Source: Limnochorda pilosa
GTDB lineage: Bacteria > Bacillota > Limnochordia > Limnochordales > Limnochordaceae
DNA: 64,000 nt
NCBI RefSeq assembly: GCF_001544015.1
Contig: NZ_AP014924.1
Coordinates: 744,001 to 808,000 of the forward strand
Direction: 5' to 3'
Below are positions 1 through 64,000 of the stretch, in pieces. The translations under genes and the position numbers were made by a program. How positions within the stretch are numbered: position 1 is the first letter of the stretch; each line of letters starts with the position of its first letter. The notes under the pieces are model-generated. The model saw only the letters and a list, made by a program, of their open reading frames with translations, was not told the DNA's origin and made no database searches.

Positions 1-239
1 GCCACCGAGGCCACGCCCCCCGTGGGCACCGGACGTCCCTGGAAGAAGGCGAGGAACGGCCAGATCCGGAGGGCGGCCAGCAATCCCCCGCCACCGGGCT
101 CGAAGGCCCCCAGCCCTACGGGAGGCGAGGCGGTCCACTCGCGCCGCTGGGCCTTCTCGTCGCCCTGGAAGGCGAAGGCGTCGAGCGCGGCGTACGGGGC
201 GATGTCCGCCCGGGTGAGACGACGTACGAGAGCCTCCAT
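1..239 (-). CDS. Partial GNAT (Eis-like) N-acetyltransferase
   Basis: The reverse strand reads an open frame from an ATG at 239 that runs off the left edge of the window. It begins MEALVRRLTRADIAPYAALD and later shows a strand ending in a P-T-G-G-V-A-S-V segment. That segment resembles the beta4 stretch ahead of the acetyl-CoA loop in Eis-like and other GNAT acetyltransferases. Only about 79 residues are visible, so the acetyl-CoA-binding loop and the C-terminal domain lie outside the window. The family transfers acetyl groups from acetyl-CoA to amines; the substrate cannot be told here. It lies 20 bp upstream of, and points away from, the stop of the CDF transporter gene, which is on the same strand, so the two could be cotranscribed. 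The family assignment is by pattern only. Confidence 0.6.
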   Translation of the reverse strand, partial: MEALVRRLTRADIAPYAALDAFAFQGDEKAQRREWTASPPVGLGAFEPGGGGLLAALRIWPFLAFFQGRPVPTGGVASV

Positions 240-259
240 GCTCGTCCTCCAGCCAAGCG

Positions 260-1222
260 TCAGGGGCGCTCAGGCAGCGACGGCGCCTGGCCGCACAGGG
301 AGCACCCGCGCCCCACCATTGTCTCCCGCTCTACCTGAATGGTGACGTGGTCCAAGCCGAAGCGGTCCCGCAGCATTCCCCGCAGCCGTTCCAGGAGCGC
401 CTGCGGTGCGGCCTCCCGCGCGAGCACCACGTGGCACGAAAGCGCGGGGAAGCCGGACGTGATGGTCCATATGTGAAGGTCGTGGACGCCCGCCACCCCG
501 GGCTGGGCGCACAGCGCCTGCTCCACGGCCTGGTACGACAGGTTGGGGGGCGCCCCCTCCATGAGCACGTTCAGGCTCTCGCGCAGCAGTCGCCAGCCGC
601 TCACGACGATGAGGAGGGCGATCAACCCGCTCACCAGGGGGTCCACCACGTTCCAGCCCGTGAAGGAGATGATCACCGCCGCTCCGATGGCGCCCACGGA
701 GCCGGCCAGGTCCCCGAGCACGTGCAGGAAGGCGCCCCGAAGGTTCAGGTTCTCCCGCCAGTCTCCGCCGTGGAGCATCCAGGCGCTGGCCAGGTTGGCG
801 GCCAGGCCCGCCACGGCCACGGCCAGCATCAGCGGACCCGCCACCTGAGGTGGCTCCAGCAACCGCCGGTACGCCTCATGCAGGATGAGCCCCGAGATGA
901 CCAGCAACCCGGCGGCGTTGGCCAGGGCCGCCAGCACCTCGGTACGTCGGTACCCGTACGTCTTCTCTGCCGGAGCAGGACGGCGGGCGAACCAGAAGGC
1001 GAAAAGGCTCAGGCCCAGGGCGGCCGCGTCGCTCGCCATGTGCCCCGCGTCCGAGAGGAGGGCGAGGCTGTTGGCGAGCCAGCCGCCCACGGCCTCCAGA
1101 ACCAGGAAGGCCAGGGTGATCCCCAGGCTCCAGCGGAGGGCTCGTCGGTTGCGGTGGTCTCCGGCTCCATGGACGTGACCGCCGGAGTGAGGGCTCGTGC
1201 CGCCGGAAGCCGTTGGAGCCAC
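260..1222 (-). CDS. Cation diffusion facilitator (CDF) family metal exporter
   Basis: A 320-residue inner-membrane transporter of the CDF family (CzcD/ZitB type), which exchanges cytoplasmic Zn2+, Co2+ or related divalent metal for protons. I start it at a GTG at 1222 because a GAGGAGG ribosome-binding site lies 6 bp upstream; an upstream ATG would add about 110 residues of arginine- and proline-rich shadow sequence. After a short histidine-containing head (SPHSGGHVHG) come six membrane segments. The first is followed by the family metal-site motif SDAGHMASD and a later one by HVLGDLAGS. A cytoplasmic C-terminal domain has HDLHIWTITSG, typical of the dimerising metal-sensing domain, and the protein ends with CSLCGQ. 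No metal-responsive regulator gene is adjacent, so the metal is not assigned. Confidence 0.93.
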   Translation of the reverse strand: MAPTASGGTSPHSGGHVHGAGDHRNRRALRWSLGITLAFLVLEAVGGWLANSLALLSDAGHMASDAAALGLSLFAFWFARRPAPAEKTYGYRRTEVLAALANAAGLLVISGLILHEAYRRLLEPPQVAGPLMLAVAVAGLAANLASAWMLHGGDWRENLNLRGAFLHVLGDLAGSVGAIGAAVIISFTGWNVVDPLVSGLIALLIVVSGWRLLRESLNVLMEGAPPNLSYQAVEQALCAQPGVAGVHDLHIWTITSGFPALSCHVVLAREAAPQALLERLRGMLRDRFGLDHVTIQVERETMVGRGCSLCGQAPSLPERP

Positions 1223-1641
1223 AGGATCCCTCCTCGGAGGCCCCGACGGGCATGGGACCCCGGGATACCCCGCCCGCCAGGCGCCGCTCGACCTCGACCA
1301 ACCTCTTCCCAGTGTACGCCTTTTGGCCGGGGAGGGAAAGGTCTTGCTTGACGCGTGCTCGACGCGCTGCCTGCTTGACGCCCTCGGGCGGGGCGGGGGG
1401 GCGCGGCACGGCGGGGCGAGGAGCATGATTGGGCCGAAGCCACCCCCGGCGTGAGAGGCCAGAGCGTTCGCCCCGAGACCCTCGCTCCACGGGCGCCGGC
1501 GCGTTCCTTCCATACCGCCGGGGGCATACACGACATGTAGGTGACGAACACAAGATCCCACCTACATGTAGGAGGAGACCGCGGCCTCCCGTCGAACCCA
1601 GATGGGAACTCTTTGCAGGAGCGTGCCAAGGGGGAGTTACG
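1223..1641. other. Intergenic region between divergent CDF and nrdJ genes
   Basis: About 420 bp between two divergent genes. I see no convincing gene. It contains a 9-bp direct repeat, GCTTGACGC, at 1346-1354 and 1373-1381, and a strong inverted repeat at 1533-1569 described separately. No clear paired -35/-10 was identified for either gene. Confidence 0.6.
1533..1569 (+). promoter_or_regulatory. 11-bp perfect inverted repeat upstream of nrdJ
   Basis: Arms ACATGTAGGTG (1533-1543) and CACCTACATGT (1559-1569) are perfect reverse complements with a 15-nt spacer. The repeat ends 72 bp before the nrdJ GTG. Each arm contains the 6-bp palindrome ACATGT, so it could bind two repressor dimers or fold as an 11-bp hairpin in the nrdJ leader. 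It does not match the NrdR box consensus that I know. Confidence 0.5.
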
Positions 1642-4600
1642 GTGACGTTGGACGTCAAGGAGGACGCACTGCGGCGGCAGGAGCTGCTGGAGGGGTACCG
1701 GGAGGCCGACGGGCCGGAGGATCGCTACTCGGCCGCGCTGGAAGATCCGGGGCGGCCGGCCCCGCCCGTGCGGCTCGAGGGCATCCGCCAGCTCATTTTC
1801 CTGGACCGGTACGCCCGGAAGGACCCGGAGCGGCGCTTCAGGCCCGGCGAGCTGGTGGTGGTGCAGGTGAAAGAGGATCCCCGTGCGCCCGAGAAGGAGG
1901 CGGGCCGGGTGGTCTCCGCGGGCGAGGGCCGGGTGACGGTGCAGCTGGTGCAGAGCGGCGACGTGATCGAGCGCCCGGCCAAGCTGGTGGAGCGGCCCCT
2001 GGAGACCCATCCTTCCCAGATGTGGGACCGCATGGCCTACGCTGCGGCCGCGGCCGAGGAGGAGGGAAGGCACGCTCAGTGGGAGCGAGCCTTCCGCTGG
2101 GCGCTGGACGGCTTCCGCTTCGTTCCCGGGGGGCGCATCAGCACCATGCTCGGGACGGGCCAGAACCTGACCGCATTCAACTGCTACGTGATCCCGCTTC
2201 AGCCCGACGCGGGTCCCGAAAACGCCGACTCGCGCCGCTCCATCATCGACACCTTGGGGCGCATGGTGGAGATCATGTCCCGGGGGGGCGGCGTGGGCAT
2301 CAACCTCTCCACCCTACGGCCCCAGCTCGCCCCCGTCCGGGGGGTGAACGGGCGCAGCTCGGGCTCCGTGAGCTGGGGCGGGCTCTTCTCCTTCGCCACG
2401 GGGCTGGTGGAGCAGGGGGGTTCAAGGCGCGGCGCTCTCATGGTTATGTTGGACGACTGGCACCCGGACCTGCTCCGCTTCATCCGGGCCAAGCAGGCCA
2501 TGGGGGCCATCACCAACGCCAACATGTCGGTCTGCGTCAGCGACGCCTTCATGCGGGCCGTCCGGGAGGACGGTGAGTGGGAGCTGGTCTTTCCCGACAC
2601 CTCGGACCCCGACTACGACCGGCTCTGGGACGGCGACCTGAACGCCTGGCGGGAACGGGGCAAACCCGTGGAGGTGCACGAGCGCGTGCGGGCCCGGGAG
2701 GTGTGGAACGAGATCGTCACCTCCGCCTGGAAGAGCGCCGAGCCCGGTGTGGTCTTCATCGACCGGTACAACGAGTACTCCAATGCCCGCTACTACGCCC
2801 GCATCGCCTGCACGAACCCCTGCTTCGCCGGCCCGACCCGCCTGGCCACCGCCCAGGGGTACCTGACGATGGAGGAGCTCTACCGGGCGGGGACGTCCCT
2901 CTGGGTGGCGACCGACGGGCGTGCGGCGGGCACGCTGGAAGAGGCGGTGGGTGGGGGCCGCTACACCCCTCCCGGGGTGACCCTCCGCCCGGCGGGCCCT
3001 GCCTTCCTGACCCGACGGAACGCACCCGTGCTCCGTCTGGAGACCGCCCACGGCCTCTCGGTCACGGCCACGCCGGACCACCGCTTCCTCACGCCCGCCG
3101 GTTACGTGGAGCTGCAGGACCTGCACCCTGGCGATGTGCTCTACCTTCAGTCCGGCGAGGGCGCCTGGGCCCGGGACGACCGGCTCCCCGACACGGCGCG
3201 GCCTGCTCGGCGGGAGGGCCGCTTGGAGGCACGGATGAGCCGGGACGAGGCGACCCCGCCGGAGCGCTGGACCCGGGAGGTGGGGCAGTTCCTGGGCTGG
3301 GCCACGGGGGGCGGGTACACCTACGACAACCGGGGCAAGCCGGTGCTGGCCCTCCTTTTCGGCCCCGCCGAGACCGAGCTCATCCCCCGCTTCCGGGGCC
3401 TGGTGCGCGGCTGGTTCGGGGTGGAGGGTAGTGTGAGCACCCGGAACCAAACCGTCCGCCTTCAGTACGATGCGAGCGTGGCCCGCTTCGCCCGGGCGCT
3501 CGGCCTGGAGGCCCGCCGGGCTCCCGAGAAACGCGTTCCCGAGAGCCTGTGGCAGGCGCCCCGGGAGGCGGTGGTCGGGTTCCTGCAGGGGCTCTTCACG
3601 TCCAATGGTGCGGTCAACGTCTCGGCGGCCAAGGGCTCGTGCAACGTGCGGCTAGCCAGCAGCTCACGCGAGCTCCTGGCCGACGTGCAGCTCCTGCTCC
3701 TCAACCTGGGGATCGTCAGCCGGCTCCACCTGAGGCGCCGGCCTGGGCTGCAGATCCTCCCCGACGGCCGGCGCCGGCCCCGGGCGCACGCCACCGCTGG
3801 GCAGCACGAGCTCCTGATCGACAAGGCCAACCGGGATCGGTTCGCCCGGGAGGTGGGTTTCCTCAGCCGGGCCAAGCAGGAGCGGCTGGAGGCGTTCATC
3901 TCCGCGAAGACCCGCCGGTCCAACGGGGAGCCCTTCACCACCCGGGTCGTTCGGGTGGTGCCCGCCGGAAGGGCGAACGTCTACGACCTCACGGAGCCCG
4001 TGACCCACTCGGTGATCGCGGGCGGTCTCGTGGCCCACAACTGCGGCGAGCAGGGCCTGCCACCCTTCGGCGTCTGCAACCTGGGCCACGTCAACCTGGC
4101 CCGTTTCGTGGAAGGGCCGGCCGGCGAAGCCAGGGTGCTGTGGGACGAGCTCGCCCGCGCGGTCTGGCTGGGGGTGCGCTTCCTGGACAACGTCATCGAC
4201 ATCACCCCCTACTTCCTGGCCGAGAACGAGGCCCTCCAGAAGGGCGAGCGGCGGGTGGGGCTGGGCACCATGGGCCTGGGGGAGATGCTGATCCGGCTGG
4301 GGATCCGCTACGGGTCCGACGAGTCCCTGGCCTTCATGGACCGCCTCTACGGCTTCATCGCCCGGCACGCCTACCGGGCGTCGGTGCACCTGGCGCAGGA
4401 GAAGGGCACCTTCCCCCGCTTCCAGGCGGACGGCTTCCTCTCTTCGGCCTTCATGCGGGCCATGCCCCACGAGATCCAGGAAGCGGTGCGGGCCCACGGG
4501 ATCCGGAACGTGACCCTCATCACCCAGGCACCCACGGGCACCACGGGCAGCATGGTGGGGACCAGCACCGGCATCGAGCCCTACTACTCGTGGACGTACT

Positions 4601-4941
4601 ACCGGAAGGGCCGGTTGGGTCGCAAGCGGGTGGTGGAACCGGTGGTGGCGGACGTGCTGGGGCTCGGGCCCGAGGAGGCGGAGCGGTTGGACCTCTCGGA
4701 AACCCGGCTTCCCGGAGCCTTCGTGACCGCCCTCGAGCTCACCCCCGAGGAGCACGTGCGGGTTCAGGCGGTGGCCCAGCGCTGGTGCGACTCGAGCATC
4801 TCCAAGACAGCCAACCTGCCGGCGGATTATAGCGTAGAGCAGACCGAGGCCATCTACCGGCTCGCCTACGAGCTGGGGTGCAAGGGGGTGACCATCTACC
4901 GGGACCGGTCGCGGGACGAGCAGGTGCTTTCGACGACGTGA
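1642..4941 (+). CDS. nrdJ: Adenosylcobalamin-dependent (class II) ribonucleotide reductase with intein
   Basis: Reduces ribonucleotides to deoxyribonucleotides using a cobalamin-generated thiyl radical. The precursor is 1,099 residues, of which residues 394-800 are an intein, leaving a mature protein of about 692. GTG 1642 is chosen for its AAGGGGGA ribosome-binding site; the open frame extends 71 codons further upstream without family likeness. Family motifs are FVPGGRISTMLGTGQ, TAFNCYVIP, MSRGGGVGINLS and GSRRGALM before the intein, then CGEQGLPPFGVCNLGHVN directly after it. Near the end come TGTTGSMVGTSTGIEP and GCKGVTIYRDRS. The intein interrupts NP/CGEQ, so the radical-bearing cysteine (Cys801) is also the splice-junction residue and enzyme activity depends on splicing. 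The chain stops eight residues after YRDRS (DEQVLSTT) and lacks the CxxC tail that re-reduces the active site in many class II enzymes. No other RNR gene is in the window. Confidence 0.95.
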   Translation: MTLDVKEDALRRQELLEGYREADGPEDRYSAALEDPGRPAPPVRLEGIRQLIFLDRYARKDPERRFRPGELVVVQVKEDPRAPEKEAGRVVSAGEGRVTVQLVQSGDVIERPAKLVERPLETHPSQMWDRMAYAAAAAEEEGRHAQWERAFRWALDGFRFVPGGRISTMLGTGQNLTAFNCYVIPLQPDAGPENADSRRSIIDTLGRMVEIMSRGGGVGINLSTLRPQLAPVRGVNGRSSGSVSWGGLFSFATGLVEQGGSRRGALMVMLDDWHPDLLRFIRAKQAMGAITNANMSVCVSDAFMRAVREDGEWELVFPDTSDPDYDRLWDGDLNAWRERGKPVEVHERVRAREVWNEIVTSAWKSAEPGVVFIDRYNEYSNARYYARIACTNPCFAGPTRLATAQGYLTMEELYRAGTSLWVATDGRAAGTLEEAVGGGRYTPPGVTLRPAGPAFLTRRNAPVLRLETAHGLSVTATPDHRFLTPAGYVELQDLHPGDVLYLQSGEGAWARDDRLPDTARPARREGRLEARMSRDEATPPERWTREVGQFLGWATGGGYTYDNRGKPVLALLFGPAETELIPRFRGLVRGWFGVEGSVSTRNQTVRLQYDASVARFARALGLEARRAPEKRVPESLWQAPREAVVGFLQGLFTSNGAVNVSAAKGSCNVRLASSSRELLADVQLLLLNLGIVSRLHLRRRPGLQILPDGRRRPRAHATAGQHELLIDKANRDRFAREVGFLSRAKQERLEAFISAKTRRSNGEPFTTRVVRVVPAGRANVYDLTEPVTHSVIAGGLVAHNCGEQGLPPFGVCNLGHVNLARFVEGPAGEARVLWDELARAVWLGVRFLDNVIDITPYFLAENEALQKGERRVGLGTMGLGEMLIRLGIRYGSDESLAFMDRLYGFIARHAYRASVHLAQEKGTFPRFQADGFLSSAFMRAMPHEIQEAVRAHGIRNVTLITQAPTGTTGSMVGTSTGIEPYYSWTYYRKGRLGRKRVVEPVVADVLGLGPEEAERLDLSETRLPGAFVTALELTPEEHVRVQAVAQRWCDSSISKTANLPADYSVEQTEAIYRLAYELGCKGVTIYRDRSRDEQVLSTT
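2821..4041 (+). mobile_element. Intein in nrdJ with degenerate LAGLIDADG endonuclease
   Basis: A 407-residue in-frame insertion with complete protein-splicing motifs. It starts with Cys (CFAGPTRLATAQG). Block B is TATPDHRFLTPAGY with the TxxH signature, and blocks F/G read VYDLTEPVTHSVIAGG followed by LVAHN, then Cys+1 of the C-extein. A LAGLIDADG homing-endonuclease domain lies between. Its two motifs read FLGWATGGG (3289-3315) and LQGLFTSNG (3583-3609). The catalytic acidic position is Gly557 in the first and Asn655 in the second, so DNA cleavage is probably lost while splicing is kept. The insertion point is the catalytic NPCGE motif, a common intein site in ribonucleotide reductases. Confidence 0.93.
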
Positions 4942-4993
4942 CGATCCGCGGCGTAGGCACGGAGGCGGAAAGGCAGTGCCACGAGCGACGTCG

Positions 4994-5042
4994 CCGGACA
5001 GGGCCGGAGCCTGCCCGAATGGGTGACTCCGGTCCTGTCCGG
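4994..5042. terminator. Long stem-loop between convergent nrdJ and Uma2 genes
   Basis: A 16-bp stem with one G-U position: CCGGACAGGGCCGGAG at 4994-5009 pairs with CTCCGGTCCTGTCCGG at 5027-5042, with a 17-nt loop. It lies between the nrdJ stop (4941) and the oppositely oriented stop at 5047, so it could end transcription from both sides. There is no T-run, so it may work through stem strength or be Rho-assisted. Confidence 0.6.
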
Positions 5043-5046
5043 CCGG

Positions 5047-5700
5047 TCACTCGCTGAGCCCGAGCTTGCGCTGAAGTTCGAGGAGGGACGGAAACGGGCG
5101 ACGCCAGAGCAGCCCTACTTCGATCCAAAAGCCGGGTACCGTCTGTGAGACGTAAACGCCCTGGGCGTTAGGGTGCAGGCGATCGTATCGGCCATCGGAG
5201 CCCAGGAAGAAGAAGTCCGCTCGCTCTTCTTCCGGATCAAGGAGCCAGTACTCGCGCACACCACCCGCCTCGTACTCGGCGTACTTCTCACCCCGATCCC
5301 GCTGACGGCTTTCGGGCGAGACGATCTCGACCACCAGATCCGCGGGCCCCTCCAGGAACGTCCCCTTAAGCCGGTCCAGGTGCTCGCGACTGACGAAAAG
5401 CAGATCAGGTTGGCGGCCGGGAAGCTCCGGCCCCGTCTTCATCTGGAACGGAGCCGCCACAACGACACCGAGGTTCTTCTCCTGAACATAGACGCCCAAG
5501 AGCTGCGTGAGAAAGCGCGAAAGCTCCTGGTGACGTAAACTCGCCGGGCTGGACATGATCACCTCTCCGTCGATCCACTCCGCCAGGGTGTCCTCGTCGC
5601 ACCATTCGAGGAATTCCTCGTAGGTGAGGCGACGGCTGGGGGCCTCTGGGTTTCCCCTTCCGGAGCTTTCGGGGTGAAGGGCCGTCTCCTTCTGGGCCAC
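5047..5700 (-). CDS. Uma2 family putative endonuclease
   Basis: A 217-residue protein of the Uma2 (DUF820) family, which has a PD-(D/E)XK nuclease fold and no settled biological role. The core reads YEEFLEWCDEDTLAEWIDGE, then QPDLLFVSREH (PD acidic residue), DLVVEIVSPES (E of the ExS/ExK position) and GEKYAEYEAGGVREYWLLDP. These are the standard order and spacing for the family. I start it at GTG 5700, which has GGGAAGGGA six bases upstream; an upstream ATG would add 93 residues of shadow-like sequence. It stands alone, convergent with nrdJ. Uma2 proteins are typically multi-copy in cyanobacteria and some high-GC Gram-positives. Nothing around it ties it to a restriction or mobile system. Confidence 0.85.
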   Translation of the reverse strand: MAQKETALHPESSGRGNPEAPSRRLTYEEFLEWCDEDTLAEWIDGEVIMSSPASLRHQELSRFLTQLLGVYVQEKNLGVVVAAPFQMKTGPELPGRQPDLLFVSREHLDRLKGTFLEGPADLVVEIVSPESRQRDRGEKYAEYEAGGVREYWLLDPEEERADFFFLGSDGRYDRLHPNAQGVYVSQTVPGFWIEVGLLWRRPFPSLLELQRKLGLSE

Positions 5701-5851
5701 GATGCATCCCTTCCCGACCTGGCAGCGTGAGACGGAGAGCCTCACCTCAAGTATACCAGACCGCCACGCCCGCGGCCACCGCCCCCCTCCGGCCAACGGC
5801 ATCGCGCCCCACCAGCCCGGGCGCTTCGCGCACGTCGCAGCGCTCCGTGCG

Positions 5852-6250
5852 CTACCCCTCGCTTCCCGTCCGCCGCTCGAAGGGCCGTGCCTGCCCCAGG
5901 ACCAGCCCGACCCCGTGGATCGGCAGGAGGTAGAAGAGGGCGAAGAAGAGCACGTCCCGCACCGCGGTGATCTGGGCAAGGGTGGACGCCGTGGCCTCGG
6001 CGGGCAGGGCGAGCCCGGTGAGAGCCCACAGGGCGAGAGGCAGGTGAAAGACGAGCTCGGCCAGCGAACAGCCCAGCGCCCGGGGGAACCTGCCGGCCAG
6101 TCGCCCCGTCGCGTAGCCGGTGAGGAGCGGGATCAGGAGCATCAGGAACCGGGAGAAAGGCAGGTACACGCCCAGGGCGAAGGCGGCGCTGGCCCCGGCC
6201 AGGGAGGCTCCCCCCAGGATGGACACCGCCGCGGTTGCAGCGCCGATCAC
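5852..6250 (-). CDS. Small polytopic membrane protein
   Basis: I do not recognise the family. The protein is 132 residues with about four hydrophobic segments: an N-terminal AAVSILGGASLAGASAAFA, then YLPFSRFLMLLIPLLTGYAT, LAELVFHLPLALWALTGLAL and VLFFALFYLLPIHGVGLVL. The end is short and charged (ERRTGSEG). It starts at a GTG whose last bases overlap the TGA of the upstream gene (GTGA, 6247-6250), so translation is coupled and the two probably work together at the membrane. No enzyme motif is visible. Confidence 0.6.
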   Translation of the reverse strand: MIGAATAAVSILGGASLAGASAAFALGVYLPFSRFLMLLIPLLTGYATGRLAGRFPRALGCSLAELVFHLPLALWALTGLALPAEATASTLAQITAVRDVLFFALFYLLPIHGVGLVLGQARPFERRTGSEG

Positions 6251-6852
6251 GGTGCCTCACCTGCAAGCGGGTGAAGCTCCGTTTCGATCCCTACGCCCAG
6301 CACCCGGGAGAAGCCTCGCTCGGTCACCCGCACCAGGAGGCCGCCCCGGAGGGCCAGCCTCAGGGGGCGGGGCGCGGCTTCCTCGGGTCGGGGCTCGCGG
6401 GTCGTGCCTTCGGCTTCCGAACCAGGGCGTCCGATGCCTGCGGCCAGCTGATTCAGGTCCTCCAGCACCTCTGGGTGCATCTGCTGGATCACCTGGAAGC
6501 GGGCCGAGGTTCCCGGTGGGAGCGCGACCGGGCCGGGGCGCAGGTCCGAGGGCGTCACGGTGTAGTATCCGAGGTAACGACTTGCGTCGCCCCCGAAGAC
6601 CTGGAACTCGAGGGAGACCACCTCCATGCGGGCGCTCCGGGAAGGGTTGGCGAAGGTGAGTTCGAGGCGGATCTGCCCGGTCTGCTGCACGAGGGAGGCA
6701 TCGCGAACGCGGGCTTCCATGAGATAGGTGGAGAGCACCACGTCCCGGTAAGCGGCCCGGGCGGAAGCGTACCCGAGGCCGGCCGCGGCCAGGGCGGCCA
6801 GCAGGGCGGCCCAAGCCCACCAGGGTCCGGCGCCGTCCCCTCGCCGTGCCAT
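6247..6852 (-). CDS. Membrane-anchored protein with LEA14-like beta-sandwich
   Basis: Hypothetical protein of 201 residues. A single N-terminal membrane anchor (WWAWAALLAALAAAGLGYA, residues about 11-29) is followed by an extracytoplasmic domain. The stretch IRLELTFANPSRSARMEV, with alternating hydrophobic residues and an N-P-S turn, resembles LEA14/WHy-type domains, but the match is weak. The ATG at 6852 has GGAGGT 8 bp upstream. It overlaps the next gene by 4 bp, forming a two-gene unit with the small polytopic membrane protein. Function is unknown; a role in the cell envelope is inferred only from topology. Confidence 0.6.
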   Translation of the reverse strand: MARRGDGAGPWWAWAALLAALAAAGLGYASARAAYRDVVLSTYLMEARVRDASLVQQTGQIRLELTFANPSRSARMEVVSLEFQVFGGDASRYLGYYTVTPSDLRPGPVALPPGTSARFQVIQQMHPEVLEDLNQLAAGIGRPGSEAEGTTREPRPEEAAPRPLRLALRGGLLVRVTERGFSRVLGVGIETELHPLAGEAP

Positions 6853-6934
6853 TGATGCCCACCTCCGGAAGGTTCACTGCGTCAGAGACCCAAGACCCCG
6901 GAGTTCGGTAGTGGGGAGGCTCAAACCTCGTAGC

Positions 6935-7945
6935 TCAAACCTCGTAACATGCTACCCAGTGCCCCGGAGCCTTCTCTTCCAGCGGCGGGTGGTCCTCCCG
7001 CCGGCAGCGTTCGGTCGCGATGGGGCAGCGGTCGTAGAAGCGGCAGCGAGGCTCCGGGTCGATGGGGCGGCTCACCCCGCCCTTCACGTCCACCCGGGGT
7101 CGGCGGTAGTCGGGGTCGGGCTCGGGTACCGCTGCCATCAGCGCTCGGGTGTATGGGTGGAGGGGATTCTGAATCACGTCCTCGGTGGGCCCCTGTTCCA
7201 CCACCTTGCCGAGGTACATGACGGCGATGCCCTCGCAGAGGTAGCGGGCCACGGCCAGGTCGTGAGTGATGTAGAGGAAGCTCATCTGGAACTCCCGGCG
7301 GAGCCGGTCCAGGAGCTTCATCACCCCGGTGCGGATGGAGACGTCGAGCATCGACGTCGGCTCGTCGGCCACGATGAACGAAGGCTCCAGCACCAGGGCC
7401 CGGGCGATGGCCACCCGCTGCCTCTGGCCGCCCGAGAGTTCGTGCGGAAACCGAAACATGAAAGCGTCGGGGGGCGTGATGCCCACGTGCATCAGCATAC
7501 GGGCCACCTGCTCCTCCCGGTCCTGCAGGCGCCCGATGCCGTGCACCGCCAGGGGCTCGGCCACCGCGTCGTACACGGTCATACGGGGGTTCAGCGACTG
7601 GTAGGGATCCTGAAAGATCATCTGCACCCGCCGGCGGAAGGCCCGCAGGCCCTCGGGTTGGAGAGCCGGCACATCCATCCCTTCGATGCGGATGCTCCCG
7701 GCCGTCGGCTTCTCGAGGCGGGTCAGGAGCCGGCCCGTGGTGGTCTTCCCGCAGCCCGACTCGCCCACCAGACCGAACATCTCCCCACGGCGTACCTGGA
7801 AGCTCACCCCGTCCACCGCGTGGACGAAGTGCCTGGCCTTGCGGAAGAGGCCAGCGGAGAGGGGGTAGTGCTTGACGAGGTCCTTCACCTCGGCCACGAT
7901 CTCGCCCGATGACGTTGTTTGAGCGAACTCAGCCTCCACAGCCAC
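6935..7945 (-). CDS. Oligopeptide/dipeptide ABC transporter ATP-binding protein (DppF/OppF type)
   Basis: Second ATPase of a peptide-type (SBP_bac_5) ABC importer. It is 336 residues with Walker A GESGCGKTTTGR, signature LSGGQRQRVAIARAL, Walker B FIVADEPTSMLD and H-loop YITHD. The C-terminal oligopeptide-transporter extension carries the cysteine cluster CRFYDRCPIATERC. GTG 7945 is chosen for the GGAGGAGGG upstream. It is the last gene of a five-gene minus-strand operon starting at 13159. Near its stop a 14-bp stretch (GCTCAAACCTCGTA) is tandemly duplicated at 6919-6946, spanning the stop codon and the bases after it. Confidence 0.95.
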   Translation of the reverse strand: MAVEAEFAQTTSSGEIVAEVKDLVKHYPLSAGLFRKARHFVHAVDGVSFQVRRGEMFGLVGESGCGKTTTGRLLTRLEKPTAGSIRIEGMDVPALQPEGLRAFRRRVQMIFQDPYQSLNPRMTVYDAVAEPLAVHGIGRLQDREEQVARMLMHVGITPPDAFMFRFPHELSGGQRQRVAIARALVLEPSFIVADEPTSMLDVSIRTGVMKLLDRLRREFQMSFLYITHDLAVARYLCEGIAVMYLGKVVEQGPTEDVIQNPLHPYTRALMAAVPEPDPDYRRPRVDVKGGVSRPIDPEPRCRFYDRCPIATERCRREDHPPLEEKAPGHWVACYEV

Positions 7946-7971
7946 GGGGACCCTCCTCCCTCGACCCGCAC

Positions 7972-8943
7972 TCACTCGAATCCGATGGGATGCCAGCACG
8001 CCGCCCGGTGCTGCGGCTCGTACTCCACCAGGCCCGGAACCTCCGCGCGGCACCGGTCGGTGGCCAGCGGGCAGCGGGGGTGGAAGGGGCAGCCCGCAGG
8101 CGGCTCGAGCAGATTGGGCGGTTCACCCGGGATGGAGCGCAGCTCCCGCTTCTCCCCGCGAATGCTGGGGAAGGCCTGCATCAGCCCATCGGTGTAGGGG
8201 TGGATCGGCCGGTGGAAGACCGCTTGGCCGGGGCCCACCTCCACAAGGCGGCCGGCATACATCACGCCCACCAGGTCGCTCACCTCGGCGATCACCGCGA
8301 TGTCGTGGGAGATGTAGATCATGGACATGTGCAGCTCCCGGCGGACCCGGTCGATCTCTTTCAGGATCCGGTCCTGAACGATCACGTCCAGGGCCGTGGT
8401 GGGCTCGTCGGCGATGACGAGCCTGGGGCGGCTCGCGAGGGCCATGGCGATCACCGCCCGTTGCTTCATGCCCCCGGAGTACTCGTGGGGATACTGGTTG
8501 ATCCGCGAGCGATCGAGCCCGACCATCTCGAAGAGCTCACCCACCCGCGCCCGGGCCTCGTCGTCGGTGACGCGGGGTTCGTGGGCCTGGATCGCTTCCA
8601 CGATCTGATCTCCAACGGTGAGCACGGGGTTCCAGGCGTTCATGGCCGCCTGGAAGATCATGGAGATCTCGCGCCAGCGCACGTGGCGCATCTCATCCTC
8701 GGAAAGCGGTACCAGGTTCCGGCCCTGAATGCGGATGCTCCCTTTCACCACCTCCGCATTGTCGGGAAGGAGCTTCATGATGGACATGGCCACCGAGGTC
8801 TTCCCGCAGCCCGACTCGCCCACCAACCCCAGGGAGGCCCCTTCGGGGAGGGAGAAGCTCACCTCCTCCACCGCGGCCACGGAGCCGCGCCGGGTATGGT
8901 AGCGCATGGTCAGGTCGTCGAGGGCGAGGATGGGTTCCGGCAT
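7972..8943 (-). CDS. Oligopeptide/dipeptide ABC transporter ATP-binding protein (DppD/OppD type)
   Basis: First ATPase of the same importer, 323 residues. Walker A is GESGCGKTSVAMS, the signature is YSGGMKQRAVIAMAL, Walker B is LVIADEPTTALD and the switch histidine is in YISHD. The oligopeptide-family C-terminus has CPFHPRCPLATDRC. ATG 8943 has AAGAGGTGA upstream and sits 4 bp after the stop of the permease gene, so the two are translationally close. It would form a heterodimer with the ATPase encoded just downstream and drive the two permeases with ATP hydrolysis in the cytoplasm. Confidence 0.95.
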   Translation of the reverse strand: MPEPILALDDLTMRYHTRRGSVAAVEEVSFSLPEGASLGLVGESGCGKTSVAMSIMKLLPDNAEVVKGSIRIQGRNLVPLSEDEMRHVRWREISMIFQAAMNAWNPVLTVGDQIVEAIQAHEPRVTDDEARARVGELFEMVGLDRSRINQYPHEYSGGMKQRAVIAMALASRPRLVIADEPTTALDVIVQDRILKEIDRVRRELHMSMIYISHDIAVIAEVSDLVGVMYAGRLVEVGPGQAVFHRPIHPYTDGLMQAFPSIRGEKRELRSIPGEPPNLLEPPAGCPFHPRCPLATDRCRAEVPGLVEYEPQHRAACWHPIGFE

Positions 8944-8947
8944 GATC

Positions 8948-9928
8948 TCACCTCTTGCGGAGGCGGGGGTTGAAGACGGTCTCAAGGCCCCGGCCCACCA
9001 GATAGAAAGCAGCGCAGAACAGGGTGATAGCCAACCCCGACGGCGCCCAGAGCCACCAGTAGTGGGCAAAATCCAGAAGGTACCCGCCGGTGTTGGCCGT
9101 GTCGATCATGAGGCCCCAGCTCATCCGGACGTTAAGCAGGCCGAAGAAGGAGAGAGTGGCCTCGGATGCGATGGCGCCCGTAACGTTGAACATCATGTAG
9201 AGGAACGAGATCGGCATGACATTGGGAATGATGTGGGTGCGCAGGATGTGGAAGTCGCTTCCCCCTGCCACCCGGGCGGCGTCGATGTAGGGGCGCACGC
9301 CCACCGAAAGGGCCTGGGACTTGAGCACGATGGTGATGGGGCCGAACCCTCCCAGCACCCCCAGGACGATGGCGAGCTGCAGCACGTCCAGAGGCCAGGC
9401 GGAGCTCACCACGATGAGGATGGGGATGGCGGGGAAGAGGAGGAAGAGGTCGGCCAGGCGCATGAAGAAGGTATCGGTGAAGCCTCCGTAGTAGGCCGCC
9501 GCCGTTCCCACCATGGTGCCGATCACCACCGTCACCACGGCGGCCAGCAACCCCAGCGCAAACTCCCGGGAGGTGCTGTAGGCAAGCTGGCTGAAGACAT
9601 CCCGCCCGTACGGGTCGGTGCCGAGCCAGTGTCTGAGGCTGGGCTCGGAAGGATGGGTGAAGACCTCGAAGTCGAAGCCGGTGACGGGATCGTAGACCAT
9701 GGGGTTCCAATAGAACCGCATGAGCAGGGGGTAGCTCGCCGCCAGAAGGATGAAGAAGAGGATCAGCCCGAGCCCGATGGGGCCCAGACGGCTCTCCCAG
9801 AAGGCCTCCCACGTGCCTCCCAACCCCTTGCGCCACAACCGCATCCGGACCCGCCAGAGCGGCTCCGGGTGGACCAACCCGCCCTGCGTTCCGACCTTGA
9901 CCTCAGCCACGTCGATCACCATCCCCAC
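8948..9928 (-). CDS. Peptide-type ABC transporter permease (DppC/OppC type)
   Basis: Inner-membrane channel subunit, 326 residues. It has a long N-terminal cytoplasmic head, a first membrane span (LGPIGLGLILFFILLAASYP), then HWLGTDPYGRDVFSQLAYS, the conserved DppC motif preceding the transmembrane domain. The coupling region EATLSFFGLL and a C-terminal RGLETVFNPRLRKR fit the family. Between the first span and the LGTD motif is an insert of roughly 45 residues (RFYWNPMVYDPVTGFDFE...), as in DppC subgroups serving larger or sugar-like substrates. The start is uncertain: GTG 9928 or ATG 9922. Confidence 0.94.
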   Translation of the reverse strand: MGMVIDVAEVKVGTQGGLVHPEPLWRVRMRLWRKGLGGTWEAFWESRLGPIGLGLILFFILLAASYPLLMRFYWNPMVYDPVTGFDFEVFTHPSEPSLRHWLGTDPYGRDVFSQLAYSTSREFALGLLAAVVTVVIGTMVGTAAAYYGGFTDTFFMRLADLFLLFPAIPILIVVSSAWPLDVLQLAIVLGVLGGFGPITIVLKSQALSVGVRPYIDAARVAGGSDFHILRTHIIPNVMPISFLYMMFNVTGAIASEATLSFFGLLNVRMSWGLMIDTANTGGYLLDFAHYWWLWAPSGLAITLFCAAFYLVGRGLETVFNPRLRKR

Positions 9929-9995
9929 TTGCCGCGGCCGCGCTCACGTGGACAGCGCGTCGGGCGTTACGCGCGCCGCGGCGGCTGCGGCGCGT

Positions 9996-11174
9996 TCAGG
10001 CGCTCTGCTCCTCATGCCCCGCGATCCGGATGCGGGGGTCCAGCACGGCCGAGAGGACGTCGACCAGGAGGTGTGCCAGGAGCACGAAGATCCCCAGGAA
10101 GGCGTAGGACCCCGTCACCAGGGGCAGGTCCTGGGCGATGGCGGCGTCGAAGAGCGTCCGTCCCAGGCCGGGCCACGAGAAGATGGTCTCGGTGACGATG
10201 CCTCCGCCCAGGACGAAGCCCATGCTGAGCACGAAGTTGGTCATCACCGGCAGGATCGCCGTGCGGGCGGCATAGCGGTCGCGCACGACCCGGTCCGGCA
10301 GGCCCTTGGCCCGTGCCGCCATCACGTAGTCCTCCCGGATGGTCTCCATCATCGAGTCGCGCATCAGCAGCATGGTGCCGCCGTAGCTGATCAGGGTCAG
10401 GGCCAGCACGGGAAGGACCATGTGCCAGAAGATGTCCCACGCCAGATGCCCCACGCCCGAGAGACGCCAGGCCACCAGGGCCACGAAGATCAGCACCGCC
10501 GCCGCCGCCAGCGACCCCAGGCGTCGGGCGGCGGGGGTGTGGAGCGCACGCCGGACCGCCTGCTGGGCGAGATAGTACAAGCCCGTCCAGGCGGCCATGG
10601 TCAAGAGCAGGAGGGTAAAGATGGTGTTGGAGCCGATGGTCACCCCCCGCCAGAGCCTGGGGGTGAGAAAGCTTCCCAGCGGGAACCATCCCAACGCGTA
10701 CCCGAAGACCCAGATGAGCACCAGGCCCAGCAGCGGGTAGAAGACGGTGTAGAAGAGCACGCCGACGCCCGTGGCTGCCACGTCCAGGCTGCCGCCCCGG
10801 CGCCAGGCGATCACCCGCCCCGAGAGGTAGCCGATGTAGTAGGCGAGGAGGGTGGCCACCAGGAAGAGGAACGCCGTCCGGGGCGCCCGCTCCACCACGA
10901 TGCCCCACACGGGCCGCGGGTACTCGGAGAACGAGAGCCCCAGGTTGCCTGTGAAGAAGTTCTTCATGTACGTGAGGTACTGAACGAGGAGGGGTTGGTC
11001 CAAGCCGAACTGCTGGCGGATGGCCGCCCGGGCCGCCGGCGGGATGCGCGGGTCATTGAGGAACGCCAGGGTGATGTCGCCTGGCATCGCCTGGATGATG
11101 AAGTAGAGAAGGGTCACGAAAACGATCAGGATCAGGAGCATCTGCAGGGTGCGCGTCACCAGGAACCGGGTCAC
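9996..11174 (-). CDS. Peptide-type ABC transporter permease (DppB/OppB type)
   Basis: Partner channel subunit, 392 residues, longer than the usual 305-340. It begins with the DppB start (MTRFLVTRTLQMLLILIVFV) and has PGDITLAFL and RQQFGLDQPLLVQYLTYM, typical of the family. The coupling helix is MMETIREDYVMAARAKGLP and the last part reads IVTETIFSWPGLGRTLFDA. The extra length is an insertion of about 70 residues with two hydrophobic stretches, around TIFTLLLLTMAAWTGLYYL and LGSLAAAAVLIFVALVAW. The GTG start at 11174 lacks a perfect ribosome-binding site. Confidence 0.93.
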   Translation of the reverse strand: MTRFLVTRTLQMLLILIVFVTLLYFIIQAMPGDITLAFLNDPRIPPAARAAIRQQFGLDQPLLVQYLTYMKNFFTGNLGLSFSEYPRPVWGIVVERAPRTAFLFLVATLLAYYIGYLSGRVIAWRRGGSLDVAATGVGVLFYTVFYPLLGLVLIWVFGYALGWFPLGSFLTPRLWRGVTIGSNTIFTLLLLTMAAWTGLYYLAQQAVRRALHTPAARRLGSLAAAAVLIFVALVAWRLSGVGHLAWDIFWHMVLPVLALTLISYGGTMLLMRDSMMETIREDYVMAARAKGLPDRVVRDRYAARTAILPVMTNFVLSMGFVLGGGIVTETIFSWPGLGRTLFDAAIAQDLPLVTGSYAFLGIFVLLAHLLVDVLSAVLDPRIRIAGHEEQSA

Positions 11175-11232
11175 CGGATCGCCCCCATCGGCGCGCCGGG
11201 AGGACCCCGGCGGCGGGTTGCTTGACGAGGGA

Positions 11233-11261
11233 GGTGGGAGGCGGCCTCACCGCCTCCCACC
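11233..11261 (-). terminator. Perfect 12-bp intercistronic hairpin
   Basis: GGTGGGAGGCGG (11233-11244) and CCGCCTCCCACC (11250-11261) pair perfectly around a 5-nt loop. It lies just after the binding-protein stop (11273) and before the first permease start (11174). There is no T-run downstream. In transporter operons such hairpins often attenuate or protect the mRNA so that binding protein is made in excess over permease. Confidence 0.75.
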
Positions 11262-11272
11262 ACTCTCCTACG

Positions 11273-13159
11273 CTACTTGATGAGCTTCACCTGGCTCGGG
11301 AGCGCGTCCCAGTACTGGAGACCGCCCAGCACTTCCGTGTAGGGGAACTCGAGCCGGTCTCCCCGGAACGCCTCGATGATGGGTGTGTCGAAGAGGACGA
11401 CGTACGGCACGTCCTCCGCCAGCTTCTCCTGAAGCTGGAACGCCAGGTCTCGGGCCGTCTCCAGGTCCGTGGCGGACAGGAATTCCTCGGCCAGCCTGTC
11501 GAATGCGGGGTCGTTGTAGCCCTGGGCGTTGAAGCCGCCCAGTCCTGCCTGGCTGGAGTGGAAGAAGTAGTACATGTGGTCTGGGTAGATGCCCAGGCTC
11601 CACCCCAGCATCCACATGTCGAAGTCCTGTTCGTCGTAGACCTTGGTGGAGATGGTGTTGAAGTCGGTCAGGCGGGCCGTCACCGGCATGCCCAGCTCGC
11701 GCATCCACCGCTCGATCCAGAGGGCGAAGGTGGCCCGCAGCGGATCGTAGGCCGCGGTGGGGGCGAGCATCTCGAAAGGCTTGACGGGCTGGCCATCTGG
11801 CAGGATGAGGCCGCTGCCCGCGGTGTAGGTGTCGTTCTCGGCGTCCACCTTGGGCTCCGTCTGCCAGGTGAAGCCAGCGCTCTTGAGCAGTCGTACCGCT
11901 TCCGCCACCCGCTGGGCCTGGCTCATGCCCTGACCCCAGATCGTCACGTCAGGGTTGTACCAGGCCGCGTTCCCCGGCGGGACCACGGTGGCCAGCGGGA
12001 AGGCTACGCCCTGGAGGATGTTCTGGGTGATGAGCTGTCGGTCGATGAGGGTGGCCACGGCCTGGCGGAACTCGGGGTACTTGAAGGGTTCCTTCCGGAT
12101 GTTGAAGCTCAGGTACCGGAAGCCGTTGGTGTGGTTCTCGATCATGGTGACGCCCGGCTTGCCCTCCAACTGCTGCTGCAGCCCCTTGGCCAGGCCCAGG
12201 GAGTTGAGGAAGAAGTCGACGTCTCCGCTGATGAGCGCCAGGGCGCCGGCGTTCTGGTTCAGGAAGAGCCGGTAGTTGGCCGCGTCCGCGTAGGGCCCTT
12301 CGGTGACTGTGAGGATCGGGTCGCCCTCGGGGGCCGGAGCGCTGGTCGCGTAGTGGAAGCCCGAGTCGGGGTTGTCGATGGTGACGGCCCCGTTCGCGTA
12401 ATGCTTCACCACGTCGCCCTTGAAGTAGGGGTTCTTCACGTTCTCGTAGAAGGCACCCCGCTCCCACTGCCCGAACATGAAAGCGCCTGAGCTCACCGGG
12501 TTCGCGTTCTCGTAGCGGCGCAGCTCCTCGAGCGGGTTGTCGCTCTGGCGGGCCCGGGTGACCACGGGCTCCCAGTGCTTCTTCTGGAAGACCGGCATCA
12601 TGAGGGAGCCGAAGTTCCACTCCGCGAGCCCGGGCTCGTAGGTGAGGTAGAACTTGACCGTGTACTCATCCACGGCTTCCGCATGGTCGATGAGGTACTG
12701 GGCATCGGTTCCCGGCTTGATGGGGTTGTACGAGGCCCAGTTGCCACCCAGGTCCACGGCGCCGAACGCGACCACGGTGTTGTACGAGAAAACCACGTCC
12801 GCGGCGGTCAAGGGTGTGCCGTCGCTCCACGTGAGGTCTTTTCGCAGCGGGATGGTGGCGGTGTAGAAGGCCGTGCCGGCCACCTGCTCCTCCACCAGGG
12901 CCGGAGGATCGCCCGCGGCGATGCCGGGCACCACGGCCAGGGTGGGCGGAGCGTACCCGTAGAGCCCGCTGTAGTAGATGTCATAGGTGACAAAGGCGTT
13001 CCAGACCGTCGCCTGGGGTCCGAGACCGGCGTAGGGGTTCTGGGTGGTGGGATCCTCGAACATGCTGACGTGGAACACCTTCTCCTGGGCGCCAACCGTC
13101 CCGACGGCGAAAACGAGGACGATACTGACAGTCAGCGCCACCAGGGCCATGCGCTTCAC
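11273..13159 (-). CDS. ABC transporter substrate-binding protein, family 5 (peptide type)
   Basis: Extracellular receptor of the importer, 628 residues, SBP_bac_5 family. It begins with a signal peptide (MKRMALVALTVSIVLVFAVG, cleavage near VGAQE); there is no lipobox cysteine. Family features include LRKDLTWSDGTPLTAADVVFS near residues 105-130, FRQAVATLIDRQLI in the hinge region, and a C-terminal half with LGWSLGIYPDHMYYFFHSS. GTG 13159 has AGGAGG 9 bp upstream. It is the first gene of the operon SBP-permease-permease-ATPase-ATPase. The ligand cannot be read from sequence: peptides, oligosaccharides or nickel complexes are all possible in this family. Confidence 0.93.
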   Translation of the reverse strand: MKRMALVALTVSIVLVFAVGTVGAQEKVFHVSMFEDPTTQNPYAGLGPQATVWNAFVTYDIYYSGLYGYAPPTLAVVPGIAAGDPPALVEEQVAGTAFYTATIPLRKDLTWSDGTPLTAADVVFSYNTVVAFGAVDLGGNWASYNPIKPGTDAQYLIDHAEAVDEYTVKFYLTYEPGLAEWNFGSLMMPVFQKKHWEPVVTRARQSDNPLEELRRYENANPVSSGAFMFGQWERGAFYENVKNPYFKGDVVKHYANGAVTIDNPDSGFHYATSAPAPEGDPILTVTEGPYADAANYRLFLNQNAGALALISGDVDFFLNSLGLAKGLQQQLEGKPGVTMIENHTNGFRYLSFNIRKEPFKYPEFRQAVATLIDRQLITQNILQGVAFPLATVVPPGNAAWYNPDVTIWGQGMSQAQRVAEAVRLLKSAGFTWQTEPKVDAENDTYTAGSGLILPDGQPVKPFEMLAPTAAYDPLRATFALWIERWMRELGMPVTARLTDFNTISTKVYDEQDFDMWMLGWSLGIYPDHMYYFFHSSQAGLGGFNAQGYNDPAFDRLAEEFLSATDLETARDLAFQLQEKLAEDVPYVVLFDTPIIEAFRGDRLEFPYTEVLGGLQYWDALPSQVKLIK

Positions 13160-13524
13160 GCGAGTAGCCTCCTTTCGATACCGAACCGCGTTTTCGACGT
13201 ACCGGCTTGTCCCCGGCCGGCGCGCGGAGGCACCGACCCTTCCCTGTCGTCTGACCGGAAGGTGCCTGAAAGAAGCGCTACCGATCCCCCCTTCGCAAGC
13301 GGCGAACCTGTCCGCCGTGCAGTAAGAAATTCGTCACCTGGGAGTTCAATCCTGCCGGTGAAGACCGAATTGCGGCTGCGATGGCTAGCTTGGAGACTTT
13401 ACTGACACAAGACGGCGTGACACGTGCCCAGACGTGTGAGGCCAATACCTCCCAGAAAGACGTTCTGGTGTATAGTAAATGGGGAGTCCCGCCGGTGATG
13501 GGGTCCTTTCGGGGAGGGAAGCAG
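13160..13524. other. Divergent promoter region
   Basis: 365 bp between the minus-strand ABC operon and a plus-strand gene. A near-consensus -10 hexamer TATAGT lies at 13471-13476, suitable for the plus-strand gene, but I find no matching -35. No clear promoter for the ABC operon and no inverted repeat were seen. An in-frame open stretch from 13381 probably is not translated. Confidence 0.45.
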
Positions 13525-14475
13525 GTGATCCGTATCGTCACCGTCTCGCGTGAGATGGGCGCCCGCGGTGAGCGGATCGCGGCGCGCCTGGCGCAGCGGC
13601 TGAACCTTCAGCTCTGGGATGGCCACCGGCTGGCCGCTGAGCTGAGGGAAGGGGGGCACCCGCCGCATCTGGCCAGCCTGGCCATCGAGCGTTCGCCCGG
13701 GCTGGTGCAGGGGGTGACCGCGCCCCGCGAGGCGTACCGGGAGGCGGCTCGGAACGTGCTCCTCCAGCGGGCGGGGAAGGGGCTGCTCCTGCTGGGGACG
13801 GGGGGCAACCAGCTCCTTCGCGACGTGCCGGGCAGTGCCCACCTGCGCCTGGTGGCCTCGTGGCCCGAGCGGGTGGCCCAGGCGATGGAGGACCTGTCAC
13901 AGCAGGACCGCGGGCAGGTGGAGGAGATCCTGCGCCAGAGCGACCGGAGGCGGGCGGCGTACGTGCGGTATCTGTACGCGTCCGACTGGGCCGACCCCTC
14001 CCAGTACGGCCTCACCCTGCGGACCGACGGCATGGACCTGAAGGACCTGCTGGATCTATGCGTCGCGGCGGTGCGGCTCCTGACGGCACGGGAGCGGCCC
14101 CCCCGTGCTCCGGCCCAGGAACCCGCCCACGACGAGGTGAGCACCGCTGGCGTGCAGCGCCGCCCTCACATCTTCGCACACCCCAGCGAGGAGGCGTTCG
14201 CGCGCTTCCTGGACTTCTACCGCATCCGTTGGGAGTACGAGCCCCGCACCTTCCCTCTGGAGGTGGACCAGGAGGGGAACGTGCGGGAGGCCTTCACCCC
14301 GGACTTCTACCTGCAGGACCTGGACCTCTACGTGGAGCTCACCACCATGAAGCAGAGCCTGGTGAACCGGAAGAACCAGAAGCTCCGCAAGCTGCGGGAG
14401 AAGTACCCAGGGATCCAGGTGAAGTTGCTGTACGCGAGGGACTTCCGCTACCTGCAAAGCAAGTATGCGGGCTGA
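13525..14475 (+). CDS. Cytidylate-kinase-like domain fused to PD-(D/E)XK-like domain
   Basis: A 316-residue two-domain protein. Residues about 1-185 start VIRIVTVSREMGARGERIA and continue with LWDGHRLAAEL, resembling the cytidylate kinase-like family (Cytidylate_kin2). In that family the nucleotide-binding loop usually reads REFGSGGREIA; here it is REMGARGERIA, so catalysis is doubtful. After a linker, residues about 215-310 (HPSEEAFARFLDFYRIRWEYE, FTPDFYLQDLDLYVELTTMK, RKNQKLRKLREKYPG) have the pattern of a restriction-endonuclease-like fold. The PD acidic residue is present but the usual ExK is E-L-T. GTG 13525 has GGGAGG 6 bp upstream; ATG 13498 is an alternative. The next gene on the same strand is hpt, 500 bp away. 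Function unknown; a link to nucleotide salvage or damaged nucleic acid is inference. Confidence 0.7.
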   Translation: MIRIVTVSREMGARGERIAARLAQRLNLQLWDGHRLAAELREGGHPPHLASLAIERSPGLVQGVTAPREAYREAARNVLLQRAGKGLLLLGTGGNQLLRDVPGSAHLRLVASWPERVAQAMEDLSQQDRGQVEEILRQSDRRRAAYVRYLYASDWADPSQYGLTLRTDGMDLKDLLDLCVAAVRLLTARERPPRAPAQEPAHDEVSTAGVQRRPHIFAHPSEEAFARFLDFYRIRWEYEPRTFPLEVDQEGNVREAFTPDFYLQDLDLYVELTTMKQSLVNRKNQKLRKLREKYPGIQVKLLYARDFRYLQSKYAG

Positions 14476-14979
14476 AGGCGCCGGCAAGGCGCGCAAACGG
14501 GCAGGGTCCCGGGTCGCTCTTCCCGGGGTCGCTCCCTGCATGTTCGGCAGCCCCGCCTGACCCGATCCCGAGTTCTGGTTTCTTGGAGTGGAGGGCCGAT
14601 TGCTTGGCGGCTCGACACCACCAACCGATCGCCCGTCGTCCAAGATCCAGAGACTCAAGACCCTTTGGGCCTCGGCCTTGGGCTCCTCCGATGCAGATCC
14701 GCACGATCCTCGGGTCCGCTCCCGGAACCCTGCACCCTGATCTTACGGCAGGGGGTGGGATAAGGCAACGGACTCCCTGGCTGGTTGTGGTCCTCCTGGG
14801 TGGACGCGGGGCCCAACCCTTTTCCTTGCTCCGCCTCTCTAAGCATCTCGTGGAATCTGACACAATCACACTTGACGCGCATCGTTCGCGTCACCGTTAC
14901 ACGAAGTCCCCGTCGCTCCCCGCGCCTGCAGGATGCCAATCCATCGGGGCATAAGAGAAAGAAAGAGAGGAGGATGCCG
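14476..14979. other. 500-bp intergenic region before hpt
   Basis: No convincing gene on either strand. Base composition is lower in GC than the neighbours. The only recognisable element is the candidate hpt promoter near the right end. Confidence 0.5.
14872..14901 (+). promoter_or_regulatory. Candidate hpt promoter
   Basis: TTGACG (14872-14877) and GTTACA (14896-14901) are separated by 18 bp, about 75 bp before the hpt start. The -35 matches sigma-A consensus at 5 of 6 bases; the -10 is weak. Confidence 0.4.
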
Positions 14980-15528
14980 GTGACTCACGGCCCGGTTCCT
15001 GAGGTGCCTTCCGACCGTCCGGTCCACATCACCCGGCCCGAGGTCGAGGCCCGCATTGGCGCGCTGGGGAAGGAGATCTCCCGGGACTACGCCGACGGGA
15101 GGCTGGTGGTGGCCGCGGTGCTCCGGGGCGCCGTCTACTTCGCCGTGGATCTCACCCGGCGCCTCAGCGTTCCTTTCACCCTGGACTTCCTGGCCATCTC
15201 CCGTTTCGGCGGTACCGCCCGGCCCCACGGTGTGGTGCGCATCACCAAGGACCTGGACGAGAACATCTACGGGCGGGACGTGCTGCTCCTGGAGGACATC
15301 GTGGACACCGGCCTCTCCCTGAGCTACCTGCTCCGCACGCTGGCCGCCCGGGAGCCCGCGAGCCTCAAGGTATGCACTCTCCTGGACGCGCCGGGCCGCC
15401 GGATCGTGGACGTCCCCGTGGAGTACGTGGGCTTTCGCATCCCGGACCAGTTCGTGGTGGGGTGGGGGCTGGACGCGGGGCAGAGCCACCGGGGCGAGAT
15501 GGCCATCCGCGCCGTGCAGCCGGAGTGA
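14980..15528 (+). CDS. hpt: Hypoxanthine phosphoribosyltransferase
   Basis: Purine-salvage enzyme that joins hypoxanthine (or guanine) to PRPP, giving IMP (or GMP). It has 182 residues. Visible motifs are VVAAVLRGAVYFAVDLTRRL (PPi-binding loop region), LLLEDIVDTGLSL (PRPP-binding motif with the two acidic residues) and DQFVVGWGLD (purine-site C-terminal segment). I choose GTG 14980 because AGGAGG ends six bases before it; the ATG at 14974 directly abuts that site and so cannot use it. The last about 12 residues (GQSHRGEMAIRAVQPE) differ from the usual YRNLP ending. Cytoplasmic. Confidence 0.93.
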   Translation: MTHGPVPEVPSDRPVHITRPEVEARIGALGKEISRDYADGRLVVAAVLRGAVYFAVDLTRRLSVPFTLDFLAISRFGGTARPHGVVRITKDLDENIYGRDVLLLEDIVDTGLSLSYLLRTLAAREPASLKVCTLLDAPGRRIVDVPVEYVGFRIPDQFVVGWGLDAGQSHRGEMAIRAVQPE

Positions 15529-15568
15529 CGCGGTGCCACGAAGGCCGGCGGGGACGGTTCGGACGCCA

Positions 15569-16495
15569 TCAGCGGGCCCAGTCCGCTGCCTCTCGGGCCG
15601 CGAGGAGGCGGTCGGGTGGGGTCTCGGTGGGCACGGCGCAGCCAGGGCCGACGATAAAGCGCTCCCGGCCCGCCTCCTCCAGGGCCGCCCGAACCTGCCG
15701 GGCCACCTCGGGCGGGGTGAGGGAGCCGATGGCCTGCTCGTCGATGCCGCCCATGAGGCAGCGGTCCGTCAGGGAGCGAGCCTCGGCCAGGGTGGGTGGC
15801 GTGTGGTGGTGCGACCAGTTCACCACGTGGGCGGGATAGTCGAGGACGCGGTGGATGTCCAACTCGGTGCCGTGTACGTGGAGCACGTTCAGCCGGGCGG
15901 GCCGCGCCGCCTCCAGCACCTGCAGGTCGTAGGGCCGCACCAGGCGCTCGAAATCGTCGCCGGTAAGCTCGGCGGTGCTCGCGCCCCGGGTGGCGAAGAA
16001 GATCCCGTCGATGCCTTCCTCCAGCAGGGCGCCCACGTACCGGGCCAGGCTCTCGGCCAGCGCCGCGAGCCCTTGCCGGAGGGCCTCGGGCGCTTGCCGC
16101 AGCCGCTCGAGCCCCTGCTCGCCCAGCATCCGCCCGGCGGTGGCCCACGGGCTGAAGACGGTGTCCACGATGACCGCCCGGTGCCCGACCGCCTCCCGAA
16201 TGATCCGGAGCGCCTCGATCTGGCTGCGGAAGGTGGGAGCCTCGGGGGTCAGGGGCTCCAGGGCCGCCCACTCTTCGGGCCGCCTGACCTCCTGGATCCC
16301 TCCTGGCAGAGGCGGGCGGTAGTCGTTCATGACCTTGAGCAGGTCCGGCCGGTAGACGTCGAAGAAAGCCAGCTCCTGCTCGGCCAGGTTGGCCGGAGGC
16401 CGGTGTTGGGAAGCGAAGTGGTACCAGACGCTGAAGGGAGGGCGATCCACCGGCCTCCCCTCCACGGCTGCGAGGACCCGATCTCGTCCGTTCAT
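15569..16495 (-). CDS. Uroporphyrinogen decarboxylase-like (UroD/MtaA family) protein
   Basis: A 308-residue member of the URO-D superfamily. The start MNGRDRVLAAVEGRPVDRPP is typical. True HemE enzymes have an RQAGR substrate loop directly after this, which is missing here, so this is more like the MtaA/CmuA branch of corrinoid or methyl-group transfer proteins, or an uncharacterised paralogue. Other visible pieces are VIVDTVFSPWATAGRMLGE, FFATRGASTAE and LHVHGTELD. No corrinoid protein or MtaB-like gene is next to it. ATG 16495 has GGTGAGGGA upstream and lies 10 bp after the yhaM stop, so it is in one operon with yhaM. Substrate unknown. Confidence 0.85.
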   Translation of the reverse strand: MNGRDRVLAAVEGRPVDRPPFSVWYHFASQHRPPANLAEQELAFFDVYRPDLLKVMNDYRPPLPGGIQEVRRPEEWAALEPLTPEAPTFRSQIEALRIIREAVGHRAVIVDTVFSPWATAGRMLGEQGLERLRQAPEALRQGLAALAESLARYVGALLEEGIDGIFFATRGASTAELTGDDFERLVRPYDLQVLEAARPARLNVLHVHGTELDIHRVLDYPAHVVNWSHHHTPPTLAEARSLTDRCLMGGIDEQAIGSLTPPEVARQVRAALEEAGRERFIVGPGCAVPTETPPDRLLAAREAADWAR

Positions 16496-16505
16496 GATGT
16501 CTCCC

Positions 16506-17564
16506 TCACCTCCCCGTCGCGCCCATCGCCTCGGGTCCCGCACCGGGCAGCGCGTCCGGCGAGCCCTCGGGGGAGTGCTGGGCGCCGGCCGGCGGCTCCA
16601 GGAAGCCCCGGAAGGCACGGACCCCCAGGAACCGGTCGAATTCAGACCAGGTCTCCAGCGTCGCCTGCCGCCCCTTCCCCTCGATGAGCTGGCGGAACTG
16701 GTTCAGACGGGCACTCACCAGGTCCGCGTAGTGGAGGACCTGGGCGTTCAGCGTCTGGGGGACCACCACCGCGCCGTGCTCCTGCAGCCCGTGGTGGCTC
16801 AGGATGCAGTGGATCAGCTCCTGGGCCAGAGGCTCGGGGAAGCCGTCGATGGCAGCCGCCTCCTGCTCTACCCACCGGGCCCCCTGGTAGAGGTGCCCGT
16901 AGAGCCGCCCCAGGTCGGTTTGGCGGAAAGCCATACCGTCCATGGCGTACTCTTCGAGCTTGCCCACATCGTGCAGGAGCACGGCCGCGACCACCAGGTC
17001 CTCGTTGACGTACTCCGGGTGGAGGGAGCAGAGGGTGCGGGCGATGCGCACCATCTCCAGCACGTGCTCCAGCAGTCCGCCCACGTACGCGTGGTGGACC
17101 CCTGTTGCGGCCGTGTGGCGCACGTAGCGGCGCAGGCCCTCGCTGCCGGGAGAGAAGAAGCGCGCGAGCAGCGCCTGCAACCACGGGTCCCGGACCCCCG
17201 AGACGACCTCCTGAAGCTCGGCCTCCATCTCCCCCAGCGGCCGGCGGGAGGAGGGGAGGTACGCCTCCTCCTCGATCTCCTCGGGCGTGGCCCGCCGCAG
17301 GCGGAAGACGGTGAACTGCTCCTGCCCCCGGTAGGTGCCGAGCTCCGTCTCCACCTTCACGACGCTTCCGTCGTCGAAGCTCTTCCACAGGGACTCGGCA
17401 TCGTCCCAGGCCACCGCGGGGAGGCGGCCCGTCCGGTCCGAGAGGTGGAGCCGGAGGAAGGCCTTCCCGTTCTGGGTGCGGGCCAGCTCCTTGTCGGAGG
17501 CGACGAAGAAGTCCGCCAGCCGCTCCCCGGGCCGCAGGTCTTCGATGAAGCGCCGCTTGAACAC
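16506..17564 (-). CDS. yhaM: 3'-5' exoribonuclease YhaM family protein
   Basis: A 352-residue cytoplasmic exoribonuclease of the YhaM/CBF1 family. An N-terminal OB-fold (about residues 10-100, with TQNGKAFLRLHLSDRTGRLPA) binds single-stranded nucleic acid. A C-terminal HD phosphohydrolase domain follows, with metal ligands in GLLEHVLEMV, AVLLHDVGKLEEY and CILSHHG. The domain order and length match the Bacillus enzyme. GTG 17564 has GGGGAG about nine bases upstream; GTG 17585 is an alternative adding seven residues. It precedes the UroD-like gene by 10 bp and follows a coiled-coil protein gene on the same strand. Confidence 0.92.
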   Translation of the reverse strand: MFKRRFIEDLRPGERLADFFVASDKELARTQNGKAFLRLHLSDRTGRLPAVAWDDAESLWKSFDDGSVVKVETELGTYRGQEQFTVFRLRRATPEEIEEEAYLPSSRRPLGEMEAELQEVVSGVRDPWLQALLARFFSPGSEGLRRYVRHTAATGVHHAYVGGLLEHVLEMVRIARTLCSLHPEYVNEDLVVAAVLLHDVGKLEEYAMDGMAFRQTDLGRLYGHLYQGARWVEQEAAAIDGFPEPLAQELIHCILSHHGLQEHGAVVVPQTLNAQVLHYADLVSARLNQFRQLIEGKGRQATLETWSEFDRFLGVRAFRGFLEPPAGAQHSPEGSPDALPGAGPEAMGATGR

Positions 17565-17619
17565 GTGGCATCTCTCCCCGGGCACGGTTCGACGCGGCGC
17601 CCACCGTCCCTGCCGGTGG

Positions 17620-18177
17620 CTACCTCGTCTCGCCGTCTTCCCCGTGCCCGACCAGCCCGAGCTCCTTCAGAAGGTTCTCCTTACGCCCGAAGGCGTAGGT
17701 GATCTGGTTGTAGTTCAGGCCCGCGGCGTCAGCCACCGTCTTCAGGTTCACGAGCTCTCCCCGCGAGGCCATCTCCCGGGCGACCTGGAGGGCGCGCTCG
17801 CGCACCTCTTGCTTGGGCGTCCGGCGCCGCCGCTGCTTGCGGGCGGGGGCGACCGCCGGCCTGCGACCGCGACGCGCGGCGCGAACCGCCCGGCGCCGGG
17901 CGCCGCCGGCAGGCTCCTGAACCTCGGCCACCTCGGACGGTCCGGCCTCGAGGGTTTCCGTGGCGGCCCCGGCCCCGGCAAGGCGGGGTTGCGATTCCAG
18001 CCGCTCGAGGCGGGCCTGCAGCGCGGCCACCTCGGCCCGGAGGGCCTCCACCTGGGCCGGTTCGGTCCGGGAGGCGTGCACGGCCAGCTGCTGCGACAGG
18101 GCGCCGAAGAAGCTCAGCATGGCTTCGGCCGCCTCGCGTCCGATCTGCGCGTACGTCTCTTTCGTTGCGTCGGCCAA
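17620..18177 (-). CDS. Coiled-coil protein with basic linker and C-terminal HTH-like domain
   Basis: Not recognised. The protein has 185 residues in three parts. The N-terminal part is helical (TYAQIGREAAEAMLSFFGA) followed by a heptad-like coiled coil (VEALRAEVAALQARLERLE, about residues 43-62). The middle is an arginine/lysine/alanine-rich linker (RRRAVRAARRGRRPAVAP, KQRRRR), which would bind nucleic acid. The C-terminal part (RGELVNLKTVADAAGLNYNQ) looks like a helix-turn-helix. It starts at a TTG (18177) behind AAGGGTGA. The position just upstream of yhaM on the same strand suggests an operon and an RNA/DNA-related role, as inference. Confidence 0.65.
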   Translation of the reverse strand: MADATKETYAQIGREAAEAMLSFFGALSQQLAVHASRTEPAQVEALRAEVAALQARLERLESQPRLAGAGAATETLEAGPSEVAEVQEPAGGARRRAVRAARRGRRPAVAPARKQRRRRTPKQEVRERALQVAREMASRGELVNLKTVADAAGLNYNQITYAFGRKENLLKELGLVGHGEDGETR

Positions 18178-18380
18178 AGAGGCTCACCCTTTCGTGATGG
18201 AGCGCGAACGTCTCGGGTTCCGTGGTCATCTTTCCCAACCTGGGCTTGCCTGCAAACATACTCCAGCGACTTCATAATACCTTTTCAAAGCCCGAGGCGG
18301 AATATCCTGGCACGCGATTCGTGACGCGAGGCGGTACGGAGACCCTGGACAACGAGGTCTCGGAGGCATATCATGGCCTC

Positions 18381-19151
18381 ATGCACCCGCCCTCGCTCTC
18401 CACGGTTTCCGGGCCCGCCCCCTCCTGGCCCGGGCGCCTGGCCGCCCTCGCAAGCCGCCTGGCGACCTTCGTGGCCGGTATGGCCGTGCTGTCGGCCGGG
18501 ATCCTCCTGGTGGTGAAGAGCCCCTGGGGCGCCGCCGCCTGGGACGTCTTCCACCTGGGCGTCTCGGGCCGAACGGGCCTCTCCCTGGGTGCGGTGATCA
18601 TCCTGGTGAGCGTGGCGGTGGTCCTGATTACCCTGGCTCTGGGGGGCGCCTGGGCCGTGCGGCTCGGCACGCTGCTCAACACCTTCCTGGCCGGTGCCTT
18701 CGTGGACGTCTACGAGCTCCTCCACCTCTTTCGCGAACCCGCCGGCTGGCTCTGGGGTGCCGGGTACCTTCTGGCCGGCATCCTGGCCATGTCTTTCGGA
18801 ATGGTGCTCTACCTGCGTACCGGCCTGGGTGCGGGCGCCCGGGACGGGCTCATGCTGGTGGTGAGCCAGCGCACCCGCCTTACCGCAGGCCAGGCCAAGG
18901 TGGTCATCGAGGTCTCGGTGGCCATGGTGGGCTGGCTCCTGGGCGGCCCCCTGGGGGTGGGCTCGGTGGCGGTGGCGGTGGCCGCCGGCCCCTGCTCGGA
19001 CCTCTTCTTCCGCCTCCTGGGACCCGGCGCCCTCGGCGACCGGGTGCGGATTCCACACCCGGCCGGCGGTTCCGGCGCTCCGGCTGGAACACGCGGCGTG
19101 CCTGCCTCGCAGCCCCAGCAGGAAGTCCTGATGCCAGAGGGAAAGGAGTAA
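18381..19151 (+). CDS. YczE/YitT-family integral membrane protein
   Basis: A 256-residue membrane protein resembling the YczE/YyaS/YitT family, whose biochemical role is not established. Five hydrophobic segments are visible, including LATFVAGMAVLSAGILLVV, LGAVIILVSVAVVLITLAL and GYLLAGILAMSFGMVLYL. Family-like motifs are SPWGAAAWDVFHLGVS and TGLGAGARDGLMLVVSQRT. The start is uncertain: ATG 18381 has GGAGG 14 bp upstream, longer than ideal. The last about 40 residues are a hydrophilic tail. Transcribed divergently from the coiled-coil protein gene. Confidence 0.78.
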   Translation: MHPPSLSTVSGPAPSWPGRLAALASRLATFVAGMAVLSAGILLVVKSPWGAAAWDVFHLGVSGRTGLSLGAVIILVSVAVVLITLALGGAWAVRLGTLLNTFLAGAFVDVYELLHLFREPAGWLWGAGYLLAGILAMSFGMVLYLRTGLGAGARDGLMLVVSQRTRLTAGQAKVVIEVSVAMVGWLLGGPLGVGSVAVAVAAGPCSDLFFRLLGPGALGDRVRIPHPAGGSGAPAGTRGVPASQPQQEVLMPEGKE

Positions 19152-19356
19152 CCGAGGGGCCCTGGCGATCGTGACCCGCCGGGCCCTGTGGCGCGCCCCC
19201 GGGAGCGGGAAGGCAGCCGCTCGGGCACACCGGGAACGCCCGGCGGGGCGGCGCACCCCCGGGTGCGGGCGCCTCAGGGCCCCTGCGCCCGCGGCCCCTG
19301 CAGGTACCCGTGCAGGTATCCGGCCGGGAGCCCGGCCGTCCAAGGGAGGTTTCCCC

Positions 19357-19815
19357 ATGGCGTACGTTCGGGTCCGGGAGGGTGAGGCGCTGCCGCCCGT
19401 GGCGGGCGAGACCCAGCTCGGACCCATCGACCTGGCCGACTTCCGGGGCCGGCAGGCCGTGGTCCTCTACTTCTACCCGAAGGACAGCACGCCCGGGTGA
19501 ACCAAGGAGGCCGCCGGCTTTCAGAGCCGCCTCGCGGAGTTCCGCGAGCTCAACGTGCAGGTGGTCGGCTGTAGCGTGGATTCGGTGCGGTCGCACCAGC
19601 GCTTCGCGGAGAAACAGGGGCTCGAGTTCCCGCTCATCAGCGACGCCGGCAAGACCATCACCTCCAGCCTGGGGGTGCTGAACGAGCGGGGAAACTCGGC
19701 CCGGCGCACCACCCTGGTCGTCGACCGGGATGGGATCGTCCAGAAGATCTTCGAGGACGTGAAGGTTCCGGGACACGTGGAAAAGGTCCTGGAGGCCGTT
19801 CGAAAGCTCGTCTGA
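19357..19815 (+). CDS. bcp: Peroxiredoxin (BCP/PrxQ type), candidate selenoprotein with in-frame TGA
   Basis: Reduces hydrogen peroxide and organic hydroperoxides. Read through the TGA at 19498-19500, the gene gives a complete 152-residue BCP-type peroxiredoxin. Before the TGA it reads VVLYFYPKDSTPG, and after it TKEAAGFQSRLAEFREL. Family members read PGCTKEACGF, so the TGA falls exactly on the peroxidatic cysteine (position 48). Downstream family sequence (VQVVGCSVDSVRSHQRFAEK, FPLISDAGK, TTLVVDRDGIVQKIF) stays in the same frame to a normal TGA at 19813-19815. The usual resolving cysteine five residues later is Ala, so it would act as a 1-Sec enzyme. ATG 19357 has an ideal AAGGGAGGT site. 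A hairpin follows the TGA. The alternative is a Cys-to-stop mutation or sequencing error. selA/selB/selD/selC are not in this window. Confidence 0.78.
19507..19533 (+). promoter_or_regulatory. SECIS-like hairpin after the in-frame TGA
   Basis: Outer stem GAGG (19507-19510) pairs with CCTC (19530-19533). After a 4-nt left-hand bulge, the inner stem CGGCT (19515-19519) pairs with AGCCG (19525-19529). The 5-nt apical loop TTCAG contains a guanine. The loop begins 20 nt after the TGA, within the spacing known for bacterial SECIS elements. Confidence 0.55.
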
Positions 19816-19894
19816 GGCTCCCGCCCGGGGCCGGAGCGGCCGGCCGCCCTGCGGCGGGCGCCGGGGAGACCGAGGGAAAGGGGAGAGCCTTCAG

Positions 19895-21442
19895 GTGGTA
19901 CCCGAGTTTCGCAACGACCCGATGATCGACTTCTCCGTGCCGGAGAACCGCCGGGCCATGGAGGAGACCCTCGCCCGTGTGCGGGGCGAGCTGGGCCGGG
20001 AGTACCCCCTGGTGATCGGGGGCCAGAAGGTCTGGACCGGGGGGCGCATCCGCTCCATCAACCCGTCGAACAACCGGGAGCTGGTGGGGCTGGTGGCCAA
20101 GGCGACCGCGCGTGAGGCCGAGCAGGCCCTGGAGGCCGCCTGGGACGCGTTCCCCCAGTGGAGCGCCATGACCGCCCCCGCCCGGGCCCGCCTGCTCTTC
20201 AAGGCGGCCGCCATCATGCGGCGCCGCAAGATGGAGCTCTCGGCCTGGGAAGTGGTGGAGGCGGGCAAGACCTGGGACGAGGCCGTGGGCGACGTCAACG
20301 AGGCCATCGACTTCATGGAGTACTACGGTCGCGAGGCGATCCGCCTGGCGGAGCCCCACGAGCTCACCCCCTTCCCGGGCGAGGAGACCGAGGCGTTCTG
20401 GATCCCCCTGGGGGTGGGCGTCATCATCCCGCCCTGGAACTTCCCGCTCGCGATCCTGACGGGCATGACCACCGGCCCCGTGGCCGCAGGGAACACGGTG
20501 ATCCTCAAGCCGGCCAGCGCCACTCCCGTCATCGGTGCCAAGTTCATGGAGGTCATGGAGGAGGCGGGCCTGCCGCCGGGCGTCATCAACTTCCTGCCCG
20601 GAAGCGGCGGAGAGATCGGCGACTTCCTGGTGAGCCACCCCCGCACCCGCTTCATCAGCTTCACGGGCTCCATGGAGGTGGGGCTCCGCATCAACCAGCT
20701 CGCGGCCGAGCCCCACGAGGGCCAGATCTGGGTGAAGCGGGTCGTGGCCGAGATGGGCGGAAAGGACGCCATCGTCGTCGACGAGACCGCCGACTTGGAC
20801 GCCGCCGCCGAAGGGATCGTCGCCTCGGCCTTCGGCTACCAGGGGCAGAAGTGCTCGGCCTGCTCCCGGGCGATCCTGGTGGACGCCGTGTACGACCAGG
20901 TCCTCGCGAAGATCGTGGAGCGCACCCGGGCGCTGCGGGTGGGCGACCCAGCCGCGGCAGGGACCCAGGTGGCCGCGGTCATCGACCAGGCTGCCTACGA
21001 GAAGATCCTCTCCTACATCGAGATCGGCAAGCAGGAGGGCCGCGTGGTGGCCGGGGGCGAGAAGGGCGACGAGACGGGCTTCTTCATCCAGCCCACCGTC
21101 ATCGCCGACGTGAACCCGAACGCCCGCATCGCCCAGGAGGAGATCTTCGGACCGGTCCTGGCCGTCATCCGGGCCAGGGACTACGACGACGCGCTCCGCA
21201 TCGCCAACGGAACCATGTACGGGCTCACGGGTTCGGTCTACTCCCGCGACCGGGTGCGCCTGGAGAGGGCCCGCCGGGAGTTCCACGTGGGAAACCTCTA
21301 CTTCAACCGCAAGTGCACAGGCTCGCTGGTGGGCGTCCACCCCTTCGGCGGCTTCAACATGTCGGGCACCGACGCCAAGACCGGCAGCCACGAGTACCTG
21401 CTGAACTTCCTGCAGGCCAAGGCCGTCTCCGAGAAGCTCTGA
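19895..21442 (+). CDS. rocA: L-glutamate gamma-semialdehyde (1-pyrroline-5-carboxylate) dehydrogenase
   Basis: Oxidises glutamate-5-semialdehyde to glutamate with NAD+, the second step of proline and arginine breakdown. The 515-residue length fits the RocA/PruA1 family. Motifs are IPPWNFPLAILTGMT (cofactor pocket), FTGSMEVGLRIN, VVAEMGGKDAIVV with the general-base Glu, and YQGQKCSACSRAIL with the catalytic Cys. The C-terminus has FGGFNMSGTDAKTGS, diagnostic of this subfamily compared with general aldehyde dehydrogenases. GTG 19895 follows AAAGGGGAG. No proline dehydrogenase gene is next to it. It is 80 bp downstream of the candidate selenoprotein and might be cotranscribed. Confidence 0.94.
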   Translation: MVPEFRNDPMIDFSVPENRRAMEETLARVRGELGREYPLVIGGQKVWTGGRIRSINPSNNRELVGLVAKATAREAEQALEAAWDAFPQWSAMTAPARARLLFKAAAIMRRRKMELSAWEVVEAGKTWDEAVGDVNEAIDFMEYYGREAIRLAEPHELTPFPGEETEAFWIPLGVGVIIPPWNFPLAILTGMTTGPVAAGNTVILKPASATPVIGAKFMEVMEEAGLPPGVINFLPGSGGEIGDFLVSHPRTRFISFTGSMEVGLRINQLAAEPHEGQIWVKRVVAEMGGKDAIVVDETADLDAAAEGIVASAFGYQGQKCSACSRAILVDAVYDQVLAKIVERTRALRVGDPAAAGTQVAAVIDQAAYEKILSYIEIGKQEGRVVAGGEKGDETGFFIQPTVIADVNPNARIAQEEIFGPVLAVIRARDYDDALRIANGTMYGLTGSVYSRDRVRLERARREFHVGNLYFNRKCTGSLVGVHPFGGFNMSGTDAKTGSHEYLLNFLQAKAVSEKL

Positions 21443-21505
21443 GCGGCAGCCTCACCCACGAGGTGGCGGGCCGCGTCCCTTCGGAAAGAAGGGGCGCGGA
21501 CGTCC

Positions 21506-21535
21506 TTGTCCCCGGCGCGGCCGCGTGGCTATAAT
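21506..21535 (+). promoter_or_regulatory. Sigma-A-type promoter of the AhpE-like peroxiredoxin
   Basis: -35 TTGTCC (21506-21511), 18-bp spacer, and a perfect -10 TATAAT (21530-21535), 90 bp before the peroxiredoxin start. It is one of the few consensus -10 boxes in this GC-rich window. Confidence 0.65.
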
Positions 21536-21624
21536 GTCGCGGGCGTCGCGGCGGCCCCGGCCGGGGACCCTTCGCCGTGCGCCGGCACCCACATCTCCTG
21601 ATCCCCCGAGGAGGCATGCCCCCC

Positions 21625-22086
21625 ATGAATGTTGGAGACCGCGCCCCCGACTTCACGCTGAAGGCCACCGGTCCCGATCAGGTGAGCCTGAGCGACTACC
21701 GTGGCAAGAACGTGGTGCTGCTCTTCTTCCCGCTGGCCTTCAGCCCCGTGTGCACCGAGGAGCTCTGCGGGGTGCGCGACGGGCTGTCCGAGTTCAAGGG
21801 CCTGAAGGCGGACGTCCTGGCCATCAGCGTGGACAGCCCCTACACCCTCAAGGCCTTCGCGCAGGCGGAGAACCTGCCGTTCCCGCTCCTTTCGGACTTC
21901 AACAAGGAGGTCGCCCCCAGGTACGGCGCGTACTACGAGGACCTGGCGGGGCTGAAGGGCGTGGCCAAGCGGGCGGCCTTCGTGGTGGACGGGGACGGCA
22001 TCGTCCGGTACCGCTGGGTTTCCGACGTGGCCACCCGCCTGCCGGACATGGGTGCCATCAAGTCAGCCCTCGCGGCCCTCGCGTGA
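21625..22086 (+). CDS. Peroxiredoxin, AhpE type
   Basis: A 153-residue thiol peroxidase, the same size as mycobacterial AhpE. It starts MNVGDRAPDFTLKATGPD and carries the active site FPLAFSPVCTEELCGVRD. The peroxidatic cysteine is in PVCTEE and a second cysteine lies five residues on. A conserved arginine is seen in the later LVVEG-like segment (KRAAFVVDGDGIVRYRW). I choose ATG 21625, 10 bp after GAGGAGG; ATG 21616 lies too close to that site. It has its own promoter. Together with the candidate selenoprotein 2 kb upstream it gives the locus one Sec-type and one Cys-type peroxiredoxin. Confidence 0.93.
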   Translation: MNVGDRAPDFTLKATGPDQVSLSDYRGKNVVLLFFPLAFSPVCTEELCGVRDGLSEFKGLKADVLAISVDSPYTLKAFAQAENLPFPLLSDFNKEVAPRYGAYYEDLAGLKGVAKRAAFVVDGDGIVRYRWVSDVATRLPDMGAIKSALAALA

Positions 22087-22211
22087 CGGCGTGAGGTCCG
22101 GAGGCTTCTCGTCGCATCTCCGATGAGGTAGAATGGCAGGCGGGAGCCGCGCCGGCCTGCCCGCGCCCGATCCTTTCCGGCGTGGGAAGGCCATGGGGCG
22201 GTCCCGCGCGA

Positions 22212-22288
22212 GGCGGCGTGGCCAAGCGGCTAAGGCAACGGCCCTGCAAGGCCGTGATCCCGCGGTTCGACTCCCGGCGCCGCCTCCA
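22212..22288 (+). tRNA. tRNA-Cys (GCA)
   Basis: Cloverleaf visible: acceptor GGCGGCG (22212-22218) pairs with CGCCGCC (22278-22284). The anticodon stem ACGGC/GCCGT encloses a loop with anticodon GCA. The T-loop has TTCGACT. The discriminator base is T (U73), the identity base for cysteine, and CCA is encoded at 22286-22288. Confidence 0.95.
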
Positions 22289-22344
22289 CTTCTCTCCTCC
22301 CGCCCGGCGGGTGGGAACTCTTGCTGCTCGGGGTGGGCTGCCGC

Positions 22345-22869
22345 GTGGACAGCGACGAGAACCTGGTGGTCGAGGCCTTCATCGAGATCCCCAAGTACAG
22401 CGCCAACAAGTACGAGTACGACCACGATCGGCACGTCTTCCGGCTGGACCGCACCCTCTACAGCCCCATCCACTACCCCGCCGACTACGGCTTCATCCCC
22501 GACACCCTCGCAGAGGACGGCGACCCGCTGGACATCCTAGTGCTCCTCACCACGCCCACCTTCCCGGGCTGCCTGGTGGAGGCCCGGGTGATCGGCGCGC
22601 TCTCCATGGAGGATGAGAAGGGCGTGGACACCAAGATCCTCGGCGTCTCCCTGGGAGATCCCCGCTTCAACGAGGTCCGGGAGCTGGACCAGCTGCCGGC
22701 GCACATCAAGAGGGAGATCGGCTACTTCTTCACGGTCTACAAGGACCTGGAGGGGAAGCCGGTGCAGGTGGAAGGCTGGCACGATCGAACCTTCGCGGTC
22801 CAGGTGATCGAGGCCGCCCGGGACAGCCACCGGCTCCGCCGGGGACAGATGCCCACCAGCCAGGAATAG
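22345..22869 (+). CDS. ppa: Inorganic pyrophosphatase (family I)
   Basis: Hydrolyses pyrophosphate to two phosphates, pulling biosynthetic reactions forward. About 174 residues, typical for the soluble Mg-dependent family. Motifs are FIEIPKYSANKYEYD with the substrate lysine and tyrosine, SPIHYPADYGFIPDTLAEDGDPLDILVL with the signature DGDPLD, and a second acidic cluster in MEDEKGVDTKILGV. A start at GTG 22345 places LVVEAFIEIPK near the N-terminus as in homologues; TTG 22321 would add eight residues. It lies 56 bp after the tRNA-Cys CCA end and may share its transcript. Confidence 0.94.
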   Translation: MDSDENLVVEAFIEIPKYSANKYEYDHDRHVFRLDRTLYSPIHYPADYGFIPDTLAEDGDPLDILVLLTTPTFPGCLVEARVIGALSMEDEKGVDTKILGVSLGDPRFNEVRELDQLPAHIKREIGYFFTVYKDLEGKPVQVEGWHDRTFAVQVIEAARDSHRLRRGQMPTSQE

Positions 22870-22913
22870 GTCCAACTGACGCCTTCTGAAACCTCCTGCT
22901 TCGGCCCGGGCCG

Positions 22914-22942
22914 TTGACACGTCCTCTCCGGGCCTCTAGGAT
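22914..22942 (+). promoter_or_regulatory. Feo operon promoter
   Basis: Perfect -35 TTGACA (22914-22919), 17-bp spacer, -10 TAGGAT (22937-22942). It is about 50 bp before the first feo gene and is immediately followed by the Fur-box-like sequence. Confidence 0.8.
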
Positions 22943-22961
22943 GAAAGTGAAAATCAGTCTC
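22943..22961 (+). promoter_or_regulatory. Fur-box-like operator of the Feo operon
   Basis: The 19 bases at 22943-22961 match the classical Fur box (GATAATGATAATCATTATC) at 14 positions. They directly abut the -10 element, where a bound repressor would block transcription start. This fits iron-repressed expression of ferrous iron uptake. Confidence 0.65.
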
Positions 22962-22991
22962 TCCCATGCGGGTGCGAGAAGGTGTCAGAAG

Positions 22992-23663
22992 ATGCTTAAT
23001 AATAACCGCTGGCAACAAGGTGGAGCGACCCGACCCGGCGCGGCGACCGAGCGGCCCCAGCGGGTGGTCCGACCCGCGTCCGGGGGAGAGACGGAACCGG
23101 CCGGGAGCAGCTGCTGCCACAGCGCCACCGGCCTTCGCCGGGCCCGACAGGGTGCCCGCCGGGTGGTGCTGGTGGGCAGCCCCAACGTAGGGAAGAGCGC
23201 ACTCTTCAACGCCCTGACGGGCGCGTACGTGACCGTCTCGAACTACCCCGGTACCACGGTGGAGCTCACCCGCGGCGCCGGCCGCCTGGGGGACGAGGAG
23301 GTCGAGCTGGTGGACACCCCCGGCTTCTACTCGTTCCTCCCCGTGAGCGAGGAGGAGCGGGTGACCCGCCACCTCCTGTTGACGGAACAGCCGGACCTGG
23401 TGCTCCACGTGGTGGAGGCCGTCGCCCTCGACCGGATGCTCGCCCTCACCCTCCAGCTGCTGGAGGCCGGCTTCACGGTCATCCTGGTGCTCAACATGAT
23501 GGACGAGTGCGAGCGGCTGGGGCTCTCGGTGGACGTGGCCGGGCTCTCGGCCCGGCTGGGCATCCCCGTGGTGGCCACCGTGGCTTCTCGCGGCCTGGGG
23601 CTGGACGAGCTCCGGAGGGAGGTGGCGCTCCATGGGCGTCGCATCCTTGAGCCGGCCGTTTGA
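22992..23663 (+). CDS. feoB: FeoB N-terminal GTPase domain protein
   Basis: The G-protein half of the ferrous iron transporter FeoB, encoded as its own 223-residue protein. G motifs are G1 GSPNVGKSALFN, G2 with the threonine in NYPGTTVE, G3 DTPGFYS, G4 NMMDE (in place of NxxD with following D/E) and a G5-like region. The first about 60 residues are low complexity and include CCHSATG, a cysteine-histidine cluster seen at the N-terminus of some clostridial-type FeoB proteins. ATG 22992 has AGAAGGTG 8 bp upstream and lies just after the promoter. Earlier ATGs fall within the promoter and operator. The 3' end overlaps the membrane-domain gene by 32 bp in another frame. Confidence 0.9.
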   Translation: MLNNNRWQQGGATRPGAATERPQRVVRPASGGETEPAGSSCCHSATGLRRARQGARRVVLVGSPNVGKSALFNALTGAYVTVSNYPGTTVELTRGAGRLGDEEVELVDTPGFYSFLPVSEEERVTRHLLLTEQPDLVLHVVEAVALDRMLALTLQLLEAGFTVILVLNMMDECERLGLSVDVAGLSARLGIPVVATVASRGLGLDELRREVALHGRRILEPAV

Positions 23664-25089
23664 GCTCCGTTACCCCGGCCCCGTCGAGGAGGCGATCGAG
23701 GAGATCGCCCGCCTGCTGGACGGCGAGTACGGGCTTGCCCCCCGCAGCGTAGCCCTTCTCCTGCTGCAGGGGGACGAGGAGGTGACGGAGCTGGTCGCGG
23801 CCCGGCAGCCCGAGGTACCGCCCCGGGCCCGGGAGCTGGCCGCCGCCCTGGATGCGCGCCTGGGTGAGCCGGTGGCCCTGAGCGTGGCCACCCAGCGGGC
23901 GAGCTGGGCCCGGAAGGTCGCGTCCGAAGTGATGCAGGAGCGCGACGGGGCCCGCCGGGGCTTCGGCGAGGTCCTGGGCCGGTGGGCGATGCGCCCATTG
24001 ACCGGCCTCCTCCTGGCGGGGCTGGTCCTGGTGGTCCTCTACGAGTTCGTGGGCGTCTTCGCCGCCCAGACGGTGGTGGACTGGACCGAGACCCGCCTCT
24101 TCGAGGGCTGGATCACCCCATGGGTGAACCGGGGCGTGGCGGCCCTCATCCCTTGGCCGTGGCTGCAGGAACTCCTCGCCTTCGACTACGGCCTCGTCAC
24201 CCTCGGCCTGCGCTACGCGGCGGCCATCATTCTGCCCATCGTGGGCGCCTTCTTCCTCTTCTTCTCGGTGCTGGAGGACTCAGGCTACCTCCCCCGCCTG
24301 GCCCTCCTCCTCGACCGGGTCTTCAAGGGAATCGGGCTCTCGGGCCGGGCGGTGATCCCCATGGTGCTGGGCGTAGGCTGCGACACCATGGCCACCGTGG
24401 TCACCCGGACGCTGGAGAGCCGCAGGGAGCGGGTGATCGCCACCCTGCTCCTGGCCCTGGCCATTCCCTGCTCGGCGCAGCTCGGTGTGATCCTGGCCAT
24501 CCTCTCGGGGGTTCCGGGCGCCCTGGCGGTGTGGGCGGGCGTGGTGGCCGCCGTGCTCCTGCTCACGGGCTTCCTGGCCTCCCGCCTGATGCCCGGGGAG
24601 CGGCCGCTCTTCTACACCGACATTCCGCCCATGCGCCTGCCCCGGCTTGGGAACGTGCTCACCAAGACCTACGCCCGCATGCAGTGGTACTTCCTGGAGG
24701 TGCTGCCCGTCTTCCTGCTCGCCAGCGTGCTCATCTGGGCAGGGCGGCTGACGGGTCTCTTCCAGGTGGCCACGGCGGCGCTGGAGCCCGTGGTGCGGGC
24801 CATCGGCCTGCCGGCCGAGGCGGCGGTGGTCTTCCTCTACGGCTTCTTCCGGCGGGATTACGGGGCCGCAGGCCTCTTCGACCTGCAGAAGGCGGGGGCG
24901 CTGGCGTCCGGCCAGCTGGTGGTGGCGGCGGTCACCCTCACGCTCTTCATCCCGTGCATCGCCCAGTTCTCGGTGATGTGGAAGGAGCGGGGTCCGAAGA
25001 CGGCGCTGGCCATCACCGCCTTCATCTTTCCCTTCGCCTTCGCGGTGGGCTGGGTGCTGAGCCGGGTCCTGGCCGGGGGGCTCTTCTGA
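23632..25089 (+). CDS. feoB: FeoB membrane permease domain protein
   Basis: The iron-channel half of FeoB, 485 residues. Residues 1-120 are the helical linker that normally joins the G domain to the membrane (PGPVEEAIEEIARLLDGEYG). About eight membrane segments follow, with the Gate motifs LGVGCDTMATVVTRTLES and IPCSAQLGVILAILSG and a second FIPCIAQFSVMWKERG. Each Gate has the conserved cysteine proposed to line the iron path. ATG 23632 has its own GGAGGTGG site inside the end of the G-domain gene, so this looks like a real split with translational coupling. A recent frameshift in a one-gene feoB is the alternative. Its stop overlaps the next ATG by one base. Confidence 0.93.
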   Translation: MGVASLSRPFELRYPGPVEEAIEEIARLLDGEYGLAPRSVALLLLQGDEEVTELVAARQPEVPPRARELAAALDARLGEPVALSVATQRASWARKVASEVMQERDGARRGFGEVLGRWAMRPLTGLLLAGLVLVVLYEFVGVFAAQTVVDWTETRLFEGWITPWVNRGVAALIPWPWLQELLAFDYGLVTLGLRYAAAIILPIVGAFFLFFSVLEDSGYLPRLALLLDRVFKGIGLSGRAVIPMVLGVGCDTMATVVTRTLESRRERVIATLLLALAIPCSAQLGVILAILSGVPGALAVWAGVVAAVLLLTGFLASRLMPGERPLFYTDIPPMRLPRLGNVLTKTYARMQWYFLEVLPVFLLASVLIWAGRLTGLFQVATAALEPVVRAIGLPAEAAVVFLYGFFRRDYGAAGLFDLQKAGALASGQLVVAAVTLTLFIPCIAQFSVMWKERGPKTALAITAFIFPFAFAVGWVLSRVLAGGLF

Positions 25090-25826
25090 TGGATCCAACC
25101 GAGGCGGGACGCGAAGGAGAGGCGGAGCCCACGGTACCGGTGCGGGGAGACGTTGAAGACCAGACGGGTCGGGAGGAGCTGGCGGCGGCGGCCGACCCGG
25201 TGATCCGGCCCGATCCACCCCAGGACGGGGACGTACCGGGACGGGACGGGGCAGACGACCTGGTTCCTGCCATGGTCCAGTGCTCCATCTGCGGGCTCCG
25301 CTTCGATCCGGACCAGGAGGTCTCGGCCTGCCAGGTCTGTCCCCTGGGGGGCCTGATCCGGCGCTGCGGTCTGGTGCGCTGCCCCAACTGCGGCTTCGAG
25401 CAGCCCGCCCCATGGGGAGGCAGGGCTCGGGCGCGCCGTCGGCAGCGGGGCCAGGGCCCCCTCGCGGCAGGGGAAGGTGCCTGGGCGGCCCCGGTGCACC
25501 TGAGCGATCTGGCCGAGGGGGAGCGGGCCCGGGTGCTGAAGGTGGAGGCCCGGGACGCCGCCCTTCGCAAGCTCCTGGCCATGGGGGTCCTTCCCGGCGT
25601 GGAGGTGACGGTGGTGCAGAGGCGCCCTGTCCTCGTGGTGCAGGTGGGGTACACCACCCTCGCCCTGGACGGCGAGCTGGCCCGCTCCGTGGCCGTCCTG
25701 CGCCTGGAGGCCGGTTCCGGGCGCGGCCCGGGCCGGGGCCGGCAGGGGAAAGGCCCCAGGGACTGGCGCGGCGGGCGGTGGGGATGGGGCGGGGCCGGCC
25801 GAGGTCACGGAAGCTCGACCCGGTAG
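25089..25826 (+). CDS. feoA: FeoA domain protein with N-terminal zinc-ribbon and RG-rich tail
   Basis: Accessory protein of the Feo iron transporter, 245 residues against about 75-80 for a normal FeoA. Residues about 1-60 are an acidic, low-complexity head. Residues 63-105 hold a cysteine array (CSICGLRF, CQVCPLGG, CGLVRCPNCGFE) that would bind zinc or iron-sulfur. The SH3-like FeoA domain spans about 136-210 (LSDLAEGERARVLKVEA, LLAMGVLPGVEVTVVQRRP, LALDGELARSVAVLRLE). The C-terminus is glycine/arginine-rich (GRGPGRGRQGKGPRD). TGATG overlap with the FeoB membrane gene gives coupling. Its 3' end overlaps the convergent GNAT gene by 22 bp. Confidence 0.85.
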   Translation: MDPTEAGREGEAEPTVPVRGDVEDQTGREELAAAADPVIRPDPPQDGDVPGRDGADDLVPAMVQCSICGLRFDPDQEVSACQVCPLGGLIRRCGLVRCPNCGFEQPAPWGGRARARRRQRGQGPLAAGEGAWAAPVHLSDLAEGERARVLKVEARDAALRKLLAMGVLPGVEVTVVQRRPVLVVQVGYTTLALDGELARSVAVLRLEAGSGRGPGRGRQGKGPRDWRGGRWGWGGAGRGHGSSTR

Positions 25827-26866
25827 CGGGCTGTGACCAGCCGGCCGCCGCCGGGGAGAGGCTCGTCCGACGTGGCGAGCAGCCTGAACCCCAGCTTCTC
25901 GTAGAAGGTGCGGCCTTTGCGGTTCCCCTCCTCGACCGTGACCTCCACGGCGCGAACCACGTGTCCCCTGTTCCGGAGCGCCTGCAGCACCGCCTCGTGG
26001 AGCCGTTGCCCGAGCCCCACCCGCTGGTGGGTGGGCAGCACGTAAAGTCGGAAGAGCTCGGCCGTCTCGGGCCCGATCATGCCCATCTGGGCGAAGCCAC
26101 AGACGGCGCCGCCCTCCTCGGCCACCAGGACCGGGCTCTCGGCCCGCTCGATGGCCGCCCGGAGACCCTCGGGAGCGTACCACGCCGCCAGTAGCCGGTG
26201 CTGCACCTCCTTGGGGATGAGCCCCTGGTACGCCTCGGCCCAGGTGCCCGCGGCGACGGCCCGGATGCCCTCCACATCGAGGGGGTCCGCGCGACGCACC
26301 CGGAAGTCCCCCGCCTCACCCATCGAAGCGGGGTGGAGGCGCCGTCCCAGGATCCGGTAGCGGTCGTCGGGTCCGAAACGCACCCCCTGGGCGACCACCT
26401 GCCATCCCCGGCGCCGGTAGAGGTGCATCGCCGGGGTCTCCGCCTCCAGGGTGGAGAGCACCGCACGCCGGTGGCTGGGCCGGGCTGCCTCCAGGAGCCT
26501 GTCGTGCAGGCGCCCTCCCACGCCCCGGCCCTGGAACCGAGGCTGGACCGCCAGCTCCACGAACTCAAGGGGGGCGTCCAGCCAGATCGCGGCCACCTTG
26601 GCGTCCAGCGCGGCGCGCACCCGGTCGTGCCACCAGCCGCCGGTCCGGCTGGTGTATCCGTAGGCGAAACCGGCTAGCTCCCCGTCTTCGTCGGCCTGGA
26701 AGCCCAGGAATCCCGGGCGCCCCGCGTGGCGTTCCAGGGTCTGGGCGAACGAGCCGGCGTCCACCCCGCGGTAGGGTGGCTGGGAGAAGGCGGCCGCGTA
26801 GACCTGGACCATGGAGGGAAGCAGGGTCGTGCGCACGTCTTCACCCGAGAGAGGGCGGATCCTCAT
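25805..26866 (-). CDS. Tandem-GNAT acetyltransferase
   Basis: Two GNAT folds in one 353-residue protein. The first (about residues 1-180) has FVELAVQPRFQGRGVGGRLHD, the acetyl-CoA-binding Q/RxxGxG/A motif, and HLYRRRGWQVVAQ. The second (about 185-353) has FRLYVLPTHQRVGLGQRLHE and GRTFYEKLGFRLLATS. ATG 26866 has GGAGG 6 bp upstream. The donor would be acetyl-CoA; the acceptor amine is unknown. Tandem GNAT proteins include mycothiol synthase and several resistance proteins, but none of their special features is obvious. Convergent with the Feo operon. Confidence 0.9.
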   Translation of the reverse strand: MRIRPLSGEDVRTTLLPSMVQVYAAAFSQPPYRGVDAGSFAQTLERHAGRPGFLGFQADEDGELAGFAYGYTSRTGGWWHDRVRAALDAKVAAIWLDAPLEFVELAVQPRFQGRGVGGRLHDRLLEAARPSHRRAVLSTLEAETPAMHLYRRRGWQVVAQGVRFGPDDRYRILGRRLHPASMGEAGDFRVRRADPLDVEGIRAVAAGTWAEAYQGLIPKEVQHRLLAAWYAPEGLRAAIERAESPVLVAEEGGAVCGFAQMGMIGPETAELFRLYVLPTHQRVGLGQRLHEAVLQALRNRGHVVRAVEVTVEEGNRKGRTFYEKLGFRLLATSDEPLPGGGRLVTARYRVELP

Positions 26867-27119
26867 GATGCCTCCCTCCAGTCTCATCCGGTGCGGGGAT
26901 TGCCCCAACCCTTCGGCGGCGGGGCGCCCGCCCCTTCTTGCGGCCGCCGCGACCCGGTTCGGCCCTTGCGGAAGCCCCTTGCAGGAAAGGGCGGGTCCGA
27001 GCGGCTGCAGCCTTGCGACGCCGGCTCCGGGGAGCTCTGGCCGGCCCCCCGCCTCGCTGCTATACTGATTCCGTTGCCGGCGCGGGCCCGTCCCGCGGCG
27101 TGGGGGAGGAGGCGGCCGA

Positions 27120-27710
27120 GTGGGCTGGTTCATGGCGGGCCTGGCTACGGGAATGGCCATGATGCTCCTCGTCCACCTGGTGCAACGCGCCGGCGGCTGG
27201 GTGACCATGGGGCCCGGGGAAGGCTTCGGGGATGGGCGGGGGTGGGCGAGCCTGGCGGCGCTGGTGGCGGTCAGCGCCCTGGAGGAGTGGTTCTTCCGGG
27301 GGCTCCTCTTCGGCTGGATGCTCCCCCGGGCCGGCTCCCTGGCCACCCTGGCGGCCACCTCGCTGCTCTTCGGCCTCCTGCACCTGGGAAACCGGGTGAA
27401 TGGGCTCACCGTCTTCAACGCGGTCCTGGCCGGGGCCGCCTTCGGCGCCGCCCGCCTCCACACGGGTGGGCTCGGTCTTGCCGCGGGCATTCACGTGGGC
27501 TGGAACCTGATGCAGTGGCCGCTCTTGGGCTATCCTCTCTACGGTGCGGAGGAACGGGGCTTCCTCCGCTTCCCGAAACTCCTCACCGCCCGCCCCGGGG
27601 GGCCCCCGCTCCTCTCGGGCGGCCGCTTCGGGCCCGAGGCAAGCCTGCTGGACACGGCCGCCTTCGGGCTGCTCCTGGTCTGGCTCCTGAGGCGGATGGA
27701 GTGGCTTTGA
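27120..27710 (+). CDS. CPBP-family intramembrane glutamic endopeptidase
   Basis: A 196-residue membrane protease of the CPBP/Abi (Rce1-like) family. The three motifs are present: ALEEWFFRGLLFG (EExxxR), FGLLHLGN (FxxxH) and HVGWNL (HxxxN/B). The early hydrophobic segment contains MAMMLLVHLVQ. GTG 27120 has GGAGG 8 bp upstream, and a -10-like TATACT lies at 27061-27066. Members process prenylated or small peptides or confer immunity to bacteriocins; no peptide gene is near, so the substrate is open. Confidence 0.9.
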   Translation: MGWFMAGLATGMAMMLLVHLVQRAGGWVTMGPGEGFGDGRGWASLAALVAVSALEEWFFRGLLFGWMLPRAGSLATLAATSLLFGLLHLGNRVNGLTVFNAVLAGAAFGAARLHTGGLGLAAGIHVGWNLMQWPLLGYPLYGAEERGFLRFPKLLTARPGGPPLLSGGRFGPEASLLDTAAFGLLLVWLLRRMEWL

Positions 27711-27718
27711 GGGCGGGC

Positions 27719-28747
27719 TCATCCGCCCGACAGAACCCGCTCGTACGCGGCCAGGTAGCCTTCCACCATCCGATCCACGGTGTAGAAGCGTTCCACCCGC
27801 TGGCGGCAGGCGGCCCGGCTCAGACGGACCGCCTGCTCCACCGCCGAGCACACCCGCTCGAGCGTCTCCACCACGAAGCCGGTCTCGCCGTGGGCCACCA
27901 CCTCGCGCACCGAGCCCCGGTCGAAGCCGATCACCGGCGTGCCGCACGCCTGGGCCTCGGCCAGGGTCAGGCCGAAGGGCTCGGGCTGGCGCACCAGGTG
28001 GAGGAGGGCCAGGGCCCCGCCCATGAGACGGTCCCGGGCGGCAGGGCCCGCCTCTCCCACGAAGCGGATCTGCTCCCCATCGATGAGGGGGCGGATCTCC
28101 TGCTCAAAGTAGGCCTCCTGGTCCGGAGGGATGTGGGCGGCCATGACCAGGCGCCGCCCCGTCCGCCGGGCCACCTCGATGGCCAGGTCCGGCCCCTTGG
28201 CGGGATGCATGCGGGCCAGGAAGAGGAGGTACTCGCCGGGGCGGTCCCGGAAGGTGAACCGCTCGAGCTCGATCCCGTTGGGTACCGTGGCCACGTAGTC
28301 CAGACCCGGCACCGCATCCCGCTCGGCCTGGCTGATGGCCACGCAGGGCCGGTGGGGGAAGCGCAGGAAGGCCCGCCGGCTGGCCGGCTCCAGCATGGCC
28401 GCCCCGTGCAGGGTGGTGACCACGGGGGTGGCGACCAGCTCGGCGAAGAGGAGCGGCTGCCAGTTCAGGTGGTTGTGGATCAGGTCGAAGCGGCCCGCCT
28501 GGCGGAAGGCGTGGACCATGTGGAGGAACTGATCCAGGTCCGGGTCGTCGGGTGGGCTCTCGCCCAGCGGCCGCGGCACCACCCACTCGAGCTGCGCCCG
28601 GGTCACCGAGTCCCCGGTGGCGAAGAGGGTCACCTGGTGGCCCCGGGCCACCAGCCCCTCGGCCAGGTGCGAGGCCACCTGCTCCCACGGGCCGTAGCGC
28701 CGGGGCGGCGTCCGCCAGGTCACGGGCGCGAGGATGCCGATGCGCAA
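27719..28747 (-). CDS. Glycosyltransferase family 4 protein
   Basis: A 342-residue GT-B glycosyltransferase. The N-terminal Rossmann half starts LRIGILAPVTWRTPP and has DLIHNHLNWQPLL. The nucleotide-sugar half has VPNGIELERF, YLLFLARMHPAKGPD and PFGLTLAEAQACGTPVIGF, the EX7E-containing donor motif. The start TTG 28747 is preceded by GAGGTGA. The family moves a hexose from UDP/GDP-sugar onto lipid, glycan or small acceptors. It lies 3' of the DrrAB-like exporter on the same strand with a 76-bp gap. Confidence 0.9.
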   Translation of the reverse strand: MRIGILAPVTWRTPPRRYGPWEQVASHLAEGLVARGHQVTLFATGDSVTRAQLEWVVPRPLGESPPDDPDLDQFLHMVHAFRQAGRFDLIHNHLNWQPLLFAELVATPVVTTLHGAAMLEPASRRAFLRFPHRPCVAISQAERDAVPGLDYVATVPNGIELERFTFRDRPGEYLLFLARMHPAKGPDLAIEVARRTGRRLVMAAHIPPDQEAYFEQEIRPLIDGEQIRFVGEAGPAARDRLMGGALALLHLVRQPEPFGLTLAEAQACGTPVIGFDRGSVREVVAHGETGFVVETLERVCSAVEQAVRLSRAACRQRVERFYTVDRMVEGYLAAYERVLSGG

Positions 28748-28823
28748 GGGGATCACCTCGCAGGTACCATTCCACCGGGAAGGGGTGGGTCCTCGCGGGG
28801 CTCCCTGCGGCCAGCGCCCCCGC

Positions 28824-29594
28824 TTACGTGCTGCGTTGATAGGCCCTGAACGCCTGGGTTGCGAGGAACCCGCCCACCAGGACGAAGAGGAGCAGGTACC
28901 CGACATGCAACCAGATCTGGGGCCACTGCGGGTCCAGCATCGCGCTCCGGGCGCTGGTGATGGCCCAGTTGAGGGGGTTGACCCTGGCGATTGCTCGAAT
29001 CCAACCGGGCATGAAGGCCTCGGCCATGAACGCGCTGGAGAGGAAGGTGAGCGGCATCCCCACGAAGTTGACCACGGGGATCAGGGCGTCTTCCCGGCGG
29101 GTCACCAGGGCCAGCCCGTTGGAGAACCCCGCGGCGCCCGCCCCCAGCAGTGCCGAGGCCAGCAAGATCATGCCGGGACCCGCCAACCCCCCCGTGAACC
29201 GGGCACCCAGGGCCAGCCCCGTGAGGAGGATGATCCCCGACTGGATGGTCGCCGTGAGGGTTACTTCCAGGACCGGCGCCGCGATCAGGGCGCCCCTGCG
29301 GACGGGGGTGGCCAGAAGTCGGTCCAGGACACCGTCGTTCAGGTCCTGGATGAGTCCCATGCCGGACCACAGACCGCCGAAGAAGGCGGTCATCACCACC
29401 ACGCCGGGGGTGAGGAACTGGACATAGGACGTGCCTTCGAACCCGGGAATCTCTACCACCCGCCGGAAGAGCTGGCCGAAAACGCCCAGCCAGATAACGG
29501 GCTGCACCAGCCCCACGGCGATCCAGACAGGGGTGCGCAGGCGGGTGCGCAAGCGGCGCACCAGCAGGTGATAGGTGTCGGCGACGAACGTCAT
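28824..29594 (-). CDS. ABC-2 type exporter permease (DrrB-like)
   Basis: Membrane component of a drug or lipid exporter, 256 residues with six hydrophobic spans. Features are VQPVIWLGVFGQLF, FLTPGVVVMTAFFGGLWSG, DRLLATPVRRGALI with the amphipathic coupling segment, and PLTFLSSAFM followed by VNPLNW, typical of DrrB/ABC2 membrane proteins. I start it at ATG 29594, with AGGAGG 9 bp upstream; GTG 29600 is too close to that site. It pairs with the ATPase gene 69 bp upstream. Confidence 0.92.
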   Translation of the reverse strand: MTFVADTYHLLVRRLRTRLRTPVWIAVGLVQPVIWLGVFGQLFRRVVEIPGFEGTSYVQFLTPGVVVMTAFFGGLWSGMGLIQDLNDGVLDRLLATPVRRGALIAAPVLEVTLTATIQSGIILLTGLALGARFTGGLAGPGMILLASALLGAGAAGFSNGLALVTRREDALIPVVNFVGMPLTFLSSAFMAEAFMPGWIRAIARVNPLNWAITSARSAMLDPQWPQIWLHVGYLLLFVLVGGFLATQAFRAYQRST

Positions 29595-29663
29595 CTCCAC
29601 GTGCCTCCTTTGTGCCTCGGTACCTCCGCTCTTCCGTGGCCGTTCTCACCCTGGCCGGCGCGG

Positions 29664-30782
29664 TCAGCGCTCCCGGGCCGGCGCGTGCCGATCGTCCCCA
29701 CCGGATGCGGCCCCATCTGCCATCGCCCCGCCGGGCCCCGTCCCGTTGGGTGTTGCTCCGCTGGCCGAGTAGCGCCGTCCCGTGTGGTGCAGGTAGACGT
29801 CGTCCAGAGAGGGCCGGGAGACGGTCACGGCCTTGACGGCCACCCCCGCCCTCTCCAGCGCTGTGACGAGGACCGGCACGGCCGTCGCCCCGTGAGCGGC
29901 CCTCGCCAGCACCGAGGTCCCGTTGGGAAGGGTTTCGAGCACCCCGTCCACGTCACGTAGGGCCTCTACGGCGTTGTCGGTGGGGCCCTCGACGTCCAGG
30001 GTCACGGTGTCGCCCTGGATCTCCGCCTTCAAGGCGGCCGGCGTGCCTTCCACCACCACGCGTCCCCGATCGACGATGGCCAGGCGGTCGCAGAGGTGGT
30101 CCGCCTCCTCCAGGTAGTGGGTGGTGAGCAGTACGGTGAGGCCCTGCTCGCTGCGGAGACGGAGGAGATCCTGCCAGAGGGCCGTCCGGGTCTCGGGGTC
30201 CAACCCGGTGGTCGGCTCGTCGAGGAAGAGAACCTCAGGCTCGTGCACAAGGCCCATGGCCAGGTCCAGCCGGCGCTTCATCCCTCCCGAGTAGGTGTGC
30301 ACCAGCCGGTCGGCGGCGCCGGTAAGCCCCACCCACTCCAGCAGGCGATCCACCCGCTCGCGTATGGCCCGGGCCGGGACCCGATGCATACGGGTCTGAA
30401 GATACAGGTTCTCTCGAGCGGTGCCGTACTTGTCCACGCCGGATACCTGGGCCACGTACCCAATGCGGCGCCGCACGGTGGCGGGATCCGCCGACACATC
30501 GCCCCCCGCCACCAGCGCCCGGCCCCTGTCGGCCCGGGTGAGGGTGGCCAGGATGCGAACCGTGGTGCTCTTGCCAGCCCCATTGGGCCCCAGCAGCCCG
30601 AAGATCTCGCCCCGACGCACCGAGAAGGAGACGCCGTCCAGGGCCTGCACGCCTCTGGGATAGCGCTTGGTCAGCCCCGACACGGCGATCGCCTCGGGAG
30701 CCGCCTCAGCCTGCCCCCGCGCCGTCGCCCTCCGGCCCTCCGACACTCCTTTCCAGCCCGGCATCGAAACGGATTCGCTCAC
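29664..30782 (-). CDS. ABC exporter ATP-binding protein (DrrA-like)
   Basis: ATPase partner of the DrrB-like permease, 372 residues. Walker A is GPNGAGKSTTVRI, the signature YSGGMKRRLDLAMGL, Walker B VLFLDEPTTGLD and the switch TTHYLEE. The C-terminal DrrA-type regulatory domain (about residues 250-340) ends with SRPSLDDVYLHHTGRRY, the CREEM-like region of this family, followed by a glycine/alanine-rich tail. GTG 30782 has AGGAGGTG 5 bp upstream and a clear promoter about 75 bp upstream. The transported compound is unknown. Confidence 0.93.
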   Translation of the reverse strand: MSESVSMPGWKGVSEGRRATARGQAEAAPEAIAVSGLTKRYPRGVQALDGVSFSVRRGEIFGLLGPNGAGKSTTVRILATLTRADRGRALVAGGDVSADPATVRRRIGYVAQVSGVDKYGTARENLYLQTRMHRVPARAIRERVDRLLEWVGLTGAADRLVHTYSGGMKRRLDLAMGLVHEPEVLFLDEPTTGLDPETRTALWQDLLRLRSEQGLTVLLTTHYLEEADHLCDRLAIVDRGRVVVEGTPAALKAEIQGDTVTLDVEGPTDNAVEALRDVDGVLETLPNGTSVLARAAHGATAVPVLVTALERAGVAVKAVTVSRPSLDDVYLHHTGRRYSASGATPNGTGPGGAMADGAASGGDDRHAPARER

Positions 30783-30855
30783 GAGCACACCTCCTGCCCT
30801 TGCCTGCAGCCTCTTTCGCCCATCCCCTGCGTGGGACCACCGGGGAGACGACAAC

Positions 30856-30884
30856 AATATAGCGCGGTAGCTTAACGAGGTCAA
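30856..30884 (-). promoter_or_regulatory. Promoter of the DrrAB-like exporter operon
   Basis: On the minus strand, -35 TTGACC (30884-30879), exact 17-bp spacer, and -10 TATATT (30861-30856). Just upstream at 30891-30914 is an imperfect dyad starting AGTG and ending CACT that could be an operator. Confidence 0.7.
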
Positions 30885-31056
30885 TCATCCAGTGAACGAT
30901 ATTCATATTGCACTCACGATCGTGCGACTCGGAGCGGCGAACACACGCGCGAAGGGGCCAGCAAACCCCGGTACGAGAGAACCAGGAGGAGCCGACGCCC
31001 TGGGGCCCGATGGTCCGTGAACGGAGGTGAAGCCAGCGCGGCCGGGAGTTCCAGGA

Positions 31057-31415
31057 TCACCGGCCACGCAGGATGGTCCGCAGCAGCCAGCCACCCAAGA
31101 CCGTGGCCCCCGGCAAGGGTACGGACGTGGTGGGAAGCCCGAAGGGGAGGCGAGCCCCTCGTGGAGGGTGACGACCGCGCTGCTGAGGAGGAGGCTCGCG
31201 GTAACCAGGCCCAGGGTGAGCCGGTGGGCCCTCGCGTCCAGGCGGCGGACCAGCTCGCCAAGCTGGCTCAGCACCGCGTCCACCTGGAAATGCCCGTTCT
31301 CGACCCGTTGCAGGGCGGCTTCCACCCGGTCCAGGCTCTCGTCGGGGCCGCGGTCGGCTCCTCGGGTTCCGTCGAGCTCCGGCCGGGCCGGGCCTCGGGG
31401 CTCACGTCCCTTCAT
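31057..31415 (-). pseudogene. Frameshifted C-terminal remnant of an AarF/UbiB-family kinase
   Basis: The minus-strand frame from 31415 gives DESLDRVEAALQRVENGHFQ, then LVRRLDARAHRLTLGLVTAS and LLLSSAVVTLHEG, matching the end of ABC1/AarF/UbiB proteins. Near 31155-31145 the likeness moves to a second frame (FGLPTTSVPLPG, then GGWLLRTILRGR and a TGA at 31059-31057), which is the normal last membrane segment of the family. The kinase domain of about 400 residues is absent and the glycosyltransferase gene lies where it should be. So this is a decayed tail, not a working gene. Confidence 0.65.
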
Positions 31416-31481
31416 TCTGGGACGTCAGCGCCTACCAGGTACGCCAGCCGTTCAGCGCGAACCACTCGGTGCCCTGTCCCA

Positions 31482-32732
31482 TCATCGACCATCCCCGGGC
31501 GCTGCGGGGGAGGGTGGGCGCAGCGGCTCTTGATCATGGGGCCCTCTCTCCCGGCCCGCGTCGCCGGTGGAAGCCAGGTAGGCGTAGAGCGATACCAGCT
31601 GGTCCAGGAAGTGCTGGCTGTCGCGGGCGCGGGCCGTTGCCAGGGCTCCCGGGACGAGGCGACGGCGGGCTTCGGGGTCGACGACGATCCGCGCCAGGGC
31701 GTCCGCGAGGCCGGTGGGGTCGCCCGGGGTGGCAAGCAGGCCGTTGAACCCCGGGCGCACCAGGTCCACCAGCGCTCCCTCGGCGACACCGACGACGGGG
31801 AGGCCCGAGGCCATGGCCTCGATGGCGGCCAGCCCCTCGGTTTCGAGGGGGCTGGGCAGGCACAGGAGGTCGCACGACCGGTAGACCTCGGGCATCGACT
31901 CCCAGCCGACCTTCCCCAGCAGGGTGACGCGTCCTGGCGCCCGGTAGGCCCAGGCCCGAACCCGACCTTCCAGGGGGCCGCTCCCGGCCACGACCAGTTC
32001 CATGCCCACCCCACGCGCCCAGAGCTCCTGGACGGCCGCCAGAAGGGTTTCCACACCCTTCTCCGCGCTGAGGCGCCCGGCGTAGAGGACGCGGGGCGGG
32101 TGGTTCGGGGGCGCGGCGCCGGGGGCCCAGCCGGGCTCGAGCGTGAAGCGGCTCAGGTCCACGCCGTTGGGGATGACGTGGATGGGACGCCGGACCCCCA
32201 TCGCACGAAGCAGCGACGCGGTGCTGGGGCTGGGGGCGACGACGGCATCGCAGCGGCCGTAGAAGGCCCGCTGGTAGGCCCGGCTCGCCCGGCTCAAGAC
32301 CGACTCGCCCATCACCCTTCGTTTACCCCGAGCTTGGCCTCCCAGGAGGAAGGCCGAAGGAGCCTCAGGGTTGGCGTGGCAGGTGGAGAGGACGGGAACG
32401 CCGAGTCGCCGGGCCGCAAGGAGCCCCCACCAGCCCACCGGCAGGGGCGAGTGCAGGTGGACCACGTCCGGCGCCCAGGCTTCCAGCGACCGGTACACGG
32501 CCGCTCCGTTCCACGCCGCCCAGCTGTCCGGGGGAGCCCACGGAAGCCAGCTTACGGGCACAGCGGGGACGAAGATCCGATCCGCCGGGTGGAGGGGCCC
32601 CGCCCGCTGGTGCAGGGTGTAGACGCGAACCGTGTGCCCTCGCGCCACGAGACCATCGTGGAGCCGGATCACGGCTCGGGTGAGGCCGCCCAGGTCCTCG
32701 CGGAAGGAGTCACTGAAGAGCGCGACGCGCAA
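31482..32732 (-). CDS. Glycosyltransferase family 4 protein
   Basis: A 416-residue GT4 enzyme. The start LRVALFSDSFREDLGGLTRA is the classic N-terminal glycine-rich acceptor loop. The nucleotide half shows VIPNGVDLSRF, RVLYAGRLSAEKGVETLL and LCLPSPLETEGLAAIEAMAS, ending the EX7E motif. It resembles mannosyltransferases that act on diacylglycerol or phosphatidylinositol and starch-synthase-like GTs, but the acceptor is not determinable. TTG 32732 has GGAGG 9 bp upstream; GTG 32738 is an alternative. Its start overlaps the end of the patatin gene by 23 bp, indicating one operon. Confidence 0.92.
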   Translation of the reverse strand: MRVALFSDSFREDLGGLTRAVIRLHDGLVARGHTVRVYTLHQRAGPLHPADRIFVPAVPVSWLPWAPPDSWAAWNGAAVYRSLEAWAPDVVHLHSPLPVGWWGLLAARRLGVPVLSTCHANPEAPSAFLLGGQARGKRRVMGESVLSRASRAYQRAFYGRCDAVVAPSPSTASLLRAMGVRRPIHVIPNGVDLSRFTLEPGWAPGAAPPNHPPRVLYAGRLSAEKGVETLLAAVQELWARGVGMELVVAGSGPLEGRVRAWAYRAPGRVTLLGKVGWESMPEVYRSCDLLCLPSPLETEGLAAIEAMASGLPVVGVAEGALVDLVRPGFNGLLATPGDPTGLADALARIVVDPEARRRLVPGALATARARDSQHFLDQLVSLYAYLASTGDAGRERGPHDQEPLRPPSPAAPGDGR

Positions 32733-33726
32733 CGGCACCCGCCTCCGTTCCCCCAGCCGGTACGCCGGCGTTCCCTCCGAGCGAGCGGGCGCAGGCGGCG
32801 TTCTCCGGCGGCAGGTGCTGCGAGGCACGGCGAACCGCTTGCCGCCCTGCTTCGATGAGCTCTTCCACCTCGTGGAACTGGTGGCCATGATAGCGGCTGA
32901 GATCGGGATGAAGCACGCAGTCCAGCGGCGGGTTCTCCGTGCCTTCCGTCCCATCGTTCGCCCAGTGGGCACGGGCCTCGCTGATCTCAAAGGCGTGGGC
33001 GAGGGTGGACCGCGTGGACCACGCCCTCTGGCCCGAGGAGAAGGCGTGCCCCTGCACGCAAGACGCCAGCCGGTCGTGGCCGCGGACTTGCCGGTAGGCC
33101 ACCCGGCCTGCTCGCGCCAGCCGCCCCCAGATGTCCGCGCGGTTGGAGACGTCCACGGCCACCCGATATTCCGCGCCCATCTCCGCCAGCGGCCCCACAG
33201 GGACCAGCTCGACCAACCCGCCGTCAACGAGCCAGCGTCCGTTCACAGAGACCGGAGGCAGGAGACCAGGTACCGACATGGAGGCCTGTACGGCGCGGGC
33301 CACCTCGCCCCGGTCCAGCCGGACCGGCTCGCCCGTGGCGAGGTCGGTGGCCACCAGCACGAGCTCCACCGGGAGATCGTCGAAGGTCAAGGCCCCCGTG
33401 AGGTCCTGAAGCTCCCGATATACCCGGTCCCCGTCCAGGATGCCGCCGTTGAAGCGGATCCAGCGTACCAGCTCGGGATACTGCAGGCCTCGGGTTCTCT
33501 CCACCAGCCGATCCAGGGTGCCACAGGCGTAGGCTGCCGCCACCACCGCCCCCATGCTGCATCCAGCCAGGTGGGTGATCGAGAGACCCCGGGCCTCCAA
33601 CTCCTGGATGACCCCGATGTGCGCCAGACCCCGCGCGGCGCCTCCGCCCAGGGCCAGGCCGACACCCGGCCCGGGCCCAGCGCTCGGTAGCGTGTGGCCA
33701 TCGTGAGACGTCTTCGGGCGTTCCAT
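32710..33726 (-). CDS. Patatin-like phospholipase family protein
   Basis: A 338-residue serine acyl hydrolase. The patatin motifs are the oxyanion glycine loop LALGGGAARGLAHIG, the nucleophile GCSMG, and the catalytic aspartate in VDGGLV. The order and spacing match RssA/YlbK-type bacterial patatins. The C-terminal 110 residues are less conserved. No signal peptide, so it acts in the cytoplasm or at the inner membrane face on phospholipid or lysophospholipid. ATG 33726 has GGAGGATATCC before it. It is the first gene of a two-gene unit with the GT4 gene. Confidence 0.93.
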   Translation of the reverse strand: MERPKTSHDGHTLPSAGPGPGVGLALGGGAARGLAHIGVIQELEARGLSITHLAGCSMGAVVAAAYACGTLDRLVERTRGLQYPELVRWIRFNGGILDGDRVYRELQDLTGALTFDDLPVELVLVATDLATGEPVRLDRGEVARAVQASMSVPGLLPPVSVNGRWLVDGGLVELVPVGPLAEMGAEYRVAVDVSNRADIWGRLARAGRVAYRQVRGHDRLASCVQGHAFSSGQRAWSTRSTLAHAFEISEARAHWANDGTEGTENPPLDCVLHPDLSRYHGHQFHEVEELIEAGRQAVRRASQHLPPENAACARSLGGNAGVPAGGTEAGAVARRALQ

Positions 33727-33820
33727 GGATATCCTCCCTATTCTCCTTCAGGAAGGCTTCAAGAAACCAAAATATACGCCGGCACGAGATCCCGGCGAGA
33801 GCCCCATCGGGACACGGCGC

Positions 33821-34504
33821 TCAGCTCACGGACAGTCCGGCCTCGCGGCCTGCATCCCGAACCAACCCGACAAGCCGGCGCACCTCGTCTGCCGGCAAGG
33901 CGGCGATGGAGCGCGTGAGGTGCTCGGCCAGGGGTTCCACGTCGCTGTCCGTCTGGCCCACGAGCGCGCCCCCGAGGGCGGCGACAAAGGCCGTGAGCCC
34001 CACTCCGGGCGATTCCATCCCGGAGAGCAGCCTCGAGGCGAGCGTGGACGCGCCTCGCGCCTGGTTCCAGGCGGCCAGCAGGAGGAAGAGGGCTGCATGC
34101 GCGGCATAGGCCAGGCGGTCGTCCAAACCATCGATCTGGTTCCGCAGCTCCCGGAGCACGGAGGTAGGCGCTTCCTGGAACCGACGGGCCTGCGCCAGCA
34201 AGGTGGATCGGAGCGCGGTCCACTGGGTCCGGCTCGGCCCCCGACCGCCCCGTTCCGGCCAGGAGCGCAGGGCCTCGGGGGTGGGCGCGAAAGCCACGCG
34301 GCGGCGCCCGGGTCCGCCGGACCCCGGCTGGTAGACCGATTGCGCCAGGCCCTGGCGCATCAGGCTCCGGGCGATGTCATAGGCCGTCCAGCGGCTGACG
34401 CCCAGTGCACGGCCCAGCGCGTCATAAGGGACGGGTTCCCGGCTGCGCCGGTAGAGGGCGATCAACCTCTCCAGGAACTGGCGCTGGCGGTTGGTGGGGG
34501 GCAT
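33821..34504 (-). CDS. Winged-helix transcriptional regulator
   Basis: A 227-residue putative regulator. Residues 5-70 form a winged helix-turn-helix (FLERLIALYRRSREPVPYDA, LGVSRWTAYDIARSLMRQGL, then a G/R-rich wing). The rest is helical with a hydrophobic core (AYAAHAALFLLLAAWNQARG, GLTAFVAALGGALVG), probably an effector or dimerisation domain that I cannot place. It is divergent from the VOC-domain gene with only 27 bp between the starts chosen here, so it may control that gene. Confidence 0.75.
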   Translation of the reverse strand: MPPTNRQRQFLERLIALYRRSREPVPYDALGRALGVSRWTAYDIARSLMRQGLAQSVYQPGSGGPGRRRVAFAPTPEALRSWPERGGRGPSRTQWTALRSTLLAQARRFQEAPTSVLRELRNQIDGLDDRLAYAAHAALFLLLAAWNQARGASTLASRLLSGMESPGVGLTAFVAALGGALVGQTDSDVEPLAEHLTRSIAALPADEVRRLVGLVRDAGREAGLSVS

Positions 34505-34531
34505 GCCCTCATCCCTTCCTACACCCTTAGG

Positions 34532-35176
34532 GTGGTCAACCATTCGTTCCCTCCGGCGAGCCCGTACCTCGAGGCACCCGGCGCGCTCTATGCCGACCGA
34601 CCCCGCTCCGGCTGGTACGGACCAAACGGCCGCGTCCGCATGGGTACCCTGCCCCTGGACCTGGACGACCTGCTGGCGGTCGCGGCCGCCACGGAGGGGG
34701 GCGCGGACCCGGGCACGCGTGTGGGTCACGTGCACCTGAACGTGGCCGATCTCGAACGGAGCCGTCGCTTCTACTGCGACCTGCTGGGTTTCGACGTGAT
34801 GCTCCGGTACGGACCGAGCGCCCTCTTCATCTCGGTAGGCGGCTACCACCACCATCTCGGGTTCAACACCTGGGAGGGCGAGGGGGCTCTCCAGCCGCCT
34901 GCGCGAAGCACGGGCCTCGTCTCCTACGTCCTCTGGGTGCCTCCCGAAGGGTTCGACTCCTTGGTGGACCGCCTCAAGGAGGCGGGCGCACCCTTCTCGA
35001 CCGTAGACATCGGCCGGTTCGCCTCCAGTCCAGCCGACCCTCGCCGGCAGGGTACGTCCGCCGGGAACGGCGGGCCCGGGGCACGGGCTGGCGACCCGAT
35101 GGTGGACGCAGGCGCGCGAGGAGTGGAGCTGACGGACCCCGACGGCATCGGGGTCGTGCTGGCGGTCCCCGCGTGA
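34532..35176 (+). CDS. VOC-family (catechol 2,3-dioxygenase-like) protein, N-terminal half missing
   Basis: The reading frame matches the second half of a CatE-type two-domain vicinal-oxygen-chelate protein. It begins in the inter-domain linker (ALYADRPRSGW, MGTLPLDLDDLL) and then has one complete metal-binding module. The ligands are His in GTRVGHVHLNVADLE, His in YHHHLGFNTW and Glu in GVELTDPDGIGVVL. The linker motif is normally preceded by about 120 residues of the first module, which is absent because the divergent regulator gene starts there. A GTG at 34532 could start it; ATG 34640 is the other choice. Either a domain-reduced functional gene or a 5'-truncated remnant. The segment before the last ligand contains a roughly 30-residue glycine-rich insertion. 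Confidence 0.65.
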   Translation: MVNHSFPPASPYLEAPGALYADRPRSGWYGPNGRVRMGTLPLDLDDLLAVAAATEGGADPGTRVGHVHLNVADLERSRRFYCDLLGFDVMLRYGPSALFISVGGYHHHLGFNTWEGEGALQPPARSTGLVSYVLWVPPEGFDSLVDRLKEAGAPFSTVDIGRFASSPADPRRQGTSAGNGGPGARAGDPMVDAGARGVELTDPDGIGVVLAVPA

Positions 35177-35239
35177 GCGCCTCGGCGCCCAGCGATGCCG
35201 GAGTCGAGACGGCGCACCCCTGGGCGAGAGCGACGTTCG

Positions 35240-36907
35240 CTATCGACATGCCCTGACCTCCCTGGGCAGAAATGCAACAGGCTCCTCTCGGGCCCCGAGC
35301 CGTCCGAACCCCAGCACTTGGAGGAAACGGAGACGCCCCACGGGACCCTCGGGCGGCGTGCGATCCCAGAACCAGGAGTCCTGCCGAAAACCGGGGTGGT
35401 GCTCTGCCAGCGCCTCCAGGGGCATGGCCCCGCCGGCCTGGGACACCTCCTCGAGCACGGCCCGTTCCGCCTTCGAGAGAGAGGCGAGCGTCTCGGGCAG
35501 GCGCTCTGCCGCCGTTCGGGCAAGGGCGTCTACCGTCGCGGCCCTTCCTGCAGGGGGAGGATCCTCCCGGTAGTGGCGCCAGACGGCCTGGAGGTTGTCC
35601 GGCGTCAGCACCCGCAGCAGCTCGCGCACCGGCGGCCTCTCGCCCCCCTCGGCCCGCAGGATGGCCCGCTCCAGCCGTTCCCGGCGCCGGTCCTGGTACA
35701 CATGGAGGAGGCTCAGCACCTCCGACTCCTCCCGGCGCCGGTCGATCTCGGCCCGGGTGCGGCGGACCTCCTCCGCGTCCGGATCGATCCGGGCCGCCTC
35801 CTCCCATGCCGCAAGGGCCCGCCCGTGGTCTCCCGCACGGCTCCAGCCCTCGGCCTGCACCAGGTGGAAGAGCACCTGGAGCGGCTCGTCCAGGACCGCG
35901 ACATCGAGCTGCTCCATCAGCGCCTCGGCCTGGCCCAGCTCCCCCCGCTCGGTGAGCACGCCGGCCAGGTTCAGGAGGACGCCGGGGTGATCCTGATGCG
36001 CCGCCGCTTCCTCAAGGAGCGCCTGGGCCTCTTCCAGCCGCCCCACGGACCGGTAGAGGTTCGACAGGTTGATGCGGCTGCCCACCGCGTCGGGCACCAG
36101 CTCCAGCACCCGCCGGTAGTGCGCCTCGGCCTCGGGGAGCCGGCCCGTGCGCGCCCACCGGTCCGCCTGCTGCCGAAGTTCCTCGGCCAGCCAGCGGCGC
36201 TGGAGGTGGACGAGCTTCTCGATCCGGCTGCTGCGAAGAGCCTCCAAGCCCGATGCGAACGGCTCGTAGCCCGCTGCAGGATGCCGCCCGAGCGCCTCCT
36301 CGAAGGCGCTGCCGTCCCGCCCCACCCGATGGGCGGCCAGGGCCAGGGTGCAGAGGGACTCGGGGCTCAGGTGGGCCGCCAGGGGCTGAAGGACGACGAA
36401 GAGGGCTTCCAGGCCGGCGTCGTGGTCCAGGAGCCCCAGCGCGCTCACCAGTTGGTCCGCGGCGGCCGGGTCGGGGGTTTCCCGCGTTGCGAGCTCCACG
36501 GCCCGATCCGCCTCGCGCCGGGCTTCCTCCTCCCGGCCCGCCTGGGCGATGAGGGCGACCAGGAGGGCCCTGGGGAAGAGGTACGCCGGGTGGCGGGCCA
36601 GGACCTCGCGCAGCTCGGCCTCGGCCTCTTGCAGCCGTCCTTGCATCCCCAGGCACGCGGCCAGGTTGGTGCGCACGGGCGCCGCCGCTGGATCCAGCCG
36701 AAGGGCCTCCCGAAGGAGCGCCTCCGCCTCGTCCGGCCGGCCCGTGTCCATGGCCTCCCGGGCGGCCGTGTCCAGGGCCTGGACCTCTTCCGGCACAGGG
36801 CCCGCTCCGGCGCGGCCCGGCGCGTTACCGCTGGGCCTCTCACCGTTCCCGGGTGTCCTCCGAGCTTGGCGTTCCACTGCCCCATCCCTCCGCTGGTCGT
36901 CTTCCAT
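35240..36907 (-). CDS. Tetratricopeptide repeat protein
   Basis: A 555-residue TPR protein without signal peptide. Repeats are clear at about residues 45-110 (GRPDEAEALLREALRLDP, GRLQEAEAELREVLARHP) and again at about 250-400 (GRLPEAEAHYRRVLELVP, GRLEEAQALLEEAAAHQ, GDHGRALAAWEEAARIDP). The last 150 residues are helical and charged. TPR arrays bind proteins; the partner is unknown. ATG 36907 has AAGGGCG upstream; the open frame extends 139 codons further but crosses the operator region. The divergent operator pair (37014-37138) lies in front of it, so it may share regulation with the PrpB-like gene. Confidence 0.85.
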   Translation of the reverse strand: MEDDQRRDGAVERQARRTPGNGERPSGNAPGRAGAGPVPEEVQALDTAAREAMDTGRPDEAEALLREALRLDPAAAPVRTNLAACLGMQGRLQEAEAELREVLARHPAYLFPRALLVALIAQAGREEEARREADRAVELATRETPDPAAADQLVSALGLLDHDAGLEALFVVLQPLAAHLSPESLCTLALAAHRVGRDGSAFEEALGRHPAAGYEPFASGLEALRSSRIEKLVHLQRRWLAEELRQQADRWARTGRLPEAEAHYRRVLELVPDAVGSRINLSNLYRSVGRLEEAQALLEEAAAHQDHPGVLLNLAGVLTERGELGQAEALMEQLDVAVLDEPLQVLFHLVQAEGWSRAGDHGRALAAWEEAARIDPDAEEVRRTRAEIDRRREESEVLSLLHVYQDRRRERLERAILRAEGGERPPVRELLRVLTPDNLQAVWRHYREDPPPAGRAATVDALARTAAERLPETLASLSKAERAVLEEVSQAGGAMPLEALAEHHPGFRQDSWFWDRTPPEGPVGRLRFLQVLGFGRLGAREEPVAFLPREVRACR

Positions 36908-37013
36908 GTACCACGCCCTTTGCCCTGCCCCCGGACGGCGGGTGGGGGTTCGGCCGTCTGGCCCGCTGGTCCACGGGCAGGGATGAGGGGGACACTCCGA
37001 CATCTGTGTGAAA

Positions 37014-37032
37014 TGAACGTCCAGACGTGAAC
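37014..37032. promoter_or_regulatory. Operator A1 (variant) TGAACGT-N6-GTGAAC
   Basis: TGAACGT-CCAGAC-GTGAAC. It differs from the other three copies by a T-to-G change in both half-sites, while the spacer length is kept. It starts 106 bp before operator A2. Confidence 0.6.
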
Positions 37033-37119
37033 GTTTATCCCGCGTGCTCAGGGGACGCGAACTTGTTACAAAGCCCTTCAGGACGGGATCCGAGAAGCCA
37101 CGCGTCCGGGCGTATGACG

Positions 37120-37138
37120 TTAACGTCTGCGCGTTAAC
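37120..37138. promoter_or_regulatory. Operator A2 TTAACGT-N6-GTTAAC
   Basis: TTAACGT-CTGCGC-GTTAAC, an 18-bp dyad (TTAAC-N8-GTTAA) inside the longer ACGTTAACGT. It shares its core and spacing with operators at 44383 and 44489 before the PrpD-like gene. Confidence 0.75.
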
Positions 37139-37310
37139 TTCGCACGCGATGGAGAAGGGCGTGCCCCCTCCCCCCCGGCCCGCTTCGGCCCCGTTCTGGC
37201 GCCGCGTCGGCCCCTGCAGGGTCCCGGCCCGCCCGGGGCGAACCCCTCCGTCGAGCCCGGCGCGATGGCCGGCGCCGGCCGAAGCGCTCGCAAGCGAAGG
37301 AGGGCACCCG

Positions 37311-38192
37311 GTGTTGCAGTCCATGGCAGGGCCTGCCCGTCTCCGGGAGCTCCTGGTCCGGGATCGAATCCTGGTGGCCCCGGGGGTGTACGATGGGCTG
37401 TCGGCCCGGATCGCCGAGCAGGCGGGGTTCGAGGCGCTCTACGTCTCGGGCGGCGCCGTGGCCCGGAGCATGGGCGTTCCCGACGTGGGCCTGGTCTCAC
37501 TCACCGAGACCGCCAAGCGCCTGGAGGAGATTCGGGAGGTCACGTCGCTCCCCCTGGTGGCCGATGCCGATACCGGATACGGGAACGAGATCAACGTGAT
37601 CCGGACCATCCGGACGCTGGAGCGGGCGGGCGCCGCGGGCGTCCACCTGGAGGACCAGGTGACGCCCAAGAAGTGCGGGCACTATGAGGGCAAGGAAGTG
37701 GTGGAAGCCGAGGAGATGGTCCGCAAGATCCAGGCTGCCCTCGACGCCCGCCTGGACCCGGCCTTCGTGGTGATTGCCCGCACCGACGCCCGGGCCGTGC
37801 TGGGCCTCGACGAGGCCATCCGCCGGGGACGGCTCTATGCCGAGGTGGGGGCCGACATGATCTTCGTGGAGGCGCCCCGTTCCGAGGAGGAGCTGGAGCG
37901 GATCGGCCGGGAGCTGGCCGGCATACCGCTGCTGGTGAACATGTTCCACGGCGGCAAGACGCCACTGGTTCCCGCGGAGCGGCTGGAGGCCATGGGCTAC
38001 CGGCTGATGATCGTTCCCTCGGACCTCCAGCGGGCGGCGATCCGGGGCATGCAACGGGCGGCGCGGATGCTCCGGGAGCGAGGCGATACGGGGCTCATGG
38101 CGGGCGAGATGGCGGGATTCAAGGAACGGGACGAGATCATCGGTCTCCCCGAGGTGCGGGAGCTGGAGGCGCGGTATCTGAGTCAGGGATGA
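37311..38192 (+). CDS. prpB: Isocitrate lyase/PEP mutase family protein, probably 2-methylisocitrate lyase-like
   Basis: A 293-residue TIM-barrel C-C lyase. It starts VLQSMAGPARLRELLVRD after AGGAGG (GTG 37311). Key parts are APGVYDGLSARIAEQAGFEA, LPLVADADTGYGN with the Mg-binding aspartates, VHLEDQVTPKKCGHYEGKEV with the active-site KKCGH motif, and VIARTDAR. KKCGH is shared by isocitrate and 2-methylisocitrate lyases; some oxaloacetate decarboxylases and dimethylmalate lyases of the family are close. The reaction would split 2-methylisocitrate into pyruvate and succinate. A PrpD-like gene 7 kb away has the same paired operator, which supports a methylcitrate-type role. No methylcitrate synthase gene is in the window, so the substrate remains an inference. 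Confidence 0.85.
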   Translation: MLQSMAGPARLRELLVRDRILVAPGVYDGLSARIAEQAGFEALYVSGGAVARSMGVPDVGLVSLTETAKRLEEIREVTSLPLVADADTGYGNEINVIRTIRTLERAGAAGVHLEDQVTPKKCGHYEGKEVVEAEEMVRKIQAALDARLDPAFVVIARTDARAVLGLDEAIRRGRLYAEVGADMIFVEAPRSEEELERIGRELAGIPLLVNMFHGGKTPLVPAERLEAMGYRLMIVPSDLQRAAIRGMQRAARMLRERGDTGLMAGEMAGFKERDEIIGLPEVRELEARYLSQG

Positions 38193-38237
38193 ACCGGGGA
38201 CGGGGACCGCTGGGGATCGGCTCCGGGAGGGAGCTGG

Positions 38238-39113
38238 ATGCAGGTGCGGACGGTCGAGATCAAAGGTCTGGAGGGACCTACGCAGGTTCGGCCACCGGCC
38301 CGCGGACGAGTCTTGGGGCGCTCCTGGCGGATCGGTTGGATGCCCTTCCTGCTGGCTGCGCTGGTGACCGGGATTCCGGTGACGGGGGCTGGCGGCTCCG
38401 AGTCCACGAGTTCCGTTACCGGTCCGGCCCTCGTCCCTTTCGCGTCGGCTCCCGCCGTGGTGGCCGGCCGGCTCGAGGAGCGTGATCTCCTGCTGCCCGA
38501 CGGGCGCTTCGCCGACACCTACGACCTTCCCCTATCCCTGGGCGACAGGATCGAGCTTGGTCTGAGGCCCACAGGGTTCGACGGGGTGCTCCAGCTGCTG
38601 GATCCCCGGGGGGACGTGGTGGCCGAGGCCGACGACGGCGGCCCCGACGAGCCGGAGCGTCTGACCGCCCGAGCCGAGGAGGAGGGCCTGCACCGGGTGC
38701 GGGTCACCTCGTACCACGCGGGGGCGACGGGCCGGTACCGGTTGGAGGCGAGGGCGGAGCCGGGGCGGTGGCCTCCTGGGGAGAGCCGGACCGACGACAG
38801 CTGGCTCCGCACCGGAGAGACTGTGGAGGGCGAGCTGGGCCCGGGCGCGCCCGGGCTTGCAGGGGGCGGGTGGTACCGGGAGTATCGGCTCCAGGCCGAG
38901 GCTGGAGAAGCGATCTCCCTGCGGGTCGTGGCGGCCTTCGACCCCCTGGTCCTGGTGGTGGCCCCCTCAGGCGCGTGGGTCGGCCGCCTCGCGGGCGTAG
39001 CCGGACAGAGCTTCGTGCTCACGTGGAAGGCGGAGGAGTCCGGCGAGCACCGGGTGTGGGTGAGCAGCGGGCGGCCGGGGGCCAGCGGCGCCTACCGGCT
39101 GGAGCGGCGGTGA
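38238..39113 (+). CDS. Secreted protein with two PPC-like beta-sandwich domains
   Basis: A 291-residue exported protein. A long signal/anchor lies at about residues 28-52 (IGWMPFLLAALVTGIPVTG). Two repeats of a pre-peptidase C-terminal (PPC)-like beta-sandwich follow: about 75-170 (VVAGRLEERDLLLPDG, DRIELGLRPTGFDGVLQLLD, GLHRVRVTSYHAGATGRYRL) and about 185-290 (LRTGETVEGELGPG, EHRVWVSSGRPGASGAYRL). PPC domains often accompany secreted proteases; the next gene encodes PPC plus a trypsin-like protease. ATG 38238 has GGGAGGGAG upstream. Same strand and 45 bp after the PrpB-like gene. Confidence 0.75.
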   Translation: MQVRTVEIKGLEGPTQVRPPARGRVLGRSWRIGWMPFLLAALVTGIPVTGAGGSESTSSVTGPALVPFASAPAVVAGRLEERDLLLPDGRFADTYDLPLSLGDRIELGLRPTGFDGVLQLLDPRGDVVAEADDGGPDEPERLTARAEEEGLHRVRVTSYHAGATGRYRLEARAEPGRWPPGESRTDDSWLRTGETVEGELGPGAPGLAGGGWYREYRLQAEAGEAISLRVVAAFDPLVLVVAPSGAWVGRLAGVAGQSFVLTWKAEESGEHRVWVSSGRPGASGAYRLERR

Positions 39114-39120
39114 GTTGAGG

Positions 39121-39837
39121 ATGCCACACGTGCGGAGAGGCGAATGGCTCCGAAGGGCTGTGTCGATGCTGCTGGTGGGAGCGTGCGCCGGCCTTCTGGG
39201 CTCCGCGCCCGTCGGGCTCGCCGCTGCCGCGGCCTCCGGCGCAGGCGATGCGCAGGCGGTTCCGGCTGGCGGCTCCGCCTCTTGGGAGGCCGGCGCAGCG
39301 GGTCCAGCGGACGAACTCGTTCCCGGCCGGTCCCTGGAGCGGGCCTTCACGGTGCAGGATCCGCGGCTGGACGACGACAGCCCCTTCCACGCATACTGGT
39401 TCGAGGCCCGGCGCGGCCAGCGGATCGAGCTGGTGATGCGCTCGGACGAGGTGGACCCGTACCTCTGGCTTTACGGTCCCGGCGGCGAGCTCCTGGCCGG
39501 GGACGACGACTCGGGGCCGGGGCCCTATGACGCGGCCATCCGCGCCCAGGCACCGCAGGACGGGACCTACCGCGTGCTGGCCAACACGGCCCTGGGGTGG
39601 CAGCGGGGACGCTACAGCCTTTCGCTGCGCCTGGAGGACCCGCCTGCGGGCGGCCCGCCCGGACGGGACGGCGCGGGGGCTGCCGGCGACGGCGCGGGGG
39701 CGGCCCTCCGGGCGAGGCCCCGGCTCCCGGCGGCCCTCGAGGAGTTGAGCAACCCGGTCTGGGGGGCGCACCCGGGACGCGGGGGCTGTCGGCGTCGGGC
39801 GAGCAGGGGCCCCAGGGCCCCGCGGTTCCCCCGGTAG
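39121..39837 (+). CDS. Signal peptide plus PPC domain, 5' part of a frameshifted protease gene
   Basis: The first frame gives a signal peptide (LRRAVSMLLVGACAGLLGSA) and one PPC-like domain. The domain shows FHAYWFEARRGQRIELVMRS, DPYLWLYGPGGELLAGDDD and GRYSLSLRLEDPP. After about 39640 the sequence becomes low complexity, and the frame ends at a TAG at 39835. Protease homology continues in the -1 frame, which can be joined near a G6 run at 39761-39766. The stop is TAG, so selenocysteine read-through is excluded. ATG 39121 follows GGTGAG closely after the preceding gene. It is probably one gene with 39597-40982. Confidence 0.7.
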   Translation: MPHVRRGEWLRRAVSMLLVGACAGLLGSAPVGLAAAAASGAGDAQAVPAGGSASWEAGAAGPADELVPGRSLERAFTVQDPRLDDDSPFHAYWFEARRGQRIELVMRSDEVDPYLWLYGPGGELLAGDDDSGPGPYDAAIRAQAPQDGTYRVLANTALGWQRGRYSLSLRLEDPPAGGPPGRDGAGAAGDGAGAALRARPRLPAALEELSNPVWGAHPGRGGCRRRASRGPRAPRFPR

Positions 39838-40982
39838 AGGGCCAGTTGGAGCCGGGGGTGCGACGGGCGGGGGTGGTGGCGAACGACGACCTCCTCCGGT
39901 TCTGGCGGGTCGTGCTCCCCGAGGGGCAGGACCGTTTCGAGGTGGGCCTCTTCGACGCCGCCGGCCCCCTGGACCTGGTGGCCACCCCAGAGGTGCCCCT
40001 GGAGCCCGGTATGGGCGACTTCCCCTACAAGGCCATGACCGGCCGCGAAAACGAGCGGCTGGAGGTGCGCCTTCCGGCCGGTGCGCCCCGGCGGTGGCTG
40101 GTGGGCGTGGTGAACTGGGAGCCCACCTCGATCCGCTACGAGATCGAGCTCAGCTTCCGGCGCCCGCTTCCTCCGTACCCGGAGTACAAGCCGCCCCTGC
40201 CCCAGACGGTCGCCGCCCTCTCCCCCCTGGAGCGGGCCATCCGGGCGACGGTGCAGATCTCCACCCCGGAAGGGAGCGCCTCCGGCACCCTGGTGACGCC
40301 CGACGGCCTCATCCTCACCAGCTACCACGTGGTGGGCGAGTGCCGCTTCGCCGACGAGCTCTTCGGCTGCGAGGGCGGGCTGCTGCGGGACGAGTCGGGC
40401 AACCCGGTGGAGCTGATCGTCGGGCTTCCGCACGAGTCCCGGGGCGCAGCCACCCAGTACTTCGTGGCCGAGGTCCTGCACGCCCTGCCCCGCTACGACC
40501 TCGCCCTCCTGCAGATCACCCGGGACCTGAACGGCGTCCCCGCCCGCGGGCCCATCTTTCCCTGGATTCCCCTGGACCTGTCGCCGGGCGCCCTCCGGCT
40601 GGGGGACGAGGTGATGGTCATCGGCTACCCGGCCATCGCCCAGACGGCAGGCAGGATCCCCCTCAGCCTCACCCGGGGCGTGCTCTCGGGCTTCGCCGAG
40701 CACGAGGGCCGCCGGGTGCTGCTCCAGACCGACGCGGCCATCGAGTCGGGCCACTCGGGCGGTGCGCTCATCCGGCTGCCCGAAGCCCGGCTGGTGGGCA
40801 TCCCGTCCGACACCCGCCTGGACTGGGACACCTTTGAGAAGCAGAACTACGCCCGCCCGGTCACGCTCCTGCCGGCCGACTGGGTGGAGACCCTGGCCCG
40901 CCGCGGCGCCATCCTGTACGGCGTACGCCCGGGACCCGACGGGGCGCGCACCGCGGAGGCGGATCGGGGGGTGGCTCGGTGA
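39597..40982 (+). CDS. Trypsin-like serine protease domain, 3' part of a frameshifted gene
   Basis: The second frame holds the rest of a PPC-like beta-sandwich (about 39840-40180, LLRFWRVVLPEGQDRFEVGL) and a chymotrypsin-fold protease resembling the HtrA/S1C type. The catalytic triad is His in LILTSYHVVGE, Asp in LPRYDLALLQI and Ser in ESGHSGGALIRLP. No PDZ domain follows. The open frame begins at GTG 39597, but codons before about 39760 look like shadow of the first frame, so the true junction is near 39760-39785. With the upstream part this gives an exported protease of about 620 residues. The frame change may be a real mutation or a homopolymer error. Confidence 0.75.
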   Translation: MAAGTLQPFAAPGGPACGRPARTGRRGGCRRRRGGGPPGEAPAPGGPRGVEQPGLGGAPGTRGLSASGEQGPQGPAVPPVEGQLEPGVRRAGVVANDDLLRFWRVVLPEGQDRFEVGLFDAAGPLDLVATPEVPLEPGMGDFPYKAMTGRENERLEVRLPAGAPRRWLVGVVNWEPTSIRYEIELSFRRPLPPYPEYKPPLPQTVAALSPLERAIRATVQISTPEGSASGTLVTPDGLILTSYHVVGECRFADELFGCEGGLLRDESGNPVELIVGLPHESRGAATQYFVAEVLHALPRYDLALLQITRDLNGVPARGPIFPWIPLDLSPGALRLGDEVMVIGYPAIAQTAGRIPLSLTRGVLSGFAEHEGRRVLLQTDAAIESGHSGGALIRLPEARLVGIPSDTRLDWDTFEKQNYARPVTLLPADWVETLARRGAILYGVRPGPDGARTAEADRGVAR

Positions 40983-41992
40983 ACGGCGAGGGCAAGATCT
41001 CAAGGGCCGGCGCGGATCAGGGAGACGGTGACCCTCGCGAGGTATCCGTCCGCCCCGCCGTCGCTGCGGACCGCGGCGCGGTGCTGGACTTCTGCGCGAA
41101 CACCTGGCCGGGCGGAGACTACATCCCCTACGTGTGGGAGGACTGGCTCAACGACGCCCGGGGGCGCCTGCTGGCCGCAGACCTGGGCGGCCGCGCCGTG
41201 GGGATCGCCCACGTGCAGCGTCTGGCGGATGGCTCAGCATGGCTGGAAGGCCTGCGGGTGGACCCCGCCGTCCGCCGGAGGGGGATCGCCCGCCTGCTGA
41301 CCCAGGCCTCGCTGGATGCGGCCCGGGAGCTGGCGGGGCGGGGCGCGATCGCTCGGCTCATGGTCTCCGAACGAAACGCCGTCTCCCGCCACCTGGTGGA
41401 GCGCTCCGGCTTCCGCCTGGAACGACGCAGCTGGTTGATGGAACGGGAAGCGGTGAACGATGGCGGTGCACCAGCGGACGAGCACAGCAGCGCGGCTGAG
41501 GCTGCCCGTGCCCTGGGGGCGCCCCGCCGGGAGGACGAGCCGCCGCAGGAGGACCCTCTGGCCGGGCTGGAGCTGGCCCGGGTCCCTGAGGCCGAGGCTG
41601 CGAGGCTGGCAGGGTTGCTGCGCGACGACCCCCCCGCCTCGCTTCTCCCCGTGCGGCCAGGGCTCGTCTGGGAGTGGGCCTGGGTCTCCCTCCACCCGGC
41701 CGGCCTGACGGACCTGGCCGGGCAGGGCGTGCTCTGGACGGCCCGACGCCGGGGGATGCTGGCTGCGGTGGCTGCCCTGGGACGGTCGGGTCCCGACGAC
41801 GATCTGCTCCTGGCCCCTCTCGCCGGCACTGCGCTGCTCCTGGCGGCCCTGGCCAGAGGCTGGCCGGGCGCCGGGGCGCCGCAGTGGCTCAGCATCCTGG
41901 ACACCCCGGAAGACGGCGAGCTTGCCCGCCGGGCCGGCTTCCACGCCGGCAACCGCTCCCACGGGCAGCTGATCTACGCGCAGGTCCTCTGA
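40979..41992 (+). CDS. GNAT family N-acetyltransferase with extra C-terminal domain
   Basis: A 337-residue protein. The first 160 residues are a full GNAT domain: VRPAVAADRGAVLDFCANTW, WLEGLRVDPAVRRRGIARLL with the acetyl-CoA loop RRRGIA, and RHLVERSGFRLERRSW. Residues about 195-337 have weak GNAT likeness (LARVPEAEAARLAGLLRDD, PQWLSILDTPEDGELARRAGFHAGNRS), like a degenerate second fold. GTG 40979 overlaps the protease stop (GTGA), so the genes are translationally coupled. Substrate unknown. Confidence 0.88.
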   Translation: MNGEGKISRAGADQGDGDPREVSVRPAVAADRGAVLDFCANTWPGGDYIPYVWEDWLNDARGRLLAADLGGRAVGIAHVQRLADGSAWLEGLRVDPAVRRRGIARLLTQASLDAARELAGRGAIARLMVSERNAVSRHLVERSGFRLERRSWLMEREAVNDGGAPADEHSSAAEAARALGAPRREDEPPQEDPLAGLELARVPEAEAARLAGLLRDDPPASLLPVRPGLVWEWAWVSLHPAGLTDLAGQGVLWTARRRGMLAAVAALGRSGPDDDLLLAPLAGTALLLAALARGWPGAGAPQWLSILDTPEDGELARRAGFHAGNRSHGQLIYAQVL

Positions 41993-42107
41993 GTCGACGT
42001 TGCTCGCTGATCGACGCGGACCTCCGTCCCTCGGGGCGAAGGCGGCTCGGCTCCGCATGCCCCCAGGCCCCCCTGCATAAGATCGGGGCGCGGGAGGAGG
42101 CCGGGGC

Positions 42108-42740
42108 GTGGTCAACTGGCTCTGGGCGGCGATGGTCCTGTCCGGTTTCGCGATGGGCCTGGGGCGGGGAATGGGCGCGTCCCTCACCCAGACCTTCTTC
42201 ACCCAGGCGGCGGCCGGCTTCCAGGCCGGGCTCCAGGTGATGATCTACATCATCCTCTGGTACGGCCTCAGCCGCATCGCGGAGCGTGCGGGCGTCCTCG
42301 ACGTCCTGGCTCGCCTCATCGCGCCCCTGGTGCGGCCTTTCTTCCCCGAGGTCCCCAAGGGCCACCCTGCCTTCAGCCCCATGACCCTCAACCTGGCGGC
42401 CAACTTCCTGGGCCTGGCCAACGCCGCCACCCCCTTCGGCCTCAAGACCATGGAGGAGCTGAACCGCCTCAACCCGCGTCCCGGCGAGGCCACACCCGCC
42501 ATGATCACCTTCCTGGCCATGAACAGCGCCGCCATCGGGCTCATACCCTCGACGGCCATCGCCCTGCGGGCCGCCGCGGGGGCGGCCAACCCGGCGGACA
42601 TCGTGGTACCCTCCATCGTGGCCACGGCCATCCCGCTGGCCGTCGTCCTCGTCGTCGACTGGATCATCCGCCGGGGCGGAGTCCTCCGCCCGGCGCCGGC
42701 CTTGCGATGGAGAGGCGGGCGACCATGGCGGGCTGGGTGA
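42108..42740 (+). CDS. spmA: Spore maturation protein A (nucleoside recognition domain)
   Basis: A 210-residue membrane protein of the SpmA family, needed in Bacillus for dehydration of the spore core. It has the Gate-type nucleoside-recognition segments: VNWLWAAMVLSGFAMGLGRG, FFPEVPKGHPAFSPMTLNLA, NFLGLANAATPFGLKTMEEL and MNSAAIGLIPSTAIAL. These match SpmA closely. GTG 42108 follows GGGAGGAGG. The next gene is spmB, overlapping in another frame. It supports the view that this organism forms endospores. Confidence 0.93.
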   Translation: MVNWLWAAMVLSGFAMGLGRGMGASLTQTFFTQAAAGFQAGLQVMIYIILWYGLSRIAERAGVLDVLARLIAPLVRPFFPEVPKGHPAFSPMTLNLAANFLGLANAATPFGLKTMEELNRLNPRPGEATPAMITFLAMNSAAIGLIPSTAIALRAAAGAANPADIVVPSIVATAIPLAVVLVVDWIIRRGGVLRPAPALRWRGGRPWRAG

Positions 42741-43234
42741 TCCCCATCCTGGTGAGCACGATCCTGATCGTTGGCCTGGCCCGGGGCGTGGACCTCCTGG
42801 ACGCCTTCGTGGAGGGCGCCCTCGAAGGGGTGAAGCTGGGCGTCCGGATCCTGCCCTTCATCATGGCCATCTACGTGGGCGTGGGGCTCTTCCAGGCGGG
42901 CGGGGTGATGGACGTCGTCTCCCGCGCCCTGGGACCGCTGGCGAGGGCCCTGCGGCTGCCCGTGGAGCTCTTCCCCCTCATGCTCATCCGGCCCTTCTCG
43001 GGGGGCGCCGCGCTCGGCATCGTGGCCGACCTGCTGCGCCAGTACGGTCCCGACTCGCTGATCGGGCGAACCGCGTCCATCATGGAGGGTAGCTCGGAGA
43101 CCACGTTCTACGTGCTCACGCTCTACCTGGGGGCGGTGGGGGTGAAGCGCTCCCGCTACGCCCTGCCGCTCTGCCTACTGGGGGACGTGGTGGGTTTCGT
43201 CGCCGCTGGCTGGGCGGGCCGCGCCTTCTTCTGA
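42725..43234 (+). CDS. spmB: Spore maturation protein B
   Basis: Partner of SpmA, 169 residues. Motifs are WVIPILVSTILIVGLARGVD, VRILPFIMAIYVGVGLFQAGGVMD and LMLIRPFSGGAALGIVADLL, then EGSSETTFYVLTLYLGAVGVKRSRYA, which is highly typical of SpmB. I start it at ATG 42725, with GGAGAGG about 9 bp upstream; ATG 42707 is also possible. It overlaps spmA by 16 bp. At its 3' end it overlaps the convergent DMT transporter gene by 60 bp. Confidence 0.93.
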   Translation: MAGWVIPILVSTILIVGLARGVDLLDAFVEGALEGVKLGVRILPFIMAIYVGVGLFQAGGVMDVVSRALGPLARALRLPVELFPLMLIRPFSGGAALGIVADLLRQYGPDSLIGRTASIMEGSSETTFYVLTLYLGAVGVKRSRYALPLCLLGDVVGFVAAGWAGRAFF

Positions 43235-44131
43235 CGAGCCCCGCGCCAGGAGGAGCCCGGTGCCCGCGACCAGGAGCACGCCCAGGAGGCGATCGGCCTG
43301 GACGGACTCCCCCAGAAACGCGATGCCCAGCAGCGTGGCCACCACGGGCTCCACCGTGGCCAGCATGCTGGCCGTGGGAGCGGGCAGCCCGCGCAGACCC
43401 TGCGTGTAAAGCAGGTACGCGCCCAGGGTGGGGACGAGCCCCAGGATCCCCAGGATCCCCCGGGCCTCCCCATGGGCGGCCAGGGGCTGCCACGGGGGCT
43501 CCGCCATGGCCAGCACCAGGGCGCCGAAGCCGAAGGCGTAGAAGACCGCCACCTCTGGGTCGTAGCGGCGCAGGGCCCGCTTGCCGAAGATGCTGTAGAG
43601 CCCGTAGGTCAGGCCGGACCCCAGGCCCAGGGCGACGGCCGCGACAGGGACGGATCCCGCGCCCGTCACCAGGGCCCGGAGCGCGCCGGTCACCAGGAAG
43701 ACCCCGGCCAGAGCGAGGCCCAGGGCCGCCAGCTCCCGCCGCCCGGGCCGCGGGCCCCCCAGAATCCAGGTGAGGAGCACTACGAAGGCGGGAGCCGTGT
43801 AGAGCAGGGCGGCGGCCACCGAGACCGGCGCCCGCTCGATGGTGGCAAAGTAGAGCAGGTAGAAGAGGCCGATGCTGATCAGGCCGTAGGCCGCGAAGAA
43901 GGGAAGGTCGCGGGCCCGCACCCGCAGGCGGCCGGCGCGGGGCAACATCCACAGGGCCAGCCCGGCGAAGCCCACGGCCGCCCGGACGCTCACCACCTCC
44001 AGCGGCGACAGCCCGGCCTGGTAGAGGGTCTTGCCGAAGAGCCCAAGGGTGCCCCAGAGCGAGGCGCCCGCCACCACCAGCAGGGCGCCCCGTGCGAAGG
44101 CCTTTCGTGATTCCGTCGACTCGCTGGCCAT
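43175..44131 (-). CDS. EamA/DMT-superfamily transporter
   Basis: A 318-residue drug/metabolite transporter with ten predicted membrane segments in two EamA repeats. Repeat 1 includes GALLVVAGASLWGTLGLFGK and YLLYFATIERAPVSVAAALLYTAP. Repeat 2 includes LGLGSGLTYGLYSIFGKRAL and LLYTQGLRGLPAPTASMLATVEPV. ATG 44131 has GGAGGT 5 bp upstream. It is divergent from the PrpD-like gene across the operator-bearing region, so it may be a transporter for a metabolite of that pathway; that link is inference. Confidence 0.9.
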   Translation of the reverse strand: MASESTESRKAFARGALLVVAGASLWGTLGLFGKTLYQAGLSPLEVVSVRAAVGFAGLALWMLPRAGRLRVRARDLPFFAAYGLISIGLFYLLYFATIERAPVSVAAALLYTAPAFVVLLTWILGGPRPGRRELAALGLALAGVFLVTGALRALVTGAGSVPVAAVALGLGSGLTYGLYSIFGKRALRRYDPEVAVFYAFGFGALVLAMAEPPWQPLAAHGEARGILGILGLVPTLGAYLLYTQGLRGLPAPTASMLATVEPVVATLLGIAFLGESVQADRLLGVLLVAGTGLLLARGSSEEGAARPASGDETHHVPQ

Positions 44132-44319
44132 GGCCACCTCCGCCAGCCACCTCCGCTTTCGCCTCCCCGTGGGCGGCGCTTGTGGTACGGCGAATTGTGA
44201 TCATCTTCTTGTGCGCAGGTACAGGGAATTCCTGCCGCGAAACCCGATGAAAGGCGGCGGGGCGCCGGGGGCAGGGAAACAATGGGGAGAGTGGGACGGC
44301 GAACGAGCGGGCTTCGAGT

Positions 44320-44363
44320 GGAGACCGAGCGGAGACCGAGCGGAGACCGAGCGGAGACCGAGC
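44320..44363. repeat. Four tandem copies of GGAGACCGAGC
   Basis: Four exact head-to-tail 11-bp units at 44320-44330, 44331-44341, 44342-44352 and 44353-44363, ending 19 bp before operator B1. Unit length near one helical turn would put each copy on the same DNA face. Confidence 0.85.
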
Positions 44364-44382
44364 CGCTCGTGCTCTTGCAAGA

Positions 44383-44401
44383 TTAACGTCGTGGAGTTAA
44401 C
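44383..44401. promoter_or_regulatory. Operator B1 TTAACGT-N6-GTTAAC
   Basis: TTAACGT-CGTGGA-GTTAAC. Same core and spacer length as operator A2. It starts 106 bp before operator B2, the same interval as between A1 and A2. Confidence 0.75.
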
Positions 44402-44488
44402 AAGATTCCCGGAGCGTTATCCGCCGGTTTTTCCCACAACGATGGGCTTTTCAGGACCGCGGAGGATCGCTTTCGGCGGCGGATAACG

Positions 44489-44507
44489 TTAACGTACGAG
44501 CGTTAAT
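44489..44507. promoter_or_regulatory. Operator B2 TTAACGT-N6-GTTAAT
   Basis: TTAACGT-ACGAGC-GTTAAT within ACGTTAACGT, 126 bp before the chosen PrpD-like start. Its left flank is the same as in A2 (ACGTTAACGT). Confidence 0.75.
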
Positions 44508-44633
44508 CTTACAACTACGCGTGCGCTGGGGTCCGGGCACCCCGTAGCCCGTCGCCGGCAGGGAAGCAGGCCCTGGGAGCGAAATGCCACCCTTGTGCCG
44601 AAACTGCGATTTCACCTCGAGGAGGACTTCCGA

Positions 44634-46007
44634 GTGCCCGACCTCTCGCAACGCCTCGCCCGCTACGTGGCTGACCTGAGCTTCGACGCCTTACCCGACG
44701 ACGTCGTCTTCAAGGCCAAGCTGCGCGTCCTGGACGCGCTTGGGTGTGCGGTGGCAGCCTTCCATTCGGACACAGGACGGGCCGCCCGGGAGGTGGCCCG
44801 GGTACTGGGCGGCAACCCCCAGGCCGAGGTGGTGGGCGAGGGGCGCCGCACCTCCGCGGACCTGGCCGCCTTCGCCAACGGGGCCATGATCCGGTACCTG
44901 GACTGCAACGACACATACCTTTCCAAAGAGGCCTGCCACCCCAGCGACAACCTGGCGGCGGTGCTGGCCGCGGCCCAGGCGGGGGGGAAGGGCGGCAGGG
45001 AGCTCCTGGCGGGCCTGGTGGCCTCCTACGAGATACTGGCCCGCCTGGCCGACGCCTCCAGCATCCGCGACCGGGGCTGGGACCACGTGACCTACGGCGC
45101 CGTCTCGGCCGCCGCCGGCGCCGCCCGCGTGCTGGGGCTGGACGAGCGGGCCACGCGGGAGGCCATCGCCCTGGCAGCCACGCCCAACGTCGCGCTCCGC
45201 CAGACCCGGGTTGGGCAGCTCTCCATGTGGAAGGGCGCCGCCTTCGCCAACGCCAGCCGGAACGGCGTCTTCGCCGCCTACCTGGCCCGGGCGGGGATGA
45301 CGGGGCCCGAGGAGGTCTTCGACGGGCCCCGGGGCTTCGTCCGTCAGGTATCGGGCCCGCTGGAGCTGCCGGCCTTCGGCGGCGAGGGTGCTTCCTTCAG
45401 GCTCCTGGACACGGACATCAAGCACTTCCCGGCCGAGTACCACTCGCAGGCGGCCATCGAAGCGATCCTGGCCGTCCGAGAGCGGATGCGGGCCGACGGG
45501 CTGGATGCCGGCTCCGTGGAGGAGATCGTCATCCGCACCTTCAAGGTGGCGGTGGAGATCATCGGCGGCGAGGAGGAGAAGTGGCACCCCACCACCCGGG
45601 AGACGGCGGACCACTCCATGCCCTACTGCGTGGCGGTGGCGCTGGTGGACGGGGACGTGACCCCGGCCAGCTTCGAGCCCGGCCGCATCCAGGACCCGGC
45701 GCTCCATGCGCTGATCCAGAAGATCCGGGTGGTGGAGGATCCGGCCTTCACCGCCGGCTACCCCGACGACATCCCCACCCAGATCGAGCTGACCGCCGCC
45801 GGCCGCACCTACACCGAGCGGGTGGACGCGCCCCTGGGCCACCACCACCACCAGATGGACCAGGCGGCGGTGGAGGCCAAGTTCCTCAGCCTCACCCGGC
45901 CGTACCTGCCCGAGGAGCGGGCCCGGGCCTTCTTCCGCCAGGTGGAGCGCCTGGAGGAGCTGGACGAGCTGGGGGCCCTGCTGGAGCCGCTGCGGCTGCA
46001 GGCGTAG
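44634..46007 (+). CDS. prpD: MmgE/PrpD family protein (2-methylcitrate dehydratase-like)
   Basis: A 457-residue member of the MmgE/PrpD family, which dehydrates 2-methylcitrate to methylaconitate, though the family also includes cis-aconitate decarboxylase and other enzymes. Family segments are VLDALGCAVAAFHSD, RYLDCNDTYLSKEACHPSDN with the active-site Asp/His region, DTDIKHFPAEYHSQAAIEA and ETADHSMPYCVAVALVDG. GTG 44634 is chosen since GAGGAGG lies 8 bp upstream; GTG 44595 would add 13 residues. The two operators upstream match those before the PrpB-like gene. A His-rich stretch LGHHHHQMDQ lies near the C-terminus. Confidence 0.9.
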   Translation: MPDLSQRLARYVADLSFDALPDDVVFKAKLRVLDALGCAVAAFHSDTGRAAREVARVLGGNPQAEVVGEGRRTSADLAAFANGAMIRYLDCNDTYLSKEACHPSDNLAAVLAAAQAGGKGGRELLAGLVASYEILARLADASSIRDRGWDHVTYGAVSAAAGAARVLGLDERATREAIALAATPNVALRQTRVGQLSMWKGAAFANASRNGVFAAYLARAGMTGPEEVFDGPRGFVRQVSGPLELPAFGGEGASFRLLDTDIKHFPAEYHSQAAIEAILAVRERMRADGLDAGSVEEIVIRTFKVAVEIIGGEEEKWHPTTRETADHSMPYCVAVALVDGDVTPASFEPGRIQDPALHALIQKIRVVEDPAFTAGYPDDIPTQIELTAAGRTYTERVDAPLGHHHHQMDQAAVEAKFLSLTRPYLPEERARAFFRQVERLEELDELGALLEPLRLQA

Positions 46008-46052
46008 GGGCGGAGCGGGTCGGGGGCGCGCCGCGGGACGGCGGCTCCGGTG

Positions 46053-46211
46053 TCACGGGACTGCCTCCGGGGAAGGCGCCCCCCGCAGGCGCTGGAGCTC
46101 CGGCTCGGCGACGAGCCTCAGCGATGCCAGCGCCAGCAGGGCGAGGACCCCTGCGACGTGCGACAGGGCCTTCTCGGTCGGAGGGCCCTGTCGGCTCTGG
46201 CCCCGGCCCAT
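46053..46211 (-). CDS. Possible 52-residue single-span membrane peptide
   Basis: An open frame from ATG 46211 with one hydrophobic helix (LSHVAGVLALLALASLRLV) and charged ends. It starts 5 bp after the stop of the next upstream small frame, which favours a two-gene unit. The ribosome-binding site is weak and no family is recognised, so it may not be real. Confidence 0.3.
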   Translation of the reverse strand: MGRGQSRQGPPTEKALSHVAGVLALLALASLRLVAEPELQRLRGAPSPEAVP

Positions 46212-46216
46212 CTTGG

Positions 46217-46453
46217 TCACAGGTAGTCGTTCACCTTCCAGACGACCCCGTCAGCCAACGAGCAAGTCGACATGCTGCTTCCTTCCTCGCCGAAGCGGAC
46301 GCACGCAGGCATTCGCAGGCCTTGAGCCACCGGCGGGACAAAGCGATCGTTCCTTGGCGTCATTGGATCGGTCGCCACCAGACTGCCCAGTTCAGGTTGC
46401 ACGGCGTAGATGAACCCGTCGGCCGGGTTGAAATGCAGAGGTGGTGGCGCCAC
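46217..46453 (-). CDS. Small hypothetical protein or gene remnant
   Basis: A 78-residue frame whose composition is unlike the GC-rich shadow frames around it: HFNPADGFIYAVQPELGSLV, GLRMPACVRFGEEGSSMSTC and LADGVVWKVNDYL. It contains aromatic residues and D-G-x-V/I-W/Y patterns reminiscent of beta-propeller blades. GTG 46453 has GGGGGAAG 11 bp upstream. It sits just downstream of the livF stop (46512) on the same strand. It could be a short functional gene or the tail of a lost propeller protein. Confidence 0.4.
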   Translation of the reverse strand: MAPPPLHFNPADGFIYAVQPELGSLVATDPMTPRNDRFVPPVAQGLRMPACVRFGEEGSSMSTCSLADGVVWKVNDYL

Positions 46454-46511
46454 CGTTGGCGCGAGCTTCCCCCAGCCGGCGGGAACCCTACGGCGTTCTC
46501 TACTGACCTGG

Positions 46512-47216
46512 CTAGATCCCCAGGTACGCCGCCCGCACCCGCTCGTCGCCCAGGAGCTCCTGCCCGGGGCCCTGGAGGGTGATCCGCCCGTTCTCCAGGA
46601 CGTAGGCGCGGTCGGCCACGGTCAGGGCCTGGTTGACGTTCTGCTCCACCAGCAGGACGGTGACCCCCTGGTCGCGGATCTCCTGGACGATGCGGAAGAC
46701 CTCCCTCACCAGGATGGGGGCCAGGCCCAGGGAAGGCTCGTCCAGCATCAGGAGGCGGGGCCGGCTCATGAGTGCCCGGCCGATGGCGAGCATCTGCTGC
46801 TCCCCGCCCGAGAGCGAGCCCGCGAGCTGCCGGCGCCGCTCCTGAAGCCGGGGGAAGACCTGGTAGACGTGCTCCAAGGACTGCTGCCGGGCGGACCGGG
46901 CCCTGGACACGTAGGAGCCCGTGAGCAGGTTCTCCTCCACGGTCATGTCGGGGAAGAGCTGGCGTCCCTCGGGGATGTGGGCGAGGCCCAGGTCCGTCAC
47001 CCGGTGGCCGGGGAGGGTGTGGATCGGCTCACCCTGGAAGCGGATCTGGCCCGTGCGGGGCCGGAGCAGCCCGCTCAGGGCCCGCAGGGTGGTGGTCTTG
47101 CCCGCCCCGTTCGCCCCCACCAGGGTCACCAGCTCGCCTTCGTCGACACGGAAGGAGACGTCCCAGAGGGCCTGCACTTGCCCGTAAAAAACATCGATGC
47201 CTTGGACTTCGAGCAT
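46512..47216 (-). CDS. livF: Branched-chain amino acid ABC transporter ATP-binding protein LivF
   Basis: ATPase subunit, 234 residues. Walker A GANGAGKTTTLRA, signature LSGGEQQMLAIGRAL, Walker B LLMLDEPSLGLAP and H-loop VLLVEQNVNQAL, all in the form specific to LivF. PEGRQLFPDMTVEENL is also diagnostic. It is the last gene of the operon livK-livH-livM-livG-livF on the minus strand. It works with LivG to power uptake of leucine, isoleucine, valine or related ligands such as amides. Confidence 0.96.
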   Translation of the reverse strand: MLEVQGIDVFYGQVQALWDVSFRVDEGELVTLVGANGAGKTTTLRALSGLLRPRTGQIRFQGEPIHTLPGHRVTDLGLAHIPEGRQLFPDMTVEENLLTGSYVSRARSARQQSLEHVYQVFPRLQERRRQLAGSLSGGEQQMLAIGRALMSRPRLLMLDEPSLGLAPILVREVFRIVQEIRDQGVTVLLVEQNVNQALTVADRAYVLENGRITLQGPGQELLGDERVRAAYLGI

Positions 47217-47281
47217 CCGCCCAACCTCCCCCTCGCCTGTCCGCCGAAGGTGCCCGCCTGGGTCCCCGCCGGGCGCCCCCG

Positions 47282-47992
47282 CTACTCGCCCAGGTACGCC
47301 TCGATCACGGTCCGGTCGCGGGCCACCTGGGCCGGGGTGCCCTCGGCGATCTTACTGCCGTAGTTCAGGACGGTGATGCGATCCGAGATGTCCATGATCA
47401 CCTGCATGATGTGCTCCACGATGACGATGGTGATGCCTTGATCCCGGATCCGCCGGATCAGCCCCACCGTCTGGGCCGCCTCGGTGGGGTTGAGGCCGGC
47501 CACCACCTCGTCCAGCAGGAGGAGGCGCGGCTCGGTGGCCAGGGCCTTGGCGATCTCCAGCCGCTTGCGGCCGGCCAGGGTCAGGTCCGAGGCGAGCTGG
47601 TCCCGCCGGTCCGCCAGCTCTACGAACTCCAGGACCTCCTGGGCCTTCCGTACCGCATCGGCCCGGGCGGGGTGACGGAGGTAGGCGCCCACCAGCACGT
47701 TGTCCAGCACCGAGAGGTGGGGGAAGGGCTTGACGATCTGGAAGGTCCGCCCGACGCCCCGGCGGGCCAGCTCGAAGGGCGGCAGCCCCGTCACCTCTTC
47801 CCCCAGGAAGGTGAGGGAGCCCGAACTGGGACGCACGTAGCCGCTGAGGCCGTTGAAGAACGTGGTCTTGCCGGCGCCGTTGGGCCCGATGAGCCCCACG
47901 ATCTCGCCTTCCTCCACGCCCAGGTCCACGTCCCTAAGGGCGGTCAGCCCCCCGAACCGGACGGTCAGCTTCCTGGCCTGCAGGAGCGACAA
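47282..47992 (-). CDS. livG: Branched-chain amino acid ABC transporter ATP-binding protein LivG
   Basis: Second ATPase, 236 residues. Walker A GPNGAGKTTFFNGLSG, the family motif RRGVGRTFQIVKPFPHLSV, a signature degenerate at LTLAGRKRLEIAKAL (A in place of the usual S/G, common in LivG), Walker B LLLLDEVVAGLNP with Val for Pro as often in LivG, and VEHIMQVIM. It starts at TTG 47992 behind GGAGGTGG and overlaps the livM 3' end by 59 bp. Confidence 0.96.
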   Translation of the reverse strand: MSLLQARKLTVRFGGLTALRDVDLGVEEGEIVGLIGPNGAGKTTFFNGLSGYVRPSSGSLTFLGEEVTGLPPFELARRGVGRTFQIVKPFPHLSVLDNVLVGAYLRHPARADAVRKAQEVLEFVELADRRDQLASDLTLAGRKRLEIAKALATEPRLLLLDEVVAGLNPTEAAQTVGLIRRIRDQGITIVIVEHIMQVIMDISDRITVLNYGSKIAEGTPAQVARDRTVIEAYLGE

Positions 47993-48941
47993 GGTGCCAC
48001 CTCCTCTGCCGGCGGAGGAGGCCCGTAGCCGCCCCCACCACGCCTGACGGCGCGAAGCGCACGATCAGGATGATCAAGAGCCCGTAGACCAGCAGGTTCG
48101 CCTCGCCCAGGGTGGTGCGGAGCCAGTCGCCCGCCCCTTCGAGGAGCACCGCCCCGATGAGCGGCCCGTAAAGAGTTCCGGTGCCGCCGATGATGGACAT
48201 GAGGGCGAGCTCGATGGAGAGCTCGATCTCGAGCACCCCGTATGGCTCGAAGAAGGAGAGGTAGACGGCGTAGAGCACGCCGCCCGCGGCGGTGAGCGCC
48301 CCGCTGATGGCGAAGGCCCCCAGCTTGTAGCGGAGCGGGTTCACCCCCATGGCCATGGCCGCATCCTCGTCCTCCCGGATGGCCTGCAGGTAGTAGCCGA
48401 AGCGGCTCCACGTGAGCCACCAGACCACCAGCAGCGCCGCGGCGAGGAGCCCCAGAGAGAGGTAGAACTCCACCTGGCGGTCGAAGAGGTCCAGGCCGAA
48501 GAGACGGGGCATGTCATAGATGAAGAGGCCCTGGGCGCCCCCCGTCACGTTCCGCCAGTTCACCGCCACCAGGCGCAGGATCTCCGCCACGGCGATGGTC
48601 GAGAGGGTGAAGTAGGGCCCCCGCAGGCGGAAGGTGATCCAGCCCCACGCCAGCGCCAGCCCCACCGAAGCGGCCACGGCGATGAGGGAGCCCCACCAGG
48701 GGGCCAGCCCGACGTTCAGGAGGAGGAGCGTCATCACGTACGCGCCCATGCCCACGAAGGCCGCGTGCCCCAAGGAGAGCTGGCCCGCCCAGCCGCCCAG
48801 CACGTCCCAGGCCAGGGCCATGGCGCCGAAGAGGACGATGCCGATCCCCAGGTTCAGGTACTTGGGAAAGACCAGCGGGTAGACTGCGAAGACCAGCACC
48901 AGGAAACCGATGGTCAGCAGATGCCGATGGCGAGACTCCAT
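47934..48941 (-). CDS. livM: Branched-chain amino acid ABC transporter permease LivM
   Basis: Permease subunit, 335 residues with eight to ten membrane segments. Typical elements are NLGIGIVLFGAMALAWDVLG, WAGQLSLGHAAFVGMGAYV, LRGPYFTLSTIAVAEILRLV, AIREDEDAAMAMGVNPLRYK (coupling helix) and GGTGTLYGPLIGAV. The C-terminal tail (LLRRQRRWHLVAPAGQ...) extends over the livG start and is probably unimportant. ATG 48941. Confidence 0.95.
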   Translation of the reverse strand: MESRHRHLLTIGFLVLVFAVYPLVFPKYLNLGIGIVLFGAMALAWDVLGGWAGQLSLGHAAFVGMGAYVMTLLLLNVGLAPWWGSLIAVAASVGLALAWGWITFRLRGPYFTLSTIAVAEILRLVAVNWRNVTGGAQGLFIYDMPRLFGLDLFDRQVEFYLSLGLLAAALLVVWWLTWSRFGYYLQAIREDEDAAMAMGVNPLRYKLGAFAISGALTAAGGVLYAVYLSFFEPYGVLEIELSIELALMSIIGGTGTLYGPLIGAVLLEGAGDWLRTTLGEANLLVYGLLIILIVRFAPSGVVGAATGLLRRQRRWHLVAPAGQEADRPVRGADRP

Positions 48942-49014
48942 ACCGTCAACTCCCTCACGCCCGGGTCGCCCCGGGCTCCCTACATCCGGACCGCCCTCAC
49001 GGGCGCTGCTGCCC

Positions 49015-49890
49015 CTAGACGCGGGACCGCCCGAAGAGCCCCGCGGGGCGGAAGAGCAGCACCAGCAGGAAGGCGATGAGCCCGAACGCGTCCCGGTAGC
49101 CGCTGGAGACGTAGGTGGCGCCCAGCGACTCGGTCACCCCCAGGAGCAGCCCGCCTCCGATCGCCCCCAGCACGTTCCCCATACCGCCCAGCACCGTCAC
49201 CACGAAGGCCTTCAGGGTGAAGACCGAGCCCACCGTGGGGATCACGTAGAGCACCGGCAGCAGGAGGAGCCCGGCCAGCGAGGCCAGGGCCACCCCGATG
49301 CCGAAGACCAGGCTCCGGATCCGCCGGGTGTCGATGCCCTGGAGCTCGGCCGCGTGGGGGTTCTGGGCCGTGGCCCGGATCGCCCGACCTACCTCCGCGT
49401 GGGTGAGCATCCAGTAGAGCGCACCGATCACCACCACGGTGATGACGAAGGAGAGGGTGAGGGGCACGCTGAAGCTGACGCCCGCCAAGTGGAAGGTGCT
49501 GGTGGAGTAGCTCGTGTAGATGCTCTGGGGGTGGGCTCCGAAACCGAGGAGGAGCGTGTTGCTGATGACGAGGCCGATGCCCACCGTCATCAGGATGAAG
49601 CCCTGCTCCGGGCCGTCGGCGATGGGCCCCACCAGGATCCGGTCCACCACGTACCCCAGCGCGACGCCCATGAGCACCACGATGGGGATGGCGAGGAACG
49701 GGTCGAGCCCCGTGGCCCGGAAGAGCCAGAGGGTGAGGTACATGCCCAGGGCGAGGAACTCACCGTGGGCGAAGTTGATCACCCGCATGACGCCGAAGAC
49801 AAGGCTGAGGCCGATCCCCACCATGGCGTAGATGCCTCCGGTGAGGATGCCGTTGGCCAGTGACTGAAGCAAGCTGACAAGGCTTTCCAC
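49015..49890 (-). CDS. livH: Branched-chain amino acid ABC transporter permease LivH
   Basis: Permease subunit, 291 residues, the usual size. Elements are GILTGGIYAMVGIGLSLVFG, RVINFAHGEFLALGMYLTLW, MLTHAEVGRAIRATAQNPHA (coupling helix), LQGIDTRRIRSLVFGIG and GGMGNVLGAIGGGLLLG. GTG 49890 gives the standard N-terminus; the open frame runs 53 codons further upstream without family likeness. It lies 143 bp after the livK stop. Confidence 0.95.
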   Translation of the reverse strand: MESLVSLLQSLANGILTGGIYAMVGIGLSLVFGVMRVINFAHGEFLALGMYLTLWLFRATGLDPFLAIPIVVLMGVALGYVVDRILVGPIADGPEQGFILMTVGIGLVISNTLLLGFGAHPQSIYTSYSTSTFHLAGVSFSVPLTLSFVITVVVIGALYWMLTHAEVGRAIRATAQNPHAAELQGIDTRRIRSLVFGIGVALASLAGLLLLPVLYVIPTVGSVFTLKAFVVTVLGGMGNVLGAIGGGLLLGVTESLGATYVSSGYRDAFGLIAFLLVLLFRPAGLFGRSRV

Positions 49891-50033
49891 GAGATCCCAA
49901 CCCCTCCGGTGACCTCCCGGGCGGTCAAGCGCAGCCAGGCGCCGCGCCGGCCCCCCGCCCCTGCGCCACGACCGGCGGCCGGGCGGTGCGCCCCGTGTGG
50001 GAGCGGGCGCCCGCCCGGAGACGTCCGCAGCGG

Positions 50034-51224
50034 CTAACGCGAGCTCCACTGCGGCGTGGGGAAGCGGGCCTCCCCGGCGGCGATCTCCGTCGGGTAGACG
50101 GTGACGAACGCGCCGTCCTGGACCTGCTCCACCACCATGCTGATGGGATTCTGGTTGATAAAGCCGTCGTAGTCCTCGAAAGTGACGGGCCCCGCCGCCG
50201 TCTCCAGGTGCGTGGCCTTCAGCGCCGCACGGATCGCGTCGGGCTCCAGGGACGAGGTGCGGTTGAGGGCATCGGCGGCGACGATGAGGGCCATGTAGGC
50301 CTCGGCCGCGTGGTACGAGGGTTCCTCGCCCTTCAGCGCCTCCACCAGCTTCTCGTGAAGCTGTCCGGCCCCCGGGTACGAGACCGACGGCGTCCAGGAG
50401 GTGGCGCTGAAGACGAACTCGGCCGCATCCCCCGCTCCCTGGATGAAGGAATCCAGGGCGAAGCCGGCCGCCCCGCCCGCGAACATCTTCGGGTTCAGGT
50501 TGACCTCCTTCGCCTGGCGCATGATCGCCACCGAGTCCTCCTCGTAGGAGACCATGAAGACGACGTCGGGCCGGAGGCCCCGGAACTTGTTCAGAATCGG
50601 GCGGAAGTCGGTGAGGCCCCGATCGTAGACCTCCCGGGCCAGGACCTGGTACCCGTTCTGCCTGGCCACCCGATCGGCGGCGTCGGCCACCGACGTCTCG
50701 AAGGCGCCGCTGCCGTGCAGGATGGCGATGGTCTTCATCCCGCCCAGGCTGTCGGCCAGGTTGAGCAGCGACACGGCGTAGGACGTCGCGTTGGTCTTGG
50801 CCCGGAAGACCCAGGGTGATCCCGGCCGGGTGATCTCGTCGGCCGCGGATCCGGCCACGATCAGCGGGATCCGCTGGCGGGCCGTGTAGGCCGAGAGCGG
50901 CTTGCTGATGCCGCTCGCGTAGGTTCCGATGATCAGGGGAACGTCGTCGTTGATGAGGCGCTCGGCGGCCGAAAGGGCCGCGTTCTGGTTGGAGGCGTCA
51001 TCCTCGATGATGAGCTTCAGCGGTTGCCCGTGGACCCCGCCGGCGGCGTTGATCTCGTCCAGAGCCACCTGGTAGCCGGCGAGCTGCATGCGCCCGAAGG
51101 TGGCGAAGCGCCCCGTCTGGGACGTGATGATGCCCACGGTGACCCCGTCCTGGGCGAGGACGGCCGGCGTTGCCAGGCCGAGGACGAGCATGAGCGCGAA
51201 CAGAGGCTTCCATGAGCGAAACAC
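50034..51224 (-). CDS. livK: Branched-chain amino acid ABC transporter substrate-binding protein
   Basis: Type I periplasmic-type binding protein, 396 residues, first gene of the Liv operon. A signal peptide (WKPLFALMLVLGLATPAVLA) is cleaved near AQDGV; no lipobox. Binding-fold motifs are VGIITSQTGRFATFGRMQLA, AGGVHGQPLKLIIEDDASN and DDVPLIIGTYASGISKPLSA. The ligand-pocket region TYASG and later MVSYEEDSVAIMRQAKE fit amino acid or amide receptors. GTG 51224 has AAGGGGGG 9 bp upstream. Exact ligand unknown: branched-chain amino acids, other amino acids or urea-like amides are possible. Confidence 0.93.
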   Translation of the reverse strand: MFRSWKPLFALMLVLGLATPAVLAQDGVTVGIITSQTGRFATFGRMQLAGYQVALDEINAAGGVHGQPLKLIIEDDASNQNAALSAAERLINDDVPLIIGTYASGISKPLSAYTARQRIPLIVAGSAADEITRPGSPWVFRAKTNATSYAVSLLNLADSLGGMKTIAILHGSGAFETSVADAADRVARQNGYQVLAREVYDRGLTDFRPILNKFRGLRPDVVFMVSYEEDSVAIMRQAKEVNLNPKMFAGGAAGFALDSFIQGAGDAAEFVFSATSWTPSVSYPGAGQLHEKLVEALKGEEPSYHAAEAYMALIVAADALNRTSSLEPDAIRAALKATHLETAAGPVTFEDYDGFINQNPISMVVEQVQDGAFVTVYPTEIAAGEARFPTPQWSSR

Positions 51225-51401
51225 CCGAACGATCCCCCCTTGGTGAGCCCGAATCGGGCTGGCCAGCGTGAAAGCCCTCGTATTCACCGGATTCGTCAAC
51301 TTTGCGGATGATCCTTCCTAACGGAGGGTTGACGCCAGTCTGACGACTCGGTGAATGTGATCACAAGTGGCAATGCGGGCGACCCAAGGGGAGGGCACGC
51401 T

Positions 51402-52076
51402 TCAACCCAGCCCTGCCAGGATCTCCTCCACGGGGGTGAAGTCGGGGAAGAGCCAGTCGGGGTCGTGGGCGGCCAGCTCGGCCAGGGTGTAGCTGCCGCC
51501 TGCGACGGCCAGGACCTGGGCCGCGTTCTCCCGCGCCGCGGCGATGTCCAGGGGCGTATCGCCCACCACCACCACGCGCCCGAAGGGGTGCCCGTAGTGG
51601 TCCTGGGCGCGGTGGATGCCCAGGCGGATGAGCGCGGGTCTCCAGTCGCTGTCGCTGCCGAAGCCGCCCGTGGGGAAGAAGCGGTTCAGCCCGTGGGGTT
51701 CGAGCTTGATCCGGGCGCCTTCCGCCAGGTTGCCCGTGCCGAGGGCCAGGCCGAAGGCGGGATTCCCGGCCAGACGTTCCAGGAAGCCCGTCACGCCGGG
51801 CACGACTTCGCCGGGGTCACGGGCGATCTCTTCCCGCAGGTACCTCAGGTAACGCGCCCACAGAACGGGGTTGTTGGCATGGTCCGGATCCAACCCCAGG
51901 TGCTCCAGGGCCTCGGCGAAGATGCGGGGGTCCGGCTTGCCCCTCCAGTCGATGCCGTCGGTCGCCTGGGGCCGACCGTAGAGGTCGAGGAAAGCCCGGT
52001 CGATGGCCCGTTCCCCGGCGCGGGTGCCCCGCACCAGGGTTCCGTCCAGGTCGAAGAGCAGCAAGGTAGGTCTCAT
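51402..52076 (-). CDS. HAD-superfamily hydrolase (phosphoglycolate phosphatase-like)
   Basis: A 224-residue HAD phosphatase. Motif I is LLFDLDGTLVRGT with the nucleophile Asp. A helical cap follows (RAIDRAFLDLYGRP, FAEALEHLGLD). Motif II is LALGTGN (Thr in place of the usual Ser/Thr), and motif IV is VVVVGDTPLDIAAAR. This is the Gph/PGP-like subfamily with a C1 cap, which hydrolyses small phosphate esters such as phosphoglycolate or nucleotides. ATG 52076. Stands alone between the Liv operon and a divergent DUF763 gene. Confidence 0.92.
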   Translation of the reverse strand: MRPTLLLFDLDGTLVRGTRAGERAIDRAFLDLYGRPQATDGIDWRGKPDPRIFAEALEHLGLDPDHANNPVLWARYLRYLREEIARDPGEVVPGVTGFLERLAGNPAFGLALGTGNLAEGARIKLEPHGLNRFFPTGGFGSDSDWRPALIRLGIHRAQDHYGHPFGRVVVVGDTPLDIAAARENAAQVLAVAGGSYTLAELAAHDPDWLFPDFTPVEEILAGLG

Positions 52077-52213
52077 CGGCTTCGCTCCCTGTCAGGTTTC
52101 CGGTGGCCCTGGGCGGCAGGATCCGGGCACGACACCGGGAATCTCTGTTCGTGGGTCTCGGAGCGCGGCGTGGCTCCGGAAGGGCGCCCTGATCCGAAAA
52201 CGGAGGTGGGTCG

Positions 52214-53305
52214 ATGCCTCATGCCGCGGCAACCCTTCCCCTCCACGGGGGCCGGTGCCCGCCCTGGCTCTTTGAGCGTATGAAGCGCCTGGGGGCGGCC
52301 ATCGTCGAGGTGATGGTCCACGAGTTCGGCCCCGAGGAGGTTCTCCGCCGGCTCTCGGATCCCTACTGGTTCCAGGCCCTTGGGTGTGTGCTGGGATTCG
52401 ACTGGCACTCCTCCGGGGTCACCACCACCGTCTGCGGCGCCCTGAAGGAGGGGCTGGGGCCCAGGCAGCGGGAGCTGGGCCTGTACGTGGCCGGCGGCAA
52501 GGGGGGCGCGTCCCGCAAGACGCCCCAGGAGATCGAGACCCACGTGGAGCGCGACGGCCTGGCCGTGGACGGGCCGGGGCTTGTCCACGCGAGCCGCATG
52601 GCGGCCAAGGTGGACAACACCGCACTCCAGGACGGCTTCCAGCTCTATCACCACGTCTTCTTCTTCAGCGCCACCGGCGCGTGGGCGGTGGTGCAGCAAG
52701 GCATGGAGCCCGAGGGGAGCCTGGCACGACGCTACCACTGGCTCTCTGCGAACGTGCGGAGTTTCGTGGAGGAGCCCCACGCGGCGGTGTGCTGCGATCG
52801 CACCGTCGAACCGGTGAACCTGGTGGCGGGGGAGAGCGGGGCCTGCCGATCCACCACCACGGCCCTGGCAGGGGAAGACCCGGCCGGACTGGCCCGGGAA
52901 CTGGCCCGAATCGTGGAGACCGGCAGGCACCTCCGCCTGCCCATGGCACACCAGGTGCCCCGGGCGGCCTACCTGGAGAAAGCCTTGCTGGACCTCTACC
53001 GTCACCCGCCCGAAACCTTCGAAGGGCTCCTGGGCAGCGCCGGCGTGGGGCCCAAGACGCTCCGGGCCCTGGCCTTGATTGCAGAGGTCACCTACGGGGC
53101 GGCCCCCAGCTACCGGGACCCGGTGCGGTACAGCTTCGCCCACGGCGGCAAGGACGGGACACCCCGGCCCGTGGACCGCGACCTCTACGACGCGGACATC
53201 GAAGCCCTGAACCGGCTCCTGCGGGAGGCGAAGGTGGATCGCACCGAGAAGCTCCACGCGTTTCGCAGGCTCGCCCGTTACTCGGCCGAGCTCGCGCCCC
53301 GGTGA
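52214..53305 (+). CDS. DUF763 family protein
   Basis: A 363-residue protein of the DUF763 family, common in archaea and scattered in thermophilic bacteria, with no assigned function. The N-terminus LPLHGGRCPPWLFERMKRLG and RLSDPYWFQALGCVLGFDWHSSGVTTT is unmistakable. The motif HASRMAAKVDNTALQDGFQLYHH and the cysteine pair AVCCDRT are also typical. Near residues 270-285 is a helix-hairpin-helix-like stretch, LLGSAGVGPKTLRALALIAE, suggesting DNA binding. ATG 52214 has GGAGGT 7 bp upstream. A DNA repair or glycosylase-like activity has been guessed for such architectures, but nothing here proves it. Confidence 0.9.
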   Translation: MPHAAATLPLHGGRCPPWLFERMKRLGAAIVEVMVHEFGPEEVLRRLSDPYWFQALGCVLGFDWHSSGVTTTVCGALKEGLGPRQRELGLYVAGGKGGASRKTPQEIETHVERDGLAVDGPGLVHASRMAAKVDNTALQDGFQLYHHVFFFSATGAWAVVQQGMEPEGSLARRYHWLSANVRSFVEEPHAAVCCDRTVEPVNLVAGESGACRSTTTALAGEDPAGLARELARIVETGRHLRLPMAHQVPRAAYLEKALLDLYRHPPETFEGLLGSAGVGPKTLRALALIAEVTYGAAPSYRDPVRYSFAHGGKDGTPRPVDRDLYDADIEALNRLLREAKVDRTEKLHAFRRLARYSAELAPR

Positions 53306-53326
53306 CCGGCCCGGTTCAGGCTCCGA

Positions 53327-53491
53327 TCAGAAAAGGAGGGAGACGAGGAAGCCCACGACACCCACCGCCGCGAGGATCAGGCCGTAGGAGAGGAACTGCT
53401 GCCGGCGCCGGCGGCTGACGCTCGGGCCCGCGCGCATGCCGAAGTAGCCCATCCCCACGCCCACGATGGCCAGCAGGATGAACCAGCCCAC
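53327..53491 (-). CDS. Small two-span membrane protein (54 residues)
   Basis: Two hydrophobic helices, GWFILLAIVGVGMGYFGM and YGLILAAVGVVGFLVSLLF, are joined by a positively charged loop (SVSRRRRQQ). GTG 53491 has an AAGGGGGG ribosome-binding site and an extended -10 element about 90 bp upstream. No family recognised. Its helix-loop-helix plan is like many small clostridial and actinobacterial membrane proteins. Confidence 0.6.
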   Translation of the reverse strand: MGWFILLAIVGVGMGYFGMRAGPSVSRRRRQQFLSYGLILAAVGVVGFLVSLLF

Positions 53492-53580
53492 GTTCAGCCC
53501 CCCTTCGCCCGGCCCGGCCGGTACCGGCTGGGTTCCGGAGCCCGGCTGGTTGGTGGCCCGGTCGCCCGCCGGGCAGTATC

Positions 53581-53589
53581 ATTGTAGCA
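53581..53589 (-). promoter_or_regulatory. Extended -10 promoter element
   Basis: On the minus strand TGCTACAAT: an extended TGn followed by TACAAT, five of six to consensus. It is about 90 bp before the small membrane protein gene. No good -35, as expected for an extended -10 promoter. Confidence 0.5.
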
Positions 53590-53629
53590 CACACCCTCGT
53601 CTCCCGTGCCACCCTGCATCCCCGGGCGG

Positions 53630-55288
53630 CTACGCGTGCTGCGGCTCGGGTTCCCGCAGCGGCTGGAGGACGGCGGCCGCCGGCTGGTACATGAGGTTCA
53701 GGTACTCCACCAGCATCCGGTCGCTGGTGAAACGGCCGGCGCAGGCGGCCACGCTCTCACGCATCATCTGCCGCCAGCGGCTGGGCTCCTCGTAGTAGGC
53801 GGGGATCACCTCGTCCACCAGCACCTGGAAGAGGCTCAGCAGATCCCGGTGATCCTGCCCGGGGCCCTCGTAGCCTTGGTCGATCTGCCAGCCGTTCACC
53901 CCGTGGCGGACCGTCTCCGGCCACCATCCGTCCAGCACGCTCAGGTTGAGCACCCCGTTGAGGGCCGCCTTCATGCCGGAGGTGCCCGAGGCCTCCAGGG
54001 GGCGCTGTGGCGTGTTGAGCCAGACGTCGCATCCCCGGGTCATGAGCGCGCCGATCTCCATGTCGTAGTCGGGAAGGAAGGCCACCGAGCGGGGAAACCG
54101 CTGGCTCATGCGCCAGATGGCCTGCACCAGGTGCTTGCCCGCGTCGTCTTCCGGGTGGGCCTTGCCTGAGAAGACGAGCTGGATCGTCTGCTGCTCCAGC
54201 AACGGCTCCGTGACGTCGGGTCGGTCGAAGATCAGGGTGGGGCGCTTGTAGGGGACCGCCCTGCGGGCGAAGCCGATGAGGAGGCGTTCCGGATTCAGCT
54301 CGTGGCCCGTGCGGCGGTGCACCTCGGCCAGCAGGTTCTCCTTGGCCTGCATGTGGGGTTCCCACAGATCCCGCCCTTCCCCGAAGGCCCTCCGGATCCG
54401 CTCGTCCTGCCACGTTCCGGCGTGGACCCCGTTGGTGATGGAGAGGATGGGAGCCGTGCCCTCCACGTCCTCCCACATCTTGCGGGCCGTTGCCCCGTGC
54501 ATCTTGGAAACGCCGTTGGCATAGCTCGCCACCCGCAAGCCGGCCACCGGCATGGTGAAAGGGTCGCCGCCCAGGGCGACCATCTCTTCCCTGGAGAGGC
54601 CGTTGAAGGCACCCATCTCCTCCAGGAGGCCCAGGGGGTGCGACTCGTTTCCGGCCATGACGGGGGTGTGGGTGGTGAAGATCACCTCGTCGCGGGTGGC
54701 CTCCCACGCGGCCCGGAAGGAGAGGCCCCGCTCGCGCTTCTCCCGGATCAGCTCGGTGGCCGCCAGCACCGCGTGCCCCTCGTTGAAGTGGTAGAGCTGA
54801 ACGGGCTCGCCCAGCGCCCGGAGGGCGCGCACGCCCCCGATCCCCAGGGCCATCTCCTGGGCGATGCGGGCAGGGCCGTGCCCGTTGTAGAGCCGCCCGG
54901 TGATCCAGCCGTGGGCCCCGTCGGGAGGTCCCGCGTCCAGAAGGTAGAGCGGGTTGTTGCCGAAGGCCTCGGTCTTCCAAACCTGGAAGGAGACGGGCTC
55001 GCCGCGGATCGTCACCTCGACCCGCACGCCCGTGTCGTCGCAGAAGTCCGGCGTGTAGTGGGGGAACTCGTCGTGGGGCCAGCCGTGCTCGTCCAGCACC
55101 TGGCGGGTGTACCCCTGGCGCCACAGGATGCCCACGCCCACCAGGGGGAGGTCCAGGTCCCGGGCGGTCTTGAGGATGTCTCCCGCCAGGATCCCCAGGC
55201 CGCCCGAGTAGACGGGAAAGCGGTGGCTGAGCCCGTACTCCATGCAGAAGAAGGCCACGTACGGCCGAAATCGGCGGTCCGCGTGCAC
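53630..55288 (-). CDS. glgP: Alpha-glucan phosphorylase (GlgP, short type)
   Basis: Releases glucose-1-phosphate from alpha-1,4-glucans with a pyridoxal phosphate cofactor. About 552 residues, the short GT35 type. Motifs are YVAFFCMEYGLSHRFPVYSGG, LAGDILKTARDLDLPLVGVG, TTHTPVMAGNE and FARRAVPYKRPTLIF. The PLP-binding segment is PLEASGTSGMKAALNGVLNL, with the lysine in GTSGMK. GTG 55288 is chosen for AAGGGGGG 9 bp upstream; the open frame extends 88 codons further without likeness and overlaps the divergent leader of the aldehyde dehydrogenase. No other glycogen gene is adjacent. Confidence 0.93.
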   Translation of the reverse strand: MHADRRFRPYVAFFCMEYGLSHRFPVYSGGLGILAGDILKTARDLDLPLVGVGILWRQGYTRQVLDEHGWPHDEFPHYTPDFCDDTGVRVEVTIRGEPVSFQVWKTEAFGNNPLYLLDAGPPDGAHGWITGRLYNGHGPARIAQEMALGIGGVRALRALGEPVQLYHFNEGHAVLAATELIREKRERGLSFRAAWEATRDEVIFTTHTPVMAGNESHPLGLLEEMGAFNGLSREEMVALGGDPFTMPVAGLRVASYANGVSKMHGATARKMWEDVEGTAPILSITNGVHAGTWQDERIRRAFGEGRDLWEPHMQAKENLLAEVHRRTGHELNPERLLIGFARRAVPYKRPTLIFDRPDVTEPLLEQQTIQLVFSGKAHPEDDAGKHLVQAIWRMSQRFPRSVAFLPDYDMEIGALMTRGCDVWLNTPQRPLEASGTSGMKAALNGVLNLSVLDGWWPETVRHGVNGWQIDQGYEGPGQDHRDLLSLFQVLVDEVIPAYYEEPSRWRQMMRESVAACAGRFTSDRMLVEYLNLMYQPAAAVLQPLREPEPQHA

Positions 55289-55596
55289 GCGCGCCGCCCC
55301 CCTTCGCCCCGTAGGGTGGCACCCGCCACCCGGCGGCTCCCGCGGGAATGGCTGGAATGGAACCGGCGCCGGGCTGGCATCGAGCCGACCCGTGCCCGGG
55401 CCCGGCGTGCCGCGGGAGGCCGCAGGAGCCGCGGCAGGAGAAAGGCGGTGCAACGGACAATGGCTTTCAACAAGGGCCGGCGCGGTCCCCGGGAATGAGG
55501 ACGAACCGGGGCCGCCCGGCGGCCCTTCTCGCGGAGATGGGATCATCGACACAACGCCTGGGGCGGCGCCTTCGGGCGGCAGGGAGGGTGAGCGCG

Positions 55597-57054
55597 GTGC
55601 AGGAGGAGTACCGGATGCTGGTGGGCGGCGTGTGGACCGAGGGTTCCACGGGGGAGCGCATCGAGAGCGTCAACCCGTCGGACCGGAGCCACCTGGCCTG
55701 GATCGCCCGGGGCGTGGAGGCCGACATCGACCGGGCGGTGGCCGCGGCCCGGGAGGCCTTCCGCGCCCAGGGGGCGCCCGGCTGGAAGCAGGTGGAGCCC
55801 GCCGAGCGGGGCCGGCTGCTCTACGAGGCGGCCCGCCGGATCCGGCAGGAGGCCGAGGATCTGGCCCGCCTCGAGAGCCTGGACAACGGCAAGCCCCTGA
55901 GCCAGGCCCGCACCGATGCCCAGGTGGCTGCCCGCTACTTCGAGTACTACGCGGGCGTGGCCGACAAGCTCATGGGCGAGACGATCCCCATCGATCGCCG
56001 CTTCCTGGACTATACCCTGCGGGAGCCGCTGGGCGTGACCGCCCACATCATCCCGTGGAACTATCCCCTCCAGATCGCCGCCCGCAGCATCGCCCCCGCC
56101 CTCGCCGCGGGCAACGCTGTGGTGGTGAAGCCGGCCGAGGAAGCCTCCCTCAGCACCCTGGAGCTGGGGCGGATCCTCACCGAGGCGGGCGCGCCCCCGG
56201 GCGTGGTGAACATCGTGCCGGGCTACGGCGAGGACGCCGGCGCCCACCTGGCGGCCCACCCCGACGTGAACCTGGTGGCCTTCACGGGTTCGGTCGCGAC
56301 GGGGACCCTGGTGATGAAGGCCGCGGCCGAGAACGTCACCCCCGTGCTGCTCGAGCTGGGCGGGAAGTCGCCCAACATCGTCTTCGCCGACGCGGACCTG
56401 GAGAAGGCGATCCCCACCATCATGCGCTCCATCTACCAGAACGCCGGGCAGACCTGCTCCGCGGGCAGCCGCCTGCTGGCGGAGCGCTCGATCCACGACC
56501 GGGTGGTGGAGGAGATCAGCCGCAGGAGCCGCCGGCTGCGTCTGGGCCCGGGCATCGAGGACCCGGACCTGGGGCCCATCATCTCCGAAAGCCAGTGGAA
56601 GCGGGTGCTCGACTACGTGGAGATCGCCCGCCAGGAGGGGGTCGAGGTGGCCACCGGCGGCCGGGCGCCCGAGGACGAGCGCCTGCGGGGCGGCTTCTTC
56701 GTGGAGCCCACGGTGCTCACCGGGGTGCGCCCCGAGATGCGGGTGGCCCGGGAGGAGATCTTCGGCCCCGTGCTGGCGATCATCCCCTTCGACGACGCCG
56801 ACGAGGCGGCCGAGCTGGCCAACGACACGCCCTACGGCCTGGTGGCCGGCATCTGGACCCGGGACATCCAGGTGGCTCACCGGCTCGCCTCCCGCATCGA
56901 GGCCGGGCAGGTCTTCATCAACACCTACGGCGCCGGCGGCGGCGTGGAGATGCCCTTCGGCGGGTACAAGAAGTCCGGCTTCGGGCGGGAGAAAGGCCTG
57001 GAGACCCTGCGGCACTACACGCAGGTGAAGAACGTGTGCGTGGGGTTGGAGTAA
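55597..57054 (+). CDS. NAD(P)-dependent aldehyde dehydrogenase
   Basis: A 485-residue class 1/2-type aldehyde dehydrogenase. Motifs are IIPWNYPLQIAARSIAPALAAG (cofactor pocket), FTGSVATG, VLLELGGKSPNIVF with the general-base Glu, and NAGQTCSAGSRLL with the catalytic Cys. The C-terminus has EEIFGPVLAIIPFDD and PFGGYKKSGFGREKGLE. It resembles betaine, gamma-aminobutyraldehyde and phenylacetaldehyde dehydrogenases, which cannot be told apart by eye. GTG 55597 has GGGAGG 8-9 bp upstream. Divergent from glgP. Confidence 0.93.
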   Translation: MQEEYRMLVGGVWTEGSTGERIESVNPSDRSHLAWIARGVEADIDRAVAAAREAFRAQGAPGWKQVEPAERGRLLYEAARRIRQEAEDLARLESLDNGKPLSQARTDAQVAARYFEYYAGVADKLMGETIPIDRRFLDYTLREPLGVTAHIIPWNYPLQIAARSIAPALAAGNAVVVKPAEEASLSTLELGRILTEAGAPPGVVNIVPGYGEDAGAHLAAHPDVNLVAFTGSVATGTLVMKAAAENVTPVLLELGGKSPNIVFADADLEKAIPTIMRSIYQNAGQTCSAGSRLLAERSIHDRVVEEISRRSRRLRLGPGIEDPDLGPIISESQWKRVLDYVEIARQEGVEVATGGRAPEDERLRGGFFVEPTVLTGVRPEMRVAREEIFGPVLAIIPFDDADEAAELANDTPYGLVAGIWTRDIQVAHRLASRIEAGQVFINTYGAGGGVEMPFGGYKKSGFGREKGLETLRHYTQVKNVCVGLE

Positions 57055-57193
57055 TACGCTCTCATCGACGCCGCCCACCTGGGTCCAGGGGGGCGGCCGC
57101 GCCGCGCGGGGATCGTCGGATGCCCACAGGGCCAGTTCGTGAGCCTGGCAGGGCCGGGTTGATCGTCAGCTCCTCGCTGAAGGAGGGCAGACC

Positions 57194-57457
57194 GTGTCGT
57201 TCACTCAAGAGCTGCGCCGGTGGGTGGATCCCATTTGGCAAGCGAGCTTCGAGCACCCCTTCATCACAGGCCTGGCGGACGGCACCTTGCCGCTGGACCG
57301 GTTCCGCTTCTACGTGCAGCAGGACAGCTACTACCTCACCGAGTTCGGCCGGGTGCTGGCCGTGGCCGCGAGCCGGGCGGGAGACCTGGCCGAAGCCTCC
57401 GAGCTAGCGGCTCACGTTCGCACCACCTGGCATTCATCCCGCGGTTGGCAGGGCTAA
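57194..57457 (+). pseudogene. tenA: Truncated TenA (thiaminase II/aminopyrimidine aminohydrolase) fragment
   Basis: The first about 72 codons match the N-terminus of TenA family proteins: FTQELRRWVDPIWQASFEHP, FITGLADGTLPLDRFRFYVQ and QDSYYLTEFGRVLAVAASRA. After GDLAEA the likeness stops and the frame ends at 57457, giving 87 residues against about 220 for a complete enzyme. The later catalytic cysteine and glutamate regions are missing in all frames. A good GAAGGAGG site and GTG start remain. The break lies just before the 3' end of the convergent lhr gene, as expected for a deletion. No TPP riboswitch is visible upstream. Confidence 0.75.
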
Positions 57458-57476
57458 CCCGCTGGGAGTCCACGCC

Positions 57477-60400
57477 TCAGCGCACCACCGAGTACACCAG
57501 GCGGTTGGGCAGCCGCTCGAAGCCCGCCCGCTGCAGGAGGGCGGCGGCAGGATGCTCCAGGACGGGCTCGGAGTCCCAGGTGGAGACGACCAGCCGGGAT
57601 CGCCCGGCGCCGGCGCGGGGGAGGCCGGCCAGCAGGGCGTGCACCGCCTGGAGATGCTCCGCCTCGCCCAGCTCGTCCCAGGCACCGAAGGGCATGATCC
57701 GCTGGGGGCCCGGTTCGACGGCCAGGACAGGCCGGGCGCCCCTGAGGAGGAGCCAGACCCCTGGGAGCCGGCGAACCGGCGGCTCGGTGGCCGCGGGTTC
57801 CGCCTCCGCCCGACCGCCGCGCAGGATCGGCCCCAGGTTGGCCGGGTCCAGGGCCGCCAGGAGCCGGTACGCCTCGGAAGCCGGGCGGGCCGCCGTCGCT
57901 TCGCCGGATCCCGCCCGCAGCGCCTCCACCGCCTCCGGAAGGGCGAACTGGAGCCCTGCCAGCCCGTCGACGAAGAGCCCGCGGCGCACCTCCCCCGAGC
58001 CCTCCAGGAAGAGAAGGGCTTCGAGCACCTCCTCCCAGCGTCCCAATGGGGAGAGCTCGAAGAGGTCCCGGGTCACGATGCCGTAGCGCTCCAGGAGCAG
58101 CCGGGCCGCGTCGAGGGCGTGGGCGGGCGGGCCGCCCTCCGGGCGGCGCGAGGGGGCGCCGGAGCGGGCTGGGGGGGCAGGGCTCGCAGGTGCCTCCGCC
58201 GACGCTTCCAGGGTGGGCTCCCCGGCGACCGTGCCCAGGGTTCCAGGAGCATGGGGAACGGTGCTCCACCGCCCGGAGAAGAGGATGCGGTGGCGGATCG
58301 TCTGGCGGCCCACGACCTCCCGGGCATGGCGGCGAGCCCGCACCCGCAGCGAGGCGCGGGCGGATCGCCACCCGGTACCGCCGCCCCCTGCGCCGGGCGC
58401 GAACGGAGCCTCCCCCCAGCGCTCCAGCGCGCCTCTTTCCTGGCCCGGGGGCTCGCGCTCCCACAGGCGGAGGGCATCGAGGCCGTCATGGGTCACCCGT
58501 CCCGAACGGGCCAGGTTCCAGAGCGCCGCCTCGATGCGGGCCGAGCTGGTACCCGGCAGCGCCTCCAGGAGCTCGTGGGCGAAGAGGGCGCCGCGGGCGC
58601 GGAGCGCGTCCAGCACCGCACCCTCCACGTCGTCCGGGGGCAGGAGTTCCCACGCCCAGGCGGGCGCCAGGGCCGGCCACAGGTCCCGCCGGAAGAAGGC
58701 GCAGGCCAGCTCGCCGGCCGCCTGGCCGCCCACCCAGAGCCATCGTCCCGAGCGCACCAGGCCGTCCAGGGCGGAGCGGATCTGCTGCGGGGCGGCGTCC
58801 CGCCGGGGTAGACGGGCCGGGATCACGGCTGCCTCCCAAAGAGAGAAAGGGAGCATCCAGCCCTGGAGGGGTGCGAGGGCCTCCTCTATTGCCTCCTCCA
58901 GGGTGTCGGCGCTTCCGGGGCGGTCCAGAGCCTGCGGCGGGCTCTCGTCCCCCGGGTGGGCTCCCGTCGCCGCCTCACCGGTGCGCCCTTTGTCGTCCTG
59001 CTCCACCCCCTGCCACCGCAGCACGAAAGCCTGCAGGGCCTCGAGGGAGACGGGCTGGACCTCCCGGCGCGCCCGGGCCAGGCTCTGGCGGTGGATGCGG
59101 CGGAGCACCCCGGGCTCGCACCACTCGTCCCTGGTGATGCCCGGCCGGAAGGCACCCCGCACCAGCCTGCCCTCGGCATCGAGGGCCTCCAGTTCGGCCT
59201 GGAGCCAGCCGGTCTCGGTGTTCCCCCACCCGAAGCGGGCCGCCGCCTCTTCGGCCGTGAAGGGGCCCCGGCTGAGCGCGTCGCGAAGGAGAAGCTCCCG
59301 CCGGAGGAGGGCCGCAGGATCGCCCGGAGACACCGGCGGTGCGGCCTCCCCGCCCCTCCCGGAGGCGCTGCCGCCGGGCTGGACCGTCGCCCCGATCCGT
59401 TCCAGGAGCGAAGCCGGCACCCACGCGCCCGCCCGGGCCGGGGCGGCGGGCGCGAGCTCGTGTGGCAGGGGCCGCGCCAGGCCGGCCCGTTCCAGCTCGG
59501 CCAGGAAGACCTCGGCCGGCCCGTCGGCCCGCGCGGCCGCCTCCTGGGGCGTCAGGGAGCCCAGCCGCGCCATCAGGTCCAGGAGCTGCGAGGTGCTGCG
59601 GGCCCGAAAGCCGGGGGCCGTGCCCTGGAGCTCCGCCTCGACCTCAGCGATGACGCCGGGATCCAGCAGCTCCCGCAGGGCTTCGGACCCCAGCGCCTCC
59701 CGCAGGGCTGCCTGGGAGAGCTGGAGGAGCTCGGACCGCCGCTCGGCCCGGGGGCTGTCGTACTCGTACATGAAGGCCCCCAGGAAACGGAAGACCAGGC
59801 CCGAGGCCATGGGCGACGGCGCGGGCCGCCGCGCGACCTCGAGGCTCCGCTCGCCCCGGTCCAGCTCGGTGAGGATGCGGCGCAGGGCGGGCACGTCCAG
59901 CGTTTCGGTCCAGAGCTCCCGCAGGCTCTCCACCACCAGGGGGAAATCGGGCTCGTTCCGGAAGGCGTCCAGGAGGTCCCCGGCCCGCAGGCGCTGCTGC
60001 CAGAGGGGCATGCGGCGCTGCCCGGTGGATCGGGGGACGAGCAGGGCCCGAGCCGCCGCGTGGCGGAAGAGGGTGGCGAAGAGGGGGCTGCCGGCGGCCT
60101 CGTCCCGCACCAGGGCCTCCAGGTCGGTGAGGAGGTCCAGGTGGGCCACCTCCACGGGTGGCTCGGAAAGGCCCGGGAAGCGCAGGAGGAGCCCCTCGTC
60201 GGCCACCACGCCCTCCAGCTTCAGGTCGAAGGCCCGGCGGGCGGCCGCCTGGAGCGCGAGGAGCCAGGTGCGGTTGATCCGCTCGCCGAAGGGTGCGTGG
60301 AGCACGGCCCGCCAGTCGCCCACCTCGTCGGGGAAGAACTCCAGGAGCAGGCGCCGGTCGTCGGGCAGGAAGCCCGTGGCCGCCTTCTGCTTGCGGGAAA

Positions 60401-62537
60401 GCTCCACCAGGTTCCGGGCCGCCCGCCGGTCCACGGGGTAGTGCCGCTGGAGCCAGGCGGCGGCCCCGTCCGTGGAGGCCCCGTGGATACCATCGACCCC
60501 TTCCGGCTGCCCTTCGGGCGCGACATCGCTGCCTTCCCCGGACGGACCGGGCTCGTGGGCCTGGGCGGGCTCCATGGGCGCGTCCCCGCCGGCCGGCCCC
60601 AGCCGCTCCGACAGCTCCCGCAGCAGCCGGCCCACCCGCTCGCCCATCTCCAGGCTCCGACCCGTGGGCTCGCCGTGCCAGAAGGGGAGCTTGGGCACCC
60701 GCCCCGGCGCCGGGGAGACGATGACCCGGTCCGCACCGATCTGGTCGATCTGCCAGGCGGTGTTCCCCAGGACGAAGACCTCGCCCACCCGGCTCTCGAA
60801 GACGAACTCCTCGTCCAGCTCGCCCACCAGGCGGCGGTCGTGGGTGACGGCCCGGTAGAGGCCCCGGTCGGGGATGGTGCCGCCCTGGGTGGCCACCGTC
60901 AGGCGGGTGCCGGGGAGGGGCTCGATGCGGTGCAGCACCCGGTTCCACTCGATGCGGGGCTTGAGGCGGCCCAGGCCCGGGTGGCTGTACCCGCCCGAGA
61001 GGAGCCGCAGCACCGACTGAAACGCCCGCCGGGTGAGCCGCCGGTAGGGATACGCCCGCCGCACCAGGCGGAAGAGCGCCTCCTCCTCCCAGTGGGTTCC
61101 GATGGGCGCGGCCGCCATCGCCGCGACCTGCTGGGCCAGAACGTCCAGGCAGTTCTCAGGGACCCGGGTCTCCTCGATGGCGCCCTCCAGCGCGGCCCGG
61201 GCCACGGCTGTCGCCTCCAGCAGGTCCAGGGGGGTCTTGGGGAGGATGCGCCCCTGAGAGGTGAGGGAGAGCAGGTGCCCGGCCCGACCCACCCGCTGCA
61301 GGGCAGCGGCGGCGGTCTTGGGCGACTCCACCTGCACCACCAGGTCCACGGCGCCCACGTCGATGCCCAGCTCCAGGGTGCTGGTAGCCACCAGGCCCCG
61401 CAGGCGCCCGGCCTTGAGATCCGCCTCCACCCGCTCCCGCACCTCCCGGGAGAGGCTCCCGTGGTGGCTCCGCACCAGGGGCTCGCCGGCAAGCTGGTTC
61501 AGCTCCCGCGTGACCCTTTCGGCCTGCCCCCGGTTCTGGACGAAGACCAGGGTGGACCGGTGGGAGCGGATCAGCTCCAGGACGCGGGCCTCCAGGGCCG
61601 GCCAGATCGAGGGCTTGCCCGAGGCCTGACGCAGGCGGCTGAAGGACTCCACGGGCCCCTCCACCCGGAGGTCCATCCGGCGCAGAGCGCCTTCGCCCGC
61701 GGGCGGGCCGGCGTCCACGATCCGCACGGGCCGGTCGCCCCCCAGGAAGGCGGCGATCCGCTCCAGGGGCCGCTGGGTGGCGGAGAGCCCCACCCGCTGG
61801 ATGGGGCGGCCCGTCCACGCCTCAAGCCACTCCAGGGTGAGGGCAAGCTGGACGCCCCGCTTGCCGCCGGCGAGCTGGTGGATCTCGTCGACGATGACCG
61901 CCTCCACGGGCTTCAGGATCTCCCGGGCCCGGGGGGAGAGGAGGATGAGCAGAAGCGACTCAGGCGTGGTGATGAGGATGTCGGGCGGGCGGCGGATCAT
62001 GGCCTGGCGCGCCGAGGCGGGGGTGTCGCCGGTGCGGACGGCCCGGGTGGGCGGGTCACCGGGCATCCCCCGGGAGGCGGCCAGCGCGGCGATGCCCTCC
62101 AAGGGCTCCTCCAGGTTCCGGTGGACGTCGTTGTCCAGGGCCTTCAGGGGTGAGATGTACAGTAGGCGGACGCCCCGAGGCGCGGGCGCGCGCTGCCCAG
62201 GGGCCTGCCTTCGCCCCCGGCCGGGGCTGGCCGGGTTCGGGGCGCCCGTCGCCCCGTGGCTCTCCCAGGCCTGCCGGAAGAGCCGGTCCAGGAAGACGTA
62301 GAAGGCGGCCAGGGTCTTGCCCGAGCCGGTGGGGGCCAGGAGGAGGGAGTGCTCGCCCCGGGCGATCACGGGCCAGCCCTGCACCTGAGGCGGCGAGGGT
62401 TCCCCGTAGCGGGCCCGGAACCACTCCTGCACCAGGGGGTGGAAGAGCTGCAGGACCCCGTTCGGATCGGGGGCCGACGATGCCCCCGGCGTCTCCGATC
62501 CGTTGCCGTGCTGGACGCGCGGTGCGCGGCCGCCCAC
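57477..62537 (-). CDS. lhr: Lhr-type DEAD/DEAH superfamily 2 helicase
   Basis: A very large ATP-dependent 3'-5' helicase, about 1,686 residues, similar to the long Lhr of actinobacteria. Helicase motifs are I APTGSGKTLAAF, Ia YISPLKALDNDV, Ib TTPESLL, II IVDEIHQLAG, III LSATQRP, IV LVFVQNRGQAER, V ATSTLELGIDVG and VI LQRVGRAGHLL. After the core come the Lhr winged-helix and beta-barrel regions and a long C-terminal half with several winged-helix-like repeats (EEAIEEALAPLQGWMLPFSLW, RIEAALWNLARSGRVTHDGLDALRLWE). Linkers are low-complexity insertions. GTG 62537 has GGGAGGTG 6 bp upstream. Lhr acts in DNA repair, for example with mitomycin-type damage in mycobacteria. Convergent with the tenA fragment. 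Confidence 0.93.
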   Translation of the reverse strand: MGGRAPRVQHGNGSETPGASSAPDPNGVLQLFHPLVQEWFRARYGEPSPPQVQGWPVIARGEHSLLLAPTGSGKTLAAFYVFLDRLFRQAWESHGATGAPNPASPGRGRRQAPGQRAPAPRGVRLLYISPLKALDNDVHRNLEEPLEGIAALAASRGMPGDPPTRAVRTGDTPASARQAMIRRPPDILITTPESLLLILLSPRAREILKPVEAVIVDEIHQLAGGKRGVQLALTLEWLEAWTGRPIQRVGLSATQRPLERIAAFLGGDRPVRIVDAGPPAGEGALRRMDLRVEGPVESFSRLRQASGKPSIWPALEARVLELIRSHRSTLVFVQNRGQAERVTRELNQLAGEPLVRSHHGSLSREVRERVEADLKAGRLRGLVATSTLELGIDVGAVDLVVQVESPKTAAAALQRVGRAGHLLSLTSQGRILPKTPLDLLEATAVARAALEGAIEETRVPENCLDVLAQQVAAMAAAPIGTHWEEEALFRLVRRAYPYRRLTRRAFQSVLRLLSGGYSHPGLGRLKPRIEWNRVLHRIEPLPGTRLTVATQGGTIPDRGLYRAVTHDRRLVGELDEEFVFESRVGEVFVLGNTAWQIDQIGADRVIVSPAPGRVPKLPFWHGEPTGRSLEMGERVGRLLRELSERLGPAGGDAPMEPAQAHEPGPSGEGSDVAPEGQPEGVDGIHGASTDGAAAWLQRHYPVDRRAARNLVELSRKQKAATGFLPDDRRLLLEFFPDEVGDWRAVLHAPFGERINRTWLLALQAAARRAFDLKLEGVVADEGLLLRFPGLSEPPVEVAHLDLLTDLEALVRDEAAGSPLFATLFRHAAARALLVPRSTGQRRMPLWQQRLRAGDLLDAFRNEPDFPLVVESLRELWTETLDVPALRRILTELDRGERSLEVARRPAPSPMASGLVFRFLGAFMYEYDSPRAERRSELLQLSQAALREALGSEALRELLDPGVIAEVEAELQGTAPGFRARSTSQLLDLMARLGSLTPQEAAARADGPAEVFLAELERAGLARPLPHELAPAAPARAGAWVPASLLERIGATVQPGGSASGRGGEAAPPVSPGDPAALLRRELLLRDALSRGPFTAEEAAARFGWGNTETGWLQAELEALDAEGRLVRGAFRPGITRDEWCEPGVLRRIHRQSLARARREVQPVSLEALQAFVLRWQGVEQDDKGRTGEAATGAHPGDESPPQALDRPGSADTLEEAIEEALAPLQGWMLPFSLWEAAVIPARLPRRDAAPQQIRSALDGLVRSGRWLWVGGQAAGELACAFFRRDLWPALAPAWAWELLPPDDVEGAVLDALRARGALFAHELLEALPGTSSARIEAALWNLARSGRVTHDGLDALRLWEREPPGQERGALERWGEAPFAPGAGGGGTGWRSARASLRVRARRHAREVVGRQTIRHRILFSGRWSTVPHAPGTLGTVAGEPTLEASAEAPASPAPPARSGAPSRRPEGGPPAHALDAARLLLERYGIVTRDLFELSPLGRWEEVLEALLFLEGSGEVRRGLFVDGLAGLQFALPEAVEALRAGSGEATAARPASEAYRLLAALDPANLGPILRGGRAEAEPAATEPPVRRLPGVWLLLRGARPVLAVEPGPQRIMPFGAWDELGEAEHLQAVHALLAGLPRAGAGRSRLVVSTWDSEPVLEHPAAALLQRAGFERLPNRLVYSVVR

Positions 62538-62643
62538 CGGCTGCACCTCCCACCGGAGCGTCGATCCGCAGCCTCCTTTCCACACGGAAGCCTTTCCTTC
62601 CTACGGGCGGGGAAACGTGGTCGAACAAACGTCCACCGGGCGT

Positions 62644-62663
62644 CTGTCACAAGATGGTGACAG
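62644..62663. promoter_or_regulatory. Perfect dyad CTGTCAC-N6-GTGACAG
   Basis: A 7-bp perfect inverted repeat with a 6-bp spacer between divergent lhr and the M16 protease gene. The layout (N6 between pentamer-like halves TGTCA/TGACA) is that of CRP/FNR-type sites, though the half-site is not the E. coli CRP one. Confidence 0.5.
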
Positions 62664-62775
62664 AAGGGCCTTGGTATGCAGGGAATGAGGTACCGGACCC
62701 GAGAAGAACCATGCTCGACCCGAACCAATCGGACGCCCCGGTCCGAGACTCCTCGAGAGAAAGGAGATCCCCGTC

Positions 62776-64000
62776 ATGCACGCACGCCGCGCCGCCCTGG
62801 CGCGCCTCCTGGCGAGCCTGTGGCTCCTGCTGCTCCTGGCGCCAGCCCTTTCCCAGGCCGTGCAGGGCGCAGGCGAAGGCGAAGCGGCCGTTCACGTGGC
62901 CCAAGACCGCCTGGCCAACGGCCTGGAGATCTACGTCTACGAAGACCCTTCGGCCCCCGTCGTCTCAGTGAACCTGTGGTACCGGGTGGGCTCACGCGAC
63001 GAGCCCGCCGGCCGCCGGGGCATGGCCCACCTGATGGAACACATGATGTTCAAGGGTTCGGAGCGGGTGGCCGCCGAGGAACACGCCCGCATCATCGACC
63101 AGGTGGGCGGCGACGCGAACGCCTTCACCACCTCCGATGCCACCGTCTACTGGGACAAGGTGCCCGCAGCCGAGCTCGAGCTCGTCCTGGAGCTGGAGGC
63201 TGAGCGGATGGCCCATCTGGTCCTCACCGAGGAGCACCTCCGCACCGAGCGGGAGGTGGTGAAGGAAGAGTACCGGCTGGGACTGCAGAACGACCCCGTC
63301 GGGCAGGCCTTCGAGCGGTTCCAGGCCATCGCCCTCGCGGGAACCGTCTACGCCTGGACGCCCCACGGCTTCCTGGAAGAGCTCGACGCCATCACCGTCC
63401 AGGACCTGGAGCGCTTCTACCGCACCTACTACGTCCCCAGCAACGCGGTGCTGGTGGTGGCCGGCGCCACCGACCTGCCCACCGTGAAGCGCCTTGCGGA
63501 GCGGCACTTCGGCCCGCTTCCGGCGGGGGAGGTCCCCGAGCGGGCACCGGTGACCGCCACGCCGCCAGGTGAGGTGCGCCGGGAGCGCATGACCTTCCCC
63601 ATCCAGCTCCCCGTGATCCTGGGCGGCTACCTCATTCCAGGCCTCCGCTCGCCGGAGATGGAGGCCCTCCAGGCGGCGGGGCTGATCCTCTCAGGCGGTG
63701 AGAGCGCCCGCGTCCACCGCTCGCTGGTTCGGGAGCAGCAGGTGGCCGTGGCTGCGGTCGCCACCTCCCAACCCTACCAGGATGCCGGGCTCTTCCTGGC
63801 CGCGGCCCTTTACCTACCGGGGCAGGAAGCTGAGCGGGTGGCTGCCGCCCTGACCCAGGAGGTGGAGCGGCTGGCCGAGGGCGTCTCCGAGCGGGAGCTG
63901 CAGCAGGCCAAGAACCAGATGGCCGCCGACTACGCCTTCTCGCTGGATACCCTGGACGGGGTGGCCAACGCCATCGGCGCCGCCGTGGTGCTGGAGGGCG
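62776..64000 (+). CDS. M16 family zinc metalloprotease (partial, continues past window)
   Basis: The first 408 residues of an exported M16 (pitrilysin/PqqL-type) peptidase. A signal peptide (ALARLLASLWLLLLLAPALS) precedes the mature part. The inverted zinc site HxxEH is HLMEH (His85, Glu88, His89), and the downstream zinc-ligand glutamate lies in TEREVVKEEYRL. GDANAFTTSDATVYW and YRTYYVPSNAVLVVAG are typical of the N-terminal active domain. The second, inactive domain begins about residue 265 (FPIQLPVILGGYLIPG). ATG 62776 has AAAGGAGA upstream. An M16 partner gene may follow outside the window. Confidence 0.94.
   Translation, partial: MHARRAALARLLASLWLLLLLAPALSQAVQGAGEGEAAVHVAQDRLANGLEIYVYEDPSAPVVSVNLWYRVGSRDEPAGRRGMAHLMEHMMFKGSERVAAEEHARIIDQVGGDANAFTTSDATVYWDKVPAAELELVLELEAERMAHLVLTEEHLRTEREVVKEEYRLGLQNDPVGQAFERFQAIALAGTVYAWTPHGFLEELDAITVQDLERFYRTYYVPSNAVLVVAGATDLPTVKRLAERHFGPLPAGEVPERAPVTATPPGEVRRERMTFPIQLPVILGGYLIPGLRSPEMEALQAAGLILSGGESARVHRSLVREQQVAVAAVATSQPYQDAGLFLAAALYLPGQEAERVAAALTQEVERLAEGVSERELQQAKNQMAADYAFSLDTLDGVANAIGAAVVLEG

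Follow-up and report, generated by a model that had tools for sequence, protein, structure and literature searches.

A predicted selenocysteine peroxiredoxin of the BCP/PrxQ type in Limnochorda pilosa, whose genome carries two unequal gene sets for selenocysteine insertion

The window analyzed here is a stretch of 64,000 nucleotides from the genome of Limnochorda pilosa, which is represented by a single contig of 3.82 Mb. A peroxiredoxin gene interrupted by an in-frame TGA lies in it together with the following features:

19344-19349, forward strand: Shine-Dalgarno-like GGGAGG, with the ATG 7 nt further on (from sequence)
19357-19815, forward strand: predicted selenocysteine (Sec) peroxiredoxin gene, BCP/PrxQ type, 152 amino acids, Sec at residue 48 (from sequence, profiles and orthologs)
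19498-19500, forward strand: in-frame TGA at the peroxidatic position of the motif PxxxTxxU, proposed Sec codon (TGC in the syntenic ortholog of the same genus)
19531-19548, forward strand: CUCGCGG-AGUU-CCGCGAG, a hairpin of -11.9 kcal/mol and candidate bacterial SECIS, with 37 nt between the TGA and its loop (from published constraints)
19895-21442, forward strand: aldehyde dehydrogenase-like gene, directly downstream, 80% identical to its counterpart in the syntenic genome G067 (named by eye)
21577-22086, forward strand: second peroxiredoxin, Cys-type (SPVCTEELC), synteny conserved (from sequence, Pfam and synteny)

The reading frame opens with ATG at 19357, runs through 47 codons to the TGA at 19498-19500 (codon 48), continues for another 104 codons and closes with a terminal TGA at 19813-19815. 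The frame, the position of the TGA and the length of 152 residues given in the original prediction were exact. PKDSTPG precedes the codon 48 TGA and TKEAAGF follows it, and the motif PxxxTxxU is represented by P41-KDS-T45-PG-U48. Peroxiredoxin homology had been claimed for both sides of the TGA; indeed, the match to PF00578 (AhpC-TSA) is unbroken across it and covers residues 18-130 (1.3e-35, 122.5 bits; gathering score 26). In the alignment, the position of codon 48 agrees with the family, and so do P41, T45 and R117, residues whose roles belong to general knowledge about peroxiredoxins. The nearest proteins by sequence are of the BCP/PrxQ type (NF053650, NF006960; PDB 5enu, 3gkn), with scores below the curated equivalog cut-offs (96.7 of 140 bits for NF006960 and 105.3 of 260 bits for NF053650).

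Five residues beyond the peroxidatic position stands Ala53, in place of the resolving Cys that characterizes atypical 2-Cys PrxQ/BCP proteins. The original prediction took this loss as fitting an enzyme with one Sec. The loss itself is real, but it is not specific to Sec: Cys-type orthologs from the same order carry Val, Gln or Lys at +5. Because Cys forms of the order miss the +5 Cys as well, its absence is no evidence for Sec, and the "one-Sec" argument is weak. A different Cys, in VVGCSVDS at residue 72 (19570-19572), is confined in the alignment to both members of the genus and could serve as an unusual resolving residue. The normal Cys peroxiredoxin reported to lie 2 kb away is the gene at 21577-22086. 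Further along, ARAGORN places a tRNA with the anticodon 'gc' at 22212-22288, just 5´ of a pyrophosphatase-like ORF at 22321.

Homologues were aligned at residue 48, as originally advised, and show either Cys or TGA there. The closest ortholog, from G067 of the same genus, is 78% identical and has TGC where the TGA stands. Its surroundings are syntenic, with a regulator-like gene, a membrane protein, the peroxiredoxin, the aldehyde dehydrogenase and the second peroxiredoxin. Neither SelB nor tRNA-Sec was found in G067, a genome 86% complete, in which absence is no proof. Orthologs in other members of the order have Cys at residue 48 too. A sample of 398 genomes from the phylum yielded seven more with a homologue that carries a TGA. 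For six (G116, G428, G076, G122, G279, G202), direct reading placed the TGA at the equivalent codon; for G315, the TGA form is reported by table only. SelB is present in all 8 genomes with a TGA form and in 8 of the 18 with a Cys form (Fisher p=0.008, phylogeny ignored). For the order of G076, homologues were sought in 4 genomes. Where the motif was readable (68 sites in 80 loci), a scan of contigs for homologues returned only Cys forms, with 37-50% identity. A second near pair consists of G116 (Sec) and G477 (Cys), which are 88% identical. The Cys form of G477 (L171) keeps a strong hairpin after its Cys codon; retention of the hairpin at such identity to the Sec form of G116 (L170) suggests a recent Sec-to-Cys switch in G477.

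Both parts of the gene look like coding sequence. Its GC3 is 0.94 upstream and 0.89 downstream of the TGA. Comparison with the G067 ortholog gives dN of 0.18 and dS of 0.60 downstream of codon 48, which indicates that the part past the TGA has been kept as protein. Counting both strands, the window has 1,194 TGA triplets. Only three of these have 40 open codons with a coding-type GC bias to each side, and the codon 48 TGA is the sole one of these with protein homology recognized (by eye) on both sides. The other two, at 43232 (forward strand) and 46055 (reverse strand), possibly lie in shadow frames.

The published model of bacterial SECIS elements allows a loop of 3-9 nt, a stem of 4-16 bp, a G in loop positions 1-2, a spacing of 16-37 nt and a minimum free energy of at most -7.5 kcal/mol (PMC13188914 Fig. 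2). With its AGUU loop, 7 bp stem, spacing of 37 nt and energy of -11.9 kcal/mol, the hairpin at 19531-19548 falls within all five limits, its spacing being at the outer extreme of the accepted range. When 2,220 in-frame codons of the genes in the window were taken as background, 14% had some hairpin conforming to the model and 2.0% an equally strong G[G/U] hairpin at an allowed spacing. Given this background of about 2%, the hairpin is supportive, not decisive. The stretch of 73 nt after the TGA folds no better than its shuffles (z -0.5), and two competing hairpins are found after the TGA, one with its loop at +21 and no leading G, the other with its loop at +38. The hairpin does not share its offset with those of other Sec-peroxiredoxins, the strongest of which place their loops at roughly +15 to +26.

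Residues 49-65, encoded where the SECIS would lie, differ from the Cys ortholog of G067 at 9 of 17 positions, compared with 21 of 122 elsewhere (Fisher p=0.002, phylogeny ignored). The ratio of divergence between this stretch and the rest is 3.1; it is about 1.1-1.6 in informative Cys-Cys pairs, whose overall divergence is in every case higher, and residues 49-65 are a generally variable stretch. Such an excess of replacements would be expected if an RNA structure were reshaping the protein there.

The inference that the host possesses Sec machinery was borne out. The genome encodes SelA (a strong match, 562 bits), two SelB proteins, both above the cut-off, two selenophosphate synthetases (SelD), each with its own N-terminal TGA, and two tRNA-Sec with the UCA anticodon (81 and 69 bits; gathering score 47). 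The selB and selC genes, whose absence would have spoken against the original prediction, were looked for and both are present. One copy of several of these genes belongs to a second cassette outside the window:

G000:C1:368797-378055 (L018:4700-15154): second Sec cassette with selD2, three UGSC genes, a UshA-like gene, tRNA-Sec2 and selB2

Each of the three UGSC-family genes has a TGA in D-U-GSC, and selB2 follows directly downstream of tRNA-Sec2. No selA was found in this stretch. The genes selD2 and selD1 are 90% identical, SelB2 and SelB1 share 40% identity, and the two tRNAs differ in fold (7/5 for tRNA-Sec2, 8/5 for tRNA-Sec1). GC content is 66.6% in the 19-kb stretch with the cassette, as against about 71% in the window. 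Among the 73 genomes of the class, a second SelB and UGSC genes occur in this one alone, one other (G006) has two tRNA-Sec, and two SelB matches occur in 3 of the 257 SelB-positive genomes of the phylum sample. Judging by rarity, GC content and divergence, the second cassette looks like a horizontal acquisition.

The hairpin filter applied to the peroxiredoxin is also passed by SelD1, SelD2 and UGSC3; UGSC1 and UGSC2 fail it. An identical post-TGA hairpin, GUCGUGG-CUUGU-CCACGAC, is present in two UGSC genes (L018:11927-11966 and 13832-13871) and does not conform to the usual rule for bacterial SECIS elements, to which the hairpins of UGSC3 and of both selD genes do conform. Immediately before tRNA-Sec2, the UshA-like ORF (L018:8380-9339) ends in KCGC-TGA. 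The family nearest to it, NF041198 (score under the cut-off), includes PCGU selenoproteins; the TGA of this ORF appears to be a stop. As a tentative idea, which we regard as possible rather than likely, two parallel and partly separate Sec-decoding systems might coexist in the cell. SelB1 and the 8/5 tRNA-Sec would then serve the resident selenoproteins including this peroxiredoxin, the acquired SelB2 and the 7/5 tRNA-Sec would serve the surrounding UGSC genes, and one SelA would be shared.

We propose that 19357-19815 very probably encodes a selenocysteine peroxiredoxin of the BCP/PrxQ (COG1225, TxxU) group. In the presumed course of events, SelA makes Sec-tRNA-Sec, and SelB would bind a hairpin shortly after the UGA, the best candidate being that at 19531-19548, with the result that Sec enters at codon 48 and termination is avoided. 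The Sec selenolate, held by Pro41, Thr45 and Arg117, would reduce hydroperoxides and be converted to a selenenic acid. Since the usual resolving Cys at +5 is missing, the selenenic acid would probably be recycled by an external thiol, either thioredoxin-like or of low molecular weight.

Three other explanations of the TGA have to be weighed. It might result from a recent nonsense mutation, or from a sequencing error, in a normal Cys peroxiredoxin. A single substitution converts TGC to TGA, and TGC is what the closest ortholog has. Yet the gene offers 42 single-step nonsense routes and only one of them, TGC to TGA at codon 48, strikes the catalytic codon, and the genome concerned is one whose Sec machinery is complete; together with the three comparably flanked TGAs among 1,194, this agrees with the earlier argument that random nonsense would rarely hit that codon. 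The TGA moreover recurs in the family in other species, the gene is otherwise undisrupted, and a SECIS-compatible hairpin accompanies an excess of replacements confined to the stretch after the TGA. We therefore consider a mutation or error improbable.

Even less credit can be given to the notion that the TGA is a true stop followed by reinitiation, for example at GTG 19555, to yield a shortened protein of 86 amino acids. The mechanical ORF list does contain 19555-19815, but such a product would be devoid of the peroxiredoxin active-site motif and of nearly half of the domain, and the orthologs extend over the full length and have an in-frame Cys. Read-through with a residue other than Sec, such as Cys or Trp delivered by a near-cognate tRNA, is about equally hard to accept in a genome with two tRNA-Sec(UCA) genes, SelA and SelB, and for a position where Sec is the established residue of the family (PMC9312934, PMC13188914).

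With high probability, then, this peroxiredoxin adds to a known Sec family, and the mechanism would be ordinary bacterial Sec insertion, Sec itself being predicted. We found nothing in the literature on Limnochorda and selenium. The gene is a well-supported selenoprotein gene that table-11 gene calling splits in two. It also provides a clean pair of Cys and Sec orthologs from one genus, with conserved synteny and with the presence of Sec machinery tracking the codon. The occurrence of two separate, unequal Sec-insertion gene sets in one genome is unusual, and it makes side-by-side specialization of SelB, tRNA-Sec and SECIS testable.

PrxU of Eubacterium acidaminophilum is a Sec-peroxiredoxin that has been studied experimentally, and the original prediction drew a parallel to it. 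The parallel stands in that Sec-peroxiredoxins are known and in that Sec, here predicted, likewise replaces the peroxidatic Cys. It does not extend to the closest kinship: PrxU (NF040737) was rejected as the family, since this protein scores 62.7 bits where the cut-off is 270, which indicates a different subfamily, and the nearest described relatives are of the BCP/PrxQ type (COG1225, TxxU). Sec-peroxiredoxins of COG1225/Bcp, with TxxU or PxxxTxxU, are an established bacterial selenoprotein family (PMC9312934, PMC13188914, PMC1088965). Our protein has in common with them the domain family, the peroxidatic position of (predicted) Sec and PxxxTxxU. It differs in belonging to a new lineage with Cys forms as its closest sequence relatives, in having no resolving Cys at +5 and in a hairpin whose loop takes up the outermost spacing allowed. 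From the BCP/PrxQ proteins listed above it is set apart by predicted Sec in place of Cys and by Ala at +5.

Duplication of Sec genes is not new in itself, since two-operon cases have been reported: Photobacterium profundum 3TCK has two complete Sec operons (PMC5330540). L. pilosa resembles it in having two non-identical tRNA-Sec genes and a tRNA-Sec of the 7/5 type. The difference lies in the second cassette, which here comprises selB, selD and UGSC genes with no selA seen, and in SelB proteins that are 40% identical.
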